A program made the position numbers and the translations under genes. 52,172 bases of DNA from Paenibacillus aceti (GTDB lineage: Bacteria; Bacillota; Bacilli; Paenibacillales; Paenibacillaceae), in the NCBI RefSeq assembly GCF_003614185.1, contig NZ_KZ987724.1, positions 5,195,554 through 5,247,725 of the forward strand, in the 5' to 3' direction. The notes under the pieces are model-generated. The model ran no database searches, had not been told where the DNA came from, and worked only from the letters and a program-made list of their open reading frames with translations. This document shows, piece by piece, positions 1 to 52,172 of the stretch (its first letter is position 1; each line of letters starts with the position of its first letter).

Positions 1-261
1 GCTGTAGTGCCGACCTTATTCGGTCATTATCTGTTTAACTGGCTGATGAAGTACATTAGCGCGGCGGCTGTATCTATGGCGGTATTAGGTGAGCCGGTCT
101 TCGCATCGTTACTGGCCTGGTTATTGCTTAAAGAGAGCCTTGGTTCCCTCCAGCTAGGAGCTGGATTCGTTATATTATGCGGTGTGGCGATCTTTATCCG
201 CTATGGGAAGGACGCACCGTCCGATCAGGTGGATCAAGCGCGGCAGGAGAAGGCTGCTTAA
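1..261 (+). CDS. DMT/EamA-family transporter, C-terminal fragment
   Basis: The reading frame is open from the first base and stops at 259-261, so this is the 3' end of a gene starting outside the window. The visible residues form two hydrophobic segments separated by a short loop with GEPVFASLLAWLLLKESL. This is the typical last-helix pair of EamA (drug/metabolite exporter) proteins, in which a Glu-Pro kink and a Lys-Glu cap recur. A charged tail ends the protein. The family exports small metabolites across the cytoplasmic membrane; the substrate cannot be told from this fragment. No clear terminator follows before the next gene. Confidence 0.8.
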   Translation, partial: AVVPTLFGHYLFNWLMKYISAAAVSMAVLGEPVFASLLAWLLLKESLGSLQLGAGFVILCGVAIFIRYGKDAPSDQVDQARQEKAA

Positions 262-378
262 TCCTCAAGACATTTCCCTTGATTCGTTTATATCATTTTT
301 CAATTAACGGTGATTGGCTTATACCAATGCTTCTTTCTCTTAATAGGATAGATTAGCAAAAGAGAAGGGAGCATCAAT

Positions 379-750
379 ATGAAAAAACAAGTACATGTAT
401 CGCAAACTTATCCGAGATTAACAGTTTACAGCGAAGAGAACTTCCGGGGAGCGAGGCGGGTTTACACAGGGAATTTAGGAATCCGTAATACGGATAATAT
501 CCTTGATGGAATCGAGAGCCTGCGCTTCTTCTCTACGAGCAGCAATGCTACGCTGGTGCTGTTCACCAGAACGCGGTTCAGAGGCAACTTCCGCGTCATC
601 CGCGGCAACCGCAGCCTTGCTGATCTGGATGATCTGATCAACGGCAATGATGTGGAATCGATTATCTCCACTAACCAGCGTCTGACTTTGCAGCAAATTC
701 GGAATATCCGCAGCAGCGGCAATCTTCCTCCCGGCTATAGATTAATTTAA
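379..750 (+). CDS. Beta/gamma-crystallin-like small protein
   Basis: A 123-residue protein without signal peptide or membrane segment, preceded by a GAGAAGGGAG ribosome site. It contains two consecutive motifs of the beta/gamma-crystallin Greek-key type: Y17-x4-F22-x-G24 and F62-x4-F67-x-G69. Each is followed about 20-25 residues later by a segment resembling the calcium-binding signature (D/N)(D/N)xx(S/T)S; residues 90-94 are NDVES. That gives one complete two-motif domain (about 14-103) plus a short tail ending LPPGYRLI. Members of this fold often bind calcium and stabilise extracellular or stress structures. The function here is not known, and the family assignment rests on motif spacing only. 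The gene stands alone and is followed by a terminator. Confidence 0.6.
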   Translation: MKKQVHVSQTYPRLTVYSEENFRGARRVYTGNLGIRNTDNILDGIESLRFFSTSSNATLVLFTRTRFRGNFRVIRGNRSLADLDDLINGNDVESIISTNQRLTLQQIRNIRSSGNLPPGYRLI

Positions 751-783
751 CTTATCATCAAAATATTAAGCTAGTACCCTACC

Positions 784-831
784 ATCAGGCGATCCGGGAG
801 AGGAGTTTCCTTACCTGGACGCCTGATTTTT
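784..831 (+). terminator. Rho-independent terminator after the crystallin-like gene
   Basis: ATCAGGCG at 784-791 pairs with CGCCTGAT at 820-827. An inner CCGGG/CCTGG pairing lies inside the loop and a run of T follows. It sits 33 bp after the upstream stop codon. Confidence 0.75.
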
Positions 832-858
832 ACATAGAGAAAATCGCTGTGCCTACCG

Positions 859-1074
859 TTATGACTTCTTCAATTCAAAAAACTCACATTCCAGACGTGA
901 ATGATACGTTAAATCGCTGACGCTGGATTGGGTAATAATCTTGTCCTCTGTGAAGCGGATGATGGTCGCCCCGCTCTCCACCATATGGCTATTGTGAAAT
1001 ACACGAATCCGCAGCTGACGGTCCAGCGCATCCTGGAAATCTCGATCGGTGGTGAGGCGTCTATTGATCGGCAT
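859..1074 (-). CDS. Hypothetical protein, 71 aa
   Basis: A minus-strand gene. Its start is set at the ATG complementary to 1072-1074 because an AAGGAG ribosome site lies just upstream (plus-strand CTCCTT near 1084); a longer open frame to 1131 lacks such a site. The protein is soluble, begins MPINRRLTTDRDFQ and ends CEFFELKKS, with no recognisable catalytic motif. Its alternating charged/hydrophobic pattern (RIRVFHNSHMVESGATIIRFTED) suggests a compact beta-sheet protein. I do not recognise the family. It lies opposite in direction to both neighbours and appears monocistronic. Confidence 0.55.
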   Translation of the reverse strand: MPINRRLTTDRDFQDALDRQLRIRVFHNSHMVESGATIIRFTEDKIITQSSVSDLTYHSRLECEFFELKKS

Positions 1075-1282
1075 GATGTCCGTTCTCCTTCTTTTTCCGG
1101 AATGAATACTTGAAATAGCATAGCAATCCAACCAGGTCGTTGTCCAGTCCCGGGATAATCAGGAAGTCTCTCCACAATGAGAGGAAAAAGCCCAGTCCCT
1201 TCTATAGGTCATTTCCATACACTATAACAGTCTAGAAGCGCCATAAGAACATTTGGAATAACTGCTATAAGGGGATGATGAT

Positions 1283-1888
1283 ATGGGGAAGCATAGAGGT
1301 AAGCAGCGGCACACCGCTCTCGCCCCGACGGGAACGATACTGCAGCGGATTGCGCGGCAGATGCTGCCTTTCTACAAAGCGATTGCCTGTAATCGAAAAT
1401 ATGCCGCAGCCTGGAGCAGAGCGATCGTCGCGGCTGATCTCGATGCGATGATTAAGCTGCTGCGCAAGGTATCACCTGTCTTAGGCAAGCAGGGGCTGGG
1501 GACGAATGCGATTGGTTACTTTATCTCTTTTGAATTTTGCAAGTTGGGCTATTCGAATGGTGTAACGATTCCGCCGGGAACGGTGCAATTCAAGTTCGAG
1601 ACCCGGGTAAATCAGGCGATGACGAGGGCTTTTCTGCCGCTATATCGCAAACTGGCTTTGAGTCGCTCCTTCGCTGATAAGCTGGCCCGGGCGATCCGCA
1701 AGAAGGATCAAGCGCGGGTTATTGCCATCATCCGCAGTGTTGTGAAGTCACCGGCACTGAAGGCGGTCAGAATCGAAGATGCGGGCTTCGTACTCGTGTT
1801 CAAATTCCCTTTCAGTAAATTCCGCTATCAAAACTTATTATTCCTTGAATTCGAGCCGTTCCAATTCCCATTGGTAGAGCAAAGGTAG
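1283..1888 (+). CDS. Hypothetical basic protein with internal duplication
   Basis: A 201-residue protein starting at an ATG 8 bp after AAGGGG. It contains two similar halves. Residues 28-63 (LPFYKAIACNRKYAAAWSRA...) align with 118-153 (LPLYRKLALSRSFADKLARA...), and each is followed by a beta-like stretch ending FEF or FKF (about 80-85 and 170-175). Both repeats have a helical, Arg/Lys-rich first part. There is no signal peptide or membrane segment. I do not recognise the family. The repeat suggests an ancestral gene duplication and fusion giving a pseudo-symmetric protein. A strong terminator follows, so it is a single-gene unit. Confidence 0.6.
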   Translation: MGKHRGKQRHTALAPTGTILQRIARQMLPFYKAIACNRKYAAAWSRAIVAADLDAMIKLLRKVSPVLGKQGLGTNAIGYFISFEFCKLGYSNGVTIPPGTVQFKFETRVNQAMTRAFLPLYRKLALSRSFADKLARAIRKKDQARVIAIIRSVVKSPALKAVRIEDAGFVLVFKFPFSKFRYQNLLFLEFEPFQFPLVEQR

Positions 1889-1907
1889 TTCATGTGGCTG
1901 GGTTGGC

Positions 1908-1943
1908 AACGGACCCCTGTTTCTAGACAGGTGGTCCGTTTTT
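1908..1943 (+). terminator. Rho-independent terminator
   Basis: AACGGACC...CCTGT (1908-1920) pairs with ACAGG...GGTCCGTT (1927-1940), followed by TTT and further T residues. It ends the gene at 1283-1888. Confidence 0.85.
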
Positions 1944-2057
1944 CTTTGGAATGAGCACGAAATGACCGTTCGTCCAAGCCAAGCTCGCAATTTCTTCATA
2001 TTTTATAGTAATTTTCTTGGAATGTAGGAGTCTTATAGAATGATAGGAGGGAATTAC

Positions 2058-2468
2058 ATGTCTGTGATTAAAATGAATTTGAATGCGCAGAGCACTGTCA
2101 GTGGAAATGTTACGGTTACTACAGCTACGAACACGGTACCGACCGTTCATCGCTATACCGCAGGAATTGTTCTGGGGAACATTATCGGCAGCACGACCGT
2201 AGTTCAGGCGACGAGCTTCACCGATGATGCAGGCAGCACGGTTCCTGCGAACGGGCTCGTTGTTCCGCCCGCAAATGGTTATTTCAATCTATATGTAAAT
2301 GGTGTTCTGCAGCGGAGTGGCATGAGCACTCTGTCTGCGGCCAATTTAACGATCAATACGGCATTGCTGGTTGGCGCCAGCGTCGTTGTCGAAGTTGTTA
2401 TCCTTAATTCCACCTCAACCTCGAACTCCACGAACGGATTGTCTGTCACCACTTCAATTTACTATTAA
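2058..2468 (+). CDS. DUF4183-domain protein
   Basis: A 136-residue protein. The ATG at 2058 is preferred because AGGAGG lies at 2045-2050, seven bases before it; an ATG at 2040 would leave that site inside the gene. The sequence is rich in Thr, Ser, Val and Asn with few charges. The central part has the DUF4183 hallmark of a Tyr/Phe-Asn-Leu-Tyr-Val-Asn-Gly-Val-Leu-Gln core (FNLYVNGVLQRSGMSTLSA). The tail is Ser/Thr/Asn-rich. DUF4183 proteins are found in spore-forming Bacilli and look like beta-structured surface or spore-layer proteins. Their role is not established, and a spore-associated role here is only inference. Confidence 0.7.
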   Translation: MSVIKMNLNAQSTVSGNVTVTTATNTVPTVHRYTAGIVLGNIIGSTTVVQATSFTDDAGSTVPANGLVVPPANGYFNLYVNGVLQRSGMSTLSAANLTINTALLVGASVVVEVVILNSTSTSNSTNGLSVTTSIYY

Positions 2469-2542
2469 GAGCAGCTACAGTTTATATTCCTGGAGGATGA
2501 GATGTTATAATGAGGGGAGGAAGGGAGTGCATCTTTAATAAT

Positions 2543-4663
2543 ATGAAGACACTGGTATTGGCGGAGAAGCCCTCGGTTGCGAGGGAGATCGCACGGGTTA
2601 TGGGCAGCCGCGATAAGCATAAGAGCTATTTTGAAGGAAGTAAATATGTAGTAACCTGGGCGCTTGGCCACTTGGTGGGTCTTGCGGAGCCTGAGGATTA
2701 TGATAAAAAATTCGCCAACTGGGCGCTGGAGGATCTCCCCATCCTTCCGGGCAAAATGAAGCTGAAGGTGCTTAGAGAGACCAGCCATCAGTATAAGGTC
2801 GTTCAGCAGCTCATGCGCAGACAGGACATCGGGGAACTGATCATCGCCACCGATGCGGCGCGTGAAGGAGAGCTTCTGGCCCGATGGATTATGGATATGG
2901 CGAAATGGAACAAGCCGTTCAAGCGGCTGTGGATTTCGTCGCAGACGGATAAGGCGATTAAGGAAGGCTTCGCGTCATTGAAGCCGGGAACCCAGTTCGA
3001 ACGGTTGTATCAATCGGCGCGCTGCCGGGCGGAAGCGGATTGGATGGTGGGACTCAATGTGACAAGAGCTCTGACCTGTAAATTCGGTTCGCCATTGTCG
3101 GCGGGGCGTGTGCAGACGCCAACCTTGGGCATGATCATGCAGCGGGAGAATGAGATTCTCAAGTTCCGTTCGGAGGAGTACAGCATTCTGCGTGCCGATC
3201 TTGGCAGCTTTGAAGCGACATGGCGGGCGGGTCATGGGGATTCGCGTATTTTTGATCAGGATAAGGTTCAGAGCTTGCAAAGTAAGCTGAGTGGACAATC
3301 CGGCCGGATCGTCAAGCTGAAGAAGACGGAGAAGCATGTACCTCATCCGCTTGCTTATGATCTAACCGAGCTGCAGCGTGATGCGAACCGCCTGCTCGGA
3401 TTTTCGGCGAAGCAGACCTCGAATGTATTGCAGCGTTTGTACGAACAGCATAAGCTAGTGACTTATCCGCGTACGGATTCGAGATATCTGTCCTCGGACA
3501 TGACGGATACGTTAAAAGAAAGGCTGACGAGCGTAGCCATCGGCCCCTATGCGGCGATAGCCCGGCCTCTGCTCCGCAAGCCGCTGCCATTATCGAAGCG
3601 GATCGTGGATGACAGCAAGGTCACGGATCATCATGCGATTATTCCGACCGAGCAGACGGTGCTGTTGAACGCGCTAAGCTCGGAGGAGCGCAAGCTGTAT
3701 GATCTGATCGTGCGCAGGTTCATCAGCTTGTTCTATCCACCTGCTCGCTATGATAATGTTGCCGTGGAGCTGGAGATTGCAGGGGAGACTCTGCATGCCA
3801 AAGGTATCACGATGAAGGAGAGCGGCTGGAGAGCGGCGTATGATGCAGGGCTGCTTGAAGGTGATGAAGATGATGATGAGCTGGAGAGCGAAACAGCGCT
3901 TCCGGAATTGAAGGAAGGGGAAACGGTAACCGTTAAGCGTTGCATGATCCAGAACGGCCGGACTCAGCCTCCGAAGCGGTATACCGAGGCAGCGCTCCTG
4001 ACCCAAATGGAGAAGCACGGTCTTGGCACGCCGGCCACTCGCGCCGATATTATCGAGAAGCTGGTGAACTCGGATACGATCGAGCGGCAAGGGAATTTGC
4101 TGCATCCGACGGGCAAAGGGAAGCAATTGATCGAGCTGGCTCCAGCAGACTTACGCAGTCCGGATTTGACGGCGCGCTGGGAGGCGGAGCTGGAGCGGAT
4201 CGCCCGCGGTCAAGGCAAGCCAGATCCGTTCCTCGGTGGGATTCGCGAGATGGCGCAGACTTTGGTGAGGGGCGTCAAGAATAGCGAAGCCTCATACAAA
4301 CCGCATAATGTCTCGAACAGCCACTGTCCGGATTGCGGGACGAGATTGCTGGAGAAGAAGACGAAGCGCGGGCTGCTGCTTATCTGCCCGAACGAGGATT
4401 GCGGCTATAAGCGTTCCGGGGAGAAGCGGTTGTCCAATCGTCGTTGTCCGCAGTGCCATAAGAAGATGGAGATGAAGGAAGGCAAGGCGGGACTGTACGT
4501 GCAATGTCTGTCCTGCGGGATAACCGAAGTGGTCAATAAGGATTCGAAGCATATGAATAAGCGGGAGCAGCAGAAGCTGGTCAAGCAATATGCGAAGCAG
4601 GAGCCGGCAGGCAATAATCTGGGCGAATTGCTGAAGGCTGCGATGGAGAAGAAAAATCAATAA
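2543..4663 (+). CDS. topB: DNA topoisomerase III (type IA)
   Basis: A 706-residue type IA topoisomerase that cuts and passes single DNA strands to relax or decatenate DNA. The Toprim domain is at the N terminus: KTLVLAEKPSVAREIARV carries the catalytic Glu, and the IATDAAREGELLARWI segment holds the metal-binding acidic residues. The DNA-cleaving tyrosine is Tyr308 in LVTYPRTDSRYL. GLGTPATRADIIEKL follows near residue 500, and two C-terminal zinc-ribbon modules (CPDCG...CPNEDC and CPQCHKK...CLSCG) end the protein. Length matches Bacillus subtilis TopB. The start is placed at MKTLVLAEKPS as in homologues. The ribosome site is weak at that distance, so an in-frame ATG at 2510 cannot be fully excluded. 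Confidence 0.95.
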   Translation: MKTLVLAEKPSVAREIARVMGSRDKHKSYFEGSKYVVTWALGHLVGLAEPEDYDKKFANWALEDLPILPGKMKLKVLRETSHQYKVVQQLMRRQDIGELIIATDAAREGELLARWIMDMAKWNKPFKRLWISSQTDKAIKEGFASLKPGTQFERLYQSARCRAEADWMVGLNVTRALTCKFGSPLSAGRVQTPTLGMIMQRENEILKFRSEEYSILRADLGSFEATWRAGHGDSRIFDQDKVQSLQSKLSGQSGRIVKLKKTEKHVPHPLAYDLTELQRDANRLLGFSAKQTSNVLQRLYEQHKLVTYPRTDSRYLSSDMTDTLKERLTSVAIGPYAAIARPLLRKPLPLSKRIVDDSKVTDHHAIIPTEQTVLLNALSSEERKLYDLIVRRFISLFYPPARYDNVAVELEIAGETLHAKGITMKESGWRAAYDAGLLEGDEDDDELESETALPELKEGETVTVKRCMIQNGRTQPPKRYTEAALLTQMEKHGLGTPATRADIIEKLVNSDTIERQGNLLHPTGKGKQLIELAPADLRSPDLTARWEAELERIARGQGKPDPFLGGIREMAQTLVRGVKNSEASYKPHNVSNSHCPDCGTRLLEKKTKRGLLLICPNEDCGYKRSGEKRLSNRRCPQCHKKMEMKEGKAGLYVQCLSCGITEVVNKDSKHMNKREQQKLVKQYAKQEPAGNNLGELLKAAMEKKNQ

Positions 4664-4723
4664 TTTTATGAGTGCATAAATCCTATGCCATCCCGGGATG
4701 CTATGCCTGGAGGTGGTGTGTGA

Positions 4724-4861
4724 ATGCCGCATAATAAAGCGCAGAAAATCAAAAATCAGCAAAACAAGTCAAGCATCATGGAGGCCGCTGATGAGCTTCA
4801 ACCCAAGAAGCAGGCGGTCAAGCCCTCCAGCTTGAACAAGATTCCGAAGCAGGAATCATAG
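4724..4861 (+). CDS. Small Lys/Gln-rich protein, 45 aa
   Basis: A short open frame with a strong GGAGGTGG ribosome site at 4709-4716, eight bases upstream of the ATG. It encodes 45 residues starting MPHNKAQKIKNQQNKSS and ending KIPKQES, rich in Lys, Gln and Asn, without hydrophobic segments. It lies 60 bp after topB and just before a terminator, so it could be the last gene of a topB unit. The composition suggests a disordered, basic protein. I do not recognise a family. The ribosome site, length and terminator position support it being real. Confidence 0.55.
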   Translation: MPHNKAQKIKNQQNKSSIMEAADELQPKKQAVKPSSLNKIPKQES

Positions 4862-4896
4862 CTGATCGGCGAAGTGCGTATAAAGTAAGTATAACG

Positions 4897-4921
4897 AAGC
4901 TCCCCGCTGCGGGAGCTTTTT
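4897..4921 (+). terminator. Rho-independent terminator
   Basis: AAGCTCCC at 4897-4904 pairs with GGGAGCTT at 4911-4918 across a short loop and is followed by T residues. It ends the topB/small-ORF unit. Confidence 0.85.
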
Positions 4922-4923
4922 CA

Positions 4924-4952
4924 TTTTCAAACTTTTAGGTTGGCGTTATAAT
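4924..4952 (+). promoter_or_regulatory. Candidate sigma-A promoter of the DUF1294 gene
   Basis: TTTTCA (4924-4929) and a perfect TATAAT (4947-4952) are separated by 17 bp, about 50 bp upstream of the next start codon and directly after the preceding terminator. Confidence 0.5.
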
Positions 4953-5004
4953 AGTATTAAGGTAGAAATTCACTTCTATCTTGAATTCGAAGGGAGCAAT
5001 CGGC

Positions 5005-5268
5005 ATGAGAATGGGCCTGTTGGTCTGGCTGATCTTTATTAATGTGGTGGCCTATCTGGTCATGTCCGACGATAAGCGGCGTGCCAGACAGAGAAAGGAA
5101 AGAACACCCGAGAAGACATTATTTCTACTGGCCTTCATCGGTGGGGCTTTGGGTATATTGATCGCCATGAATACGAAGCGCCATAAGACCAAGCATATGA
5201 GCTTTCGGATCGGAATTCCGCTATTACTCCTTTTGAATGCTGTGTTGTATGGTTATTTTTTAACTTGA
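5005..5268 (+). CDS. DUF1294 family membrane protein
   Basis: An 87-residue protein. The ATG at 5005 is chosen because GAAGGGAG at 4989-4996 lies eight bases upstream; a TTG at 4981 has no site. Three hydrophobic helices are visible (about residues 3-20, 41-58 and 70-86). The DUF1294 signature is clear: DKRRARQRKERTPEKTLFLL followed by a Gly-rich helix GGALGILIAMNTKRHKTKH. The family consists of very small integral membrane proteins of unknown function, often found alone. This one also stands alone, between a terminator and the stress-protein gene. Confidence 0.85.
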   Translation: MRMGLLVWLIFINVVAYLVMSDDKRRARQRKERTPEKTLFLLAFIGGALGILIAMNTKRHKTKHMSFRIGIPLLLLLNAVLYGYFLT

Positions 5269-5356
5269 TTCATGTTTTGTACTTCTATTTCTAGTGTTTG
5301 AGATTGGCTGGTTGACGGTTGATAGGGTTAATACTTAGATGAGAGAGGTGCTCTAT

Positions 5357-5791
5357 ATGTTATTCTCCAGAATAGTAGCAGCATATGACGGTTCCAAGGC
5401 AGGTACCAAGGCGTTGGAAAAAGCGATTGAACTTACCAAATTGAACCGGAATGCGACGCTTGTTGTACTGCATGTGTTCGATTTCCCACGGTTCTATGTA
5501 GCGGATGGATTTGCCCCTGTGCCGGCGTCCGTTAATGAGGAATTCTATGATCTTGCTGAGAAAACGGTGGAGGAAGCAAAGAAGCGCATCGAAGAGGCTG
5601 GGGTTAATGCTACCGTTGAACTGGTGCAGGGAGCACCTGCTGAAGTGATTCTTGAATATACGAAGAAGCATAATAATGATCTGATTGTGATTGGCAGCCG
5701 CGGTCTGGGCGGCATTCGCGAGTTCGTGCTCGGCAGTGTCAGTCATAATGTTGTCCAGCATGCCAGAATCCCGGTTCTGGTCGTTAAATAA
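5357..5791 (+). CDS. Universal stress protein, UspA family
   Basis: A 144-residue single-domain Usp protein with a Rossmann-like fold. IVAAYDGSKAGTKALEKAIEL at the N terminus contains the conserved Asp-Gly-Ser. The C-terminal GSRGLGGIREFVLGSVSHNVV fits the nucleotide-binding G-x2-G-x9-G-(S/T) pattern, so it probably belongs to the ATP-binding group. The start at 5357 follows AGAGGTG at 5344-5350; an upstream in-frame ATG at 5339 is less likely. It is expected to be cytoplasmic and stress-responsive. The exact role is unknown. It is monocistronic, with a terminator after it. Confidence 0.9.
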   Translation: MLFSRIVAAYDGSKAGTKALEKAIELTKLNRNATLVVLHVFDFPRFYVADGFAPVPASVNEEFYDLAEKTVEEAKKRIEEAGVNATVELVQGAPAEVILEYTKKHNNDLIVIGSRGLGGIREFVLGSVSHNVVQHARIPVLVVK

Positions 5792-5807
5792 ATCACTTTT
5801 TGCATTG

Positions 5808-5863
5808 GGCAAGGGCTAGCTCTTAGTGAAGGAAGGTTCGCTGAGAGTTGGTCCTTGTTTTTG
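5808..5863 (+). terminator. Terminator after the universal stress gene
   Basis: A long imperfect stem: GCAAGG...CTAGCTCTTAGTGAA pairs with TTCGCTGAGAGTTGG...CCTTG across a GGAAGG loop, followed by TTTTTG. It lies 20 bp after the stop codon. Confidence 0.65.
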
Positions 5864-5904
5864 TTAACGGGGGTAGTGAGCAAGCGTCATATCCCAGGCG
5901 GAGC

Positions 5905-6091
5905 TCTAACGAAACACCATATCGTTATTTCGGCGAAATCAGCACCAACTCAGATCTAACGAAACACCATATCGTTATTTTGATGAAATCCTGGGGTTAA
6001 GGCCGAAAAATGCCTCAATAGCGATCCCCAGTTTCGTTACATTTTGAAATCGTCCTTTTTGATGCAAATAGCAATACCTTGTTTCGTTAAA
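5905..6091. repeat. Four-unit inverted repeat element, locus 1
   Basis: The 438-bp gap between the stress gene and the SpoIIP-like gene holds four copies of a dyad unit, TAACGAAAC-N5-ATCGTTA. Two are forward (5905-5930, 5955-5980) and two are reverse complemented (about 6016-6041 and 6066-6091). Unit centres are 50, 61 and 50 bp apart, so the block is symmetric about position 5998. The five central bases vary between copies. The two forward copies are identical over the unit. Each unit is itself an imperfect dyad (TAACGA-N9-TCGTTA). The same element recurs at 46146-46332. No open reading frame of note overlaps it. Confidence 0.85.
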
Positions 6092-6229
6092 ATGTGGGAT
6101 AAGCACGAATTCACATTTATTCTCGTAATCTAGCAATTTGTTGGATAGTTTCGGCGAATTTTGGAAGGAATTAATCTATCCATGTCGAATTAATAGAGCA
6201 AGACTATCGACGTTGGGAGAGAATGTATT

Positions 6230-7672
6230 TTGCCTCGTTTCAAAATGTGGAAAGTAATGGTATGCTCCATTCTATTGTTGGGAAGTGCTAATGTTGTATA
6301 TGCGTCAGGCCAGGCTCATGCGTCTAAGTCGCCAAAGGGTGGCGCAATCCAAATTAAAGCGGATCAGAAGCAATCGAATAAACAAGCTAATAAACAAACT
6401 CAAAAACAAACCAAGGTTGAATATGCCAGAAGTACGGTCGATCGGCTAAATGTGCGCAAGGAGCCCAGCTTGAAGGCATCCGTTATCCAGATGATCGGTA
6501 AGCAGAATACATATCAGGTGCTGGATAAGAATGATAAATGGGTGAAGATTAAGCTAGCGAAGTCGAACGGCTGGGTGCATAACGACTATGTTGAATTTGT
6601 GCAGGACGGGAATAAAACAGCGGCCAATGCTGGTAAGAGTGATACCAAAGCCAGTGAGGACAAGACTAAGGTCGTCGAGGAAGAGCTGGTTAAGTTCGAG
6701 AGCGGCAAGGATGAAAAGCCTCAGGGCGTAAAGGCGGATGAGCAGGATAAGCAGGATCAAGCTGCTGCACCTGATCAGGAGCCTGCGGATTTGAATGCTG
6801 CTGTTGCTAGCATTGTCGATGTGACTAATCTACGTGTCGGACCTGGATTGGACTTTGAAATTGTCGGAAAAGCTCAGCCAGGAGAGACTTATCCCATTGT
6901 GGAGACAGAAGGGGAATGGCATAAGATTACGCTGCAGGACGGTAATACAGCTTATATAGCAAGCTGGGTTGTAGAGACCGGAGCGGTTAATGATGCTCAG
7001 GATCCAACAGAGCAGACCGACGCGGAAGAAGTGAATTATGAGAATAAAGTGTTCATCTATTCCTCCCATAATCGGGAGTCCTGGAGAAATGTAGCCCGGA
7101 ACACGAAGGGTTCCTCTTTTGATGATCGTGATGTTAATATTTCGATGGTCGGCAAGTATTTAGGTGATGTTTTGCAGGAGAAGGGTGTACCAACGGTTGT
7201 CAATCATATCGATATCGCGAGGCGGCTGGAGGAGCAGAGACTGAGCTATTCCAAATCGTATGAAGAATCGCGTAGAGCGATTAATTCGGCGCTGAAGAAG
7301 AATCCTTCGCTTACTTATTTCCTCGACATTCATCGGGACAGCGACGTGCCGAAGCAGACGACCACCACGGTTATTAACGGGGAGTCTTATGCCCGAGTTC
7401 TTTTCGTTATTGGAACGAATCACAGCAACCATGCTAAGAACAAACAGTTCGCGGATGCCCTGAACGAGCTGTTGAAGCAGAAGTATCCGGGCTTATCACG
7501 CGGTGTATTATTGAAGGGATCAAAGCAGGGTAACGGTGAATACAATCAGTCGGTATCCCCAGGCAGTCTGTTAATTGAAGTCGGCGGTGTCAACAATACG
7601 CTACAGGAGAGCAAGCTGGCCGCTGAAGCTCTGGCGGATGTGTTTACTGAATATTTGAGTTCAATGGAATAA
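6230..7672 (+). CDS. Secreted SH3b-SH3b-SpoIIP cell-wall hydrolase
   Basis: A 480-residue secreted protein starting at a TTG eight bases after GGGAGAG. Residues 1-26 form a signal peptide (ending VYASG). A Gln/Lys-rich linker, a first bacterial SH3 domain (about 64-124), a charged linker, a second SH3 domain (about 191-250) and a SpoIIP catalytic domain (272-478) follow. Catalytic-zone residues are visible: H280 and E283 in SSHNRESW, H368 in LDIHRDSD and E450 in LLIEVGG. SpoIIP is the amidase/endopeptidase that degrades septal peptidoglycan during engulfment. Here the usual N-terminal membrane anchor is replaced by SH3 wall-binding domains, so this is probably a paralogue rather than the engulfment protein itself. 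A terminator follows. Confidence 0.85.
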   Translation: MPRFKMWKVMVCSILLLGSANVVYASGQAHASKSPKGGAIQIKADQKQSNKQANKQTQKQTKVEYARSTVDRLNVRKEPSLKASVIQMIGKQNTYQVLDKNDKWVKIKLAKSNGWVHNDYVEFVQDGNKTAANAGKSDTKASEDKTKVVEEELVKFESGKDEKPQGVKADEQDKQDQAAAPDQEPADLNAAVASIVDVTNLRVGPGLDFEIVGKAQPGETYPIVETEGEWHKITLQDGNTAYIASWVVETGAVNDAQDPTEQTDAEEVNYENKVFIYSSHNRESWRNVARNTKGSSFDDRDVNISMVGKYLGDVLQEKGVPTVVNHIDIARRLEEQRLSYSKSYEESRRAINSALKKNPSLTYFLDIHRDSDVPKQTTTTVINGESYARVLFVIGTNHSNHAKNKQFADALNELLKQKYPGLSRGVLLKGSKQGNGEYNQSVSPGSLLIEVGGVNNTLQESKLAAEALADVFTEYLSSME

Positions 7673-7695
7673 TCGTTGATTATCTTCAACAAGAA

Positions 7696-7734
7696 GAGAC
7701 CGTCCCGTAATTGATGCTATCGGGGCGGTCTTTG
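7696..7734 (+). terminator. Rho-independent terminator
   Basis: GACCGTCCCG (7698-7707) pairs with CGGGGCGGTC (7721-7730) and is followed by TTTGT. It separates the SpoIIP-like gene from the purine operon. Confidence 0.85.
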
Positions 7735-7816
7735 TCGTCCAGGGATAGATTCTGAAAATATGGAATTACGCTTGCATGGATCGCACAATAGGAGTGGTTA
7801 GAACAGATGTATGGTC

Positions 7817-7894
7817 GAAAAACGAACATTATTTTAAACGGATTTTACATTGTTCGTGTTTTAGTTGACATATGATGTTGGAGATTGTTAAACT
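7817..7894 (+). promoter_or_regulatory. pur operon promoter with two inverted PurBoxes
   Basis: A forward box, AAAACGAACATTAT, has its CGAA core at 7823-7826. A reverse box, ACATTGTTCGTGTTTT, has its core at 7853-7856. They flank an AT-rich spacer, as known for PurR operators of Bacillus, where PRPP relieves repression. Immediately downstream are a perfect TTGACA (7865-7870) and TAACT-like TAAACT (7889-7894) separated by 18 bp. The second box abuts the -35 element, so bound PurR would hinder RNA polymerase. Confidence 0.8.
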
Positions 7895-7930
7895 AGACAT
7901 AGAGAGGGCGAAGAATTCGCCCCGCACAAT

Positions 7931-8001
7931 CGCTCGTATAACCTTGGGAATATGGCCCGGGAGTCTCTACCCGATTACCGTAAATTATCGGACTACGAGT
8001 G
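7931..8001 (+). ncRNA. Purine riboswitch aptamer (guanine class)
   Basis: P1 pairs CGCTCGTA (7931-7938) with TACGAGTG (7994-8001). Conserved junction and loop blocks follow the known order: TATAACC, GGGAATATGGCCC, GTCTCTACCC, ACCGTAAATTATCGG and GACTAC. The pyrimidine after the last GA, which contacts the ligand, is C (GACTAC). That predicts guanine/hypoxanthine rather than adenine. A GGGCGAA-GAA-TTCGCCC hairpin (7907-7923) stands just before P1. Ligand binding should reduce expression of the pur genes. Confidence 0.93.
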
Positions 8002-8393
8002 AATACGTCATCTAGGTAGGTCATACCATTCTCCTTACGGATCATTGGAACAACGACATGCAGCATGCCGAGAACGGGTCTTGAGGATCTGACGATCCTT
8101 GCATGGGTTAATGAAGATGGGAATACGCCTTTTATGGGCTGAACCGCGGTGTGGCAAGGCCTAAGGGACGAATTAGCCACATTAGACATCATCATTAACA
8201 TCATCAAACCGAATGTTCTGGTTCCCGCAGACCGCAGAGGGGCGTATTCACTTTTGGTCCGGATTTCTTGGAAATACTTTGTTATTTCTTGGAGTTTCCT
8301 GGACTTTTTTTGTCTTTAAATATCTCTGGTGACGTGACACTAGTCGCATTACAGCAGAAAATATTACCTTATAAGAAGAAAGTAGGTTATAGA
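8002..8393 (+). promoter_or_regulatory. Long purE leader / expression platform
   Basis: The 392 bases between the aptamer and purE contain no convincing gene. GTGAATACG (7999-8007, starting inside the P1 3' strand) and GAATACGCC (8121-8129) are each perfectly complementary to GGCGTATTCAC (8241-8251), so the two compete for one partner. The second pairing is followed by ACTTTTGG, a weak terminator tail. Further local hairpins are AGGATC-TGAC-GATCCT (near 8086-8101) and a GTGGC/GCCAC stem (near 8151-8182). The switch to termination is inferred, not shown. Confidence 0.5.
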
Positions 8394-8897
8394 ATGTCAG
8401 CACAGGTTGCAGTGATCATGGGCAGCAAATCGGATTGGGACACGATGTCTCATGCTTGCGTCATTCTGGAGGAGCTTGGAGTCCCGTATGAGAAGAAGGT
8501 CGTCTCGGCGCACCGCACTCCGGACTTGATGTTCGAGTTCGCGGAGCAGGCTGCGGGACGTGGTATCAAGGTCATTATAGCTGGTGCTGGCGGGGCGGCT
8601 CATTTGCCCGGCATGGTTGCGGCCAAGACGACATTGCCCGTCATCGGTGTTCCGGTGAAATCCGCTGCGCTTAATGGACTTGATTCATTGCTGTCGATCG
8701 TGCAGATGCCTGGAGGCATCCCTGTTGCGACGGTAGCGATCGGCAAGGCGGGGGCTACCAATGCAGGTTTACTGGCGGCACAAATCCTCGGCGCCTTTGA
8801 TCCTGAGCTTGCGCAGCGTCTGGAGCAGCGGCGTGCCGCATTGCGCGATGCGGTCATCGAGACCAGCGATGAGCTGGTGTTGGAGGAACAGCAATAA
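8394..8897 (+). CDS. purE: N5-carboxyaminoimidazole ribonucleotide mutase
   Basis: A 167-residue class I PurE that moves the carboxyl group of N5-CAIR to C4 giving CAIR, step 6b of purine synthesis. [24 protein letters not shown] and the SAHRTPD motif with its catalytic His are visible, as are the Gly-rich [16 protein letters not shown] segment and the [19 protein letters not shown] core. The start is set at [15 protein letters not shown] by family comparison. The ribosome site in front is only a weak purine stretch. The stop overlaps the purK start by one base, so the two are translationally coupled. It is the first gene of the riboswitch-controlled operon. Confidence 0.97.
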
Positions 8898-10126
8898 TGG
8901 ATAAAATAATCTCGGAGCGTAAGGCCGCCACTGAACATGATACAGGACGGGTCATCCAGCCAGGTGCTACCATCGGCGTGCTTGGCGGAGGGCAGCTTGG
9001 CAGGATGATGGCACTCGCGGGAAGCAATCTGGGCTACCGCTTCATCGCGCTTGATCCGACGCCTGCTGCGCCGTGTGGTCAGGTCGCTGAGCAAATCGTA
9101 GCTTCCTATAGCGATAAGAAAGCGGCGAAGTTGCTCGCAGAACGATCGGATGTAATCACCTATGAATTCGAGAACGTCGATGCAGAAGTAGCGGCTCTGT
9201 TGGAAGAGCAATCGTATGTGCCACAAGGAGCTCATCTACTGTATACCACACAAAATCGTCTGCGAGAGAAGAAAGCGGTGGAAGCTGCGGGCGTGCGGGT
9301 GGCTCCCTATGCGGAGGTTAGAAGTGAAGCCGAACTGAGGATGGCTGTGAAGAAGCTCGGCTTGCCGAGCGTTCTGAAGACGGCGACCGGTGGTTATGAC
9401 GGCAAAGGGCAGTGGGTGATTCGCTCGGAAGAGGAAATTGTCACGGCCTATGCGGAGTTGAGTAAAGCTGGCACCGAGCTGGTACTGGAGCAATTCATCT
9501 CCTTTGAGAAGGAACTGTCGGTCATTGCCGCACGCAGCCCATGGGGCGAGATTAAGACATTTCCTGTTGCCGAGAACATTCACGTCGATAATATCCTGCA
9601 TGTATCGATCGTCCCGGCCCGAGTGGCCGAGTCAATCCAGCGCGAAGCGGAGCGGCTTGCCGCTCGTATCGCCGAATCGATGGGCGCAGTCGGCTTGCTG
9701 GCCGTGGAGATGTTCCTCACGAAGGACGGAGAGCTGTACGTGAATGAATTGGCGCCGCGGCCTCACAACTCCGGACATTATACGATGGAAGCCTGCAATA
9801 CCTCGCAGTTCGAGCAGCATGTCCGGGCGATATGCAATCTTCCACTCGGCGATCCTTCACTACGAACTCCTGTCGTAATGGTGAACATACTTGGGGAACA
9901 TATGGATAGTATCGTCCAGGCGATGACAACAGATCAGTGGCATAGTGAAGGTTCAGGTTCATCGAGCACGACTGGATTTGCCGTCATTCCGAAAGTACAC
10001 TTATATGGGAAGAGCGGTGCGGCACCTAAACGGAAGATGGGGCATATCAATTTGCTCTGTGAAGAGGTGTCGAACGGGCTCGATTGGATAGAGAAAACCA
10101 AAATATGGAGGAATCAACATTCATGA
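8897..10126 (+). CDS. purK: N5-carboxyaminoimidazole ribonucleotide synthase
   Basis: A 409-residue ATP-grasp enzyme that carboxylates AIR to N5-CAIR using ATP and bicarbonate. The N-terminal preATP-grasp fold contains [18 protein letters not shown]. The ATP-grasp core has [37 protein letters not shown] and the metal-binding [14 protein letters not shown]. Its first codon shares a base with the purE stop, and its last codons overlap the purB start by four bases. Compared with B. subtilis PurK it carries a short extra N-terminal stretch (about 20 residues) before the Rossmann motif. Confidence 0.97.
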
Positions 10127-11424
10127 TTGAACGTTATAGCAGACCGGAAATGAGAGCGATCTGGACGGAGGAGAATAAATTCAAGGCCTGGCTGGAGGTT
10201 GAGCTATGCGCTTGTGAAGCTTGGTCCGAGCTAGGTGTCATTCCTAAGGAAGATGTAGAACAACTGCGGAAGAACGCTTCGTTTGATATGAACCGGATCT
10301 ATGAAATTGAGCAGGAGACACGGCATGACGTCATTGCATTTACACGGGCTGTCTCTGAGACATTGGGTGCGGAGCGGAAATGGGTTCATTACGGGCTGAC
10401 CTCGACGGACGTCGTTGACACAGCTCTCGGCTATTTGTTGAAGCAGGCCAATGAAATCCTGGAACGGGATATTGTTAACTTTATTGAGATTTTACGTGAT
10501 AAGGCGCTGGCCTATAAAGATACGCCGATGATGGGACGGACGCATGGGGTGCATGCCGAACCAACGACCTTTGGATTAAAAATGGCGCTCTGGCACGAAG
10601 AGATGAAACGCAATCTGGAGCGCTTCCGCCACGCGGCAGACAATGTGCAATACGGCAAAATTTCCGGTGCTGTAGGAACCTATGCGAATATCGACCCTTC
10701 AGTTGAACAATTCGTCTGCAAGAAGCTGGGGACGAAGGCCGCTCCAATCTCGACACAGACACTGCAACGCGACCGCCATGCTGAATATATGGCAACGCTG
10801 GCTTTGATCGCGACCTCGCTCGACAAATTCGCTACCGAGATCCGCGCATTGCAGAAGAGTGAGTTCCGTGAGGTGGAGGAAGCCTTCGCCAAAGGGCAAA
10901 AGGGCTCCTCAGCGATGCCGCATAAGCGTAACCCGATCGGCTGCGAGAATATCTCCGGCTTGTCCCGTGTCATCCGCGGTCATATGATCTCCGCTTATGA
11001 GAACGTGACGCTCTGGCACGAACGCGACATCTCGCATTCCTCGGTCGAGCGGGTCATTCTTCCCGATGCGACGATGCTGCTAAACTACATGCTGAACCGC
11101 TTCGGTAATATTGTGAAGAATCTGACAGTATTCCCTGAGAATATGAAGCGCAACATGGAGCGGACTTATGGCGTACCGTTCTCCGGCCGCGTCATGACGA
11201 AGCTGATCGATAAAGGCTTTAGCCGCGAGCAGGCCTATGATACGGTTCAGCCGCGGGCGATGCAGGCTTGGGAGACGCAGCGTCATTTCCGCGACATTAT
11301 CGAGGAGACGCCGGAGATTACTGCGGTGTTAAGCAAGGAAGAGATCGAGGATGCGTTCAACCCGGCTTGGCATTTGAAGCATGTCGATACGATCTTCCGC
11401 AAGCTCGGCTTAATTGAAGGTTAA
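10123..11424 (+). CDS. purB: Adenylosuccinate lyase
   Basis: A 433-residue lyase of the fumarase/aspartase superfamily. It cleaves fumarate from SAICAR (step 8) and from adenylosuccinate on the AMP branch. Conserved features include [30 protein letters not shown] with a catalytic His, and the mobile signature loop [23 protein letters not shown] with the catalytic Ser. The ATG at 10123 overlaps the purK stop and is preceded by GGAGG, so this start is preferred over an in-frame ATG 39 bases upstream. Length equals the Bacillus enzyme. Confidence 0.97.
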
Positions 11425-11487
11425 GGGAAGCTCATCGCCTCGTACAGGGGCTTAATCGATAGCGCCGGTTGACTATAGATGTTGAAC

Positions 11488-11527
11488 TAGAGGGTAAGGG
11501 ACTTGGCTGCCTGCTCCCAAACCCTCA
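11488..11527 (+). other. Stem-loop in the purB-purC gap
   Basis: GAGGGT...GGGA pairs with TCCC...ACCCTC (to 11526) within the 155-bp purB-purC spacer. No T tract follows, so it is not a typical terminator. It may affect mRNA stability or processing between the two genes. Confidence 0.4.
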
Positions 11528-11579
11528 TTGAGTTGGACGAATATGGACAGCGGGCGCGCCACTAAGGAGGACAGTGAAT

Positions 11580-12476
11580 ATGTCAGCAAGAGCTATTTCT
11601 ACGGCGGAGGGCCTCGTAAATGCCCCACTGCTGTACAAAGGTAAGGTTCGCGAACTGTATGATCTGAGCGAGCACTACTTAATCGTTGTGACCGATCGAA
11701 TTTCCGCTTTTGACTATGTGCTTGAACCGGCCGTGCCTGATAAGGGTAATGTTCTGAACCGGCTCAGCACCTTCTGGTTTGAACAGACTGCGGAATTGAT
11801 GGAGAACCATGTCGTGCATACCGATATTGAATTGCTAGGTGATGTGATCAGCGAAGAGAATAAAGATATTTTGCGCAAAAGAGTGATGGTTACTCGCGAG
11901 GCACAGCGCATCGATATCGAATGTGTGGTGCGTGGTTATGTTACCGGCGGGGGCTGGCGGCAGTATCAGAAGAACGGGGAGATCAATGGCATCTCGCTTC
12001 CAGCAGGCTTGCGGATGAATGATCAATTGCCAGAGCCGATCTTTACGCCCGCAGCCAAGAATGATGTAGGCCATGATGAGGATATCTCGTTCGAGGTGAT
12101 GGCGGATAAGGTCGGAGCCGAACTCGCAGAGCAATTGCGCAGCCGCAGTCTGGAACTGTATGCCTTCGCTCGCGACTTCTGCGAGCAGCGCGATATCATA
12201 CTTGCCGATTGCAAGCTGGAATTCGGCTTGATCGACGGCAAGCTGATCTTGATCGACGAGATTTTCACGCCGGATGCCTCACGTTTCTGGGCCAAAGAGA
12301 AATATGCACTCGACGTTGATATCGACAGTATGGATAAAGAGCCGGTGCGCAATTATCTGGCCCATTCCGACTGGGATAAGAATAGTCAGCCCGATCCGTT
12401 GCCGGCGTCGGTTGTCGAGGAGACTTCGCGCCGCTATCGCGAGATATACTCTCGTATTACCGGGCAGGAGCTATAG
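11580..12476 (+). CDS. purC: Phosphoribosylaminoimidazole-succinocarboxamide synthase
   Basis: A 298-residue SAICAR synthetase, joining CAIR and aspartate with ATP. LLYKGKVRELYDLSEHYLIVVTDRISAFD is the family N terminus with the ATP-binding Lys. The second half has the VRGYVTGGGWRQYQK motif and LIDEIFTPDASRFW. The length is that of the long PurC type (about 300) rather than the short type of about 240 in B. subtilis. The ATG at 11580 lies nine bases after AAGGAGG (11564-11570). A GTG at 11574 is too close to that site. Confidence 0.96.
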   Translation: MSARAISTAEGLVNAPLLYKGKVRELYDLSEHYLIVVTDRISAFDYVLEPAVPDKGNVLNRLSTFWFEQTAELMENHVVHTDIELLGDVISEENKDILRKRVMVTREAQRIDIECVVRGYVTGGGWRQYQKNGEINGISLPAGLRMNDQLPEPIFTPAAKNDVGHDEDISFEVMADKVGAELAEQLRSRSLELYAFARDFCEQRDIILADCKLEFGLIDGKLILIDEIFTPDASRFWAKEKYALDVDIDSMDKEPVRNYLAHSDWDKNSQPDPLPASVVEETSRRYREIYSRITGQEL

Positions 12477-12574
12477 AACTAATATTTTCTATCATCCTGT
12501 GTTTCAAGCTTTTGTATTCATAGAGCAGTTCAAAAAGTAACCCAATACAAACCCTTAGGAGGAACATGAGAGAT

Positions 12575-12820
12575 ATGTTGAAAGCGAAGGTCTATGTCAC
12601 CATCAAGCAAAGCGTACTTGATCCGCAGGGAGTGGCCGTGCAAGGTGCACTGCATTCTATGGGATTCCACGAAGTGGGAAGCGTTCGTATCGGCAAGTAT
12701 ATGGAACTCCAGCTTGACACGGAAGATCGCTTCGAAGCCGAGGCTCGCGTAAAGGCGATGTGTGAGAAGCTTCTGGCGAATACAGTCGTAGAAGACTACC
12801 GCTTTGAATTGGAGGGCTAA
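12575..12820 (+). CDS. purS: FGAM synthase subunit PurS
   Basis: An 81-residue subunit of the three-protein formylglycinamidine synthase of Firmicutes. It bridges PurL and PurQ and helps channel ammonia. The sequence matches the family throughout: KVYVTIKQSVLDPQGVAVQ, RIGKYMELQL and MCEKLLANTVVEDYRFE. The start at MLKAKVYV agrees with homologues; an in-frame ATG at 12566 sits only three bases from AGGAGG (12557-12562). It ends three bases before purQ. Confidence 0.95.
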   Translation: MLKAKVYVTIKQSVLDPQGVAVQGALHSMGFHEVGSVRIGKYMELQLDTEDRFEAEARVKAMCEKLLANTVVEDYRFELEG

Positions 12821-12823
12821 TTC

Positions 12824-13513
12824 ATGAAATTCGCAGTACTCGTATTTCCCGGTTCCAACTGTGACATCGACTGCTACAAAGCGGTGGAGGATACATTAGG
12901 CGAACCTGTTGATTATGTATGGCATACCGCTACGGATTTATCCGCCTATGATTGTATTCTGGTTCCGGGCGGTTTCTCATATGGTGATTATCTGCGCTGC
13001 GGCGCGATTTCCCGCTTTGCTCCAGTAATGGCTGAGGTGGCCAAAGCGGCAGAGGCTGGCAAGTTCGTACTCGGTATTTGCAACGGATTCCAGATTTTGA
13101 CGGAGGCGGGGCTGCTGCCAGGAACACTGCGCCGTAATATGTCGCTGAAGTTCCGCTGCCATGACACGCTGCTGCGGGTTGAGAATAATGGCAATCCGTT
13201 CACGAAGGAGTATGCGCTTGGCGAGGAGATTAACATTCCAATCGCTCATGGGGAAGGCAATTATTATTGTGATGAGACGACTCTCGCGAAGCTGCAGGCG
13301 AACGGGCAAATTATTTTCCGCTATGTGAATAATCCGAATGGCTCGCTGGATGATATCGCAGGTATTTCCAATGAACGCGGTAATGTGGTCGGCATGATGC
13401 CGCATCCAGAGCGTGCCGTTAGCAGTCTGCTTGGATCAGAGGATGGCAAGAAAATGTTCACATCGATATTGAAGACTTGGAGGGATCAGCATGAGTCAGC
13501 AAGTGTCCGCTAA
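12824..13513 (+). CDS. purQ: FGAM synthase glutaminase subunit PurQ
   Basis: A 229-residue class I glutamine amidotransferase that releases ammonia for PurL. The nucleophile elbow GICNGFQ contains the catalytic Cys, and MPHPERA near the C terminus carries the His-Glu pair. The [15 protein letters not shown] oxyanion segment is intact. The 3' end overlaps purL by 23 bases, so the two are tightly coupled. Confidence 0.97.
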
Positions 13514-15737
13514 GGAACCGAATGCAGAGCAAATCGCGGAGCAGCAAATTTATAAGCAAATGGGCGTTTCGGATAGCGAGTATGAACTGATCTGCGGGTT
13601 TCTCGGCCGTAAACCAAACTATACGGAGATCGGCGTGTTCAGCGTCATGTGGTCGGAGCACTGCGCGTACAAGAACTCCAAGCCGCTGCTGAGAAGATTT
13701 CCGACAAGCGGCCCGCGCGTATTGATGGGTCCCGGGGAAGGTGCAGGGATCGTTGATATCGGCGACAATCAGGCAGTTGTTTTCAAAATTGAAAGTCATA
13801 ACCACCCTTCGGCTGTAGAACCTTATCAAGGTGCGGCAACTGGAGTGGGCGGCATTATTCGCGATATTTTCTCGATGGGGGCCAGACCGATCGCTTCTCT
13901 GAACTCTCTGCGGTTCGGTAAGCTGGAGAGTGACCGCGTTAAATATTTGTTCGAACACGTGGTATCCGGGATTGCTGGTTACGGCAACTGTATCGGGATT
14001 CCGACGGTTGGGGGCGAGGTCGTCTTCGACGAATCCTATGACGGCAATCCGCTCGTGAATGCGATGTGTGTCGGCTTGATCGATCATGATAAAATCCAGC
14101 GCGGTGTCGCCAAGGGCGTAGGTAACCCGGTGTTCTATGTGGGTCCGCCAACAGGCCGCGATGGGATTCATGGCGCGACCTTCGCCTCCGAGGAACTGAC
14201 TGAGGAGTCAGAAGCGAAGCGGACGGCGGTACAGGTCGGCGATCCGTTCATGGAGAAGCTGGTAATGGAAGCTTGTCTGGAACTGATCGATACGGGCATC
14301 GTGCTCGGTATTCAGGATATGGGGGCGGCGGGCCTTACTTGCTCTAGCGCGGAGATGGCTAGTAAAGCCGGCAATGGTCTGGAGTTGTACCTGGACGCAG
14401 TCCCGCAGCGAGAGGAAGGCATGACGGCTTATGAAATGATGCTGTCGGAGTCGCAGGAACGGATGCTGTTCGTGGTAGAGCCGAAGGATGAAGCTCAGGC
14501 GCGAGAGATCTTTGAGCGCTGGGGCGTGATTTGCGCCAAGGTCGGTAAAGTTACCGATGACGGTCGTCTGAAGCTGATTCATCACGGCGAGGTTGTTGGT
14601 GATATGCCAGTGACAGCGCTGGTTGATGAATGTCCTATCTATAATAAACCATCTAGCGTACCTGCTTACTATGAAGAGAATGCAAATATAGATACTTTAA
14701 GATATGAAGAGGTTCGTGATTTGAACGGTGCCTTGGATCAAGTGTTATCTTCGCCTTCTGTAGCCAGCAAGGCTTGGGTTTATAACCAATACGACTACAT
14801 GGTGCGTACGAGTACGGCGGTGCGTCCGGGTTCAGACGCTGCCGTCGTAACGGTGCATGGAACACGCAAGGCACTGGCTATGACGACGGACTGTAACGGA
14901 CGGTTCGTGTATCTCGATCCTGAGATCGGCGGCAAGATCGCGGTGAGTGAAGCAGCGCGCAATATCGTCTGCTCCGGCGCAGAGCCGCTGGCGATTACGG
15001 ATAACCTGAACTTCGGTAGCCCGGAGAAGCCGGATATTTTCTGGCAGATGGAGAAAGCGGTCGATGGGATGGCAGAAGCCTGCCGCGTATTGGATACTCC
15101 GGTCATCGGCGGGAATGTCAGTCTCTATAACGAGAATTCCAAAGGTGCGATTTATCCGACACCAGTGGTCGGCATGGTCGGTCTGGTACATGATACGGAT
15201 CATATTACGACCCAAGGCTTCAAAAATGAGGGCGATGTTGTACTTCTGCTTGGTGACACTTACGGAGAACTGGGCGGCAGCGAATTCCAGGCGGTTGTGC
15301 ATGGAGTTACGGAAGGACGTCCGCCGCAGCTTGATTTAAATAAGGAAAAATCACTGATTAACGCGGTTCTTAAGGCAACGCAGAGCGGGCTCGTTCAATC
15401 AGCTCATGACCTCTCTGAAGGCGGCCTTGCTGTCGCACTGGCAGAATCCTGCATCAGCGGCGGTTTGGGCGCTCAAGTGGAGCTGCATGCATCGGATCTG
15501 CGAGCCGATATCGCGCTATTCAGTGAGTCCCAATCACGCATCCTACTCTCGGCTTCGCCAAATCAAGCGGATGAGCTAGAACAGCTGATCATTCAGCACG
15601 GTGTGCCAGTGCGGGTAATCGGGCGCGTGGAAGGCAAGGATCTTGTCATTCATGCAGGCGGTGCTGCTGTGGTGAATAGACCTGTACAAGAGCTGAAGCA
15701 GGTCTGGGAGGATGTCATTCCATGTCTAATGAAATGA
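13491..15737 (+). CDS. purL: FGAM synthase large subunit PurL
   Basis: A 748-residue small-type PurL that converts FGAR to FGAM with ATP and ammonia from PurQ. Two PurM-like halves are visible. The first has [15 protein letters not shown], the nucleotide-binding [20 protein letters not shown] and [14 protein letters not shown]. The second has [16 protein letters not shown] and [17 protein letters not shown]. The ATG at 13491 is inside purQ and follows GGAGGG. The end overlaps purF by 16 bases. Confidence 0.97.
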
Positions 15738-17194
15738 TGCCTTTCTGGACAGGTGATTATTACAATGAGGGCAGCGGCCGTGACGGCATATTCGACAAAT
15801 TAAAAGAGGAATGCGGCGTGTTCGGGGTGTTTGGTCATCCCGAGGCCGCTTCCTTATCTTATTACGGTTTGCACGCGCTGCAGCATCGTGGGGAAGAGAG
15901 CGCCGGGCTCTGTGTGACGAATGGAACAGAGTTCAATTATCACCGCGGGATGGGGCTAGTCAAGGAAGTATTTGACCGTGACAAGCTGTCTTCCTTGCAG
16001 GGAGAGTGCTCGATCGGCCATGTCCGCTATTCGACAAGCGGGGATAGCCGGCTGACGAATGCTCAGCCGCTTATTTTCAAGTATCGCGATGGCGATCTTG
16101 CGGTGGCGACGAACGGCAATATCGTCAACGCTCCGAAGATTCGCCGCGAGCTGGAGCAGTCCGGCTCGATCTTCCAGACAACAAGCGATACGGAAGTGAT
16201 CGCTCATCTGATCGCCCGTTCCTCGAAGGAATTCGTGGAGGCGGCGAAGGATGCGCTCAGCCAGTTGGTCGGCGGGTTCGCCTTCCTGTTGATGACGAAT
16301 GACAAGCTGCTCGTCGCCAGTGATCCGAACGGGCTGCGACCTATCTCGATGGCTCGCCTTGGCGATGCTTATCTGTTCTCGTCCGAGACCTGTGCCTTTG
16401 AGGTTGTCGGGGCTGAGATTATTCGCGACATCCGTCCTGGTGAATTGCTGGTGCTGGATGCGAAGGGTCTGCGTGAAGACCGATACGCTGAACCGCAGCG
16501 CAAAGCGCTGTGCGCGATGGAGTATATCTACTTCGCTCGACCGGATAGTGATCTGAACGGCTCGAATCTGCATTCTGCCCGCAAGCGGATGGGCCAGATG
16601 ATGGCTCAGGAGTCTTTTGTCGATGCGGATGTCGTTACCGGCGTGCCGGATTCAAGCATCTCTGCGGCGATAGGCTATGCGGAGCAGACCGGGATTCCGT
16701 ACGAGCTTGGCTTGATCAAGAATAAATATACGGGCCGGACCTTTATCCAGCCTAGTCAAGAGCTGCGCGAGCTTGGTGTAAAAATGAAGCTTAGCGCGGT
16801 ACGCCGCGTTGTAGAGGGCAAGCGTGTCGTGATGATCGATGATTCGATTGTGCGCGGAACGACCTCTCGGCGGATTGTAAATTTGCTTCGCGAAGCGGGC
16901 GCAACCGAGGTTCATGTCCGCATTACCTCACCACCATTCAAGAATCCATGCTTCTATGGGATCGATACGCCGGATCGCGGCGAACTGATCGCTTCCTCTC
17001 GGTCCATCGAGGAGATGCGGCGGGAGATCAATGCTGATTCGCTGGAATTCCTCAGTGCGGAAGGCCTGATTCAGGCGGTTGGCGGCGACAATAAGGATGA
17101 CTATAAAGGCGGCATGTGTATGGCCTGCTTCGACAATGACTACCCTACACGCACCGACTTTAATGGTGAAGAGAAGTACGGCTGTATTAGTTAG
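15722..17194 (+). CDS. purF: Amidophosphoribosyltransferase
   Basis: A 490-residue first enzyme of the pathway, making phosphoribosylamine from PRPP and glutamine. The N-terminal Ntn glutaminase has its nucleophile Cys at position 31 ([12 protein letters not shown]), so an unusually long 30-residue propeptide must be removed. The PRPP-binding loop [16 protein letters not shown] is intact. Cysteines matching the iron-sulfur ligands of the B. subtilis enzyme are present ([28 protein letters not shown]), so oxygen-sensitive cluster-dependent stability is expected. The start lies within purL after a GGGAGGATG site. Confidence 0.96.
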
Positions 17195-17248
17195 TAGTGT
17201 GATTAATGATGTGAAATATCAAATCAAGTTATAAGGAGTGTTTCCTTC

Positions 17249-18292
17249 GTGTCAGAAGCATATAAGAACGCCGGGGTGGACATCGCGGCCGGCAATGAAG
17301 CGGTAGAACGGATGAAGAAGCACGTCAAACGGACGTTCCGTCCGGAGGTCATGACCGATCTGGGTGGGTTCGGCGCTTTATTCGGCTTGAACAAGGATAA
17401 ATATGAGGAGCCGGTGCTCGTCTCGGGAACCGATGGTGTGGGAACGAAGCTGAAGATTGCCTTTGCGATGGATAAGCATGACACGATTGGCATCGACGCG
17501 GTGGCGATGTGTGTGAACGACGTCGTTGTTCAAGGCGCGGAGCCGTTATTCTTCCTCGATTATCTGGCCTGCGATAAGGTGGTACCAGCCAAAATCGAAG
17601 CGATCGTTGCCGGAATTGCCGAGGGCTGTCATGAATCCGGCTGTGCGCTGATCGGCGGAGAAACCGCTGAGATGCCGGGCATGTACGCAGAAGGTGAATA
17701 TGATATCGCTGGATTTACCGTAGGCGTTGTGGATAAAAGTAAAATTGTGAACGGCAGTCAGATCGCTTCTGGTGATGTAGTGCTCGGCCTCACTTCCAGT
17801 GGAGTTCACAGCAATGGCTTCTCGCTGGTGCGCAAGCTGTTATTAGAAGATGGCAGTTACGGTTTGCAGGATGAAGTGACGGAGCTAGGTGGTGCGAAGC
17901 TAGGTGATGTATTGCTTACGCCAACGAAGCTGTATGTGAAGCCTGTGCTTGCCTTACTGGAGAAGGTACAGGTGAAGGGCATGGCCCATATTACTGGCGG
18001 TGGCTTCATCGAGAATATTCCGCGCGTACTGCCGGAAGGAGTTAATGTAGAAGTCGATTACGGCTCCTGGCCGATTCAACCAATCTTCTCCCTGCTTCAG
18101 CAGCAAGGCAATGTCAGCAACCGTGATATGTTCACGACCTTCAATATGGGGATCGGTCTGGTGATTGTCGTTGCCGCGGATCAGGCAGAAGCTGCTCTTG
18201 CCGCACTTCGTGCTGCTGGAGAACAACCGTATACCATCGGCCGAGTTACTGAAGGCAATCGGGAAGTGACCTTCAAGGGAGTCGAAATCTGA
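17249..18292 (+). CDS. purM: Phosphoribosylformylglycinamidine cyclo-ligase
   Basis: A 347-residue AIR synthetase closing the imidazole ring from FGAM with ATP. It begins at GTG, about nine bases after AAGGAGTG. The motifs [49 protein letters not shown] and [16 protein letters not shown] identify it. The last base of its stop codon is the first base of the purN start, giving translational coupling. Confidence 0.97.
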
Positions 18293-18909
18293 TGGCTTCA
18301 GCTCTTCGAATTGCCGTATTTGCTTCAGGTCAGGGAAGTAACTTTCAGACGCTGGTAGAGGCGACACAGAGCGGAAGGATCGATGCCGAGATCGTGTTGC
18401 TGGTCAGCGATAAGGCGAAGGCACCGGTTGTCGAACGAGCCCACAAGGCTGGCGTAGACAGCTATGTATTCAACCCGAAGGCTTATGCGAAGCGCGAGGA
18501 TTATGAGCTGGAGATTGCCGCTGAGTTGGAGCGCAGGCAGGTCGATTTGGTGGTTCTGGCCGGTTATATGCGTCTGCTGACGCCGGTCATGGTCGATCGG
18601 TATGCGGGGAGAATGATTAATATTCATCCTTCGCTACTGCCAGCTTTTCCGGGTAAGGATGCGATTGGACAGGCTTGGAATTATGGGGTCAAAATAACCG
18701 GCATTACCGTCCATCTGGTAGACGGAGGCATGGATACTGGTGCTGTCATCGCCCAGAAAGCGGTTGAGATCAGGAACGAGGATAGTCGGGAATCCCTGGA
18801 AGAGAGGATTCACGCCGCCGAGAAGGAACTGTACCCAGAGGTCGTCTCATGGTTCGCCAAAGGACGGGTTCATGTTGAAGGCCGCAAGGTATCAATTTTA
18901 CAGAAATAA
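18292..18909 (+). CDS. purN: Phosphoribosylglycinamide formyltransferase
   Basis: A 205-residue folate-dependent GAR transformylase using 10-formyl-THF. It shows [17 protein letters not shown] (phosphate loop), [13 protein letters not shown], the catalytic Asn-Ile-His in [16 protein letters not shown], and [15 protein letters not shown] with the catalytic Asp. It overlaps purM by one base. No separate ribosome site is needed with that overlap. Confidence 0.96.
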
Positions 18910-18930
18910 TGGTTGTCATCAATGTAATTT

Positions 18931-18952
18931 CGATATTTCCCGAGAAATATCG
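18931..18952 (+). other. Perfect stem-loop between purN and purH
   Basis: CGATATTTC (18931-18939) and GAAATATCG (18944-18952) form a perfect 9-bp stem with a four-base loop in the 79-bp purN-purH gap. There is no T tract. It ends 19 bases before the purH ribosome site. It could be an mRNA processing or stability element. Confidence 0.45.
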
Positions 18953-18988
18953 TGTCTATATTCGCCATTAAAGAGGAGGAAGCAATTC

Positions 18989-20536
18989 GTGGGTATCAAA
19001 AGAGCGTTGGTAAGTGTGTCGGATAAGACAGGCATCGTAGATTTTTGCCGGGAGCTGTCTCAGCTCGGCGTAGAGATTATTTCGACAGGAGGAACGAAGG
19101 GCCTGTTGTCGAAGGAAGGGGTTCCGGTCATCGGCATTTCCGATGTCACAGGCTTTCCAGAAATTCTGGACGGGCGTGTCAAGACGTTGCATCCGGCCGT
19201 TCATAGTGGATTGTTAGCGATTCGGGACAGTGCGGAGCACCAGACGCAAATGAAGGAGCTTGGTCTTGATTATATCGATCTGGTCGTTGTCAATCTGTAT
19301 CCATTCCAAGAGACGATTGCTAAGCCCGATGTTGCTTATGAGGAAGCGATTGAGAATATCGATATCGGCGGTCCAACTATGCTGCGTTCAGCGGCCAAGA
19401 ACCATGCCTTCGTCAGCGTAGTCGTTGACGCGAACGATTATCGTCAAGTGCTGGACGAGATCCGTGCTGGTGGAGACACAACGCTTGAAACCCGTAAACA
19501 GCTGGCGGCAAAAGTATTCCGTCATACCGCAGCCTATGATGCTCTTATTTCCGACTATTTGTCCAACAAGCTGGGAGATCCGCTTCCGGAACGTCTTACC
19601 GTTACCTATGAGAAGATCCAGGACCTTCGTTATGGCGAAAATCCGCATCAAAAAGCCGCTTTCTACCGTAAGCCGCTGGTAGCTGTCGATTCGTTGACGA
19701 ATGCGGAGCAGCTCCACGGCAAGGAATTGTCCTATAACAATATCAATGACGCCAACGCGGCGCTGCAAATCGTGAAGGAATTTACGGAGCCAGCTGTCGT
19801 GGCGGTGAAGCATATGAATCCTTGCGGCGTAGGCATCGGCGCGAGCATCTATGAGGCTTACCGTAAAGCTTATGATGCCGATCCGGTGTCGATCTTCGGT
19901 GGTATTGTCGCTGCAAACCGCATGATCGATGAAGATACGGCCAATTTGCTAAAAGATATTTTCCTGGAGATCGTGCTTGCACCAGGCTTCACAGATGAAG
20001 CGCTGGCCTTGCTGACGAAGAAGAAGAATATCCGCCTTCTGAAGATCAGCGGTCTGGAGCTGGCTGCGGATCGCAAGAGTCAATACGTGGTCACTTCCAT
20101 CGATGGCGGCATGATCGTGCAAGAGAGCGATATTCACTCTTTGACGGAGGCGGACTTGCAGGTTGTAACGGATCGTAAACCGACGGAAGAAGAGTTGAAG
20201 CAATTGCTATTCGGTTGGAAGGTTGTTAAGCATGTTAAATCTAATGCGATTGTTCTGGCGAAGGATGACATGACGGTTGGCGTTGGTGCGGGACAGATGA
20301 ACCGCGTCGGCTCAGCCAGAATTGCCATCGAGCAAGCGGGTGAGAAAGCCAAGGGCAGCGTACTTGCTTCCGATGCATTCTTCCCGATGGGAGATACGCT
20401 TGAGGAAGCGGCCAAAGCGGGAATTACCGCGGTCATTCAGCCAGGCGGCTCAATTCGCGATGAGGAATCGATTAAGGTAGCTAATGAGTACGGAATCGCG
20501 ATGGTATTTACCGGAGTGAGACATTTTAAACACTAA
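18989..20536 (+). CDS. purH: Bifunctional AICAR transformylase / IMP cyclohydrolase
   Basis: A 515-residue enzyme catalysing the last two steps to IMP. The cyclohydrolase domain is N-terminal ([48 protein letters not shown]). The transformylase domain follows, with the catalytic Lys-His in [11 protein letters not shown] and [12 protein letters not shown]. The start is GTG at 18989, just after AGAGGAGG (18972-18979) and matching homologues. An open frame extending upstream into purN is not used. A terminator follows directly. Confidence 0.97.
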
Positions 20537-20546
20537 GAGGCCTGAA

Positions 20547-20579
20547 GACGGCAGACCGCTGCGGCGGCCTGTCGTTTTT
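20547..20579 (+). terminator. Terminator after purH
   Basis: ACGGCAG-A-CCGC (from 20548) pairs with GCGG-C-CTGTCGT (to 20575), followed by TTTTTG. It lies 12 bp after the purH stop, so purD is separated from the main transcript unless readthrough occurs. Confidence 0.8.
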
Positions 20580-20668
20580 GATAGATGTGCTCGAATGTAG
20601 CTGGTATGAGTACTGATAAATTCAGTGTTCCACCATTGATGCGGTACCTTTTCACGGCTCGTGGCTGT

Positions 20669-20856
20669 AAAAGCCTGCAAATATGCAGGCTTTTGGAATC
20701 AAATCGACTGTTTTTGTAGAATACCTGCAAATGTGCAGGCTTTTACCCTCGTTTCTGTGGAATCGGGCCAAAATCCGGAAAAAGGATGCATTATCGCAGG
20801 AATTTTCTAATATCGGTGGGTTGGACGCGCAAAAGCCTGCATTTTTGCAGGAATTG
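20669..20856. repeat. Four-unit inverted repeat element, second unit family
   Basis: The 579-bp purH-purD gap holds four dyads of the form CCTGCA-N4-TGCAGG. Two (core 20674-20689 and 20724-20739) carry GCTTTT on the right. Two (20785-20800, degenerate, and 20836-20851) are inverted, with GCTTTT on the complementary strand. Core centres are 50, 61 and 51 bp apart, matching the forward-forward-reverse-reverse geometry of the elements at 5905 and 46146, though the unit sequence is unrelated. The first unit, flanked by AAAAG and CTTTT, could also terminate transcription in either direction. Confidence 0.8.
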
Positions 20857-20906
20857 ACGTATTGGCATGGCATAGGTGGAGAGGCGCGCCGGAGGTTTGC
20901 ATCGGG

Positions 20907-21050
20907 AGGCTTTTGCCAAAGGTTACACGGTCTGCGCTTAAGGTTTACGCCAAAGGTTACTAGGAGGCATGCGGTTAAAGCTTACGCAAGGACTTAGACT
21001 AAATGCTTAAGCTTACATCAAGGTGCGCCAGCAGATGGCTTACGGAAAGA
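20907..21050 (+). repeat. Degenerate tandem motif upstream of purD
   Basis: Five imperfect copies of a GGTTTACGCCAAAGG-like motif begin near 20908, 20942, 20979, 21010 and 21037, at intervals of about 28-37 bp. Examples are GGTTTACGCCAAAGG, AAGCTTACGCAAGG and AAGCTTACATCAAGG. No function is evident; they could reflect old duplications. A GTGCGC/GCGCAC pair (21023-21028, 21059-21064) lies just downstream. Confidence 0.4.
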
Positions 21051-21115
21051 ACGCAGTTGCGCACTAATTCACGTCTTTAGTGAACAAAATAAGCAGTGGT
21101 AGAGGAGGAATCGGA

Positions 21116-22393
21116 ATGGATATTCTAGTGATCGGCGGCGGCGGTCGTGAGCATGCGATCTGCTGGGCGCTGGCTAAGAGCCCGAAGGCAGACCAGATCT
21201 ATTGCGCACCGGGGAATGCTGGGATCGGACAAATTGCTGAGCTTGTGCCGATTCAGGTAGGAGAATTCGAGCGCCTGGTCGCTTTTGCGGAAGAGAAGAA
21301 GGTCGGCCTCGTTGTGGTAGGGCCGGATGATCCGTTGGCGGACGGGATCGTGGATGCCTTCGAAGCGAAAGATATCTCGGTCTTTGGACCGCGCAAGAAT
21401 GCGGCACATATTGAAGGCAGCAAGACCTTCATGAAGGATTTGCTCCATAAATACAACATCCCTACCGCAGCCTACGAGAAATTCGACAGCTACGAAGCGG
21501 CCTTAAGTTACTTGCGCAGTCAGCCGGTGCCGATCGTCATCAAGGCGGACGGATTGGCAGCGGGCAAAGGGGTAACCGTAGCCTTTACACGTGAGGAAGC
21601 AGAGCAGGCCCTAAAGAACATTATGGTCGACAAGGTGTTCGGCGAATCGGGTAGCCAAGTCGTCATTGAAGAGTTCCTCTCCGGTCAGGAAATGTCAATC
21701 CTCTCTTTTGTCGACGGGGAAGTCGTACGTCCTATGGCGGCGGCCCAGGATCATAAGCAGGTCTATGACCATGATAAAGGGCCCAATACCGGCGGGATGG
21801 GCACGTATTCCCCGCTGCCGCATATCGCAGACAGTATCATTGAGGAAGCGATCGAGACGATCATCAAGCCTACAGCCAAGGCGATGGTAGCGGAGGGGCG
21901 TCCATTCCGTGGCGTACTGTTCGCGGGTCTGATGATCACGCCGGAGGGCAAGCCGAAGACGATTGAATTCAATGCGCGATTCGGTGATCCCGAGACTCAG
22001 GTCGTTCTGCCACGCTTGAAGAGCGATTTGCTCGATATTTTCTTGGCGGCGGTAAACGGTACATTGGATCAGGTGGAAATGGAATGGAGCGACGAGGCGG
22101 CGGTCTGTGTCGTGCTGGCTTCCGGCGGCTATCCCGCTTCTTATCCGAAGGGGCTACCGATTCATGGACTGGAGGATGCTGGGCAGGAGCAATCCCAATC
22201 TCTAGTCTTCCATGCCGGAACCTCAAAAAATGCCGCAGGGCAATGGGTCACGAATGGTGGTCGTGTGCTTGGAGTCGTGGGGCTAGGGAAAGATATCGCC
22301 GAAGCTCGCGAGAAGGCTTATGCCTCCGCCAAGCAGATTACTTTTGAAGGTAAGCATAACCGCAGTGATATTGCGATGAAGGCATTGCGATAA
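21116..22393 (+). CDS. purD: Phosphoribosylamine-glycine ligase
   Basis: A 425-residue ATP-grasp GAR synthetase, step 2 of the pathway. MDILVIGGGGREHAICWALAK begins the protein. PIVIKADGLAAGKGVTVAFT (ATP binding), GQEMSILSFVDG, the catalytic loop DHKQVYDHDKGPNTGGMGTYSP and EFNARFGDPETQV are all intact. The ATG at 21116 follows AGAGGAGG, whereas an upstream in-frame ATG at 21080 lacks a site. Unlike the other pur genes it follows a terminator and a repeat-filled spacer, so it may have its own promoter, which I could not identify. Confidence 0.96.
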   Translation: MDILVIGGGGREHAICWALAKSPKADQIYCAPGNAGIGQIAELVPIQVGEFERLVAFAEEKKVGLVVVGPDDPLADGIVDAFEAKDISVFGPRKNAAHIEGSKTFMKDLLHKYNIPTAAYEKFDSYEAALSYLRSQPVPIVIKADGLAAGKGVTVAFTREEAEQALKNIMVDKVFGESGSQVVIEEFLSGQEMSILSFVDGEVVRPMAAAQDHKQVYDHDKGPNTGGMGTYSPLPHIADSIIEEAIETIIKPTAKAMVAEGRPFRGVLFAGLMITPEGKPKTIEFNARFGDPETQVVLPRLKSDLLDIFLAAVNGTLDQVEMEWSDEAAVCVVLASGGYPASYPKGLPIHGLEDAGQEQSQSLVFHAGTSKNAAGQWVTNGGRVLGVVGLGKDIAEAREKAYASAKQITFEGKHNRSDIAMKALR

Positions 22394-22418
22394 GTAGTAG
22401 ATAACCATTTTATTACAC

Positions 22419-22458
22419 ACAGTTGAAAGGCTGAAATTGGCCCTTCAACTGTTTTTTT
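22419..22458 (+). terminator. Terminator after purD
   Basis: ACAGTTGAAAGG (22419-22430) pairs with CCCTTCAACTGT (22441-22452) and is followed by a run of seven T, ending the purine region. Confidence 0.92.
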
Positions 22459-22561
22459 AACATGATATTTTGTCCCAGGAGTAGAAAAAAGAACGCCCCA
22501 TCCTTATTAAGATGTATTATATTAAAAATATGCGGTTATATATTACGCATGATTTATTTAT

Positions 22562-22572
22562 TGTGATATACT
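22562..22572 (+). promoter_or_regulatory. CcpN-like operator over the gapB -10 region
   Basis: TGTGATATACT fits the published CcpN box pattern TRTGHYATAYW at all eleven positions as I recall it. It contains TATACT (22567-22572), a plausible -10 element of the gapB promoter, 53 bp before the start. In B. subtilis CcpN represses gapB during growth on glycolytic carbon. Only one clear box was found. Confidence 0.55.
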
Positions 22573-22624
22573 TTATTGTGGAAATAAACCAATTAGGGGT
22601 CTACTCTGAAGGAGGAATTCGACA

Positions 22625-23665
22625 ATGGCTTTACCTGTTGCCATCAACGGCATGGGCCGCATCGGCCGTCTCGTACTGCGCCGCGCTATGGATGAAGCGC
22701 ATTCCCCGTTTGCTATCCGGGCCGTGAACACTCTTTATCCCGCCGCTACCATCGCACATCTGCTCAAGTACGATTCCATTCACGGAAAATGGAAAGCGAA
22801 CATCGCTGCTGAAGGCAATACGCTCCTTATTAATGACACGCCCATTCAAGTCGTCGCAGAAGCCGATCCGGCCCGGCTGCCTTGGCAGTCGCTCGGCGTT
22901 CATACCGTCATCGATGCCACTGGAAAGTTCAACGATCGTCCAGGCGCTTCCAAACATATTGAGGCTGGCGCGGAGAAAGTCGTCATTACCGCTCCAGGCA
23001 AGGATCTCGACCTGACGATCGTGATGGGCGTCAACGAGCATATGTACAACGATAACAGCCATCATCTTGTCTCGGCCGCATCCTGCACGACAAACTGTCT
23101 TGCGCCACTACTTCATCAGCTCGATCGCTCGTTCGGCGTCGTATCCGGCTGGATGACCACCATTCATTCCTACACCAATGATCAGAATCATCTCGATAAT
23201 CCGCATAAAGATTTGCGCCGCGCGCGGGCGTGCACGCAGTCCATCGTCCCGACGACCACTGGCGTAGGCAAAGCGTTGGGCGGCATTCTGCCGCATCTGG
23301 CGAACTCGGTGCAAGGCATCTCGGTGCGTGTGCCGACGCCGGATGTCTCGCTCGTGGACTTGACGGCCGAAGTGAAAACTTCCGTGACCGCGGACGATGT
23401 CCGGCTCGCTTTCCTTGATGCGATCCGCGACGGGCATGATCGTTATCTCGAATGGTGCGACGAGCCGCTCGTCTCTACCGACTTCATCGGCAACGATAAA
23501 TCGGCCATCGTCGATGGGATGTCGCTTATCGCCCATGATCGCCATATTAAGCTTCTCGCCTGGTATGACAACGAATGGGCCTACGCGGCCCGGGTCGTCG
23601 ACTTGACCCGTCACGTTGCGCTGGAGGGAGTGAAAGGCTCACGTAAAACGGCAGTTGCCCAGTAA
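22625..23665 (+). CDS. gapB: Glyceraldehyde-3-phosphate dehydrogenase, GapB type
   Basis: A 346-residue GAPDH. AINGMGRIGRLVLRRAM begins the NAD(P)-binding fold and the catalytic Cys154 is in SAASCTTNCLAP. The segment NDQNHLDNPHKDLRRARAC and VRVPTPDVSLVDL match the gluconeogenic GapB branch. The residue after the second strand is Asn-Thr (RAVNTLYP) where the glycolytic NAD enzymes have Asn-Asp, consistent with NADP use. AAGGAGG precedes the ATG. Codons end in C (CTC, ATC, GTC, GCC) more often than in neighbouring genes. It lies between terminators apart from the small gene downstream. Confidence 0.92.
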   Translation: MALPVAINGMGRIGRLVLRRAMDEAHSPFAIRAVNTLYPAATIAHLLKYDSIHGKWKANIAAEGNTLLINDTPIQVVAEADPARLPWQSLGVHTVIDATGKFNDRPGASKHIEAGAEKVVITAPGKDLDLTIVMGVNEHMYNDNSHHLVSAASCTTNCLAPLLHQLDRSFGVVSGWMTTIHSYTNDQNHLDNPHKDLRRARACTQSIVPTTTGVGKALGGILPHLANSVQGISVRVPTPDVSLVDLTAEVKTSVTADDVRLAFLDAIRDGHDRYLEWCDEPLVSTDFIGNDKSAIVDGMSLIAHDRHIKLLAWYDNEWAYAARVVDLTRHVALEGVKGSRKTAVAQ

Positions 23666-23770
23666 TACTGGTCATGCCGGATGCGAAGGATAATTCTCAA
23701 ACCTTTGGCAAATGTTAAAGCAGAAAGTTCTGCATTATTCCAAGCATTCTGTCAGGAGGCGACCTAGCGG

Positions 23771-23992
23771 ATGAGTAAAGAGAAGAAGGATATGCTGCCG
23801 GTATCCCGAGAGCAGGTAGAGGTTGAGGGCGTCTATACAGATGAACTCGGCCGGGAGGAGTATCTGCATAAGGGGGAAGAGTTCCCTGCGGATCTGGTAC
23901 ATGGCACAGTGGAGTGGAAGCTGACCGAGCTGGCGCAGATCAAGCATGCGGAGGGGCAGACGAGTCCAGAGTTTGATCCTGAAGAAGATTAG
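23771..23992 (+). CDS. Small acidic protein, 73 aa
   Basis: A soluble, Glu-rich protein beginning MSKEKKDMLPVSREQVEVEG and ending SPEFDPEED. The ribosome site AGGAGG (23753-23758) lies 12 bases before the ATG. The middle, GVYTDELGREEYLHKGEEFP followed by TVEWKL, has the outline of the small YjzC-like proteins (Gly-x-Tyr, a hydrophilic turn, Gly-Glu-x-Phe-Pro, then a Trp). That resemblance is weak and the cysteines of zinc-binding relatives are absent. The function is unknown. It lies 105 bp after gapB and is followed by a terminator. Confidence 0.65.
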   Translation: MSKEKKDMLPVSREQVEVEGVYTDELGREEYLHKGEEFPADLVHGTVEWKLTELAQIKHAEGQTSPEFDPEED

Positions 23993-24008
23993 AGTTGTGA
24001 AGTGTAAT

Positions 24009-24055
24009 CGAACGTCCTTATGGTCCGGCGACCGGAGGGGCGTTCGATTTGTTTT
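24009..24055 (+). terminator. Rho-independent terminator
   Basis: CGAACG-T-CCT (from 24009) pairs with AGGGGCGTTCG (to 24046), with an inner GGTC-CGGC-GACC hairpin, followed by ATTTGTTTT. Confidence 0.8.
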
Positions 24056-24134
24056 CATCACGGACAGATGAATTAAGCACGGATGTTCCGTATAATGGAT
24101 AATTGAGGAGAGGTAATAATCGGGAGGACAAGCG

Positions 24135-25082
24135 ATGAGCGTTACGACAGGAATTCATCATATTACGGCTTTTGTAGGCGAGGTTCAGGAGATTGTTGAT
24201 TTTTATGCCGGAGTTCTCGGCCTAAGGCTGGTGAAGAGAACGGTAAATTATGATACACCGGATTTATATCATCTATATTTCGGCAATGAGAACGGGGACC
24301 CGGGGACGATTATAGACTTCTATCCGCTGAATCAAGGCCAGCAGGGGATTCTGGGCGGCGGCCAGGTCGGAGTCATCGTCTTCGCGATTCCACCAGGGAG
24401 TATGCTCTTTTGGCGTCAGCGGTTGAAGGATTTCGGAATTACATATATGGATTTGATTCGATTCGAGGAGGAATATGTTCGGTTGGCCGATCCGTCCGGC
24501 TTGCTCATCGATTTGGTGGAACGCAGAGAAGGCCCGTTCAGCTTATGGCAATTCGGCGATATCCCGGAGGGTTATGCGATCAAGGGCTTGGCCGGTGCTC
24601 AGCTATTCAGCTGTAACAGTCTGAAGACGGTTGAGGTTTTGCAGGAGGTGCTGGGGCTGGATTATGTGGGCGAGGATGAAGGACTGCTGCGATTCAGAGC
24701 CTCGGATAGTCTCGGCAATATTGTCGATGTGAATGCGGAGAATATACATAAGGGCTACGGCGGGGCCGGAACGGTTCATCATCTGGCCTGGCGTACGAAG
24801 GACAAAGAGGAGCAGATGAAGTTCCATGAGCTGCTTGAAGCGAGTGGTCTGAACCCCGCTCCAGTCATTGACCGCCAGTATTATAAATCATTATATTTCC
24901 GCGAGCCGGGGGGAATCCTGTTCCAGATTGCTACAGATGGGCCGGGCTTCGATGAGGATGAGCCACCTGAGACGCTAGGGGAAGATCTGATGCTACCGGA
25001 TATATATGAGGAGCAGAGAGAGAAGATCGAGAAGCGGCTGAAGCCGTTTCAGGTGAGAGTTGTGAAGCCGGCTGGGAAATAA
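24135..25082 (+). CDS. Ring-cleaving dioxygenase, VOC family (MhqA/MhqO type)
   Basis: A 315-residue protein of two tandem vicinal-oxygen-chelate domains. The first begins GIHHITAFVGEVQEIVDFYAG with a metal-ligand His. The second begins AIKGLAGAQLFSCN and has VHHLAWR and FREPGGILFQIATDGPGF, supplying the His and Glu ligands. Length and sequence fit the MhqA/MhqO/MhqE group, which in B. subtilis protects against hydroquinone, catechol and quinone-like electrophiles. Activity is inferred from the family. A GGGAGG site lies upstream and TATAAT at 24091-24096 could be its -10 element. It is followed closely by ilvA. Confidence 0.88.
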   Translation: MSVTTGIHHITAFVGEVQEIVDFYAGVLGLRLVKRTVNYDTPDLYHLYFGNENGDPGTIIDFYPLNQGQQGILGGGQVGVIVFAIPPGSMLFWRQRLKDFGITYMDLIRFEEEYVRLADPSGLLIDLVERREGPFSLWQFGDIPEGYAIKGLAGAQLFSCNSLKTVEVLQEVLGLDYVGEDEGLLRFRASDSLGNIVDVNAENIHKGYGGAGTVHHLAWRTKDKEEQMKFHELLEASGLNPAPVIDRQYYKSLYFREPGGILFQIATDGPGFDEDEPPETLGEDLMLPDIYEEQREKIEKRLKPFQVRVVKPAGK

Positions 25083-25160
25083 GGCTTGATCGAATCGTTG
25101 TTCAGGTGTAATTTTATTAAAACGATAAGAAGAGATCGAGATAGAAGCGAGGAGAAGAGG

Positions 25161-26423
25161 ATGAACCAAACGGAACGGCAAGCAGTAGGGATGGAGGATA
25201 TCGTACGTGCACATCATGTACTGAAAGAGGTTGTCAAGCGCACCCCACTGCAGCTGGATGCGGCGCTGTCAGCCAAATATGAGTGCAATGTCTATTTGAA
25301 GCGTGAGGATTTACAGGTCGTTCGTTCTTTTAAAATTCGTGGTGCCTATAATATGATCCGCAGTCTGAGTCAGGAAGAGCTGAGCAAGGGCATTGTCTGT
25401 GCCAGTGCGGGTAATCATGCGCAGGGAGTAGCCTTCTCATGTAATGCGTTAGGAATTCAGGGGAAAATATATATGCCAAGCACAACGCCCAATCAGAAGA
25501 TCAAGCAAGTGCAGCGCTTCGGCGGCCCTGCGGTAGAGATCATCTTGGTCGGCGATACTTACGACGATGCTTATGCAGAAGCGATCAAGGCCTGTGAGGA
25601 AGGCGGAATGACGTTCATCCATCCTTTCGATGACGCGAAGATCGTGGCCGGTAATGGCACGATTGGAATGGAGATCATGGAGAGTCTGGATGCGCCGGCG
25701 GATTACCTATTCGTGACGATCGGCGGCGGCGGGCTGATCTCGGGAGTGAGTACGTATATCAAGACAGTCAGCCCGGAGACCAAGGTCATCGGCGTAGAGC
25801 CGGCAGGGGCTGCGTCCATGTCCGAAGCGCTGCAGCAGAAGCAGGTCGTTACCCTGGAGTCGATTGAGAAATTCGTCGACGGAGCCGCGGTCAAGCGGGT
25901 TGGAGATCTGAATTATGCGATCTGCGCCGAGCTGCTCGATGATATTGTCAAAGTCCCTGAGGGAAAGGCCTGTACGACAATTCTCGAGCTGTATAATGAT
26001 AGTGCGATCGTGGTAGAACCCGCCGGGGCCTTGCCTGTGTCCGCGCTGGATATGTACCGCGATCAAATCCGCGGCAGGACGGTGGTCTGTATCATTAGCG
26101 GTGGCAATAACGACATCGACCGGATGCAGGAAATGAAGGAGCGCTCGCTGATCTATGAGGGCCTCAAGCATTATTTCCTGATCAACTTCCCACAGCGTGC
26201 CGGAGCCCTGCGCGAGTTCCTGGAGGATGTGCTGGGGCCGAATGATGATATCGCCCGCTTCGAATATACGAAGAAGCACAACAAGGAGAACGGCCCGGCA
26301 TTGGTCGGGATCGAGCTGAGCGACCCGGCGGATTATGAGTCGCTGATCAACCGGATGAAGGCGAAGAATATCGCTTATACCGAGCTGAACCGCGACTTGA
26401 ATCTGTTTAATTTGCTGATTTGA
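25161..26423 (+). CDS. ilvA: Threonine ammonia-lyase (threonine dehydratase)
   Basis: A 420-residue PLP enzyme deaminating threonine to 2-oxobutyrate, the first step to isoleucine. The PLP Lys58 is in VVRSFKIRGAYN. The Gly-rich TIGGGGLISG loop binds the cofactor phosphate. The C-terminal regulatory ACT-like domain starts near KHYFLINFPQRAGALREFLEDVLG and occurs once, as in the Bacillus-type enzyme. The start at 25161 follows AGGAGAAGAGG; an in-frame ATG at 25086 would extend the protein without homology. It ends at a strong terminator. Confidence 0.95.
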   Translation: MNQTERQAVGMEDIVRAHHVLKEVVKRTPLQLDAALSAKYECNVYLKREDLQVVRSFKIRGAYNMIRSLSQEELSKGIVCASAGNHAQGVAFSCNALGIQGKIYMPSTTPNQKIKQVQRFGGPAVEIILVGDTYDDAYAEAIKACEEGGMTFIHPFDDAKIVAGNGTIGMEIMESLDAPADYLFVTIGGGGLISGVSTYIKTVSPETKVIGVEPAGAASMSEALQQKQVVTLESIEKFVDGAAVKRVGDLNYAICAELLDDIVKVPEGKACTTILELYNDSAIVVEPAGALPVSALDMYRDQIRGRTVVCIISGGNNDIDRMQEMKERSLIYEGLKHYFLINFPQRAGALREFLEDVLGPNDDIARFEYTKKHNKENGPALVGIELSDPADYESLINRMKAKNIAYTELNRDLNLFNLLI

Positions 26424-26451
26424 TGATAGTGAAGCTATAAAGAAGCGTATC

Positions 26452-26494
26452 AGAGCAGTTCATGGCATGAATGATGCCGGGACTGCTCTTTTTT
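26452..26494 (+). terminator. Terminator after ilvA
   Basis: AGAGCAGT (26452-26459) pairs with ACTGCTCT (26482-26489), with an inner GGCAT/ATGCC stem, followed by six T. Confidence 0.9.
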
Positions 26495-26515
26495 GTGTTT
26501 GTGTATAAAAAGGGC

Positions 26516-26559
26516 TTTACAATACCTCTTAACTAGTGTACTATTCAACTATAACACTA
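26516..26559 (+). promoter_or_regulatory. Promoter with overlapping YtrA-type operator
   Basis: TTTACA (26516-26521) and TACTAT (26539-26544) are 17 bp apart. A dyad TAGTGT (26534-26539) / ACACTA (26554-26559), with AGTGT and ACACT 14 bp apart, covers the -10 element. YtrA-subfamily GntR repressors are known to bind AGTGT-spacer-ACACT dyads, and such a regulator is encoded third in the operon that starts here. Autoregulation is therefore likely. Confidence 0.7.
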
Positions 26560-26581
26560 ATACAAATAAGGAGTGGCCGTT

Positions 26582-27565
26582 ATGAACGAGGCTATGAACA
26601 AGGTTGCTACAGGACCTGTTAAGGGTGCGGGTCAAGTTGTTCTCCAAGTAAATGGAGTGACGAAGCAGATAGGACAGAAGAAGATTGTCGATCGTCTTTC
26701 TTTTGATATACAGCAAGGTGAAATCGTGGGTCTGCTCGGGCCGAACGGAGCCGGGAAGACGACGACGATCCGTATGATTGTCGGGTTGATCAGAATGTCT
26801 GAAGGAGATGTGCTGATTAAAGGGGAGAGCATCAAGCGAAACTTCGCCAAGGCGATCTCCCATGTCGGTGGGATTATCGAGAATCCGGAATTCTATCCTT
26901 ATATGACAGGCTACGATAATCTGAAGCAGTATCAGCGGATGACCAAGGGCATCACAGAAGAGAGAATTGCCGAGGTTGTGAAGCTGGTCGGGCTGCAGGA
27001 TGCGATGAAGAAGAGAGTGAAGGCCTATTCGCTCGGGATGCGTCAGCGTCTGGGGATTGCCCAAGCTCTCCTGCATAACCCGTCGATCCTGATCCTGGAT
27101 GAGCCGACGAATGGGCTTGATCCAGCGGGGATTCGCGAGATGCGCGATTATCTGAAGCGGATTGCCCGTGAGGAAGGGATCGCTATTCTTGTCTCCAGTC
27201 ACCTGTTAACCGAGATGGAATTGATGTGCAGCCGGGTTATCGTCATTCAGGAAGGCAAACTGGTTACGGTAAGAACGTTAGGCGAATCCACAGTGACGGA
27301 GAACAAGACCGAGCAGGTTCAAGTCATGCTCCGTGTTAATGATGCCGAGCAGGCGAAGCTCAGACTGGTGCGTATGGAGGAAATTCGCGTTATGGGGATG
27401 GCACCTGAGCGGGATCAAATTACGATTTCGGTCCGTGACAGCTATATCCCGCGGATGATTGACACTTTGCGCAATGAAGGGATTGCCATCTATCGGATCG
27501 AGGAACTGAAGGAATCGCTGGAGGATGAGTTCTTGAAATGGACAGGGGGAAACCGCAGTGCATAA
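26582..27565 (+). CDS. ABC transporter ATP-binding protein
   Basis: A 327-residue ATPase of the ABC-2 export type. Walker A is LLGPNGAGKTTTIRM, the signature is YSLGMRQRLGIAQALL, and Walker B is ILILDEPTNGLDP with SSH as the switch His. The C-terminal 100 residues, after the ATPase core, are a degenerate domain of the kind seen in bacitracin/antibiotic-export ATPases. The ATG at 26582 lies eight bases after AAGGAG. Its end overlaps the permease gene by eight bases. It is the first gene of a five-gene operon. Confidence 0.92.
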   Translation: MNEAMNKVATGPVKGAGQVVLQVNGVTKQIGQKKIVDRLSFDIQQGEIVGLLGPNGAGKTTTIRMIVGLIRMSEGDVLIKGESIKRNFAKAISHVGGIIENPEFYPYMTGYDNLKQYQRMTKGITEERIAEVVKLVGLQDAMKKRVKAYSLGMRQRLGIAQALLHNPSILILDEPTNGLDPAGIREMRDYLKRIAREEGIAILVSSHLLTEMELMCSRVIVIQEGKLVTVRTLGESTVTENKTEQVQVMLRVNDAEQAKLRLVRMEEIRVMGMAPERDQITISVRDSYIPRMIDTLRNEGIAIYRIEELKESLEDEFLKWTGGNRSA

Positions 27566-28307
27566 ATTAATCTTTAATGAGTGGTTGAAGTTGTTTAAGA
27601 AAAGAAGCTTTTTCATATCCTATCTGGTCATGATGGTCGTGATCGGTGGGGCGGCTTATTTTATGAAAATCCTGGCTGGAGGCGAGAAGTTCGCCATGCG
27701 GGACTTCGTATTTCTGGGCCTGTCCCCGAGCGGATTTGGGGCGCTTACAGCGTTGCTAGTCATGATCTCTACGGCGGGTGCGGTCTCCAAAGAGTTCAGT
27801 CAGGGTACGATCAAGCTGCTATTAATCCGTGCTCAGAGCCGTAGTAAAATACTGTTGTCCAAATATATTGTTATCTTTTTGTATACCGTATCGCTTATGC
27901 TTACCTCTTTTGTAGTATCCTTCATTGCCGGGAGTCTCGCGTTCGGGGCTGGAACCCCGAGTGCAAGCTGGCTTGATGTTGGCAAGGTGGCGCTTAGTAC
28001 ACTCGTCTATATCGAGATTTTTGCGACGATTACGTTCATGCTCGGAGTGCTTACTCGCTCTACGGGGATCACAGTCGGGATTACGATGCTGCTGATTATG
28101 ATGAAGGATATGACGGTGGCTCTACTCTCGAAGTACGCTTTTACCAAGTATCTGATTTTTACAAATGTGGATCTATCCATATATGCGGGAGGCGGTTCGC
28201 CGCTGCCGGGGATGACGCTTGGCTTCTCATTGGCGGTTATTGCGGCATATATGGTGTTGTTTCTTCTGTTAAGCTTTGTTACGTTTAAAAAACGAGATGT
28301 TGCATAA
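27558..28307 (+). CDS. ABC-2 type permease
   Basis: A 249-residue integral membrane protein starting at GTG inside the preceding ATPase gene. It has six predicted membrane segments, starting with a short cytoplasmic KLIFNEWLKLFKKRSFFI region. The segment EFSQGTIKLLLIRAQSRSKILLSKYIV after helix 2 is the coupling region typical of ABC-2 (NatB/BcrB-like) permeases. It should form an exporter with the ATPase encoded upstream. The substrate is unknown; antibiotic or envelope-stress export is a family-level guess. Confidence 0.88.
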   Translation: MHKLIFNEWLKLFKKRSFFISYLVMMVVIGGAAYFMKILAGGEKFAMRDFVFLGLSPSGFGALTALLVMISTAGAVSKEFSQGTIKLLLIRAQSRSKILLSKYIVIFLYTVSLMLTSFVVSFIAGSLAFGAGTPSASWLDVGKVALSTLVYIEIFATITFMLGVLTRSTGITVGITMLLIMMKDMTVALLSKYAFTKYLIFTNVDLSIYAGGGSPLPGMTLGFSLAVIAAYMVLFLLLSFVTFKKRDVA

Positions 28308-28358
28308 GACCCTGATCACCCCCTTATGAACATCACGGAGGAAAGGAGCCAGCGGATC

Positions 28359-28730
28359 GTGAGCATAGAATTTGATAATAATCTGCCGATTTATCTACAG
28401 ATCATGAATTATATCAAGAGAGAGATTGTGACTGGAAAGTTGAAGGCCGGGGATAAGATCCCTTCGGTTCGTGAGCTTGCGGCCGAGCTGCAAATCAATC
28501 CGAATACGGTACAACGAACATTTCAGGAACTGGAGCGTGAGGAAGTCGTGGAGACAAGACGCGGGCTTGGAAGATATGTAACGAGTGAGGAAGCGAAAAT
28601 CATGTTGATCAAGAAGGAAATGGCAGGAGATCTGCTGGACCATTTCATTAATGGAATGCAGGAGCTAGGCTTCTCCAATCGAGATATAGCGAGCATTGTC
28701 GCGGAAGCGGTAGATGCTAACAATGAGTGA
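28359..28730 (+). CDS. GntR-family regulator, YtrA subfamily
   Basis: A 123-residue repressor with the N-terminal winged helix of GntR (LPIYLQIMNYIKREIVTGKL, KIPSVRELAAELQINPNTVQRTFQELE) and only a short helical C-terminal region, as in the YtrA subfamily. The GTG at 28359 is preferred, ten bases after AAGGAG; an ATG at 28326 would add residues not seen in relatives. It lies between two transporter pairs, and its predicted dyad operator is at 26534-26559 before the first gene. In B. subtilis YtrA/YhcF relatives control ABC genes induced by cell-wall-active compounds. Confidence 0.88.
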   Translation: MSIEFDNNLPIYLQIMNYIKREIVTGKLKAGDKIPSVRELAAELQINPNTVQRTFQELEREEVVETRRGLGRYVTSEEAKIMLIKKEMAGDLLDHFINGMQELGFSNRDIASIVAEAVDANNE

Positions 28731-28743
28731 GAGGAGTGAGAGC

Positions 28744-29442
28744 ATGGATAATCTGTTACAGTTCGAGAAAGTGTCCAAATCATATGGTTCCCGGAAGGCC
28801 TTGAATGATGTTACCTTCAGCATAGCCCCAGGTAAAATTGTCGGTCTGCTCGGTACGAACGGAAGCGGCAAAAGTACGCTGATGAAGATTACCGCCGGCC
28901 TGCTCCCGGTATATTCGGGAAATGTAAAGGTGAACGGTCATCCACTGGAATTGAACACCAAGTCGATCGTCTCGTTCATGCCGGATCGTCCGATGACAGA
29001 ATCGTGGATGAGGGTCAGGGACGCGATAGACTTCTACAGTGACTTCTACCCGGACTTCGATCTGGATAAATCATTGCAAATGCTTGATTTCATGAATCTG
29101 AAGCGCGAGGAGCGGATCAGTTCTCTCTCCAAGGGGATGAATGAGCGCCTGCAATTAACGCTCGCCCTGTCACGGAATGCGAAGCTGTACTTGCTCGATG
29201 AACCGATCGGCGGGGTTGACCCGGTAGCCCGGGCGAAGATTCTGGACGCGATTGTTGAGTTCTATAGTGAGGAGAGCAGCTTGATCATATCCACGCATCT
29301 GGTGAAGGATATCGAACGGATTTTCGATGAGGTTATTTTTATCAAGGATGGGGAATTGGTGTTACAAGCGGAAGTGGAAGAGCTGCGACTCAAACATGGT
29401 AAAGGTGTCGATGAGATGTTCAGGGAGGTGTATGCGGAATGA
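28744..29442 (+). CDS. ABC transporter ATP-binding protein (YhcG/YtrB-like)
   Basis: A 232-residue ATPase, the size of B. subtilis YhcG. Walker A is LLGTNGSGKSTLMKI, the signature region LSKGMNERLQLTLALS, Walker B LYLLDEPIGGVDPVAR and the switch His is in STHLVKD. The ATG follows AGAGGAGTG, 13 bp after the GntR stop. Its last codons overlap the next permease gene by four bases. With that permease it forms the second exporter of the operon. Confidence 0.9.
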   Translation: MDNLLQFEKVSKSYGSRKALNDVTFSIAPGKIVGLLGTNGSGKSTLMKITAGLLPVYSGNVKVNGHPLELNTKSIVSFMPDRPMTESWMRVRDAIDFYSDFYPDFDLDKSLQMLDFMNLKREERISSLSKGMNERLQLTLALSRNAKLYLLDEPIGGVDPVARAKILDAIVEFYSEESSLIISTHLVKDIERIFDEVIFIKDGELVLQAEVEELRLKHGKGVDEMFREVYAE

Positions 29443-30191
29443 TGAGGCTGCTCAAATATGATTGGAAGAAGAATGGGACGATGCTGCTGAGCACAGCGGT
29501 CATCTTGATCCTGACAGAAGCAGCCCTCCTGATCGCCGGTTATTCCCGGGGGTGGGATGAAGCCTTCATCGTAGCTATGTCCATTATGTTGTACGTTTTC
29601 GCCTCTATGCTGGCGGTAATCATGTCCTATAAGACCTTCCACAGCAATATTAAATCGTACAGCCGCCGCCTGCTTCCGGTTCGCACGGTGTGGAGTGTAC
29701 TCTCTCCAATGGCTTTGGGAATTCTTATATTGGTGGGGCTCTTGATTATCATCTGCCTCCATATCTTGATATTTAGCTGGCTCTATAGTGAACCGAATGT
29801 CTCGGAGTTGTTGAAATATTTCTTCACCACCGAATTGGCGATTGTGATATTCCAGCTGTTCTTTGCTTACATGTATTCTTATATGGCGGTTGCTCTGTCT
29901 ATAGCCATTGCCTGCACCTTCCGTAAGTGGCGGGTATGGATCGGAATCCTGAGCTTCATCCTCATTCAGAATGTCATTAGCTGGCTGATCTTCAAGCTGT
30001 TCGACAGCGGCTTGGGGAAATCATCCTTCTTGAATGTCGGCGTTACTTCACATTTTGATATCAATGGCGAAGTGTTCATTCCGCCCGATGTTACGATCAT
30101 CAATTGGGGAGAGACCCTGGTCGAATTAGCTATTGCCGGGCTGATGCTGGGGGCGACGGTTCTGCTGCTGAACCGTAGGGTAGAGGCTTAA
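29439..30191 (+). CDS. ABC-2-like permease, second pair
   Basis: A 250-residue membrane protein with six hydrophobic segments, overlapping the ATPase gene by four bases. The cytoplasmic start is MRLLKYDWKKNGTMLL. The KTFHSNIKSYSRRLLPVRTVWSVLSP loop after helix 2 matches the permeases that accompany YtrA-family regulators (YhcI/YtrC-D class). A long extracytoplasmic loop before the last helix has FDINGEVFIPPD. The transported substance is unknown. It ends the five-gene operon; no strong terminator was seen before the next gene. Confidence 0.85.
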   Translation: MMRLLKYDWKKNGTMLLSTAVILILTEAALLIAGYSRGWDEAFIVAMSIMLYVFASMLAVIMSYKTFHSNIKSYSRRLLPVRTVWSVLSPMALGILILVGLLIIICLHILIFSWLYSEPNVSELLKYFFTTELAIVIFQLFFAYMYSYMAVALSIAIACTFRKWRVWIGILSFILIQNVISWLIFKLFDSGLGKSSFLNVGVTSHFDINGEVFIPPDVTIINWGETLVELAIAGLMLGATVLLLNRRVEA

Positions 30192-30311
30192 CGGAAGAAA
30201 TTGGTAGTCATTTGCCAGGACGGGAAATCTATGTCAGTATAGTATAATATGTTGCTTCTACTGCTAGAGTTACATGTGCAACTGACAATGATGAATGGAG
30301 GACATGAAGCT

Positions 30312-30650
30312 ATGCCTTTCCCGAATTGCCCGAAATGTAATTCTGAGTACACGTATGAGGACAGAGATATGCTAGTCTGCCCGGAATGCGGTCATGAGTG
30401 GTCACCTGACGCAGCTGCTGCGGGGGATGACAATGCCAAGGTTGTGAAGGATGCCCACGGTAATATTCTGAGTGACGGTGATACGATCACGGTCATTAAG
30501 GATCTCAAAGTAAAAGGAAGTTCATCAGTCATCAAAATCGGTACTAAAGTGAAGAACATCCGTTTGATTGATGGCGATCATGATATCGACTGCAGGATTG
30601 ACGGTTTCGGTGCGATGAAATTGAAATCGGAATTTGTTAAGAAGGTATAA
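30312..30650 (+). CDS. PhnA-like zinc-ribbon protein (YjdM family)
   Basis: A 112-residue cytoplasmic protein. The N-terminal zinc ribbon is CPKC...CPECGHEW, and the C-terminal domain is the conserved [40 protein letters not shown] core, an SH3-like barrel ending LKSEFVKKV. Length and sequence match Escherichia coli PhnA/YjdM (111 residues). Despite its name that protein has no shown role in phosphonate use. The ATG at 30312 lies ten bases after GGAGG (30297-30301). TATAAT at 30243-30248 is a likely -10 element. Confidence 0.9.
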
Positions 30651-30658
30651 TGAGATGT

Positions 30659-30700
30659 AAAAATACAGTCCGTTCCTTATAGGAATGGGCTGTATTTTTT
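30659..30700. terminator. Bidirectional terminator between convergent genes
   Basis: AAAAATACAG-TCC (from 30659) pairs with GGGCTGTATTTTTT, with an inner TTCC/GGAA stem. A and T tracts on either side allow termination from both strands; it separates the PhnA-like gene from the minus-strand gene. Confidence 0.88.
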
Positions 30701-30708
30701 GGTGCTGA

Positions 30709-31425
30709 TTATTTGCTGCGCCGTCCGAAGATGAAGACCTGCCCCAGCAGACCGATGACGAAGATAATCAGGCTCTGCCATGGGGTTACGGTGAAGGATG
30801 GCATGATGCGATTAAGGAGCAAGCCTGCGGCAACTACGATTAGAGCAATGATTAGATAAAGACCGAAGGCTCTCATATCAAAAAACTTGCGCGGCTTCAA
30901 CGGGTCTGGTGACTCTGCTGCTGCTGGTGTATCGTCATTGTTATTCTGGCCAGGGCCGAGAAACCGGGTGAGCGATTCTATCAATACGATGGCCAGGCCG
31001 GCGATAAGCAGCAGCGTACCGCTATTGATCGTCGTGTTCGCCAGCTTGTCCCCACCGAACCATTTGGCGAAGAAGCCGGTAATCATAAAGATGAAGAAGA
31101 CCCAAGTGACCGTGGCCCATGGAATCATAATGTAATATTTGATCTTCTCCTTCAAAGTACGGGGGCGGCGCATCTTCACATCATCTATGAGCTGGACGCA
31201 ATAGACGAACGGGCTTGCACCGAATAATTGCTCGGCACTGATACCTTTTCGCTCATTCTTGATGATTCTCTGGGCCAGCTCAAGCAGAAGCTCTTCCTTC
31301 CTGGCGGCGCTGATTTCATCCTCTTTGCGAATATACTGGCTCATTTCCTGGAAATAAGCTGTATTCCCCTGATTCATTTGCTGGCTGAGCTGTGTGACTC
31401 TAGCCGCTTTCTCCTGAGTGTTCAA
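30709..31425 (-). CDS. DUF1129-family membrane protein
   Basis: A 238-residue protein on the minus strand, starting at TTG with a GGAGGG site six bases before it. The first 90 residues are soluble and helical (MNTQEKAARVTQLSQQMNQG; ELLLELAQRIIKNERKGISAEQLFG). That is the typical DUF1129 cytoplasmic part. Four hydrophobic segments follow (about 105-125, 137-155, 186-206 and 213-233), with a Pro/Asp-rich loop between. The family function is unknown; neighbours in other Firmicutes vary. It is transcribed away from the ABC/TetR operon, sharing the regulatory region at 31426-31632. Confidence 0.75.
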   Translation of the reverse strand: MNTQEKAARVTQLSQQMNQGNTAYFQEMSQYIRKEDEISAARKEELLLELAQRIIKNERKGISAEQLFGASPFVYCVQLIDDVKMRRPRTLKEKIKYYIMIPWATVTWVFFIFMITGFFAKWFGGDKLANTTINSGTLLLIAGLAIVLIESLTRFLGPGQNNNDDTPAAAESPDPLKPRKFFDMRAFGLYLIIALIVVAAGLLLNRIMPSFTVTPWQSLIIFVIGLLGQVFIFGRRSK

Positions 31426-31529
31426 TCATGACCCTCCAAATATGCTGATATTGTTGAGTAGTATACTGCAAGATTTGATTGTACTGCAAGACGGTTGCTC
31501 GTTTAGCCAGCTCAATTTCAGAATAATTG

Positions 31530-31615
31530 TATACTATCATGGTTGTATGAGTATAAATATATATTGATTATATAATTATTAGGTATATAATGTACTCATA
31601 ATTAATGTTGAGTAC
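31530..31615 (+). promoter_or_regulatory. Promoter with two dyads before the ABC/TetR operon
   Basis: TTGATT (31564-31569) and TATAAT (31586-31591) are 16 bp apart. Directly after the -10, GTACTCA (31592-31598) and TGAGTAC (31609-31615) form a perfect 7-bp inverted repeat with a 10-base spacer. A second dyad, TATACT/AGTATA (31530-31535, 31550-31555), lies upstream of the -35. The first dyad covers the expected transcription start and is a good operator candidate for the TetR regulator encoded at 33400. Confidence 0.65.
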
Positions 31616-31632
31616 AATTGGAGGTTGGGGAT

Positions 31633-32538
31633 ATGGACGCGATCTCGGTATCTGGTCTGTCGAAGTTCTATGGTAAGAAGCTCGGTGTAGAGCAGGTCTC
31701 TTTTACAGTGTCTAAGGGGGAAAAGTTCGGTTTCATTGGCCCTAATGGCGCGGGCAAGTCTACTACGATCCGTATGCTGATGCAGCTGCTTCATCCGTCC
31801 GCGGGTGAGATTACACTGCTGGGCAAATCGCTTGGCCAGGAGGACCCGGAGCTACGCAGCAAGATCGGCTATTTGCCTTCAGAGGTGGAGTATGATGGGG
31901 ATATGAATGGACATCAGGTGCTGAAATTTGCGGCTCACGCCTATGGGTTGGATCTGAAGGATACGATGGCGCAAGAGATCGCGGAACGGCTGCAGCTTGA
32001 CCTGAGCCGCAAGGTTCGGGATTATTCGTTGGGGAACCGCAAGAAGCTGGGAATCGTCCAATGTCTCCAGCATCGTCCGGAGCTGGCGGTGTTGGATGAA
32101 CCCACCTCCGGTCTTGATCCGCTCATCCAGCATGAATTCTTCCATCTGCTGAGTGAGCTGAACAGCGCAGGAATGACGATTTTCTTCTCAACGCATGTGT
32201 TATCCGAGGTGGAGAAGTTCTGTGACCGGGTTGCCTTTATTCGCGAGGGGCGTCTGTTAAGAGTATCCAGAGTAGATGAAATCGCAGAGCGGATGCTGCG
32301 TAAGTTCACAGTTACTTTCCGGGAATCCGGCGACTTGATCGAACGATTAACACTCAATAAGCTGGACCCGGAGGCCAGGTATGAGCATGGCGAGCATATT
32401 TTTCAGGTGTCGGGCCCGATTGAACCCGTGCTGCGGATGCTAGCTGATGCTGGGGTGAATGACCTTCGGGTCGAGCGGCCTTCACTGGAGGAAATATTCA
32501 TGAAGGACTATTCGGAGCATACTGAGGGAGAGGAGTGA
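31633..32538 (+). CDS. ABC transporter ATP-binding protein
   Basis: A 301-residue ATPase with Walker A FIGPNGAGKSTTIRML, signature YSLGNRKKLGIVQCL and Walker B LAVLDEPTSGLDP. A C-terminal domain of about 80 residues follows (FTVTFRESGDLIERL...), as in YxlF/NatA-like exporters. The ATG at 31633 follows GGAGGT (31620-31625); an in-frame TTG at 31618 lies at the site itself. The end overlaps the region of the permease ribosome site, and the two genes are co-transcribed from the dyad-containing promoter upstream. Confidence 0.92.
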   Translation: MDAISVSGLSKFYGKKLGVEQVSFTVSKGEKFGFIGPNGAGKSTTIRMLMQLLHPSAGEITLLGKSLGQEDPELRSKIGYLPSEVEYDGDMNGHQVLKFAAHAYGLDLKDTMAQEIAERLQLDLSRKVRDYSLGNRKKLGIVQCLQHRPELAVLDEPTSGLDPLIQHEFFHLLSELNSAGMTIFFSTHVLSEVEKFCDRVAFIREGRLLRVSRVDEIAERMLRKFTVTFRESGDLIERLTLNKLDPEARYEHGEHIFQVSGPIEPVLRMLADAGVNDLRVERPSLEEIFMKDYSEHTEGEE

Positions 32539-32543
32539 GAGTC

Positions 32544-33338
32544 ATGATGGGAAATTTGATCAGGAACGAATGGTGGGTCAATCGCCGCAATTTCGTGATC
32601 GCTCTAGTCATTATCGTCGGCTTCCAGGTTCTGTTCGCAGGTGTGTCGGATATCTACCTTAATAATGAGGATATTGTAAAATTGCTGGAGACGATTCCTT
32701 CTGCGATGCTGGAAGCATTCGGCATGCATCCTGAGCAGATGACCAGCTTCGAAGGCTGGATGAGCAGTGAGCCGTTATTGTTCTATCTGATGTTGTTCGG
32801 CGGCTTTGCAGCGGTTTGGGGCAGCCAGACGATCGCACGTGAACGGGGAAATAAAACACAGGATTTCCTGTTCTCACTGCCCTATTCCCGCACACAGATA
32901 TTCCTGTCCCGAGTGCTGGCGCAGTGGGTCATGATGGCTATCGTATTCCTCATCGTGCTAGGCTCCGTCTATCTGTTCGGTTCTCTATTCAGTACGATCG
33001 GCGATTCAGGAGCTATCTTCATCATGATGCTCTCCGGTATGCTGATTGCGATGGCCTTCGCTGGCATCGGTTATCTCTTCACGACACTGGTGCGGACAGA
33101 ACGGGCGGCGATGACGATTAGCATCGGGATCGTGATGGTGTCCTTCCTGCTGAAGATGCTATCCGGGCTTGACGACTCTGTAGCCTGGTTGTCTGAATTG
33201 AGTTTATTTAATATATTTGACAGTGTGAGGATGGCCACGGAGGCCTCCCTATCCTGGACAGGGGTGGCGATCTGTCTGTTCATCTATGTGCTTGGAATTG
33301 CGGTCGGTGTACTCTCACTTCGCCGTCAGGACATCTAA
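32544..33338 (+). CDS. ABC-2 family permease
   Basis: A 264-residue membrane protein with six hydrophobic segments. After the N-terminal LIRNEWWVNRRNFVIALVII helix comes an extracytoplasmic region with LLETIPSAMLEAFGMHPEQM. The coupling segment TIARERGNKTQDFLFSLPYS follows the second helix, and is typical of ABC-2 permeases that contain the FSLPxSR motif. It partners the ATPase before it. The ATG at 32544 lies eight bases after AGAGGAG. Substrate unknown. Confidence 0.9.
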   Translation: MMGNLIRNEWWVNRRNFVIALVIIVGFQVLFAGVSDIYLNNEDIVKLLETIPSAMLEAFGMHPEQMTSFEGWMSSEPLLFYLMLFGGFAAVWGSQTIARERGNKTQDFLFSLPYSRTQIFLSRVLAQWVMMAIVFLIVLGSVYLFGSLFSTIGDSGAIFIMMLSGMLIAMAFAGIGYLFTTLVRTERAAMTISIGIVMVSFLLKMLSGLDDSVAWLSELSLFNIFDSVRMATEASLSWTGVAICLFIYVLGIAVGVLSLRRQDI

Positions 33339-33399
33339 GATTTAACGAAGCGCTTGCTATATAGTGTAATAGAAGAAAGATGAAGGGGGCGTACTGTCC

Positions 33400-33996
33400 A
33401 TGGTTAACGGAAAAAAAGAGCAAATCATCCGGACGGCACGCGAGCTGTTCTATCGAAATGGGATTGTTAATACGAGTATGGATCAGATTGCCGAGGCTGT
33501 GCCTGTATCGAAAATGACCATTTACAAATATTTCGGCAGTAAGGATGGACTGATCGAGCAGGTGATCACAGCGATCAATGAGGGAACCCATGCCGACTTC
33601 GTCAGCATGATGGAGCAGTCCGACGACGCTATCGATCTGATGCATCACCTGCTTCGGTACCAGAATATGAATGATTACTCGGCGGAGTTCATCAATGATC
33701 TGGTCTCGGTATATCCCGAGCTGACTCGGCAGATGATAGAGTACAATGAGCAGCATAATATGCCGTTGTTCGAAGAGATGGTATTCCGCGGTCAACAGAA
33801 CGGACAAATCCGCAAGGATATTTCGCCGCATTTGCTGGTGTTGTATTTATCCTCCATGAAGGAGTTCATGGCGAAGCCCGGTCGACTGGAGCCATTCACG
33901 AATATGAATGTGCTGGCCGATCAATTCATATCGCTGCTGATCCATGGGATTTCAAATACGCCCAGTTCCAGGCCGCCGATAGAATCGGATTTCTGA
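33400..33996 (+). CDS. TetR-family transcriptional regulator
   Basis: A 198-residue regulator. The N-terminal helix-turn-helix reads KKEQIIRTARELFYRNGIVNTSMDQIAEAVPVSK in two parts, ending MTIYKYFGSKDGLIEQVI, the TetR recognition region. The remaining helices form the ligand pocket and dimer surface and are not family-specific. It is the last gene after an ATPase and a permease, 61 bp downstream, so it probably controls that exporter, possibly through the 31592-31615 dyad. A terminator follows. Confidence 0.9.
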   Translation: MVNGKKEQIIRTARELFYRNGIVNTSMDQIAEAVPVSKMTIYKYFGSKDGLIEQVITAINEGTHADFVSMMEQSDDAIDLMHHLLRYQNMNDYSAEFINDLVSVYPELTRQMIEYNEQHNMPLFEEMVFRGQQNGQIRKDISPHLLVLYLSSMKEFMAKPGRLEPFTNMNVLADQFISLLIHGISNTPSSRPPIESDF

Positions 33997-34017
33997 TTTT
34001 ATATTTGATTGTGTGGA

Positions 34018-34066
34018 AAGGTCGAGTTCGGTACATAGATGGTACCTGGAGCTCGGCCTTTTTTAT
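34018..34066 (+). terminator. Terminator after the TetR gene
   Basis: AAGGTCGAGTT (from 34018) pairs with AGCTCGGCCTT, with an inner GGTAC/GTACC stem, followed by six T. Confidence 0.85.
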
Positions 34067-34170
34067 GTAATTTTCGTGAACATCGCATAAAAGGGAGCCC
34101 TTCCAGACGAAACTACAACAACGCCTATATACGGTAAACAAACAATACACAGAAAGGAAGGGTAGTAGCT

Positions 34171-34392
34171 ATGGAGAATGAGGCAGATTTAACGCGCCGT
34201 TATTTGCTGAACAGTCACTCTCGGGGAAGTCTGGAGGAGGTTATAAGCGTGGATGAGCCCGTTGAACTGGAGAGTGGACTGGTGGGGCTAGTAGATGGGG
34301 ATTCCTCCGGAAATCAGCTTATGAATCTGTTCGAAGGGGAGCAGGCCGGCAAGGCGAAGACCGCCGAGTATCTGCGCCAATATTACAGCTAA
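34171..34392 (+). CDS. Hypothetical acidic protein, 73 aa
   Basis: A soluble protein preceded by AAGGAAGGG. It begins MENEADLTRRYLLNSHSRGS, has an acidic centre (VDEPVELESGLVGLVDGD) and ends with a helical KTAEYLRQYYS. No family recognised. It stands between a terminator and the promoter of the hydrolase gene. Good ribosome site and sensible composition support it being real. Confidence 0.6.
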   Translation: MENEADLTRRYLLNSHSRGSLEEVISVDEPVELESGLVGLVDGDSSGNQLMNLFEGEQAGKAKTAEYLRQYYS

Positions 34393-34403
34393 TAAATGAG
34401 TGA

Positions 34404-34431
34404 TTGACACCCTGTGATCGGCGATGATAAT
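34404..34431 (+). promoter_or_regulatory. Candidate sigma-A promoter of the hydrolase gene
   Basis: A perfect TTGACA (34404-34409) and GATAAT (34426-34431) are separated by 16 bp, about 68 bp upstream of the start codon. Confidence 0.6.
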
Positions 34432-34498
34432 ATAAAACCAATAATTCTTATTAAAATTATCGGAATAATATTTTATCGCAGTACGGGGAGGAATTCGG

Positions 34499-35326
34499 AT
34501 GGAACGGCAAATCATTATTCAGCATGGGGCGGAGGAAATCGCGGCAAGTGTTCACTACCCGGTCTCGGTAAAAGCAGGGGCGAGGTGCAAGCAGCGGATT
34601 CCGCTTGTTGTTATTTGCCATGGGTTCGTAGGCAGTCGGATCGGTGTGGACCGTTTGTTCGTCAAGACCGCGCGGGAGCTTGCGGAGGCAGGGGCGCTAG
34701 TCGTTCGGTTCGATTATCTCGGCTGCGGGGAGAGCAGCGGTAATTACGGGCAAGAGAGCGTGGATTCCATGATAGCCCAGACTAGATATGTGCTTGATTA
34801 TGCGCTCGGATTGGGCGATATTGACCCAGAGCGGGTTACGCTGATCGGCCATAGTCTGGGCGGGATGATCGCTCTATTGACGGCAGCCCGGGATCGGCGC
34901 GTGAAGAATCTGGTGCTGTGGTCCGCTGTGGGCTATCCCTTCAATGATATCGTCAAGATTACGAGCCGCAGGCTGTATGATGAAGCGATGACACGCGGTG
35001 AAGCCGATTATTTGGGATACAGTCTTACGCCGCAGTTCTTCGAATCTCTGGGGGGATATCAGCCTTTCCAGGAAGCGAAGAAGTTCGCCGGGGATGTACT
35101 TGTCGTTCATGGCACATCTGATGATACCATTCCGGTCGATTATGCCTTTTTGTACCAGAAGGTATTCTGGTTACGCTCCGAGGGCCGCTGTGACAAGGAG
35201 ATTATCTTTCAGGCGGATCATACGTATTCAAGCGGAGAGCACCAGCAGCAACTGATCCATAAGACCAGGGATTGGCTTGGCGGGCTTGAGAATGCACATC
35301 GCGAATGGCAGGATTGGATGATCTAA
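34499..35326 (+). CDS. Alpha/beta hydrolase (esterase/aminopeptidase-like)
   Basis: A 275-residue serine hydrolase without signal peptide. The oxyanion region is LVVICHGFVGSRIGVDRLFV. The nucleophile Ser lies in LIGHSLGGMIAL, the acid Asp in VVHGTSDDTIPVDYA and the His in FQADHTYSSGEH, giving a complete triad. The layout, with a small cap (YPFNDIVKITSRRLYDEAMTRG), resembles feruloyl/cinnamoyl esterases and S33-like hydrolases. Substrate not predictable. It follows a GGGGAGG site and its own promoter. Confidence 0.88.
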   Translation: MERQIIIQHGAEEIAASVHYPVSVKAGARCKQRIPLVVICHGFVGSRIGVDRLFVKTARELAEAGALVVRFDYLGCGESSGNYGQESVDSMIAQTRYVLDYALGLGDIDPERVTLIGHSLGGMIALLTAARDRRVKNLVLWSAVGYPFNDIVKITSRRLYDEAMTRGEADYLGYSLTPQFFESLGGYQPFQEAKKFAGDVLVVHGTSDDTIPVDYAFLYQKVFWLRSEGRCDKEIIFQADHTYSSGEHQQQLIHKTRDWLGGLENAHREWQDWMI

Positions 35327-35417
35327 TCCGCCTTATCCAGCCAGGGTCACTGGTAAATACCCGCATCTGGGGATACAATGAAGGTGTAACCATTTTGGAG
35401 CCCTGGAGGTATGTATG

Positions 35418-36224
35418 ATGACTCAGCCTGCCATGTTTCTCGCGCACGGGTCCCCGACACTAGCTATCGAAGACAATGCTTACACCCGATTTCTGAAGCA
35501 ATTAGCACAGCAATTGCCGCGTAGACCTAGAGCTGTCGCTGTGTTCTCAGCACATTATGACTCTCCTGTTCAGGCTGTAAGCGATGATGAAGTTCATGAG
35601 ACGATTCATGATTTCTACGGGTTTCCTGAAGAGATGTATACAATAAGCTATCCTGCTCCCGGAGATCGGGAATTAAGCCGACAGATCGGAGATCTGTTCA
35701 GAGCGAATAACCTCCCGTTCGAGCTGTCAGCGGGTAGGGGATTGGATCATGGAGCCTGGGTTCTTCTGCGCGCGATGTTCCCTCAAGCGGATATGCCCAT
35801 CGTAGAGCTATCGGTCGATTCCAGACGTACACCGGCAGAACAGTATGCGATCGGCAAGATGCTGACCGGGTTGCGCCAGGATAATGTACTCGTGATTGGA
35901 AGCGGCGGACTTGTGCACAATTTGCGTCTGCTGGAGGCGGAGGCCTCAGCGCCATCCAACTGGGCGGTGGAATTCGATAATTGGATCGGCGATCAGCTGA
36001 AGACCTGGAATTTGCGGATGCTGTTCGACTATAAGCAGAGAGCCCCGCATGTACGTGATGCAGTACCTTTCTACGCCAAGGAGCATTTCGCTCCGCTATT
36101 GTACGCGATGGGCGCGGCAGATGACGAACGAACGGCAAGCAAACCGTTCCAGGATTATCAATATGGTAGCATCAGTCTGAATTGCTGGATGTTCGGCGGA
36201 GCGGGGAACGGTCCGATCGATTAA
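35418..36224 (+). CDS. DODA-type extradiol dioxygenase (LigB/YgiD family)
   Basis: A 268-residue protein; the ATG at 35418 is eight bases after GGAGG (35405-35409), with an adjacent ATG at 35415 as the alternative. Metal-binding residues of the LigB superfamily are visible: His in FLAHGSPTLA, His in VFSAHYDSP, His in GLDHGAW and His in GSGGLVHNLR. YgiD-like members cleave catecholic rings (for example DOPA) at the extradiol position. The true substrate is unknown. Together with the VOC ring-cleaving enzyme at 24135 it suggests handling of aromatic diols. Confidence 0.85.
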   Translation: MTQPAMFLAHGSPTLAIEDNAYTRFLKQLAQQLPRRPRAVAVFSAHYDSPVQAVSDDEVHETIHDFYGFPEEMYTISYPAPGDRELSRQIGDLFRANNLPFELSAGRGLDHGAWVLLRAMFPQADMPIVELSVDSRRTPAEQYAIGKMLTGLRQDNVLVIGSGGLVHNLRLLEAEASAPSNWAVEFDNWIGDQLKTWNLRMLFDYKQRAPHVRDAVPFYAKEHFAPLLYAMGAADDERTASKPFQDYQYGSISLNCWMFGGAGNGPID

Positions 36225-36255
36225 TTGGATATTTATACATTTAGGATTTGTCAAG

Positions 36256-36301
36256 GATTGTCGTTTTTGATCTATGGATCTTAAGCGACAGTCTTTTTTT
36301 G
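36256..36301 (+). terminator. Terminator after the dioxygenase gene
   Basis: GATTGTCG (36256-36263) and an inner GATC pair with GATC and GCGACAGTC, followed by seven T. Confidence 0.8.
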
Positions 36302-36374
36302 TCTTTTCCCGGCGAGTCTATTCAACGTATAATAGAGGGAACGAGAGCTAATTGATGAAAATAATGGAGGAATT

Positions 36375-37445
36375 ATGAGACGATATCTATCCAGAATTAG
36401 TATGTCCCTACTGTTAGCCGCCTGCTTGCTGATCGTTCCTGCTTGCGGGAAGGAGCCTGCGTTGAACGGAGCGTCGAATCAAATCCCGAGCGGGAATGTT
36501 ACCCAGGAACTGCCGGAAGAGGAGCCGCCGGAAAGCGTTGCTCCGTACAGATCCCCTCTGACAGGACTGCCTTTGGAAGAGCAGCCTACACAAAGGCCGC
36601 TTGCTATTATGATTAATAACGCTCCTGCGGCCAGGCCGCAATCGGGGCTGGGCGGAGCGGATATTGTGTATGAGGTGCTGGCGGAAGGCGGGATCACGAG
36701 GCTGGTGGCTATATACCAGAGCGGCGGAGAAGTAGCCAAGATCGGACCGATCCGCAGCATTCGCCCTTATATGATCGAGCTGGGTGAGAGCTATCATGGC
36801 ATCACGGTGCATGCCGGTGCCAGCAATGCCGCCTTCGCGATTTTGCAGCGTCAGCATAAGGATGATCTGGACGAGATCACCAATGCAGGCCCTTATTTCT
36901 GGCGCGACAAGTCGCGGAAGGCACCGCATAATTTGTATTCTAATGTGGCGAAGCTGCTCGAAGGTGCTGAGAAGCGGAAGTATGCGATCGAGGATCTGGC
37001 GGTTCCATCCTACACCTTCCGTGATCCAGAGGATTCAGGGGAAGGCGATCTGGCCAAGTCTGTAGAAGTGAAGTTCCAGCTGGAGAAGTACAGGGTCTCA
37101 TACGTTTATGATGAAGAGAGTAAGCTGTACAAGCGCTATATCAATGGTGAGCCGCATAAGGACCTGGATACTGGGGAACAGTTAGCCTGTACGAATGTTG
37201 TGGTGCTCGCTACTCAGCATAAGGTGCTGGATGATGTCGGGCGTCTCGCTGTAGACCTGGATATGGGGGGAGAGGCGATTCTGCTGCAGGGTGGCAAGGT
37301 GATTCGCGGCAATTGGATTCATAAATCGGGAGATGTGATCCGTTTTATTAAAGATAATGTCGAAGTACCATTCTATCCTGGTAAAACTTACTTTAATATT
37401 GTCCCTAATCACCCCGATTTCGAGAGCCATATCAAGGTCGAATAG
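36375..37445 (+). CDS. YerB-like lipoprotein, DUF3048 family
   Basis: A 356-residue exported protein. A lipobox (LLIVPAC, Cys at 24) follows the signal helix, so it should be a membrane-anchored lipoprotein. After an acidic, Pro-rich linker come the two DUF3048 parts: LTGLPLEEQPTQRPLAIMINNAPAARPQSGL with IVYEVLAEGGITRLVAIYQS, and a C-terminal half with WIHKSGDVIRFI and VPFYPGKTYFNIVPNH. The function is unknown. TATAAT at 36328-36333 is a likely -10 element. In B. subtilis yerB lies beside yerC, whose homologue is at 43983 here. Confidence 0.88.
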   Translation: MRRYLSRISMSLLLAACLLIVPACGKEPALNGASNQIPSGNVTQELPEEEPPESVAPYRSPLTGLPLEEQPTQRPLAIMINNAPAARPQSGLGGADIVYEVLAEGGITRLVAIYQSGGEVAKIGPIRSIRPYMIELGESYHGITVHAGASNAAFAILQRQHKDDLDEITNAGPYFWRDKSRKAPHNLYSNVAKLLEGAEKRKYAIEDLAVPSYTFRDPEDSGEGDLAKSVEVKFQLEKYRVSYVYDEESKLYKRYINGEPHKDLDTGEQLACTNVVVLATQHKVLDDVGRLAVDLDMGGEAILLQGGKVIRGNWIHKSGDVIRFIKDNVEVPFYPGKTYFNIVPNHPDFESHIKVE

Positions 37446-37580
37446 ACACTGGTGATGACAGTGCTTTCTTGGTTCGAAATGGTTATTCGATTGGAGGAAT
37501 ATGGGGCAATAAGGATAGAGTTGGGAACCGTGGGACAAAAATAATATATATAGTTGAAATGTTTTCGACAAAATGATCTA

Positions 37581-37614
37581 AACCCACCCGAGTTATGATA
37601 ATATATTGTGGGTT
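37581..37614 (+). promoter_or_regulatory. Inverted repeat upstream of the phosphate transport genes
   Basis: AACCCAC (37581-37587) and GTGGGTT (37608-37614) form a perfect 7-bp dyad across 20 AT-rich bases containing TATGATAATATA. It is 56 bp upstream of the start. It may be an operator covering a -10 region, or a weak hairpin. No known site matches that I can name. Confidence 0.4.
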
Positions 37615-37669
37615 AGTAATAGGAGTGTAAGGGGCATAAACAAACGTAAAAGAGAAGAGAGGCTACCAA

Positions 37670-38284
37670 ATGCGAGTTAAGAAGAAGGATATCTTTTTCC
37701 AGACGTTGGAGAATATGGCGGATACGATTGTGCAATCAGCCGACTATTTCGCTCAGCAAGTTACAGAGTTTAAAGACGTAGATCAATTCGCGAAAAAAAT
37801 GAAGGAGCTGGAGTCCCAGTGTGATAATTACACACATACGATCATCGTCGAGCTTAACAAGACGTTTATTACCCCGATCGAACGTGACGACATCATGGGA
37901 CTTACGACTACTCTGGATGATGTAATCGACGGTCTTGAGGCGACGACATCCCGCTTCGTTATGTATCATTTGCATGAACCAGACAAGTATATTACCCAAT
38001 TTGCTGAAATCATGCGTAATTCCGCTTATGAGATTCAGAAGGCGATTCACTTGCTCTCAGCGAAGAAGTTGCTGCCTATTCGCGAATATACAATTCGCTT
38101 GAATGATTTGGAGAATCAAGGTGATGAACTGTTGCGTATTTGCATTAAAGACTTATTCGCTACTGTCACTGACCCCATCACTTTGATCAAGAAAAAGGAA
38201 ATCTACGAGCGGCTCGAGACGACAACGGATGCGTGCGAGCACGTTGCCAATATGCTTGAATCCATTATTATGCGCAATTCATAA
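37670..38284 (+). CDS. PhoU-like DUF47 protein, Pit-associated
   Basis: A 204-residue helical protein of the DUF47 (PhoU-like) family. It shows two halves of paired helices with DDIMGLTTTLDDVIDGLEA and KKKEIYERLETTTDACEHVANML, where Glu/Asp residues bind metal in PhoU relatives. It is followed after 88 bp by a Pit phosphate permease. This pair is the common arrangement (B. subtilis ykaA-pit), in which the DUF47 protein probably regulates the permease. An AGAGAGG site lies before the ATG. Confidence 0.92.
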   Translation: MRVKKKDIFFQTLENMADTIVQSADYFAQQVTEFKDVDQFAKKMKELESQCDNYTHTIIVELNKTFITPIERDDIMGLTTTLDDVIDGLEATTSRFVMYHLHEPDKYITQFAEIMRNSAYEIQKAIHLLSAKKLLPIREYTIRLNDLENQGDELLRICIKDLFATVTDPITLIKKKEIYERLETTTDACEHVANMLESIIMRNS

Positions 38285-38372
38285 GATTAAGCTATTCATT
38301 TGATATTCGGGAGGTTGGGAATTGCGCGGATTCCTGTAAAGAGAATACTCAATCTGTGCAATAATAAGAACA

Positions 38373-39362
38373 ATGGATACGAGTCTACTAATAATTTTTG
38401 TCGTTATCATACTGGCGTTGGGCTTCGATTTTATTAACGGCTTCCATGATACAGCCAACGCGATTGCAACATCGGTCTCTACAAGAGCCTTGAAACCGCG
38501 GACGGCAATTATGATGGCTGCCGGGATGAACTTCCTCGGAGCCTTGTTATTTACTGGAGTAGCTGAGACGATCGGGGGCAGTGTGGCGAATCCTGCCGAA
38601 CTGGATAATGGGCTAGAGATCCTGATTGCGACTCTGCTTGCTGCTATTATCTGGAACCTGATCACCTGGTGGTTCGGCATACCTTCATCTTCATCCCACG
38701 CCCTGATCGGTGCGTTGGCGGGTGCGGTGTTTGTCGGTGCAGGTTCGGACAAGCTGAATTGGGGCGGCTTCACGAAGATTGTCGAAGCGTTGATTATTTC
38801 CCCATTCCTGGCTTTCGGTATTGGTTACATCGTCATGACGGTCCTGAAATGGATCTTCGCCAAGAAAAGTCCACATACGGTCAATAAGGGATTCCGTTCT
38901 GTTCAAGTCTTGACGGCGGCGATTCAGAGCTTCTCTCACGGCACGAACGATGCTCAGAAAGCGATGGGGATCATTACTTTCGCGCTCGTGACGGCCAAGT
39001 TTCAGGATAACATGGAAGTACCGCTATGGGTTAAGATTGCTGCTGCATCAGCGATGGCTCTCGGAACATCTCTCGGGGGCTGGAAGATTATTAAGACGAT
39101 GGGTACGAAAATATTCAAGATCGAGCCGATTAACGGTTTTGCAGCTGATATCTCGGCGGCCTCGGTTATCTTTGGGGCGACCCTGATTCACTTACCAGTC
39201 AGCACTACGCATGCTATTACGTCATCCATTCTTGGCGTTGGCGCTGCGAAACGGTTCTCTGCGGTTAGCTGGGGGCTAGCCGGTCGGATTGTTATCGCTT
39301 GGGTGATTACGATTCCTATCGTAGCTGTGCTTTCGGGTTTGATTTACGTTGTGTTGTTCTAG
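38373..39362 (+). CDS. pit: Inorganic phosphate transporter, PiT family
   Basis: A 329-residue membrane protein with about ten hydrophobic segments and two copies of the PiT signature: GFDFINGFHDTANAIATSVSTRAL near the N terminus and FSHGTNDAQKAMGIIT in the second half. The segment SSSHALIGALAGA and its partner PVSTTHAITSSILG complete the inverted repeat. It is a low-affinity proton- or metal-coupled phosphate importer. The ATG lacks a good ribosome site, which is odd for a core gene; homologue alignment supports this start. Translation may depend on coupling to the DUF47 gene. Confidence 0.93.
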   Translation: MDTSLLIIFVVIILALGFDFINGFHDTANAIATSVSTRALKPRTAIMMAAGMNFLGALLFTGVAETIGGSVANPAELDNGLEILIATLLAAIIWNLITWWFGIPSSSSHALIGALAGAVFVGAGSDKLNWGGFTKIVEALIISPFLAFGIGYIVMTVLKWIFAKKSPHTVNKGFRSVQVLTAAIQSFSHGTNDAQKAMGIITFALVTAKFQDNMEVPLWVKIAAASAMALGTSLGGWKIIKTMGTKIFKIEPINGFAADISAASVIFGATLIHLPVSTTHAITSSILGVGAAKRFSAVSWGLAGRIVIAWVITIPIVAVLSGLIYVVLF

Positions 39363-39469
39363 AGATGAATCCAATATCAATGATGCCAATCTGCAGAAAA
39401 GATTGGCTTTCTTTATAAGGAATAGACATTTGAACGTTATTACTTTATATGGTGGGGGGGCTAAAGTAC

Positions 39470-40435
39470 ATGATTCGGGTGATGGGAATTACGCATGATC
39501 ACCAGGTCAGAACAGATATCGCACTGGACGACATTCATAATCATCAGAACTATTTATGGAGCTGGGTCGATTTCAGCAGCCCTACGGAGGAGGAGGCTGA
39601 ATTGCTTGGCTCCTTCTTTCAATTCCATCCGCTGGCGATTGAAGATTGCTTGCTGCATGTCATGCAGCGCCCTAAGATCGATTTCTATGATGACAATGAC
39701 TTTCTCGTCCTGCATGCGCTGGACCCGGATACGCTGGAGTTGGTGGAGGTTAATCTGTTCATTGGCGAGAGCTGTTTGGTATCGTTCCACCACCGGGAAC
39801 TGCAGGAGATTGATGTGGCCTGGGAGAGTATCCAGAAGCGGGCATTGAACCGGAAAATGTGGGAGCGTGGCCCTTTTACCGCTGCTTATCTAGTTATCGA
39901 CAATCTGGTCGATCAATACTTCCCTTGCGTCTATGCGGTTGAGGATGAACTCGATGAGCTTGAAAAGCTGGGGGGCCGGGAATCGATCGAACAGCTGATG
40001 AACCAGGTTTTTGATCTGCGGAGCAGACTGCTTAAGCTGCGCCGCACCATTGTGCCGATGCGCGACCTCATGTACCATATTCTGAATTCCAAGCATATTC
40101 AGGCGCAGAAGGAAGCAGGAGCCTATTTTTCAGATATCTATGACCATCTACTGAAGCTGTCGGAGATGGTCGAGTCCGATCGCGAAATGACGGCCGATCT
40201 CCGCGACTCCTATCTCTCGCTCAATTCTAACCGGATGAACGGTATCATGAAGACCTTAACCGTCATCACCAGCGTATTCATGCCGCTGACCCTCATCGCT
40301 GGCATATATGGCATGAACTTCATCAATATGCCGGAGCTGCATTGGCGCTACGGTTATTTCGGCGTGCTTGGACTGATGGGCGTGCTCAGCATCTGGATGA
40401 TTCTGAGCTTCATGCGGCGGGGCTGGTTCAAATAA
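39470..40435 (+). CDS. corA: CorA-family magnesium/divalent cation transporter
   Basis: A 321-residue CorA protein. A large cytoplasmic alpha/beta funnel (about 1-250) ends in the long stalk helix. Two C-terminal membrane helices follow, with the filter motif GIYGMNFINMPEL between them. The conserved ending SFMRRGWFK is present. The ATG at 39470 is chosen, nine bases after a G-rich GGGGGGG run; an in-frame ATG at 39449 precedes that run. It passively conducts Mg2+ and other divalents as a pentamer. A terminator follows. Confidence 0.92.
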   Translation: MIRVMGITHDHQVRTDIALDDIHNHQNYLWSWVDFSSPTEEEAELLGSFFQFHPLAIEDCLLHVMQRPKIDFYDDNDFLVLHALDPDTLELVEVNLFIGESCLVSFHHRELQEIDVAWESIQKRALNRKMWERGPFTAAYLVIDNLVDQYFPCVYAVEDELDELEKLGGRESIEQLMNQVFDLRSRLLKLRRTIVPMRDLMYHILNSKHIQAQKEAGAYFSDIYDHLLKLSEMVESDREMTADLRDSYLSLNSNRMNGIMKTLTVITSVFMPLTLIAGIYGMNFINMPELHWRYGYFGVLGLMGVLSIWMILSFMRRGWFK

Positions 40436-40512
40436 AGAATATATCTGAGTCTACATATTCGTAATGTATTATTTATGCATATTACTGATTAAATTAGTCA
40501 TCTGGATTAGGC

Positions 40513-40558
40513 GGCGTTCATTTCCCCATTTTCTTTGGGAGGGTGAGCGCCTTTTTTG
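40513..40558 (+). terminator. Terminator after corA
   Basis: GGCGTTCA (40513-40520) pairs with TGAGCGCC (40544-40551), with an inner TCCC/GGGA stem, then six T. Confidence 0.88.
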
Positions 40559-40679
40559 CTGTCTAGATCGGACAAGTCATGAATTATTTTTTGCCCATTG
40601 GGATAGATGTCCACTATTCGCAGCTTCCTCTGGCATACGATGACATCATATACGACTGTATCATAAGGAGGAGGACCAC

Positions 40680-41576
40680 TTGAAGATTCGTAAGGCGATC
40701 ATACCGGCAGCAGGTTACGGAACGCGGCTTCTTCCAGCTACCAAAGTAATGCCCAAGGAAATGCTTCCGATTATTGATAAACCGACGATTCAATTTATTA
40801 TCGAGGAAGCGGCGGCTTCTGGAATCGAAGAGATTCTGGTCGTCACTGGAAAGGGAAAAAAGGCCATCGAGGATCACTTCGACTCAGCGCATGATCTGGA
40901 ATATTTCCTGGAGCAGAAGGGGAAATACGAGGAGCTGCGCAAGGTGACGGAATTCACCAGCCTCGCAGATATTCATTATATCCGCCAATCCGATCGCAAA
41001 GGACTTGGGCATGCCATAAATGTGGGCAGGAGATTTATCGGAGATGAGCCCTTTGCCGTTCTGCTTGGCGATACCTTCTTCGAGGCAGAGCCTCCGGCGC
41101 TGAAGCAGTTGATCGAAGGATTCGAGAGGTTCCACACTACGATTCTGGGGGTCCAGACGGTACCAGAGGACAAAGTATCCAGTTACGGGATCGTCGATGT
41201 CAAGCCGTTGATTGAGTCCTTTGCCTATGTAGATCAATTAGTTGAGAAGCCTCCGGTGGGTGCAGTACCTTCGCGCTTGGCTATGGTAGGGCGTTATATT
41301 TTGACGCCATCGATCTTCGATATTCTGGAGAATCAGCCACCCGGCGTAGGGGGTGAAATCCAGCTTACTGATGCGTTGAACCGGCTCTTGATCAAGGAAG
41401 CCGTCTATACTTGTGAAATTAACGGCCGCTGGCATGATGTAGGAGACCCGCTTGGTTATCTCAAAGCAATTCTGGCTATTACAGGCCATCGAGGAAATCT
41501 GAAGCACAATCTGCAAGAAGAAGTCACCATGCTATTACAACAAGAAGATAAGGATATCCCTAGTTCCGAGCAATAA
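40680..41576 (+). CDS. galU: UTP-glucose-1-phosphate uridylyltransferase
   Basis: A 298-residue nucleotidyltransferase making UDP-glucose. The start is TTG, seven bases after AAGGAGGAGG (40663-40672). KAIIPAAGYGTRLLPATKVMPKEMLPI is the nucleotide-binding signature, and FAVLLGDTFFE and VEKPPVGAVPSRLAMVGRYIL are typical of the GtaB/GalU family. UDP-glucose feeds teichoic acid glucosylation, glycolipid and polysaccharide synthesis. A glycosyltransferase gene begins 51 bp downstream and is probably co-transcribed. Confidence 0.93.
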   Translation: MKIRKAIIPAAGYGTRLLPATKVMPKEMLPIIDKPTIQFIIEEAAASGIEEILVVTGKGKKAIEDHFDSAHDLEYFLEQKGKYEELRKVTEFTSLADIHYIRQSDRKGLGHAINVGRRFIGDEPFAVLLGDTFFEAEPPALKQLIEGFERFHTTILGVQTVPEDKVSSYGIVDVKPLIESFAYVDQLVEKPPVGAVPSRLAMVGRYILTPSIFDILENQPPGVGGEIQLTDALNRLLIKEAVYTCEINGRWHDVGDPLGYLKAILAITGHRGNLKHNLQEEVTMLLQQEDKDIPSSEQ

Positions 41577-41627
41577 TGATGCTTGATCTACTATTTCTTA
41601 ATAACCAGGGAGAGGTGTTATACGCAA

Positions 41628-43100
41628 ATGATTGAATTAGCTTTGGGCTTTAGAGATAAGGATGGAAGCTATGCGGAGCATGCCGCTGTCGTTCTTACTT
41701 CAGTCTTTCGCAACACGAGCTCGCAGATTAATGTCCACATTCTTCATGATGAGACCTTGACCGATGATAATCGGCTGAAAATTACACAATTGGCTACCAG
41801 CTACAATCACACGGTTAATTTCTACTCTGTAGGATTGCCTGGCGATCTTGCCGAAGTATTGGAGGGCGCGAGTTCGGTAAATATTTGGACCTGGGGTAGT
41901 ATGTACCGCCTGTTGCTGCCTTCGTTAGTCAGCTCCGACAAGATCATTTATCTGGATTGCGATGTGCTCGTCAATCTCGATATTAAGGAGCTGTGGGATA
42001 TTGAGCTGAATGGCCGCTATCTGGCGGCAGCTCACGATCAAGGTGCGGTAGGGATCGCAGATGTGATCAGATCCTTCGGTATGAATCCGGATACTTACTT
42101 CAATTCGGGAGTTATCTTATTCGGACTAAATAATATCCGCCAACAGACGAACTGGTACGGCAAAATGCTGGAATTCCTGCGGCATCATCCCGGTACAACC
42201 TTGCCGGATCAGGATATTCTCAATCATATTTTTGGTCATAATTATATTCAGCTCGATGAGCGCTTTAACTCTTTTTGCTTATATAACCAGTCTCTCGACT
42301 TCAATAATCGCATTGTGCACTTCGCCGGAGAGTTGAAATGGTGGGAGCCCTCTTCTCCAGGCTATGCTCTGTATCAGGAGTATCTCAACCTAACCCCTTG
42401 GAGATTGCCGCTATCGCATTTCATGCCGCCTGCGCATACGGAACCGATCCAGCAGATAGAGCCGGCTGTTCCGCTGCAAGCTTTGCAGATTGTGGAGCCT
42501 GTGGAACCAGCCAAGCATGAGAAGCCATTGCCGTCCGTGGAGCCGGTGAAGCATCATGGGACACCGATGCATTTCGTGCTGCCTAAGGAGCCAGCAGAGG
42601 ACGCTGTGCCAGTGAAGCACGCTCATCCTGTGAAGCGTAAATCGATAAGATTCAAGCGAGACAGGAAGCGCAGACGTATGGTGAAGCTTGTGAGACATCA
42701 GCATTCAATCCGGCATGCATGCCGGGTGAAGCCATTACGCTCCAGACGGAAATCCAGACACCACCTTTACAGAAGACATCTGCCCTCTGCTTCCTGCCGC
42801 TTCTTAATCCTCAGACGAAGGGTATGGGGCTATAACCCCGATAAAATATCGAGAATGAGAAGAAGCCGGCGAGTGGTCTTGCGGCACAGGAGGAAGATCG
42901 TCAGGAAGCCTTGGAGATTAGCGCATTGCCATACGAAGAGAAGAACGATCAGAAGAGTCGTTTACAGTGCTCCAAAGATATATAATCGTTCGATACCTAT
43001 TAAATATATAAGCCAGCGTGTTCATAAACCATCTGTACTGTATATCAAGCCCAAGCTTAAGTGGACAGAGCGCTATCGGCCCTACGCGAGCGTTAAATAA
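41628..43100 (+). CDS. Family 8 glycosyltransferase with long basic C-terminal tail
   Basis: A 490-residue protein. Residues 1-265 are a GT8 domain: ALGFRDKDGSYAEHAAVVL, a metal-binding DxD at D110-x-D112 (IIYLDCDVLVNLD), YFNSGVILF, LPDQDILNHIF and HFAGELKWW. Residues 266-330 are a Pro/Glu/His linker. Residues 331-490 contain 68 Arg, Lys or His against three acidic residues and no clear fold. Arg in the tail is often AGA or AGG, while the catalytic part mostly uses CGN. The frame stays open for over 500 bases, so a simple frameshift is unlikely. galU upstream would supply UDP-glucose. The tail might bind teichoic acid or another polyanion (inference). Confidence 0.85.
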   Translation: MIELALGFRDKDGSYAEHAAVVLTSVFRNTSSQINVHILHDETLTDDNRLKITQLATSYNHTVNFYSVGLPGDLAEVLEGASSVNIWTWGSMYRLLLPSLVSSDKIIYLDCDVLVNLDIKELWDIELNGRYLAAAHDQGAVGIADVIRSFGMNPDTYFNSGVILFGLNNIRQQTNWYGKMLEFLRHHPGTTLPDQDILNHIFGHNYIQLDERFNSFCLYNQSLDFNNRIVHFAGELKWWEPSSPGYALYQEYLNLTPWRLPLSHFMPPAHTEPIQQIEPAVPLQALQIVEPVEPAKHEKPLPSVEPVKHHGTPMHFVLPKEPAEDAVPVKHAHPVKRKSIRFKRDRKRRRMVKLVRHQHSIRHACRVKPLRSRRKSRHHLYRRHLPSASCRFLILRRRVWGYNPDKISRMRRSRRVVLRHRRKIVRKPWRLAHCHTKRRTIRRVVYSAPKIYNRSIPIKYISQRVHKPSVLYIKPKLKWTERYRPYASVK

Positions 43101-43138
43101 TAATCGCAAGTGGTTAGTCCCCATAAATTCACAGAGAT

Positions 43139-43167
43139 AGAGCTGCCGAGATGTTCTCGACAGCTCT
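43139..43167. terminator. Hairpin between convergent genes
   Basis: AGAGCTG-C-CGAGA pairs with TCTCG-A-CAGCTCT across a 3-base loop between the glycosyltransferase gene and the minus-strand YqfQ-like gene. No T tract follows on either strand, so it is an atypical terminator. Confidence 0.5.
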
Positions 43168-43185
43168 GCTGCACCTGCCTCTGCT

Positions 43186-43677
43186 TTAGCGGCGTTTTTT
43201 GGCAGGTGCTTTGCCATTGCGAGGGCGGGAGGATGGGCGTTTGCTGCCTTTCCTTCCGCTCTTCCTTCCGCTTCCTTTGCGGCGCGGTTTGTATTCGTCC
43301 AGATTGTCGTCGCTCTTGCCCTTGGCTCCTGGAAGCAGGCTGGTGAACATTTTGGCCATTGGCGCGAATTGCTGAACGGTTTGCATAATTTTTTGTACCT
43401 TGCCCATTGTGGCGACGATTCCGTCGATTCCACCCATGCGGTCGATCATGCCTTTCAGATCGCCCAGATTCGGAATGGAGAATCCGCCTCCAGCCTTGGC
43501 TGCCGAATTGGTAGCAGCGGGGAGCGGATCGGTCGGCTGTGAATAAGGAACAAGCGCAGAAGCCTCGACGATCTCGGATGGATCGGAATCATACGGCGTA
43601 ATCCCTGGATAATTGTGCGAGTAGGGATACGAAGGGGGCGTCGCACTTCGCCGTGGAGGAGTGTAATGCGGCATCAT
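43186..43677 (-). CDS. YqfQ-like protein with basic tail
   Basis: A 163-residue protein on the minus strand. The ATG complementary to 43675-43677 follows AAGGAAAG; the frame could extend to 43740 without a good site. A Pro/Tyr/Ser-rich N terminus (MMPHYTPPRRSATPPSYPYS) leads to a central helical region, FSIPNLGDLKGMIDRMGG and VQKIMQTVQQFAPMAKMF. That region resembles the YqfQ-like (VrrA-related) family. The tail is Lys/Arg/Ser/Gly-rich, ending GKAPAKKRR. Function unknown; YqfQ proteins are associated with sporulating Bacilli. Confidence 0.65.
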   Translation of the reverse strand: MMPHYTPPRRSATPPSYPYSHNYPGITPYDSDPSEIVEASALVPYSQPTDPLPAATNSAAKAGGGFSIPNLGDLKGMIDRMGGIDGIVATMGKVQKIMQTVQQFAPMAKMFTSLLPGAKGKSDDNLDEYKPRRKGSGRKSGRKGSKRPSSRPRNGKAPAKKRR

Positions 43678-43914
43678 ATCACTTTCCTTTACATAGTATT
43701 GTGTCAGGAGGTGGGCAGCAGCCTCCGGCGCTTCTCCCATTCCTGGTTATGCATATAAACCGTTAGTGTGACTAGGATAATTCTTTAGTAAATAGGCATT
43801 TGCAATAATACAATGTATGTATCTACCCAGATTTTCGTCTGGACGAATGTCCCGGTTTTGTGGGCATTTGCGGAAAATGGGCGTTCTTTCTGTGATGCGT
43901 GAAATCGTTAATGC

Positions 43915-43944
43915 TTGAAAAAGGTGACCTTACTCGGGTACAAT
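43915..43944 (+). promoter_or_regulatory. Promoter of the YerC-like gene
   Basis: TTGAAA (43915-43920) and TACAAT (43939-43944) are 18 bp apart. The position, downstream of an in-frame ATG at 43899, argues that the gene really starts at the later GTG. Confidence 0.6.
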
Positions 43945-43982
43945 GGTGGTGTGGTACAGTAACGGTAGGGGATGATGATTCA

Positions 43983-44273
43983 GTGCAACTTAAGAAGTTG
44001 AATGATAAGACGATCGATCAATTGTTTGAAGCGATACTTTCTTTAAAGAATGTTGAGGAGTGCTACGTCTTCTTTGATGATCTTTGTACAGTTAACGAAA
44101 TACAGTCGCTCTCCCAGCGTCTGGAAGTAGCGAGAATGCTTGGCAAAGGTTCTACATATAATCAGATCGAAGCTGAGACTGGAGCTAGTACGGCAACGAT
44201 TTCACGCGTTAAGCGCTGTCTTAATTATGGCAATGACGGGTATAAAATGGCGCTTGAGCGCATCAACCTGTAA
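43983..44273 (+). CDS. YerC/YecD-type TrpR-like regulator
   Basis: A 96-residue DNA-binding protein beginning at GTG. The sequence follows B. subtilis YerC closely: LFEAILSLKNVEECYVFFDDL, CTVNEIQSLSQRLEVARML, and the helix-turn-helix TYNQIEAETGASTATISRVKRCLNYGNDGY. Relatives belong to the TrpR superfamily, but tryptophan binding is not established for this branch. The start is set by homology and by the promoter at 43915-43944; GGGGATGATG lies before it. Its stop is two bases before the chelatase gene. Confidence 0.9.
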   Translation: MQLKKLNDKTIDQLFEAILSLKNVEECYVFFDDLCTVNEIQSLSQRLEVARMLGKGSTYNQIEAETGASTATISRVKRCLNYGNDGYKMALERINL

Positions 44274-44275
44274 TT

Positions 44276-45121
44276 GTGAAGACAGGGCCAGGGACATCAC
44301 AGGATTGGATAGTCGGTCAGGGGGCATATGGCATAAAGAGTTCTCCGGGGAAGCCAGGGGTACTTGTTATTAGTCACGGGTCCCCTGATTCGGACTGGGT
44401 AGCCTTCGTTGACGAAGCGGTTGCAGGTGCGGCGGGTGAACTGCAGGCAAGTATTCCAATCGTATCCTCCTTCCTGGAGATTGTGGAAGGACGGCTGATC
44501 CAAGATGGAATCGATCAGCTGGAAGCCTGGGGAGTGACAGATATTATCGTCATTCCGTTATTTGTCTCGTCGGGCAGTACTCATATCGATGAGATTTCAT
44601 ATGCACTTGGCATGAAGAGCACGCCGGAGAAGGAAACGGATCTAGAGCCTTTTTCCTTATCTGCCCGCGTGTTTTTTGGCGATCCCATCGACGATGATCC
44701 GATCGTGGCCGAGATCGTCTGGGATAAGGTGAAGGAGCTATCTAGCAGGCCGGAGAGGGAGGTGCTGCTTCTCGTTGGTCATGGCAGCCGGCATGAGGGC
44801 TTCCGGCAGCGCTGGGAGCGGGGGATCGCGGGACTATCCGCGCGTGTTGGCCGCCTTGGCGGGCTGGCTCATGCGGATTATGCGCTTCTTAGTCCGGATA
44901 GCTTGCGCAGCAAGGTAAGCTATTGGCAGGAAGAGCGGGGCTATGAGGTGATCGTTGCTCCGCTTTTTTTGAGCAAGGGCTACTTCACCGGCACAGTGAT
45001 TCCAACTCGTCTTGAGGGACTATCTTATCATTACCTGGGAGAGGCTTTGTTGCCGCATTCCAGGTTGTCCCGCTGGATATCTTATCAGATATTGAATATA
45101 ATGGGATCATTGAAATTATGA
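44276..45121 (+). CDS. CbiX/SirB-type chelatase
   Basis: A 281-residue protein starting at GTG just after the YerC-like gene. Two CbiX repeats are present, each with a metal-handling His motif: VLVISHGSPDSDW near residue 33 and LLLVGHGSRHEGF near residue 167. TDIIVIPLFVSSGSTHIDEI and YEVIVAPLFLSKGYFTGTVI contain the second His or equivalent. The family inserts cobalt or iron into sirohydrochlorin for cobalamin or siroheme. No other tetrapyrrole gene is nearby, so the metal is not predictable, and the second repeat lacks the usual second His. Confidence 0.85.
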   Translation: MKTGPGTSQDWIVGQGAYGIKSSPGKPGVLVISHGSPDSDWVAFVDEAVAGAAGELQASIPIVSSFLEIVEGRLIQDGIDQLEAWGVTDIIVIPLFVSSGSTHIDEISYALGMKSTPEKETDLEPFSLSARVFFGDPIDDDPIVAEIVWDKVKELSSRPEREVLLLVGHGSRHEGFRQRWERGIAGLSARVGRLGGLAHADYALLSPDSLRSKVSYWQEERGYEVIVAPLFLSKGYFTGTVIPTRLEGLSYHYLGEALLPHSRLSRWISYQILNIMGSLKL

Positions 45122-45142
45122 TAAACAGGTGGCGTTCAAGTA

Positions 45143-46030
45143 ATGAAAAAAGCTAGGCTTATCTATAATCCTACTTCCGGAAGGGAAGAAATGCGGAGAT
45201 TGCTCCCATCTATTCTGGATCGGTTGGACCAGGCCGGTATAGAGACGTCTTGTCATGCGACGACGGGAGACGGCGATGCTACACGTGAGGCCGCTGAATC
45301 CGTGCAGCGTGGCTATGACATTCTTATTGCTGCCGGCGGCGATGGGACGCTGAACGAGGTCGTGAACGGGATGGCAGGGTATGATGATTTGCCGCCATTA
45401 GGTATTTTTCCGCTTGGAACGACCAATGACTTCGCGCGGGCCATGAAAATTCCGAAGCGCTGGGAAGATTTCTGTGATCTGGTGATTGAGAACAAGACGA
45501 GACCGATTGATATCGGCAAGGTGAACGGACGACATTTTATAAATATTGCTGGCGGCGGCTCGCTGACGGAATTAACCTATGAGGTTCCAAGCCGCCTGAA
45601 GACGATGATCGGTCAATTGGCCTATTACATGAAGGGTATCGAGAAGATGATCAATCTCTCGCCAACGGAGCTGGTTATCCGTGCCGAAGGGATCGGCGAG
45701 GTAGAGGGCGAGTTCATGATGTTCCTGATCGCGAACAGCAACTCGGTTGGCGGCTTCGAGCGGCTGGCGCCGGACGCCAGAATCGATGACGGCTTGCTTG
45801 ACGTCATTGCCGTGAAGAAATGCAATCTGGCAGAGTTTATCCGCCTGGTCAGCATGGCACTGCGAGGCGATCATTTCAATGATCCGCGGATTATGTACTT
45901 CAAGACCGAACGGATGGAGGTTACCTCCCCAGGACATGTCTTGCTTAACCTGGATGGTGAGCTCGGCGGCGAGCTCCCAGGCGTTTTCGAGATTTTGCCG
46001 CGGCATTTGCATATTTTTTCGCATGAGTAG
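45143..46030 (+). CDS. dgkB: Diacylglycerol/lipid kinase (DgkB/YerQ-like)
   Basis: A 295-residue cytoplasmic kinase of the DAGK catalytic family. ARLIYNPTSGREEMRRLL begins the protein and the ATP-binding IAAGGDGTLNEVVNGMAG is intact. LGIFPLGTTNDFARAM and DIGKVNGRHFINIAGGG complete the nucleotide fold, and LLNLDGELGGELPGVFEILP is the C-terminal motif. It recycles diacylglycerol to phosphatidic acid, needed with lipoteichoic acid synthesis. As in B. subtilis (yerQ-yefA) it precedes the RlmCD-type methyltransferase. Confidence 0.92.
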   Translation: MKKARLIYNPTSGREEMRRLLPSILDRLDQAGIETSCHATTGDGDATREAAESVQRGYDILIAAGGDGTLNEVVNGMAGYDDLPPLGIFPLGTTNDFARAMKIPKRWEDFCDLVIENKTRPIDIGKVNGRHFINIAGGGSLTELTYEVPSRLKTMIGQLAYYMKGIEKMINLSPTELVIRAEGIGEVEGEFMMFLIANSNSVGGFERLAPDARIDDGLLDVIAVKKCNLAEFIRLVSMALRGDHFNDPRIMYFKTERMEVTSPGHVLLNLDGELGGELPGVFEILPRHLHIFSHE

Positions 46031-46087
46031 AAGAAGATTTAGGCGTGGTTCGTTTGCGGATATGACCGTTAGGTAGTCGTTTGAAGC

Positions 46088-46332
46088 TCTAACGATGGAT
46101 GCCAATCGTTTGGGGCTCTAACGAAGTTAGCCAATCGTTTGAAGCTCTAACGAAACTACAGATCGCTATTTCCGCATTAGTAGTGGCAATTTTAATCTAA
46201 CGAAACTCTGGATCGTTATTAGGGAGAAATAGGGGCTTTAAGCTCCTGATTTGAGCGAATAGCGATACCTAGTTTCGTTAGAATTTGCCGAAGCTTTTTT
46301 GGGTCCAAATAACGATACCCAGTTTCGTTAGA
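46088..46332. repeat. Four-unit inverted repeat element, locus 2, with tandem extension
   Basis: The gap between dgkB and the methyltransferase gene holds the same unit family as at 5905. The core has forward copies at 46146-46171 and 46196-46221 and reversed copies at about 46257-46282 and 46307-46332. Centres are again 50, 61 and 50 bp apart. The dyad centre at 46239 lies inside the near-palindrome AGGGGCTTTAAGCTCCT. Two extra degenerate copies (46088-46110 and 46117-46139, TCTAACGA...AATCGTT) precede it at 29-bp steps. Nothing else recognisable is in this gap. Confidence 0.85.
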
Positions 46333-46447
46333 AACGGGAATCAGCGTTCCCCTGCCTTATTGGCGGGGGTTTTGCATGAGGTGAGAGAGTGTACGTCGTA
46401 ACATGAAATAGACTTAGACTTAAGTGGAAAGAAGTGAAGCGGTAGCC

Positions 46448-47974
46448 ATGAGGAAACAGCGGGATCGGGCAAGAGGCAGGAAGGCAGCGGATACAGGTAA
46501 TAAGGAAGCGCTAGCCGGATTGCCGGTTGCCAAGAACGACGAGGTAATGATCGACATCATCGGGATGAACCATGACGGTGAGGGTGTAGGCCGTGCCGAA
46601 GGCTACACGCTGTTCGTCGCAGGGGCGCTCCCGGGTGAACAAGCGCGGGTCAAGGTGCTGAAGACGAAGAAGCAGTATGGTTACGCCAAGCTGCTTGAGC
46701 TGCTTCAGACCAGTCCGCAGCGTGTAGCAGCGCCTTGCCCGATCTATCATCAATGCGGCGGCTGCCAGCTTCAACATTTGAGCTATTCTGGCCAATTGGA
46801 GTGGAAGCGTCAGCATGTTGTAGATGCCCTGGAGCGGATCGGGAAACTGACGGTGGTGAAGGAAGCCGGGAGCTCTGGAGTGCCAGATGAGCGAAAGAAT
46901 GCTTGGAACTCTGAAGGAGCGGACCTGGCCAAGCAAGTTGATTCAGTTCCTATTAAGGTGCTTCCGACCTTGGGGATGTCCGAACCATGGCGTTATCGCA
47001 ACAAAGCTCAAGTACCTGTTGGTGTGACGGATGGGGCTTTAGTCGGCGGTTTTTATGCCCGTGGCAGCCATCGCATCATCGACATGGAGACCTGTCTCAT
47101 CCAGCATGAGAGTAATGACGATGTAGTGGCTAGGGTGAAGGAGATCGCTCGTCGTCTTGGTATCACAGCCTACGATGAGGAATCCGGACAAGGTTTGCTT
47201 CGCCATGTTGTCGTGAAGGTAGGCTTCCGTACGGGCGAAATGATGCTCGTCCTTGTGACGAACGGGGACAAGATCCCCCATGTTAAGGAGTGGATCGAAG
47301 CGATCCGCAATGAAATTCCAGCGGTCGCAAGCATTTGTCAGAACGTGAATAAGAGACAGACGAATGTCATCTTTGGCGATGTCACCCGCGTCCTGTGGGG
47401 GCTTGAGACGATCTATGATTATATCGGAGATGTGAAGTTCGCCATTTCGGCGCGTTCTTTTTATCAAGTGAACCCTGTGCAGACTGAGGTGTTGTACGGG
47501 AGAACTGTGGAATATGCCGGACTCACCGGCCAAGAGACGGTGATCGATGCTTATTGCGGAATTGGCACCATTTCCTTGTTCCTGGCGCAGCATGCCGCTA
47601 AAGTATATGGAGTCGAAATTGTACCGGAAGCGATTGAAGATGCGCGTCGCAATGCGGAGCTGAACGGCATGAATAACGTGACCTTTGAGGTCGGCGCTTC
47701 CGAGGATGTCATCCCGGCCTGGAAGGAACAAGGCGTCGAAGCTGACATCATCGTCGTCGACCCGCCGCGCAAAGGCTGTGATCCTCGCCTGTTAGAGACG
47801 ATTCTCGAAATGAAGCCGAAGCGAGTGGTCTATGTATCGTGCAACCCTTCCACGTTGGCACGGGATTTGCGTGTACTGGAAGACGGCGGCTACCGCACCG
47901 TTGAGGTGCAGCCAGTGGATATGTTCCCGCATACGGTGCATGTGGAGAGCGTAGCATCACTGCACTTGAGTTAA
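46448..47974 (+). CDS. rlmCD: 23S rRNA (uracil-5-)-methyltransferase, RlmCD type
   Basis: A 508-residue SAM-dependent m5U methyltransferase. An N-terminal basic stretch and TRAM domain ([20 protein letters not shown]... [19 protein letters not shown]) bind [20 protein letters not shown] is the iron-sulfur ligand region. The Rossmann fold has [16 protein letters not shown], the target-binding [10 protein letters not shown] and the catalytic Cys in [13 protein letters not shown]. Firmicutes use one such enzyme for two 23S positions (RlmCD/YefA). A linker of about 50 residues between the cysteine motif and [12 protein letters not shown] is longer than usual. The start is uncertain; a GTG at 46424 is also possible. 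Confidence 0.9.
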
Positions 47975-48086
47975 TCATTAACAAAGGTTCCATGCCGTTG
48001 TTATTATCAATAGCAATAGCCCATTTTTGCAGTTTTTATTTTTCGGGATGAAGATTTATCCTGGTATTGATAGAGAGGTTTTTGAT

Positions 48087-49076
48087 ATGACAGAACATTT
48101 TTGGCGTGATTTGCCACGGCCTTTTTTTATACTGGCGCCGATGGAAGATGTGACGGATGTTGTTTTTCGCCATGTCGTCAGTGAGGCGGGCAGACCGGAT
48201 GTGTTTTTTACGGAGTTTGCGAATACAGAGAGTTATTGTCACCCGGAGGGAAACCAGGCTGTGCGCGGGCGTCTGACTTTTAAAGAGGATGAACAGCCCA
48301 TTGTGGCTCACATCTGGGGAGATAAGCCGGAATACTTCCGTCAGATGAGCATCGGCATGGCGCAAGAAGGATTCAAGGGCATCGATATTAATATGGGTTG
48401 TCCTGTAGCAAATGTAGCAGAGAACGGGAAGGGAAGCGGGCTGATCTGCCGTCCCGAACTCGCAGCGGAGATCATCCAGGCTGCCAAAGCCGGGGGATTG
48501 CCCGTCAGTGTAAAAACCAGGCTCGGTTTCAGCAGTATAGACGAATGGTGCGGCTGGTTAACCCATATCCTGAAGCAAGACATTGTGAATCTGTCCATTC
48601 ATCTGCGTACAAGAGAGGAAATGAGTAAAGTAGATGCTCACTGGGAACTGATACCGGAGATTAAAAAGCTTCGTGATGAGGTGGCCCCTGATACTCTGCT
48701 AACCATTAACGGGGACATCCCGGACCGTCAGACCGGACTGAGGCTCGCCGAGCAATATGGTGTGGATGGCATTATGATCGGGCGCGGTATTTTTCATAAT
48801 CCATTTGCTTTTGAGAAGGAGCCGAAGGAACATAGCAGTGAGGAATTGCTGGGTCTGCTGCGGCTGCATCTGGATCTCTATGATGAGTATTCGGGACAGA
48901 AACCACGTTCGTTCAGCCCGCTTCAACGCTTCTTCAAAATCTATGTCCGCGGATTCCGAGGGGCAAGTGAATTAAGAAATAACCTAATGAATACAAAGTC
49001 AACAAATGAAGTGCGTGCGCTGCTTGATGAATTTGACAGCAAGGAGCATGATGGGGTGGAGGAACCCGAAAATTAA
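48087..49076 (+). CDS. tRNA-dihydrouridine synthase (Dus family)
   Basis: A 329-residue flavoenzyme reducing uridines in tRNA. The TIM barrel starts [40 protein letters not shown] carries the active-site Cys, KTRLGF the catalytic-loop residues, and [11 protein letters not shown] and [14 protein letters not shown] the FMN phosphate sites. The C-terminal helical domain binds tRNA. The start at [12 protein letters not shown] follows a GAGAGG site. It belongs to the branch widespread in Bacilli; the target position cannot be named. Confidence 0.92.
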
Positions 49077-49424
49077 GTTCAGATTCTCTACTACAGCCTA
49101 GGTATTAAACGAGTATAGGCATCCCATTAGCTGTTATTGATCTATGTTGATTTTGCTTGTACGACATATGTAAAGGCTATAGCGTTGCTACCGGGACGAA
49201 ATAGAAATTTAGCGTTATTGTTTGGCCAAGTCTGGTCTTGAAGTTGTCGGCAGACCCTTACTGTTCCACTGCACTTCTATAAGTCATGTCATGGTAAGTC
49301 TGAAGGTCGGAAGTTGATTTGGGATGGAAGAATTGGAGCTTTCGGAAGGAAGTAACATTGATATAGAGACAAATTCGTGATAGTTATGAACTAAGAACTA
49401 AGCATAGAACGGAAAGGACAAATC
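49077..49424. other. Intergenic gap with nothing recognised
   Basis: 348 bp between the Dus gene and the DUF2200 gene. I see no open frame with a ribosome site, no strong terminator and none of the four-unit repeats. Only the ribosome site AACGGAAAGG just before the next start is clear. Confidence 0.5.
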
Positions 49425-49775
49425 ATGACCAAACATCGGATTTTCACAACAAGTGTTGCAAGTGTCTATCCCCATTATGTTACGAAGGCGGAGAGAAAAG
49501 GGCGTACGAAAGCAGAGGTTGATGAAATTATCCGTTGGTTGACAGGGTATAGCCAGGAAGAGTTTGAAGGGCAACTGGAACAAACGACGGACTTTGAGAC
49601 TTTTTTTGCGAATGCTCCCCAACTAAATCCTTCGCGGGAGTTGATCAAAGGCGTGGTCTGTGGTGTCCGTGTGGAAGACATCGAAGAACCAACGATGCGG
49701 GAAATTCGTTATTTGGATAAGCTGATCGATGAGTTAGCCAAGGGAAAAGCAATGGAGAAGATTTTGCGGAAATAA
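49425..49775 (+). CDS. DUF2200-family protein
   Basis: A 116-residue cytoplasmic protein matching DUF2200 along its whole length: [74 protein letters not shown], and [20 protein letters not shown]. The protein is helical and has no known activity; family members occur as single genes in diverse bacteria. A GAACGGAAAGG site lies before the ATG. The neighbourhood from here to the rRNA operon looks accessory. Confidence 0.88.
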
Positions 49776-49866
49776 TATAAAGAAACCGAAGTGAATGCGC
49801 AAAGCTAAATAAATGAAGTCATTTTATCGAATGAAGCTAGTTAATCAAATATTTGTATTTAAGATG

Positions 49867-49891
49867 GACGTAGGAAACTGCGTCTTTTTTT
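49867..49891 (+). terminator. Rho-independent terminator
   Basis: GACGTAG (49867-49873) and CTGCGTC (49878-49884) pair across GAAA, followed by seven T. Confidence 0.85.
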
Positions 49892-50035
49892 ATGTAGCAA
49901 AGGGATTTACGGCCATAACATGTTTTATTACAAATAAGTAATGTTAGTGTAAGTTGGGTAGATCGTAAGATTTTACATAGATCACTATAATCGATATAGA
50001 ACAATAAGGAGGAAAGAGGGAGAAAGGAGATCAAT

Positions 50036-50758
50036 ATGCAAACAATGAGGCTTAACGGATTTCAAATTAAATTAATTATGGCGTGTTTAATGGTGCTGGA
50101 TCATATCGCTTATTTTATACCTGGAATTTGGGTAATGATCTTCCATGTTGTCACAAGAGTGGTTGGAGTATGGTTTGCTTATATCGCTGTGGAAGGTTTC
50201 ATGTATACTAGCAATCTGAGAAAGTATTTTACAAGATTGTTCTCATGGGCAGTCATGATGTTTGCAGGCAACTATGTGCTGAACTTAATGTTTGAGGATC
50301 GCGGTATTGCCATTCATAACAACATATTTTTAACCTTGGCTATCGGTGTATTCATGCTAACAGTACTAACCCGAATTAATAATAAAATATGGGGGTTCAT
50401 CTGCTCCGTTGTTTTGCTGGCGGTCGGAATATTGATAGCTGAAGGCGGCATGGTCATTCTACCGTTTATGCTTATAACCTATTTCACCTACGGTAAAAAC
50501 AAATACAGAAATATTGGTTATTTATGTTTATCGCTTATTTTGTTCTTGATGTCATTTGTAAATTACGGAGATGTGTTAACAACAATCGAAATGCTGGCAT
50601 TTAATTCGGACTTCATGTTTATTTTCGTTATCCCGTTTTTGTATATATATAATGGTAAAAGAGGAAGCAACTCTAGATTTGCGAAGTATTTCTTCTATGT
50701 TTTCTATCCGGCTCATTTATGGATAATTACAACGATTGCGTATATCGTTTCGGATTAG
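50036..50758 (+). CDS. TraX-family membrane protein
   Basis: A 240-residue protein with six to eight hydrophobic segments. The N terminus, LNGFQIKLIMACLMVLDHIAYF, with the conserved Asp-His in the first helix, and VGVWFAYIAVEGFMYTSNLRKYFTRLF are typical of the TraX/acyltransferase-3-like family. YFFYVFYPAHLWII near the end matches the family's conserved Tyr-Pro-x-His. Founding TraX acetylates F-pilin. In Firmicutes, TraX-like proteins occur without conjugation genes, and the role is unknown. An AGAAAGGAG site precedes the ATG. Composition is more AT-rich than the core genes. Confidence 0.88.
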   Translation: MQTMRLNGFQIKLIMACLMVLDHIAYFIPGIWVMIFHVVTRVVGVWFAYIAVEGFMYTSNLRKYFTRLFSWAVMMFAGNYVLNLMFEDRGIAIHNNIFLTLAIGVFMLTVLTRINNKIWGFICSVVLLAVGILIAEGGMVILPFMLITYFTYGKNKYRNIGYLCLSLILFLMSFVNYGDVLTTIEMLAFNSDFMFIFVIPFLYIYNGKRGSNSRFAKYFFYVFYPAHLWIITTIAYIVSD

Positions 50759-50799
50759 CTGCCTTTCATTTGGTTTTTTCAAAATTTGATCCTTGGGGG

Positions 50800-51238
50800 G
50801 CGAATGTGTACTTAATCTTCCATCCCGTTGGTTCAACTCTTGCAATTGATCGGTTGACTCTATTAACGGGGCAAAATCCGGTGTCAGAATTCAAAGCAAT
50901 GAGAGGTTATAGGTACGAAGCGGATAATTTTGGCGCCGCATGGCTAACCTCTCTTTCAACACAGCTAGTTCATGCATCACGTGTCAAAGAGTGCCTCGTC
51001 CATCTGGAAGCCAGGTTTGTGGAGATTACATCCATTCGAAGAACCAAGCTCGCTGGTTGCTATTGAAGTACGCATCGAAAAAGTTCATATAGAAGATTCC
51101 CTTCTTATGGATGTGAACTCGAATGATGTGGATCCTTCCAAATGGAGTCGGATCGTGAGTTTCTGTGAATACTTTGGCCTTAGTGAACAGTTAACTGTAT
51201 CAAAATTAACACCAGGATTTGGGCCCTATTCTGTATAA
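50800..51238 (+). pseudogene. Remnant of a flavin reductase gene
   Basis: The region after the TraX-like gene encodes pieces of an FMN-binding flavin reductase in two frames. One frame has GYRYEADNFGAAWLTSLST and ASRVKECLVHLEARFVEI, ending at a stop at 51064-51066. A second frame then has IEVRIEKVHIEDSLLMDV, then DPSKWSRIVSFCEYFGLSEQL, the typical C terminus, ending at 51238. The switch lies near 51020-51060, so a frameshift has occurred. The N-terminal flavin-binding part and any start with a ribosome site are missing. The call rests on pattern recognition of the conserved SRVK...HLEARFVE segment and needs a search. Confidence 0.6.
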
Positions 51239-51309
51239 TAGAGTTATAATAACGAATATGGAATATTTTGTGTTTAAGAGAATTGAAAATAATCGAAGGG
51301 AGAGGAAGA

Positions 51310-51690
51310 ATGAAAATAAGCTCACAAGCATATGTAAGGGGAAGTATCGAAGCGGTTGATATGTATTGTTCAGCATTTGGATTAGAGAAAAGCCTGGAGA
51401 TTAAGGATGAAACACAGAACGCTTATGCGCATTGTGAATTGACTTTAAATGGCGAGCTGTTTATGGCAGTGAGTGAAGCGCCAAAAGATTGCGATGTTCA
51501 TAAAAAAACAACTTGGCAGACCATGGCATTTAATGTATACGATATGGGAACTGAGGAAGCCGTCCGCAAAGCTTATAATGTACTGAGCAATGGAGGCACT
51601 GTCATTGATCCCATCGGCTCTTGTGATTGGAATCCGTGTTGTTCTAATCTCATCGATAAATTCGGTGTGTTTTGGTGGATAGCTATTTAG
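51310..51690 (+). CDS. VOC/PhnB-like glyoxalase-fold protein
   Basis: A 126-residue single VOC domain. The ATG at 51310 lies after AGGGAGAGG. YVRGSIEAVDMYCSAFGLEKSLEIKDETQ and AHCELTLNGELFMAVSEAP form the first beta-alpha-beta-beta-beta unit, and DPIGSCDWNPCCSNLIDKFGVFWWI the second. The C-terminal DKFGVFWWI fits the PhnB-like branch (usually DxFGxxWxI). Metal-ligand residues of glyoxalase I are not obvious, so enzymatic activity is uncertain; relatives include resistance and demethylation-fold proteins. Confidence 0.85.
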   Translation: MKISSQAYVRGSIEAVDMYCSAFGLEKSLEIKDETQNAYAHCELTLNGELFMAVSEAPKDCDVHKKTTWQTMAFNVYDMGTEEAVRKAYNVLSNGGTVIDPIGSCDWNPCCSNLIDKFGVFWWIAI

Positions 51691-51770
51691 AGGAATTGGA
51701 ATATTTTACGTGTTGTAATGGGCGGATAACCGTGGTACATTATTAGTCCGGTCGTTAATTTGAAGCGTTG

Positions 51771-51892
51771 TTGACAGCTTCTAAAAAGGAAAAGGAAAAT
51801 AATGCTTGCATTGATGAACTGGACATGATATATTATAAGAGTTGCTGATGAGAACGCAGCGACGCTAAAAACGAAGTTGATCTTTGAAAACT
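51771..51892 (+). promoter_or_regulatory. rRNA operon promoter and antitermination leader
   Basis: Candidate -35/-10 pairs are TTGATG (51811-51816) with TATAAG (51834-51839), 17 bp apart, and TTGCAT (51806-51811) with TATATT (51829-51834). A perfect TTGACA lies upstream at 51771-51776. TGATCTTTGAAAACTG (about 51879-51894) is the boxA-type sequence of Bacillus rRNA leaders, where NusB/NusE assemble for antitermination. Confidence 0.7.
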
Positions 51893-51982
51893 GAACAACG
51901 AGTGAGCGGGTTTCACGTCAAGTGAAATCTAAGAAATAAGTCAGATTCAAAATGAGCTAATCGCTCTTTTCAATGAGTAACA

Positions 51983-52172
51983 CTTTATTGGAGAGTTTGA
52001 TCCTGGCTCAGGACGAACGCTGGCGGCGTGCCTAATACATGCAAGTCGAGCGGACTTGATGGAGAGCTTGCTCTCCAGAGAGTTAGCGGCGGACGGGTGA
52101 GTAACACGTAGGCAACCTGCCTGTAAGACTGGGATAACTAGCGGAAACGTTAGCTAATACCGGATAATTTAT
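51983..52172 (+). rRNA. 16S ribosomal RNA, 5' part
   Basis: The 16S 5' end is recognisable: TTTATTGGAGAGTTTGATCC followed by TGGCTCAGGACGAACGCTGG, CGGCGTGCCTAATACATGCA and, after the first variable region, GCGGCGGACGGGTGAGTAAC. The gene runs off the right edge. The variable region (GAGCGGACTTGATGGAGAGC and TTGCTCTCCAGAGAGTTAGC) has the Paenibacillus pattern. The exact mature 5' end is set by analogy with B. subtilis. Confidence 0.97.

Follow-up and report, generated by a model that had tools for sequence, protein, structure and literature searches.

Nucleosome-positioning DNA carries A/T blocks about every 10 bp on wrapped DNA, and the Bacillus cereus group, which belongs to a related class, has bcr repeats, short sequences dispersed between genes. 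REPINs, the inverted doublets of REP units, are placed at 71 or 110 bp in the part of PMC3116915 drawn on here, and REP units adjoin a GTAG-like tetranucleotide (PMC3733652, in part). E. coli BIME-2 repeats are DNA gyrase sites, and the gyrase motif, whose two flanking arms vary periodically in G+C, is said to resemble nucleosomes (passages of PMC6379681). RemA of Bacillus subtilis reportedly forms rings of 8 and 16, wraps DNA and protects A/T-rich 7-bp stretches that lie 3 bp apart, of which the authors expected 16 for the 16-mer, and the regions at the eps and tap promoters show a period of approximately 10 bp in A/T over more than 100 bp (excerpts of PMC8481266).

The elements analyzed here were first noticed in a window of 52,172 nucleotides of Paenibacillus aceti DNA, the whole stretch under study. 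They resemble REPs and REPINs in having inverted palindromic units, fixed spacing and tandem clusters of whole elements; a REPIN, however, consists of two boxes, whereas these elements have four boxes, a fixed total length and a 10-bp A/T wave. They share with BIME-2 the intergenic position and the periodic composition of gyrase sites, but BIME-2 lacks a fixed-spacing quartet of boxes. Compared by sequence alone, they have the A/T period of the RemA regions, yet each of the latter is one promoter region whose repeats are weakly conserved, while the present elements are dispersed at high copy and carry strong family-specific boxes. The likeness to nucleosome-positioning DNA lies in the A/T blocks at approximately 10 bp, although the elements are bacterial and have fixed boxes and a fixed length. 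The bcr repeats are alike in being short, intergenic and dispersed.

Four-box elements of the window

Elements of four units in forward-forward-reverse-reverse order had been described at three intergenic loci by the first-pass annotation, and all three could be located where it had placed them. The elements and their boxes are as follows.

5907..6089, + strand: element 1, family 1 (TAACGAAAC boxes), intergenic, 183 bp; nhmmer match 5900-6095
5907..5927, + strand: element 1 box 1, TAACGAAACACCATATCGTTA, 0 mismatches
5957..5977, + strand: element 1 box 2, 0 mismatches
6019..6039, - strand: element 1 box 3, inverted, 1 mismatch
6069..6089, - strand: element 1 box 4, inverted, 2 mismatches
20669..20856, unstranded: element 2, family 2 (CCTGCA-N4-TGCAGG boxes), intergenic
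20674..20689, unstranded: element 2 box 1, CCTGCA-N4-TGCAGG pattern match
20724..20739, unstranded: element 2 box 2, CCTGCA-N4-TGCAGG pattern match
20785..20800, unstranded: element 2 box 3, degenerate (GATGCA-TTAT-CGCAGG), from the sequence and the unit-free scan, missed by the CCTGCA-N4-TGCAGG pattern
20836..20851, unstranded: element 2 box 4, CCTGCA-N4-TGCAGG pattern match
46148..46330, + strand: element 3, family 1, intergenic, 183 bp; nhmmer match 46142-46335
46148..46168, + strand: element 3 box 1, 1 mismatch
46198..46218, + strand: element 3 box 2, 0 mismatches
46260..46280, - strand: element 3 box 3, inverted, 1 mismatch
46310..46330, - strand: element 3 box 4, inverted, 0 mismatches

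Elements 1 and 3 were both 183 bp long, with TAACGAAAC box starts 50 bp apart and the right-hand pair inverted. All four unit cores of element 1 gave an ACC-like reading on the + strand. Spacings of 50/61/50 had been reported for 5905-6091 and 46146-46332; the two outer distances of 50 hold, but the middle distance measured on the TAACGA/TCGTTA dyads was 62 (50/62/50 in both elements), and the value of 61 hinges on the unit centre chosen. For element 2, the reported 50/61/51 agreed with the measured CCTGCA-N4-TGCAGG centres at 20681.5, 20731.5, 20792.5 (degenerate) and 20843.5. In the window, 13 matches to the family-1 single unit were counted with 3 mismatches allowed and both strands included (palindromic units thus being counted twice), where shuffled sequence gave a mean of 0.28.

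Three tandem repeats of 28-29 bp with TCTAACGA in common occupied 46068-46153, directly before element 3, whose left end was embedded in this small array. The window also contained a purine riboswitch aptamer at 7914-8015 (80.8 bits, Rfam) and the start of a 16S ribosomal RNA gene at 51985-52172, which runs off the window end.

Copy number, spacing and distribution

The four-box family-1 pattern (up to 3 mismatches) occurred at 105 places in the 5.6-Mb genome of the window, against 0 for the reversed pattern. Single family-1 units (up to 2 mismatches) gave 325 and 326 matches on the two strands versus 0 and 2 with the reversed pattern, and family-2 units gave 212 and 220 versus 2 and 0 in the control. 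The pattern positions in this genome are a sample, among the matches listed. A terminus-avoiding distribution resembling that of nucleoid occlusion was considered from a gap among the matches listed and was rejected, as the four-box search found elements inside the gap.

A unit-free scan, which accepted any set of four 22-bp units arranged forward-forward-reverse-reverse, was conducted on 400 contiguous kb of the same genome plus the window (452 kb). When arm and centre spacings were allowed to range over 24-130 bp, only arms of 50 (18), 51 (7) and 53 bp (1) were recovered. With independent arms of 45-56 bp, 37 elements were found, all with arm spacings of 48-51 bp, distributed as (50,50) 17, (51,51) 7, (51,50) 6, (49,50) 3, (50,51) 3 and (48,50) 1. 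Reading the units of these 37 revealed four families: TAACGAAAC (18), CCTGCA (10), the CGGACA/GCGGTCA type (3) and the TTGCA type (6). Family-1 multi-unit clusters in the 452 kb were nearly all complete quartets; 17 had the ++-- order within 2 bp of 50/62/50, one of them carrying an extra unit, and with 3 mismatches allowed 49 lone units were seen, part of which are chance matches. Simple direct-repeat distances in this genome peaked at 50 bp (40) and 51 bp (15) over a median of 1, and no clear 50-bp peak appeared in the corresponding histograms of genomes G053 or G090.

The order of units was compared in the window's genome and in G006, another genome of the set. Counts in G006 and the window's genome, respectively, were 17 and 23 for FFRR, 3 and 18 for FFFF, 3 and 11 for FRFR, and 1 and 8 for FRRF (F forward, R reverse); the high FFFF count in the latter may stem from the palindromic family-2 boxes.

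In 40 kb each of ten other genomes, the unit-free scan (30-89 bp) recovered 10 elements from five genomes, every one with arms of 50-52 bp (10/10) and mostly with different units, and 0 elements from G010, G011, G020, G045 and G046. The scan undercounts, since G020 gave none by scan but 52 matches to the generic pattern described below. G006 yielded 25 elements in 280 kb, 24 of which had arm spacings of 50-52 bp, while the odd one (41/40/41) was a tandem-repeat artefact; one Markov-resampled copy of the same 280 kb gave 0. G053 and G090 yielded 2 and 3 elements, respectively, in 120 kb each. The first-pass annotation had suggested selection on spacing and had named random spacings across the genome as the refuting outcome; that check was run and did not refute the claim. 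Constraint on spacing is strongly supported, since unrelated unit families share the geometry both in this genome and across the order.

The strict family-1 pattern was present in 10 of 99 relatives, the window's genome included. A generic pattern, in which each of the four boxes need only begin with TAACG and one mismatch was tolerated, was found in 82 of the 246 genomes of the order, spread over 31 of 46 genera, at up to 134 copies, while its control gave 0 in every one of the 246. Carriers among the matches listed include Paenibacillus sp. GM2, D2_2, P. glycanilyticus, P. daejeonensis, P. pasadenensis and Cohnella zeiphila. In a sample of the class, the generic pattern occurred in 6 of 200 genomes and in 1 of the 183 outside the order (G318, 3 copies). 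The three elements of G318 were of the TAACGGACA/TAACGGTCA type with the same geometry, which suggests transfer or an older origin. A search of plasmids and phages with element 3 as the query gave no match.

Conservation and dispersal

Conservation was assessed on 63 of 74 family-1 elements, after removal of 8 loci of other lineages and 3 near-duplicates. The per-position majority stood at 0.99 for the strong halves (9 bp) and 0.85 for the remaining unit positions, and dropped to 0.67 across the filler and 0.44 in flanking sequence; the fall from 0.67 to 0.44 shows that the element ends are sharp, while the box values are inflated by preselection for exact spacing and up to 5 box mismatches. 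An unselected profile search of the 452 kb found 18 full-length family-1 copies and 7 partial matches, and the strong halves of the full-length copies had 20 mismatches in 648 positions. A spacing deletion of 1-2 bp was present in 7 of these 18 copies, so the spacing rule is not absolute. All 36 strong positions were kept in 10 of 10 orthologous pairs, which was not counted as evidence because box patterns had retrieved both partners. Family-1 subfamilies (63 elements) had filler in common. A profile of boxes across families, built from 8 box groups of which two appear misregistered, is illustrative. Elements of the GGACAC/GGAAC type in G006 and G020 carried paired ATTTCCCG motifs approximately 11 bp apart in the left-arm filler, common to different species.

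Paenibacillus sp. GM2 is a close relative, with approximately 86-89% identity in most aligned genes of the window. Of 34 elements in the 400 kb, the flanks of 22 could be aligned to the GM2 stretch; for 14 of the 22 no element was detected in GM2, and the other 8 lay in gaps with some GM2 element, 3 being family 1 in both. Elements have dispersed to intergenic sites that differ between close relatives. The window gap 17195-17249 has no element, and GM2 (L155) has a family-1 element there followed by a long run of approximately 40-bp tandem repeats. Within the window, 12-19 kb is 86-89% identical to GM2, and 43200-48000 shows 97% identity with GM2 and 86-93% with G008, as if by recent exchange. 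The approximately 94% conservation of element 3 reflects this, since the 43-48 kb region is 97% identical to GM2 throughout.

These differences between close relatives raise the possibility, on balance a doubtful one, of a MITE-like element whose transposase binds two sites per end, the fixed geometry being that of the transposition complex. Besides the 14 of 22 flank-aligned elements missing from GM2, it is favored by seven G006 copies with a common core, in which agreement was 0.80-1.00 per 10 bp inside and approximately 0.5 outside, similarity being lost within approximately 20 bp; by the occurrence of one element on each of four viral contigs, the L321 copy sitting between two phage tail genes; and by the subfamilies with filler in common. 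Boxes 1 and 4 also bound the conserved region as an inverted pair, as terminal inverted repeats of a MITE would. However, no target-site duplication was detected for lengths of 2-9 bp at offsets 0-13 in 187 of 199 elements (best z 3.6 of approximately 1,570 comparisons), although rapid flank divergence might mask old duplications. Among 199 forward arms, 137 had the standard centre, 26 had both and 13 had one inverted box near the standard place, and 23 had neither, 18 of the latter looking like misread inverted arms; no convincing long-centre or gene-containing version was present among these mostly pattern-retrieved sequences. In addition, no transposase was found, and unrelated families sharing one fixed centre are unexpected for MITEs. 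The non-autonomous mobile element put forward by the first-pass annotation is thus borne out as to dispersal but not in its classical form, given that no target-site duplication was detected, that no convincing long centre was seen among these sequences and that Y1 transposase was absent from 10 of 17 carriers.

All 37 elements of the scan lay outside crude gene calls, with neighbors in tandem (21), convergent (9), divergent (6) or unknown (1) orientation. GM2 contained tandem arrays of whole elements with periods, among the matches listed, of 201, 244, 272 and 448 bp; by locus these were approximately 244 (L170), 244 (L194), 244 (L201), 272 (L203), 201 (L209) and 448 bp (L158). Extra inverted boxes at a step of approximately 50 bp, making five or more boxes, were seen in GM2 at L203 (1270-2500) and in the aligned gap at 304k.

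A/T periodicity and proposed protein wrapping

The median A/T power in the 9.8-10.5 bp band was 8.0 for 63 family-1 elements and 16.7 for 48 others (the CGAAAC-box elements and the 41/40/41 artefact being removed), against 1.84 for 300 control intergenic segments. The control 95% level was exceeded by 50 of 63 and 47 of 48, respectively. The peak period was 10.00 bp (bootstrap 9.98-10.02) in family 1 and 10.12 bp (10.10-10.14) in the others. The 50-bp repeat does not account for the wave, since the other harmonics of 50 (8.33 and 12.5 bp) were low. With boxes masked, a sinusoid at 10.0-10.2 bp explained 0.22 and 0.17 of the variance versus 0.02 when permuted, and the centre filler alone carried the wave (1.6 vs 0.25). 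An earlier spectrum with boxes masked had peaked at 11.9 bp, which was put down to the mask; family 1 retains a minor bump at 11.5 bp. The phase fitted on boxes predicted that of the filler in six families of 63, 10, 3, 6, 9 and 7 elements (r 0.65, 0.64, 0.48, 0.56, 0.55 and 0.63; 0 of 5000 permutations each), the permutation nulls for phase and period ignoring correlation between neighboring columns; the family-1 box-only phase fit was poor (r 0.14). The filler had been described as not conserved, which is correct base by base but does not extend to its A/T-versus-G/C pattern, which is conserved.

Within the window, no other 183-bp stretch of the 52 kb matched the 10-bp A/T power of element 2 (21.2; 0 of 2000 shuffles); element 1 was moderately periodic (7.1; reached by 20 of 2000 shuffles) and element 3 weakly so (5.2; reached by 95 of 2000), its overall peak being at 11.6 bp. 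Non-element 183-bp windows of the 52 kb reached an A/T power of up to approximately 10-11.

As the A/T wave has a period of 10.0-10.1 bp, spacings of 50/61/50 bp correspond to 5/6/5 helical turns; the four boxes should therefore face one way, with the filler bending in phase. The best reading of these sequence features, to which we give a probability of approximately 55%, is a dispersing DNA element of approximately 185 bp that is bent or wrapped by an oligomeric protein; acting as double-stranded DNA read by shape and sequence is the best explanation of the elements. Among the three causes proposed in the first-pass annotation, the protein array fits best, as a putative array. The four boxes, on one helix face, would be contacted together by an oligomeric DNA-binding protein, and the phased A/T blocks would make it possible for the DNA to be bent or wrapped around this protein, so that a compact complex with dyad symmetry results. 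The element would spread whole, as one unit, and complexes still able to form would be kept, preserving the spacing while bases drift.

RemA itself is a tentative candidate for the wrapper. The elements contain A/T-rich stretches with a period of approximately 10 bp over more than 100 bp, as does RemA-wrapped DNA, and 16 contacts of a RemA 16-mer at 10 bp each would cover approximately 160 bp, close to the approximately 161 bp between the outer box centres. RemA-like genes (PF04025) were found in 23 of 23 genomes tested, with two matches each, with or without TAACG elements; because they are equally present in genomes without such elements, RemA accounts for neither the carrier genomes nor the family-specific boxes. 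RsfA, a Myb-like regulator, was considered as the family-specific partner, as TAACGG resembles a Myb site, and was rejected: TIGR02894 scored above cut-off in all 22 genomes examined, whether or not they carried TAACG elements, as a rule with one gene per genome and a few weaker extra matches (G006, G166, G189, G239). LytTR-type boxes were set aside as well; the resemblance to 9-mers tabulated in a part of PMC6193735 was loose and was not relied on, and the portion of PMC4227749 consulted yielded no LytTR consensus.

A more elaborate and rather improbable form of the wrapping reading is a counterpart of nucleosome positioning, in which self-spreading cassettes of approximately 185 bp, at hundreds of copies in some genomes, would each position one wrapped particle (e.g. 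a double RemA ring, one arm per ring), the boxes serving as diverging address tags while the helical ruler stays fixed.

It is distinctly improbable that the elements are strong chromosomal DNA gyrase sites of the BIME-2 kind, in which phased A/T blocks guide wrapping. The periodic arms of the gyrase motif, the gyrase sites of BIME-2 (PMC6379681, in part) and the intergenic position of all 37 elements by crude gene calls are in its favor, but the gyrase period of 10.75 bp given in the same excerpt differs from the 10.00-10.12 bp observed, power at 10.75 bp being at background. Gyrase is also universal whereas TAACG elements are patchy, and the four family-specific boxes are left unexplained.

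A structured RNA, whether a long hairpin, terminator or mRNA stabilizer with box 1 pairing box 4 and box 2 pairing box 3, is very improbable. The unit order permits a long hairpin, family 1 is polar with all four cores ACC on one strand, and small hairpins are possible in some filler. In the 63 family-1 elements, however, the would-be paired boxes showed no covariation (u1-u4 z -0.5, u2-u3 z -1.8; the other four box combinations z up to 1.7), and the strongest covarying columns were mostly not Watson-Crick pairs and tracked subfamilies. Columns 161-204 gave 32 pairing combinations versus 21 expected from shuffles that ignore relatedness. No Rfam match was obtained at the elements of the window (gathering threshold). 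The elements showed no clear strand preference, 7 being oriented with the genes and 4 against them, nor did they favor 3' ends (13 of 21, p 0.2), and an RNA offers no explanation for the 10.0-bp A/T wave. The folded RNA of the first-pass annotation consequently finds no support in covariation, Rfam or gene orientation.

That the elements are REPINs, inverted REP pairs mobilized by RAYT (a Y1 tyrosine transposase), is barely credible: they are likewise high-copy, intergenic, palindromic units at fixed distances with several families per genome, but the units come as quartets rather than doublets or singlets, the 14 PF01797 matches in the genome of the window are all identical-scoring copies, and RAYT/REPIN as a general explanation is refuted by the absence of PF01797 from 10 of 17 element-carrying genomes and by the flanks of Y1 copies, 10 of 12 inspected having no exact unit matches. 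The 14 Y1 copies, each of 157 aa, are unrelated to the boxes and probably represent an active IS200-like element.

The element family is real and widespread, and the tests run place its members outside REPINs, classical MITEs, gyrase sites and the known RNA families. An earlier description was not found in the open-access literature, and description elsewhere is possible. If the wrapping reading is true, what is conserved in a large class of intergenic elements of one bacterial order would be a helical ruler (5, 6 and 5 turns, each turn with its A/T block), the boxes varying by family, and a large part of the intergenic repeats in these genomes would be accounted for. The elements would be candidates for the question left unresolved in the cited part of PMC8481266, namely the length of DNA covered by the native RemA particle, and natural high-copy substrates for studies of bacterial DNA wrapping. 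They would also provide a testable case in which DNA shape is inherited more strictly than sequence.
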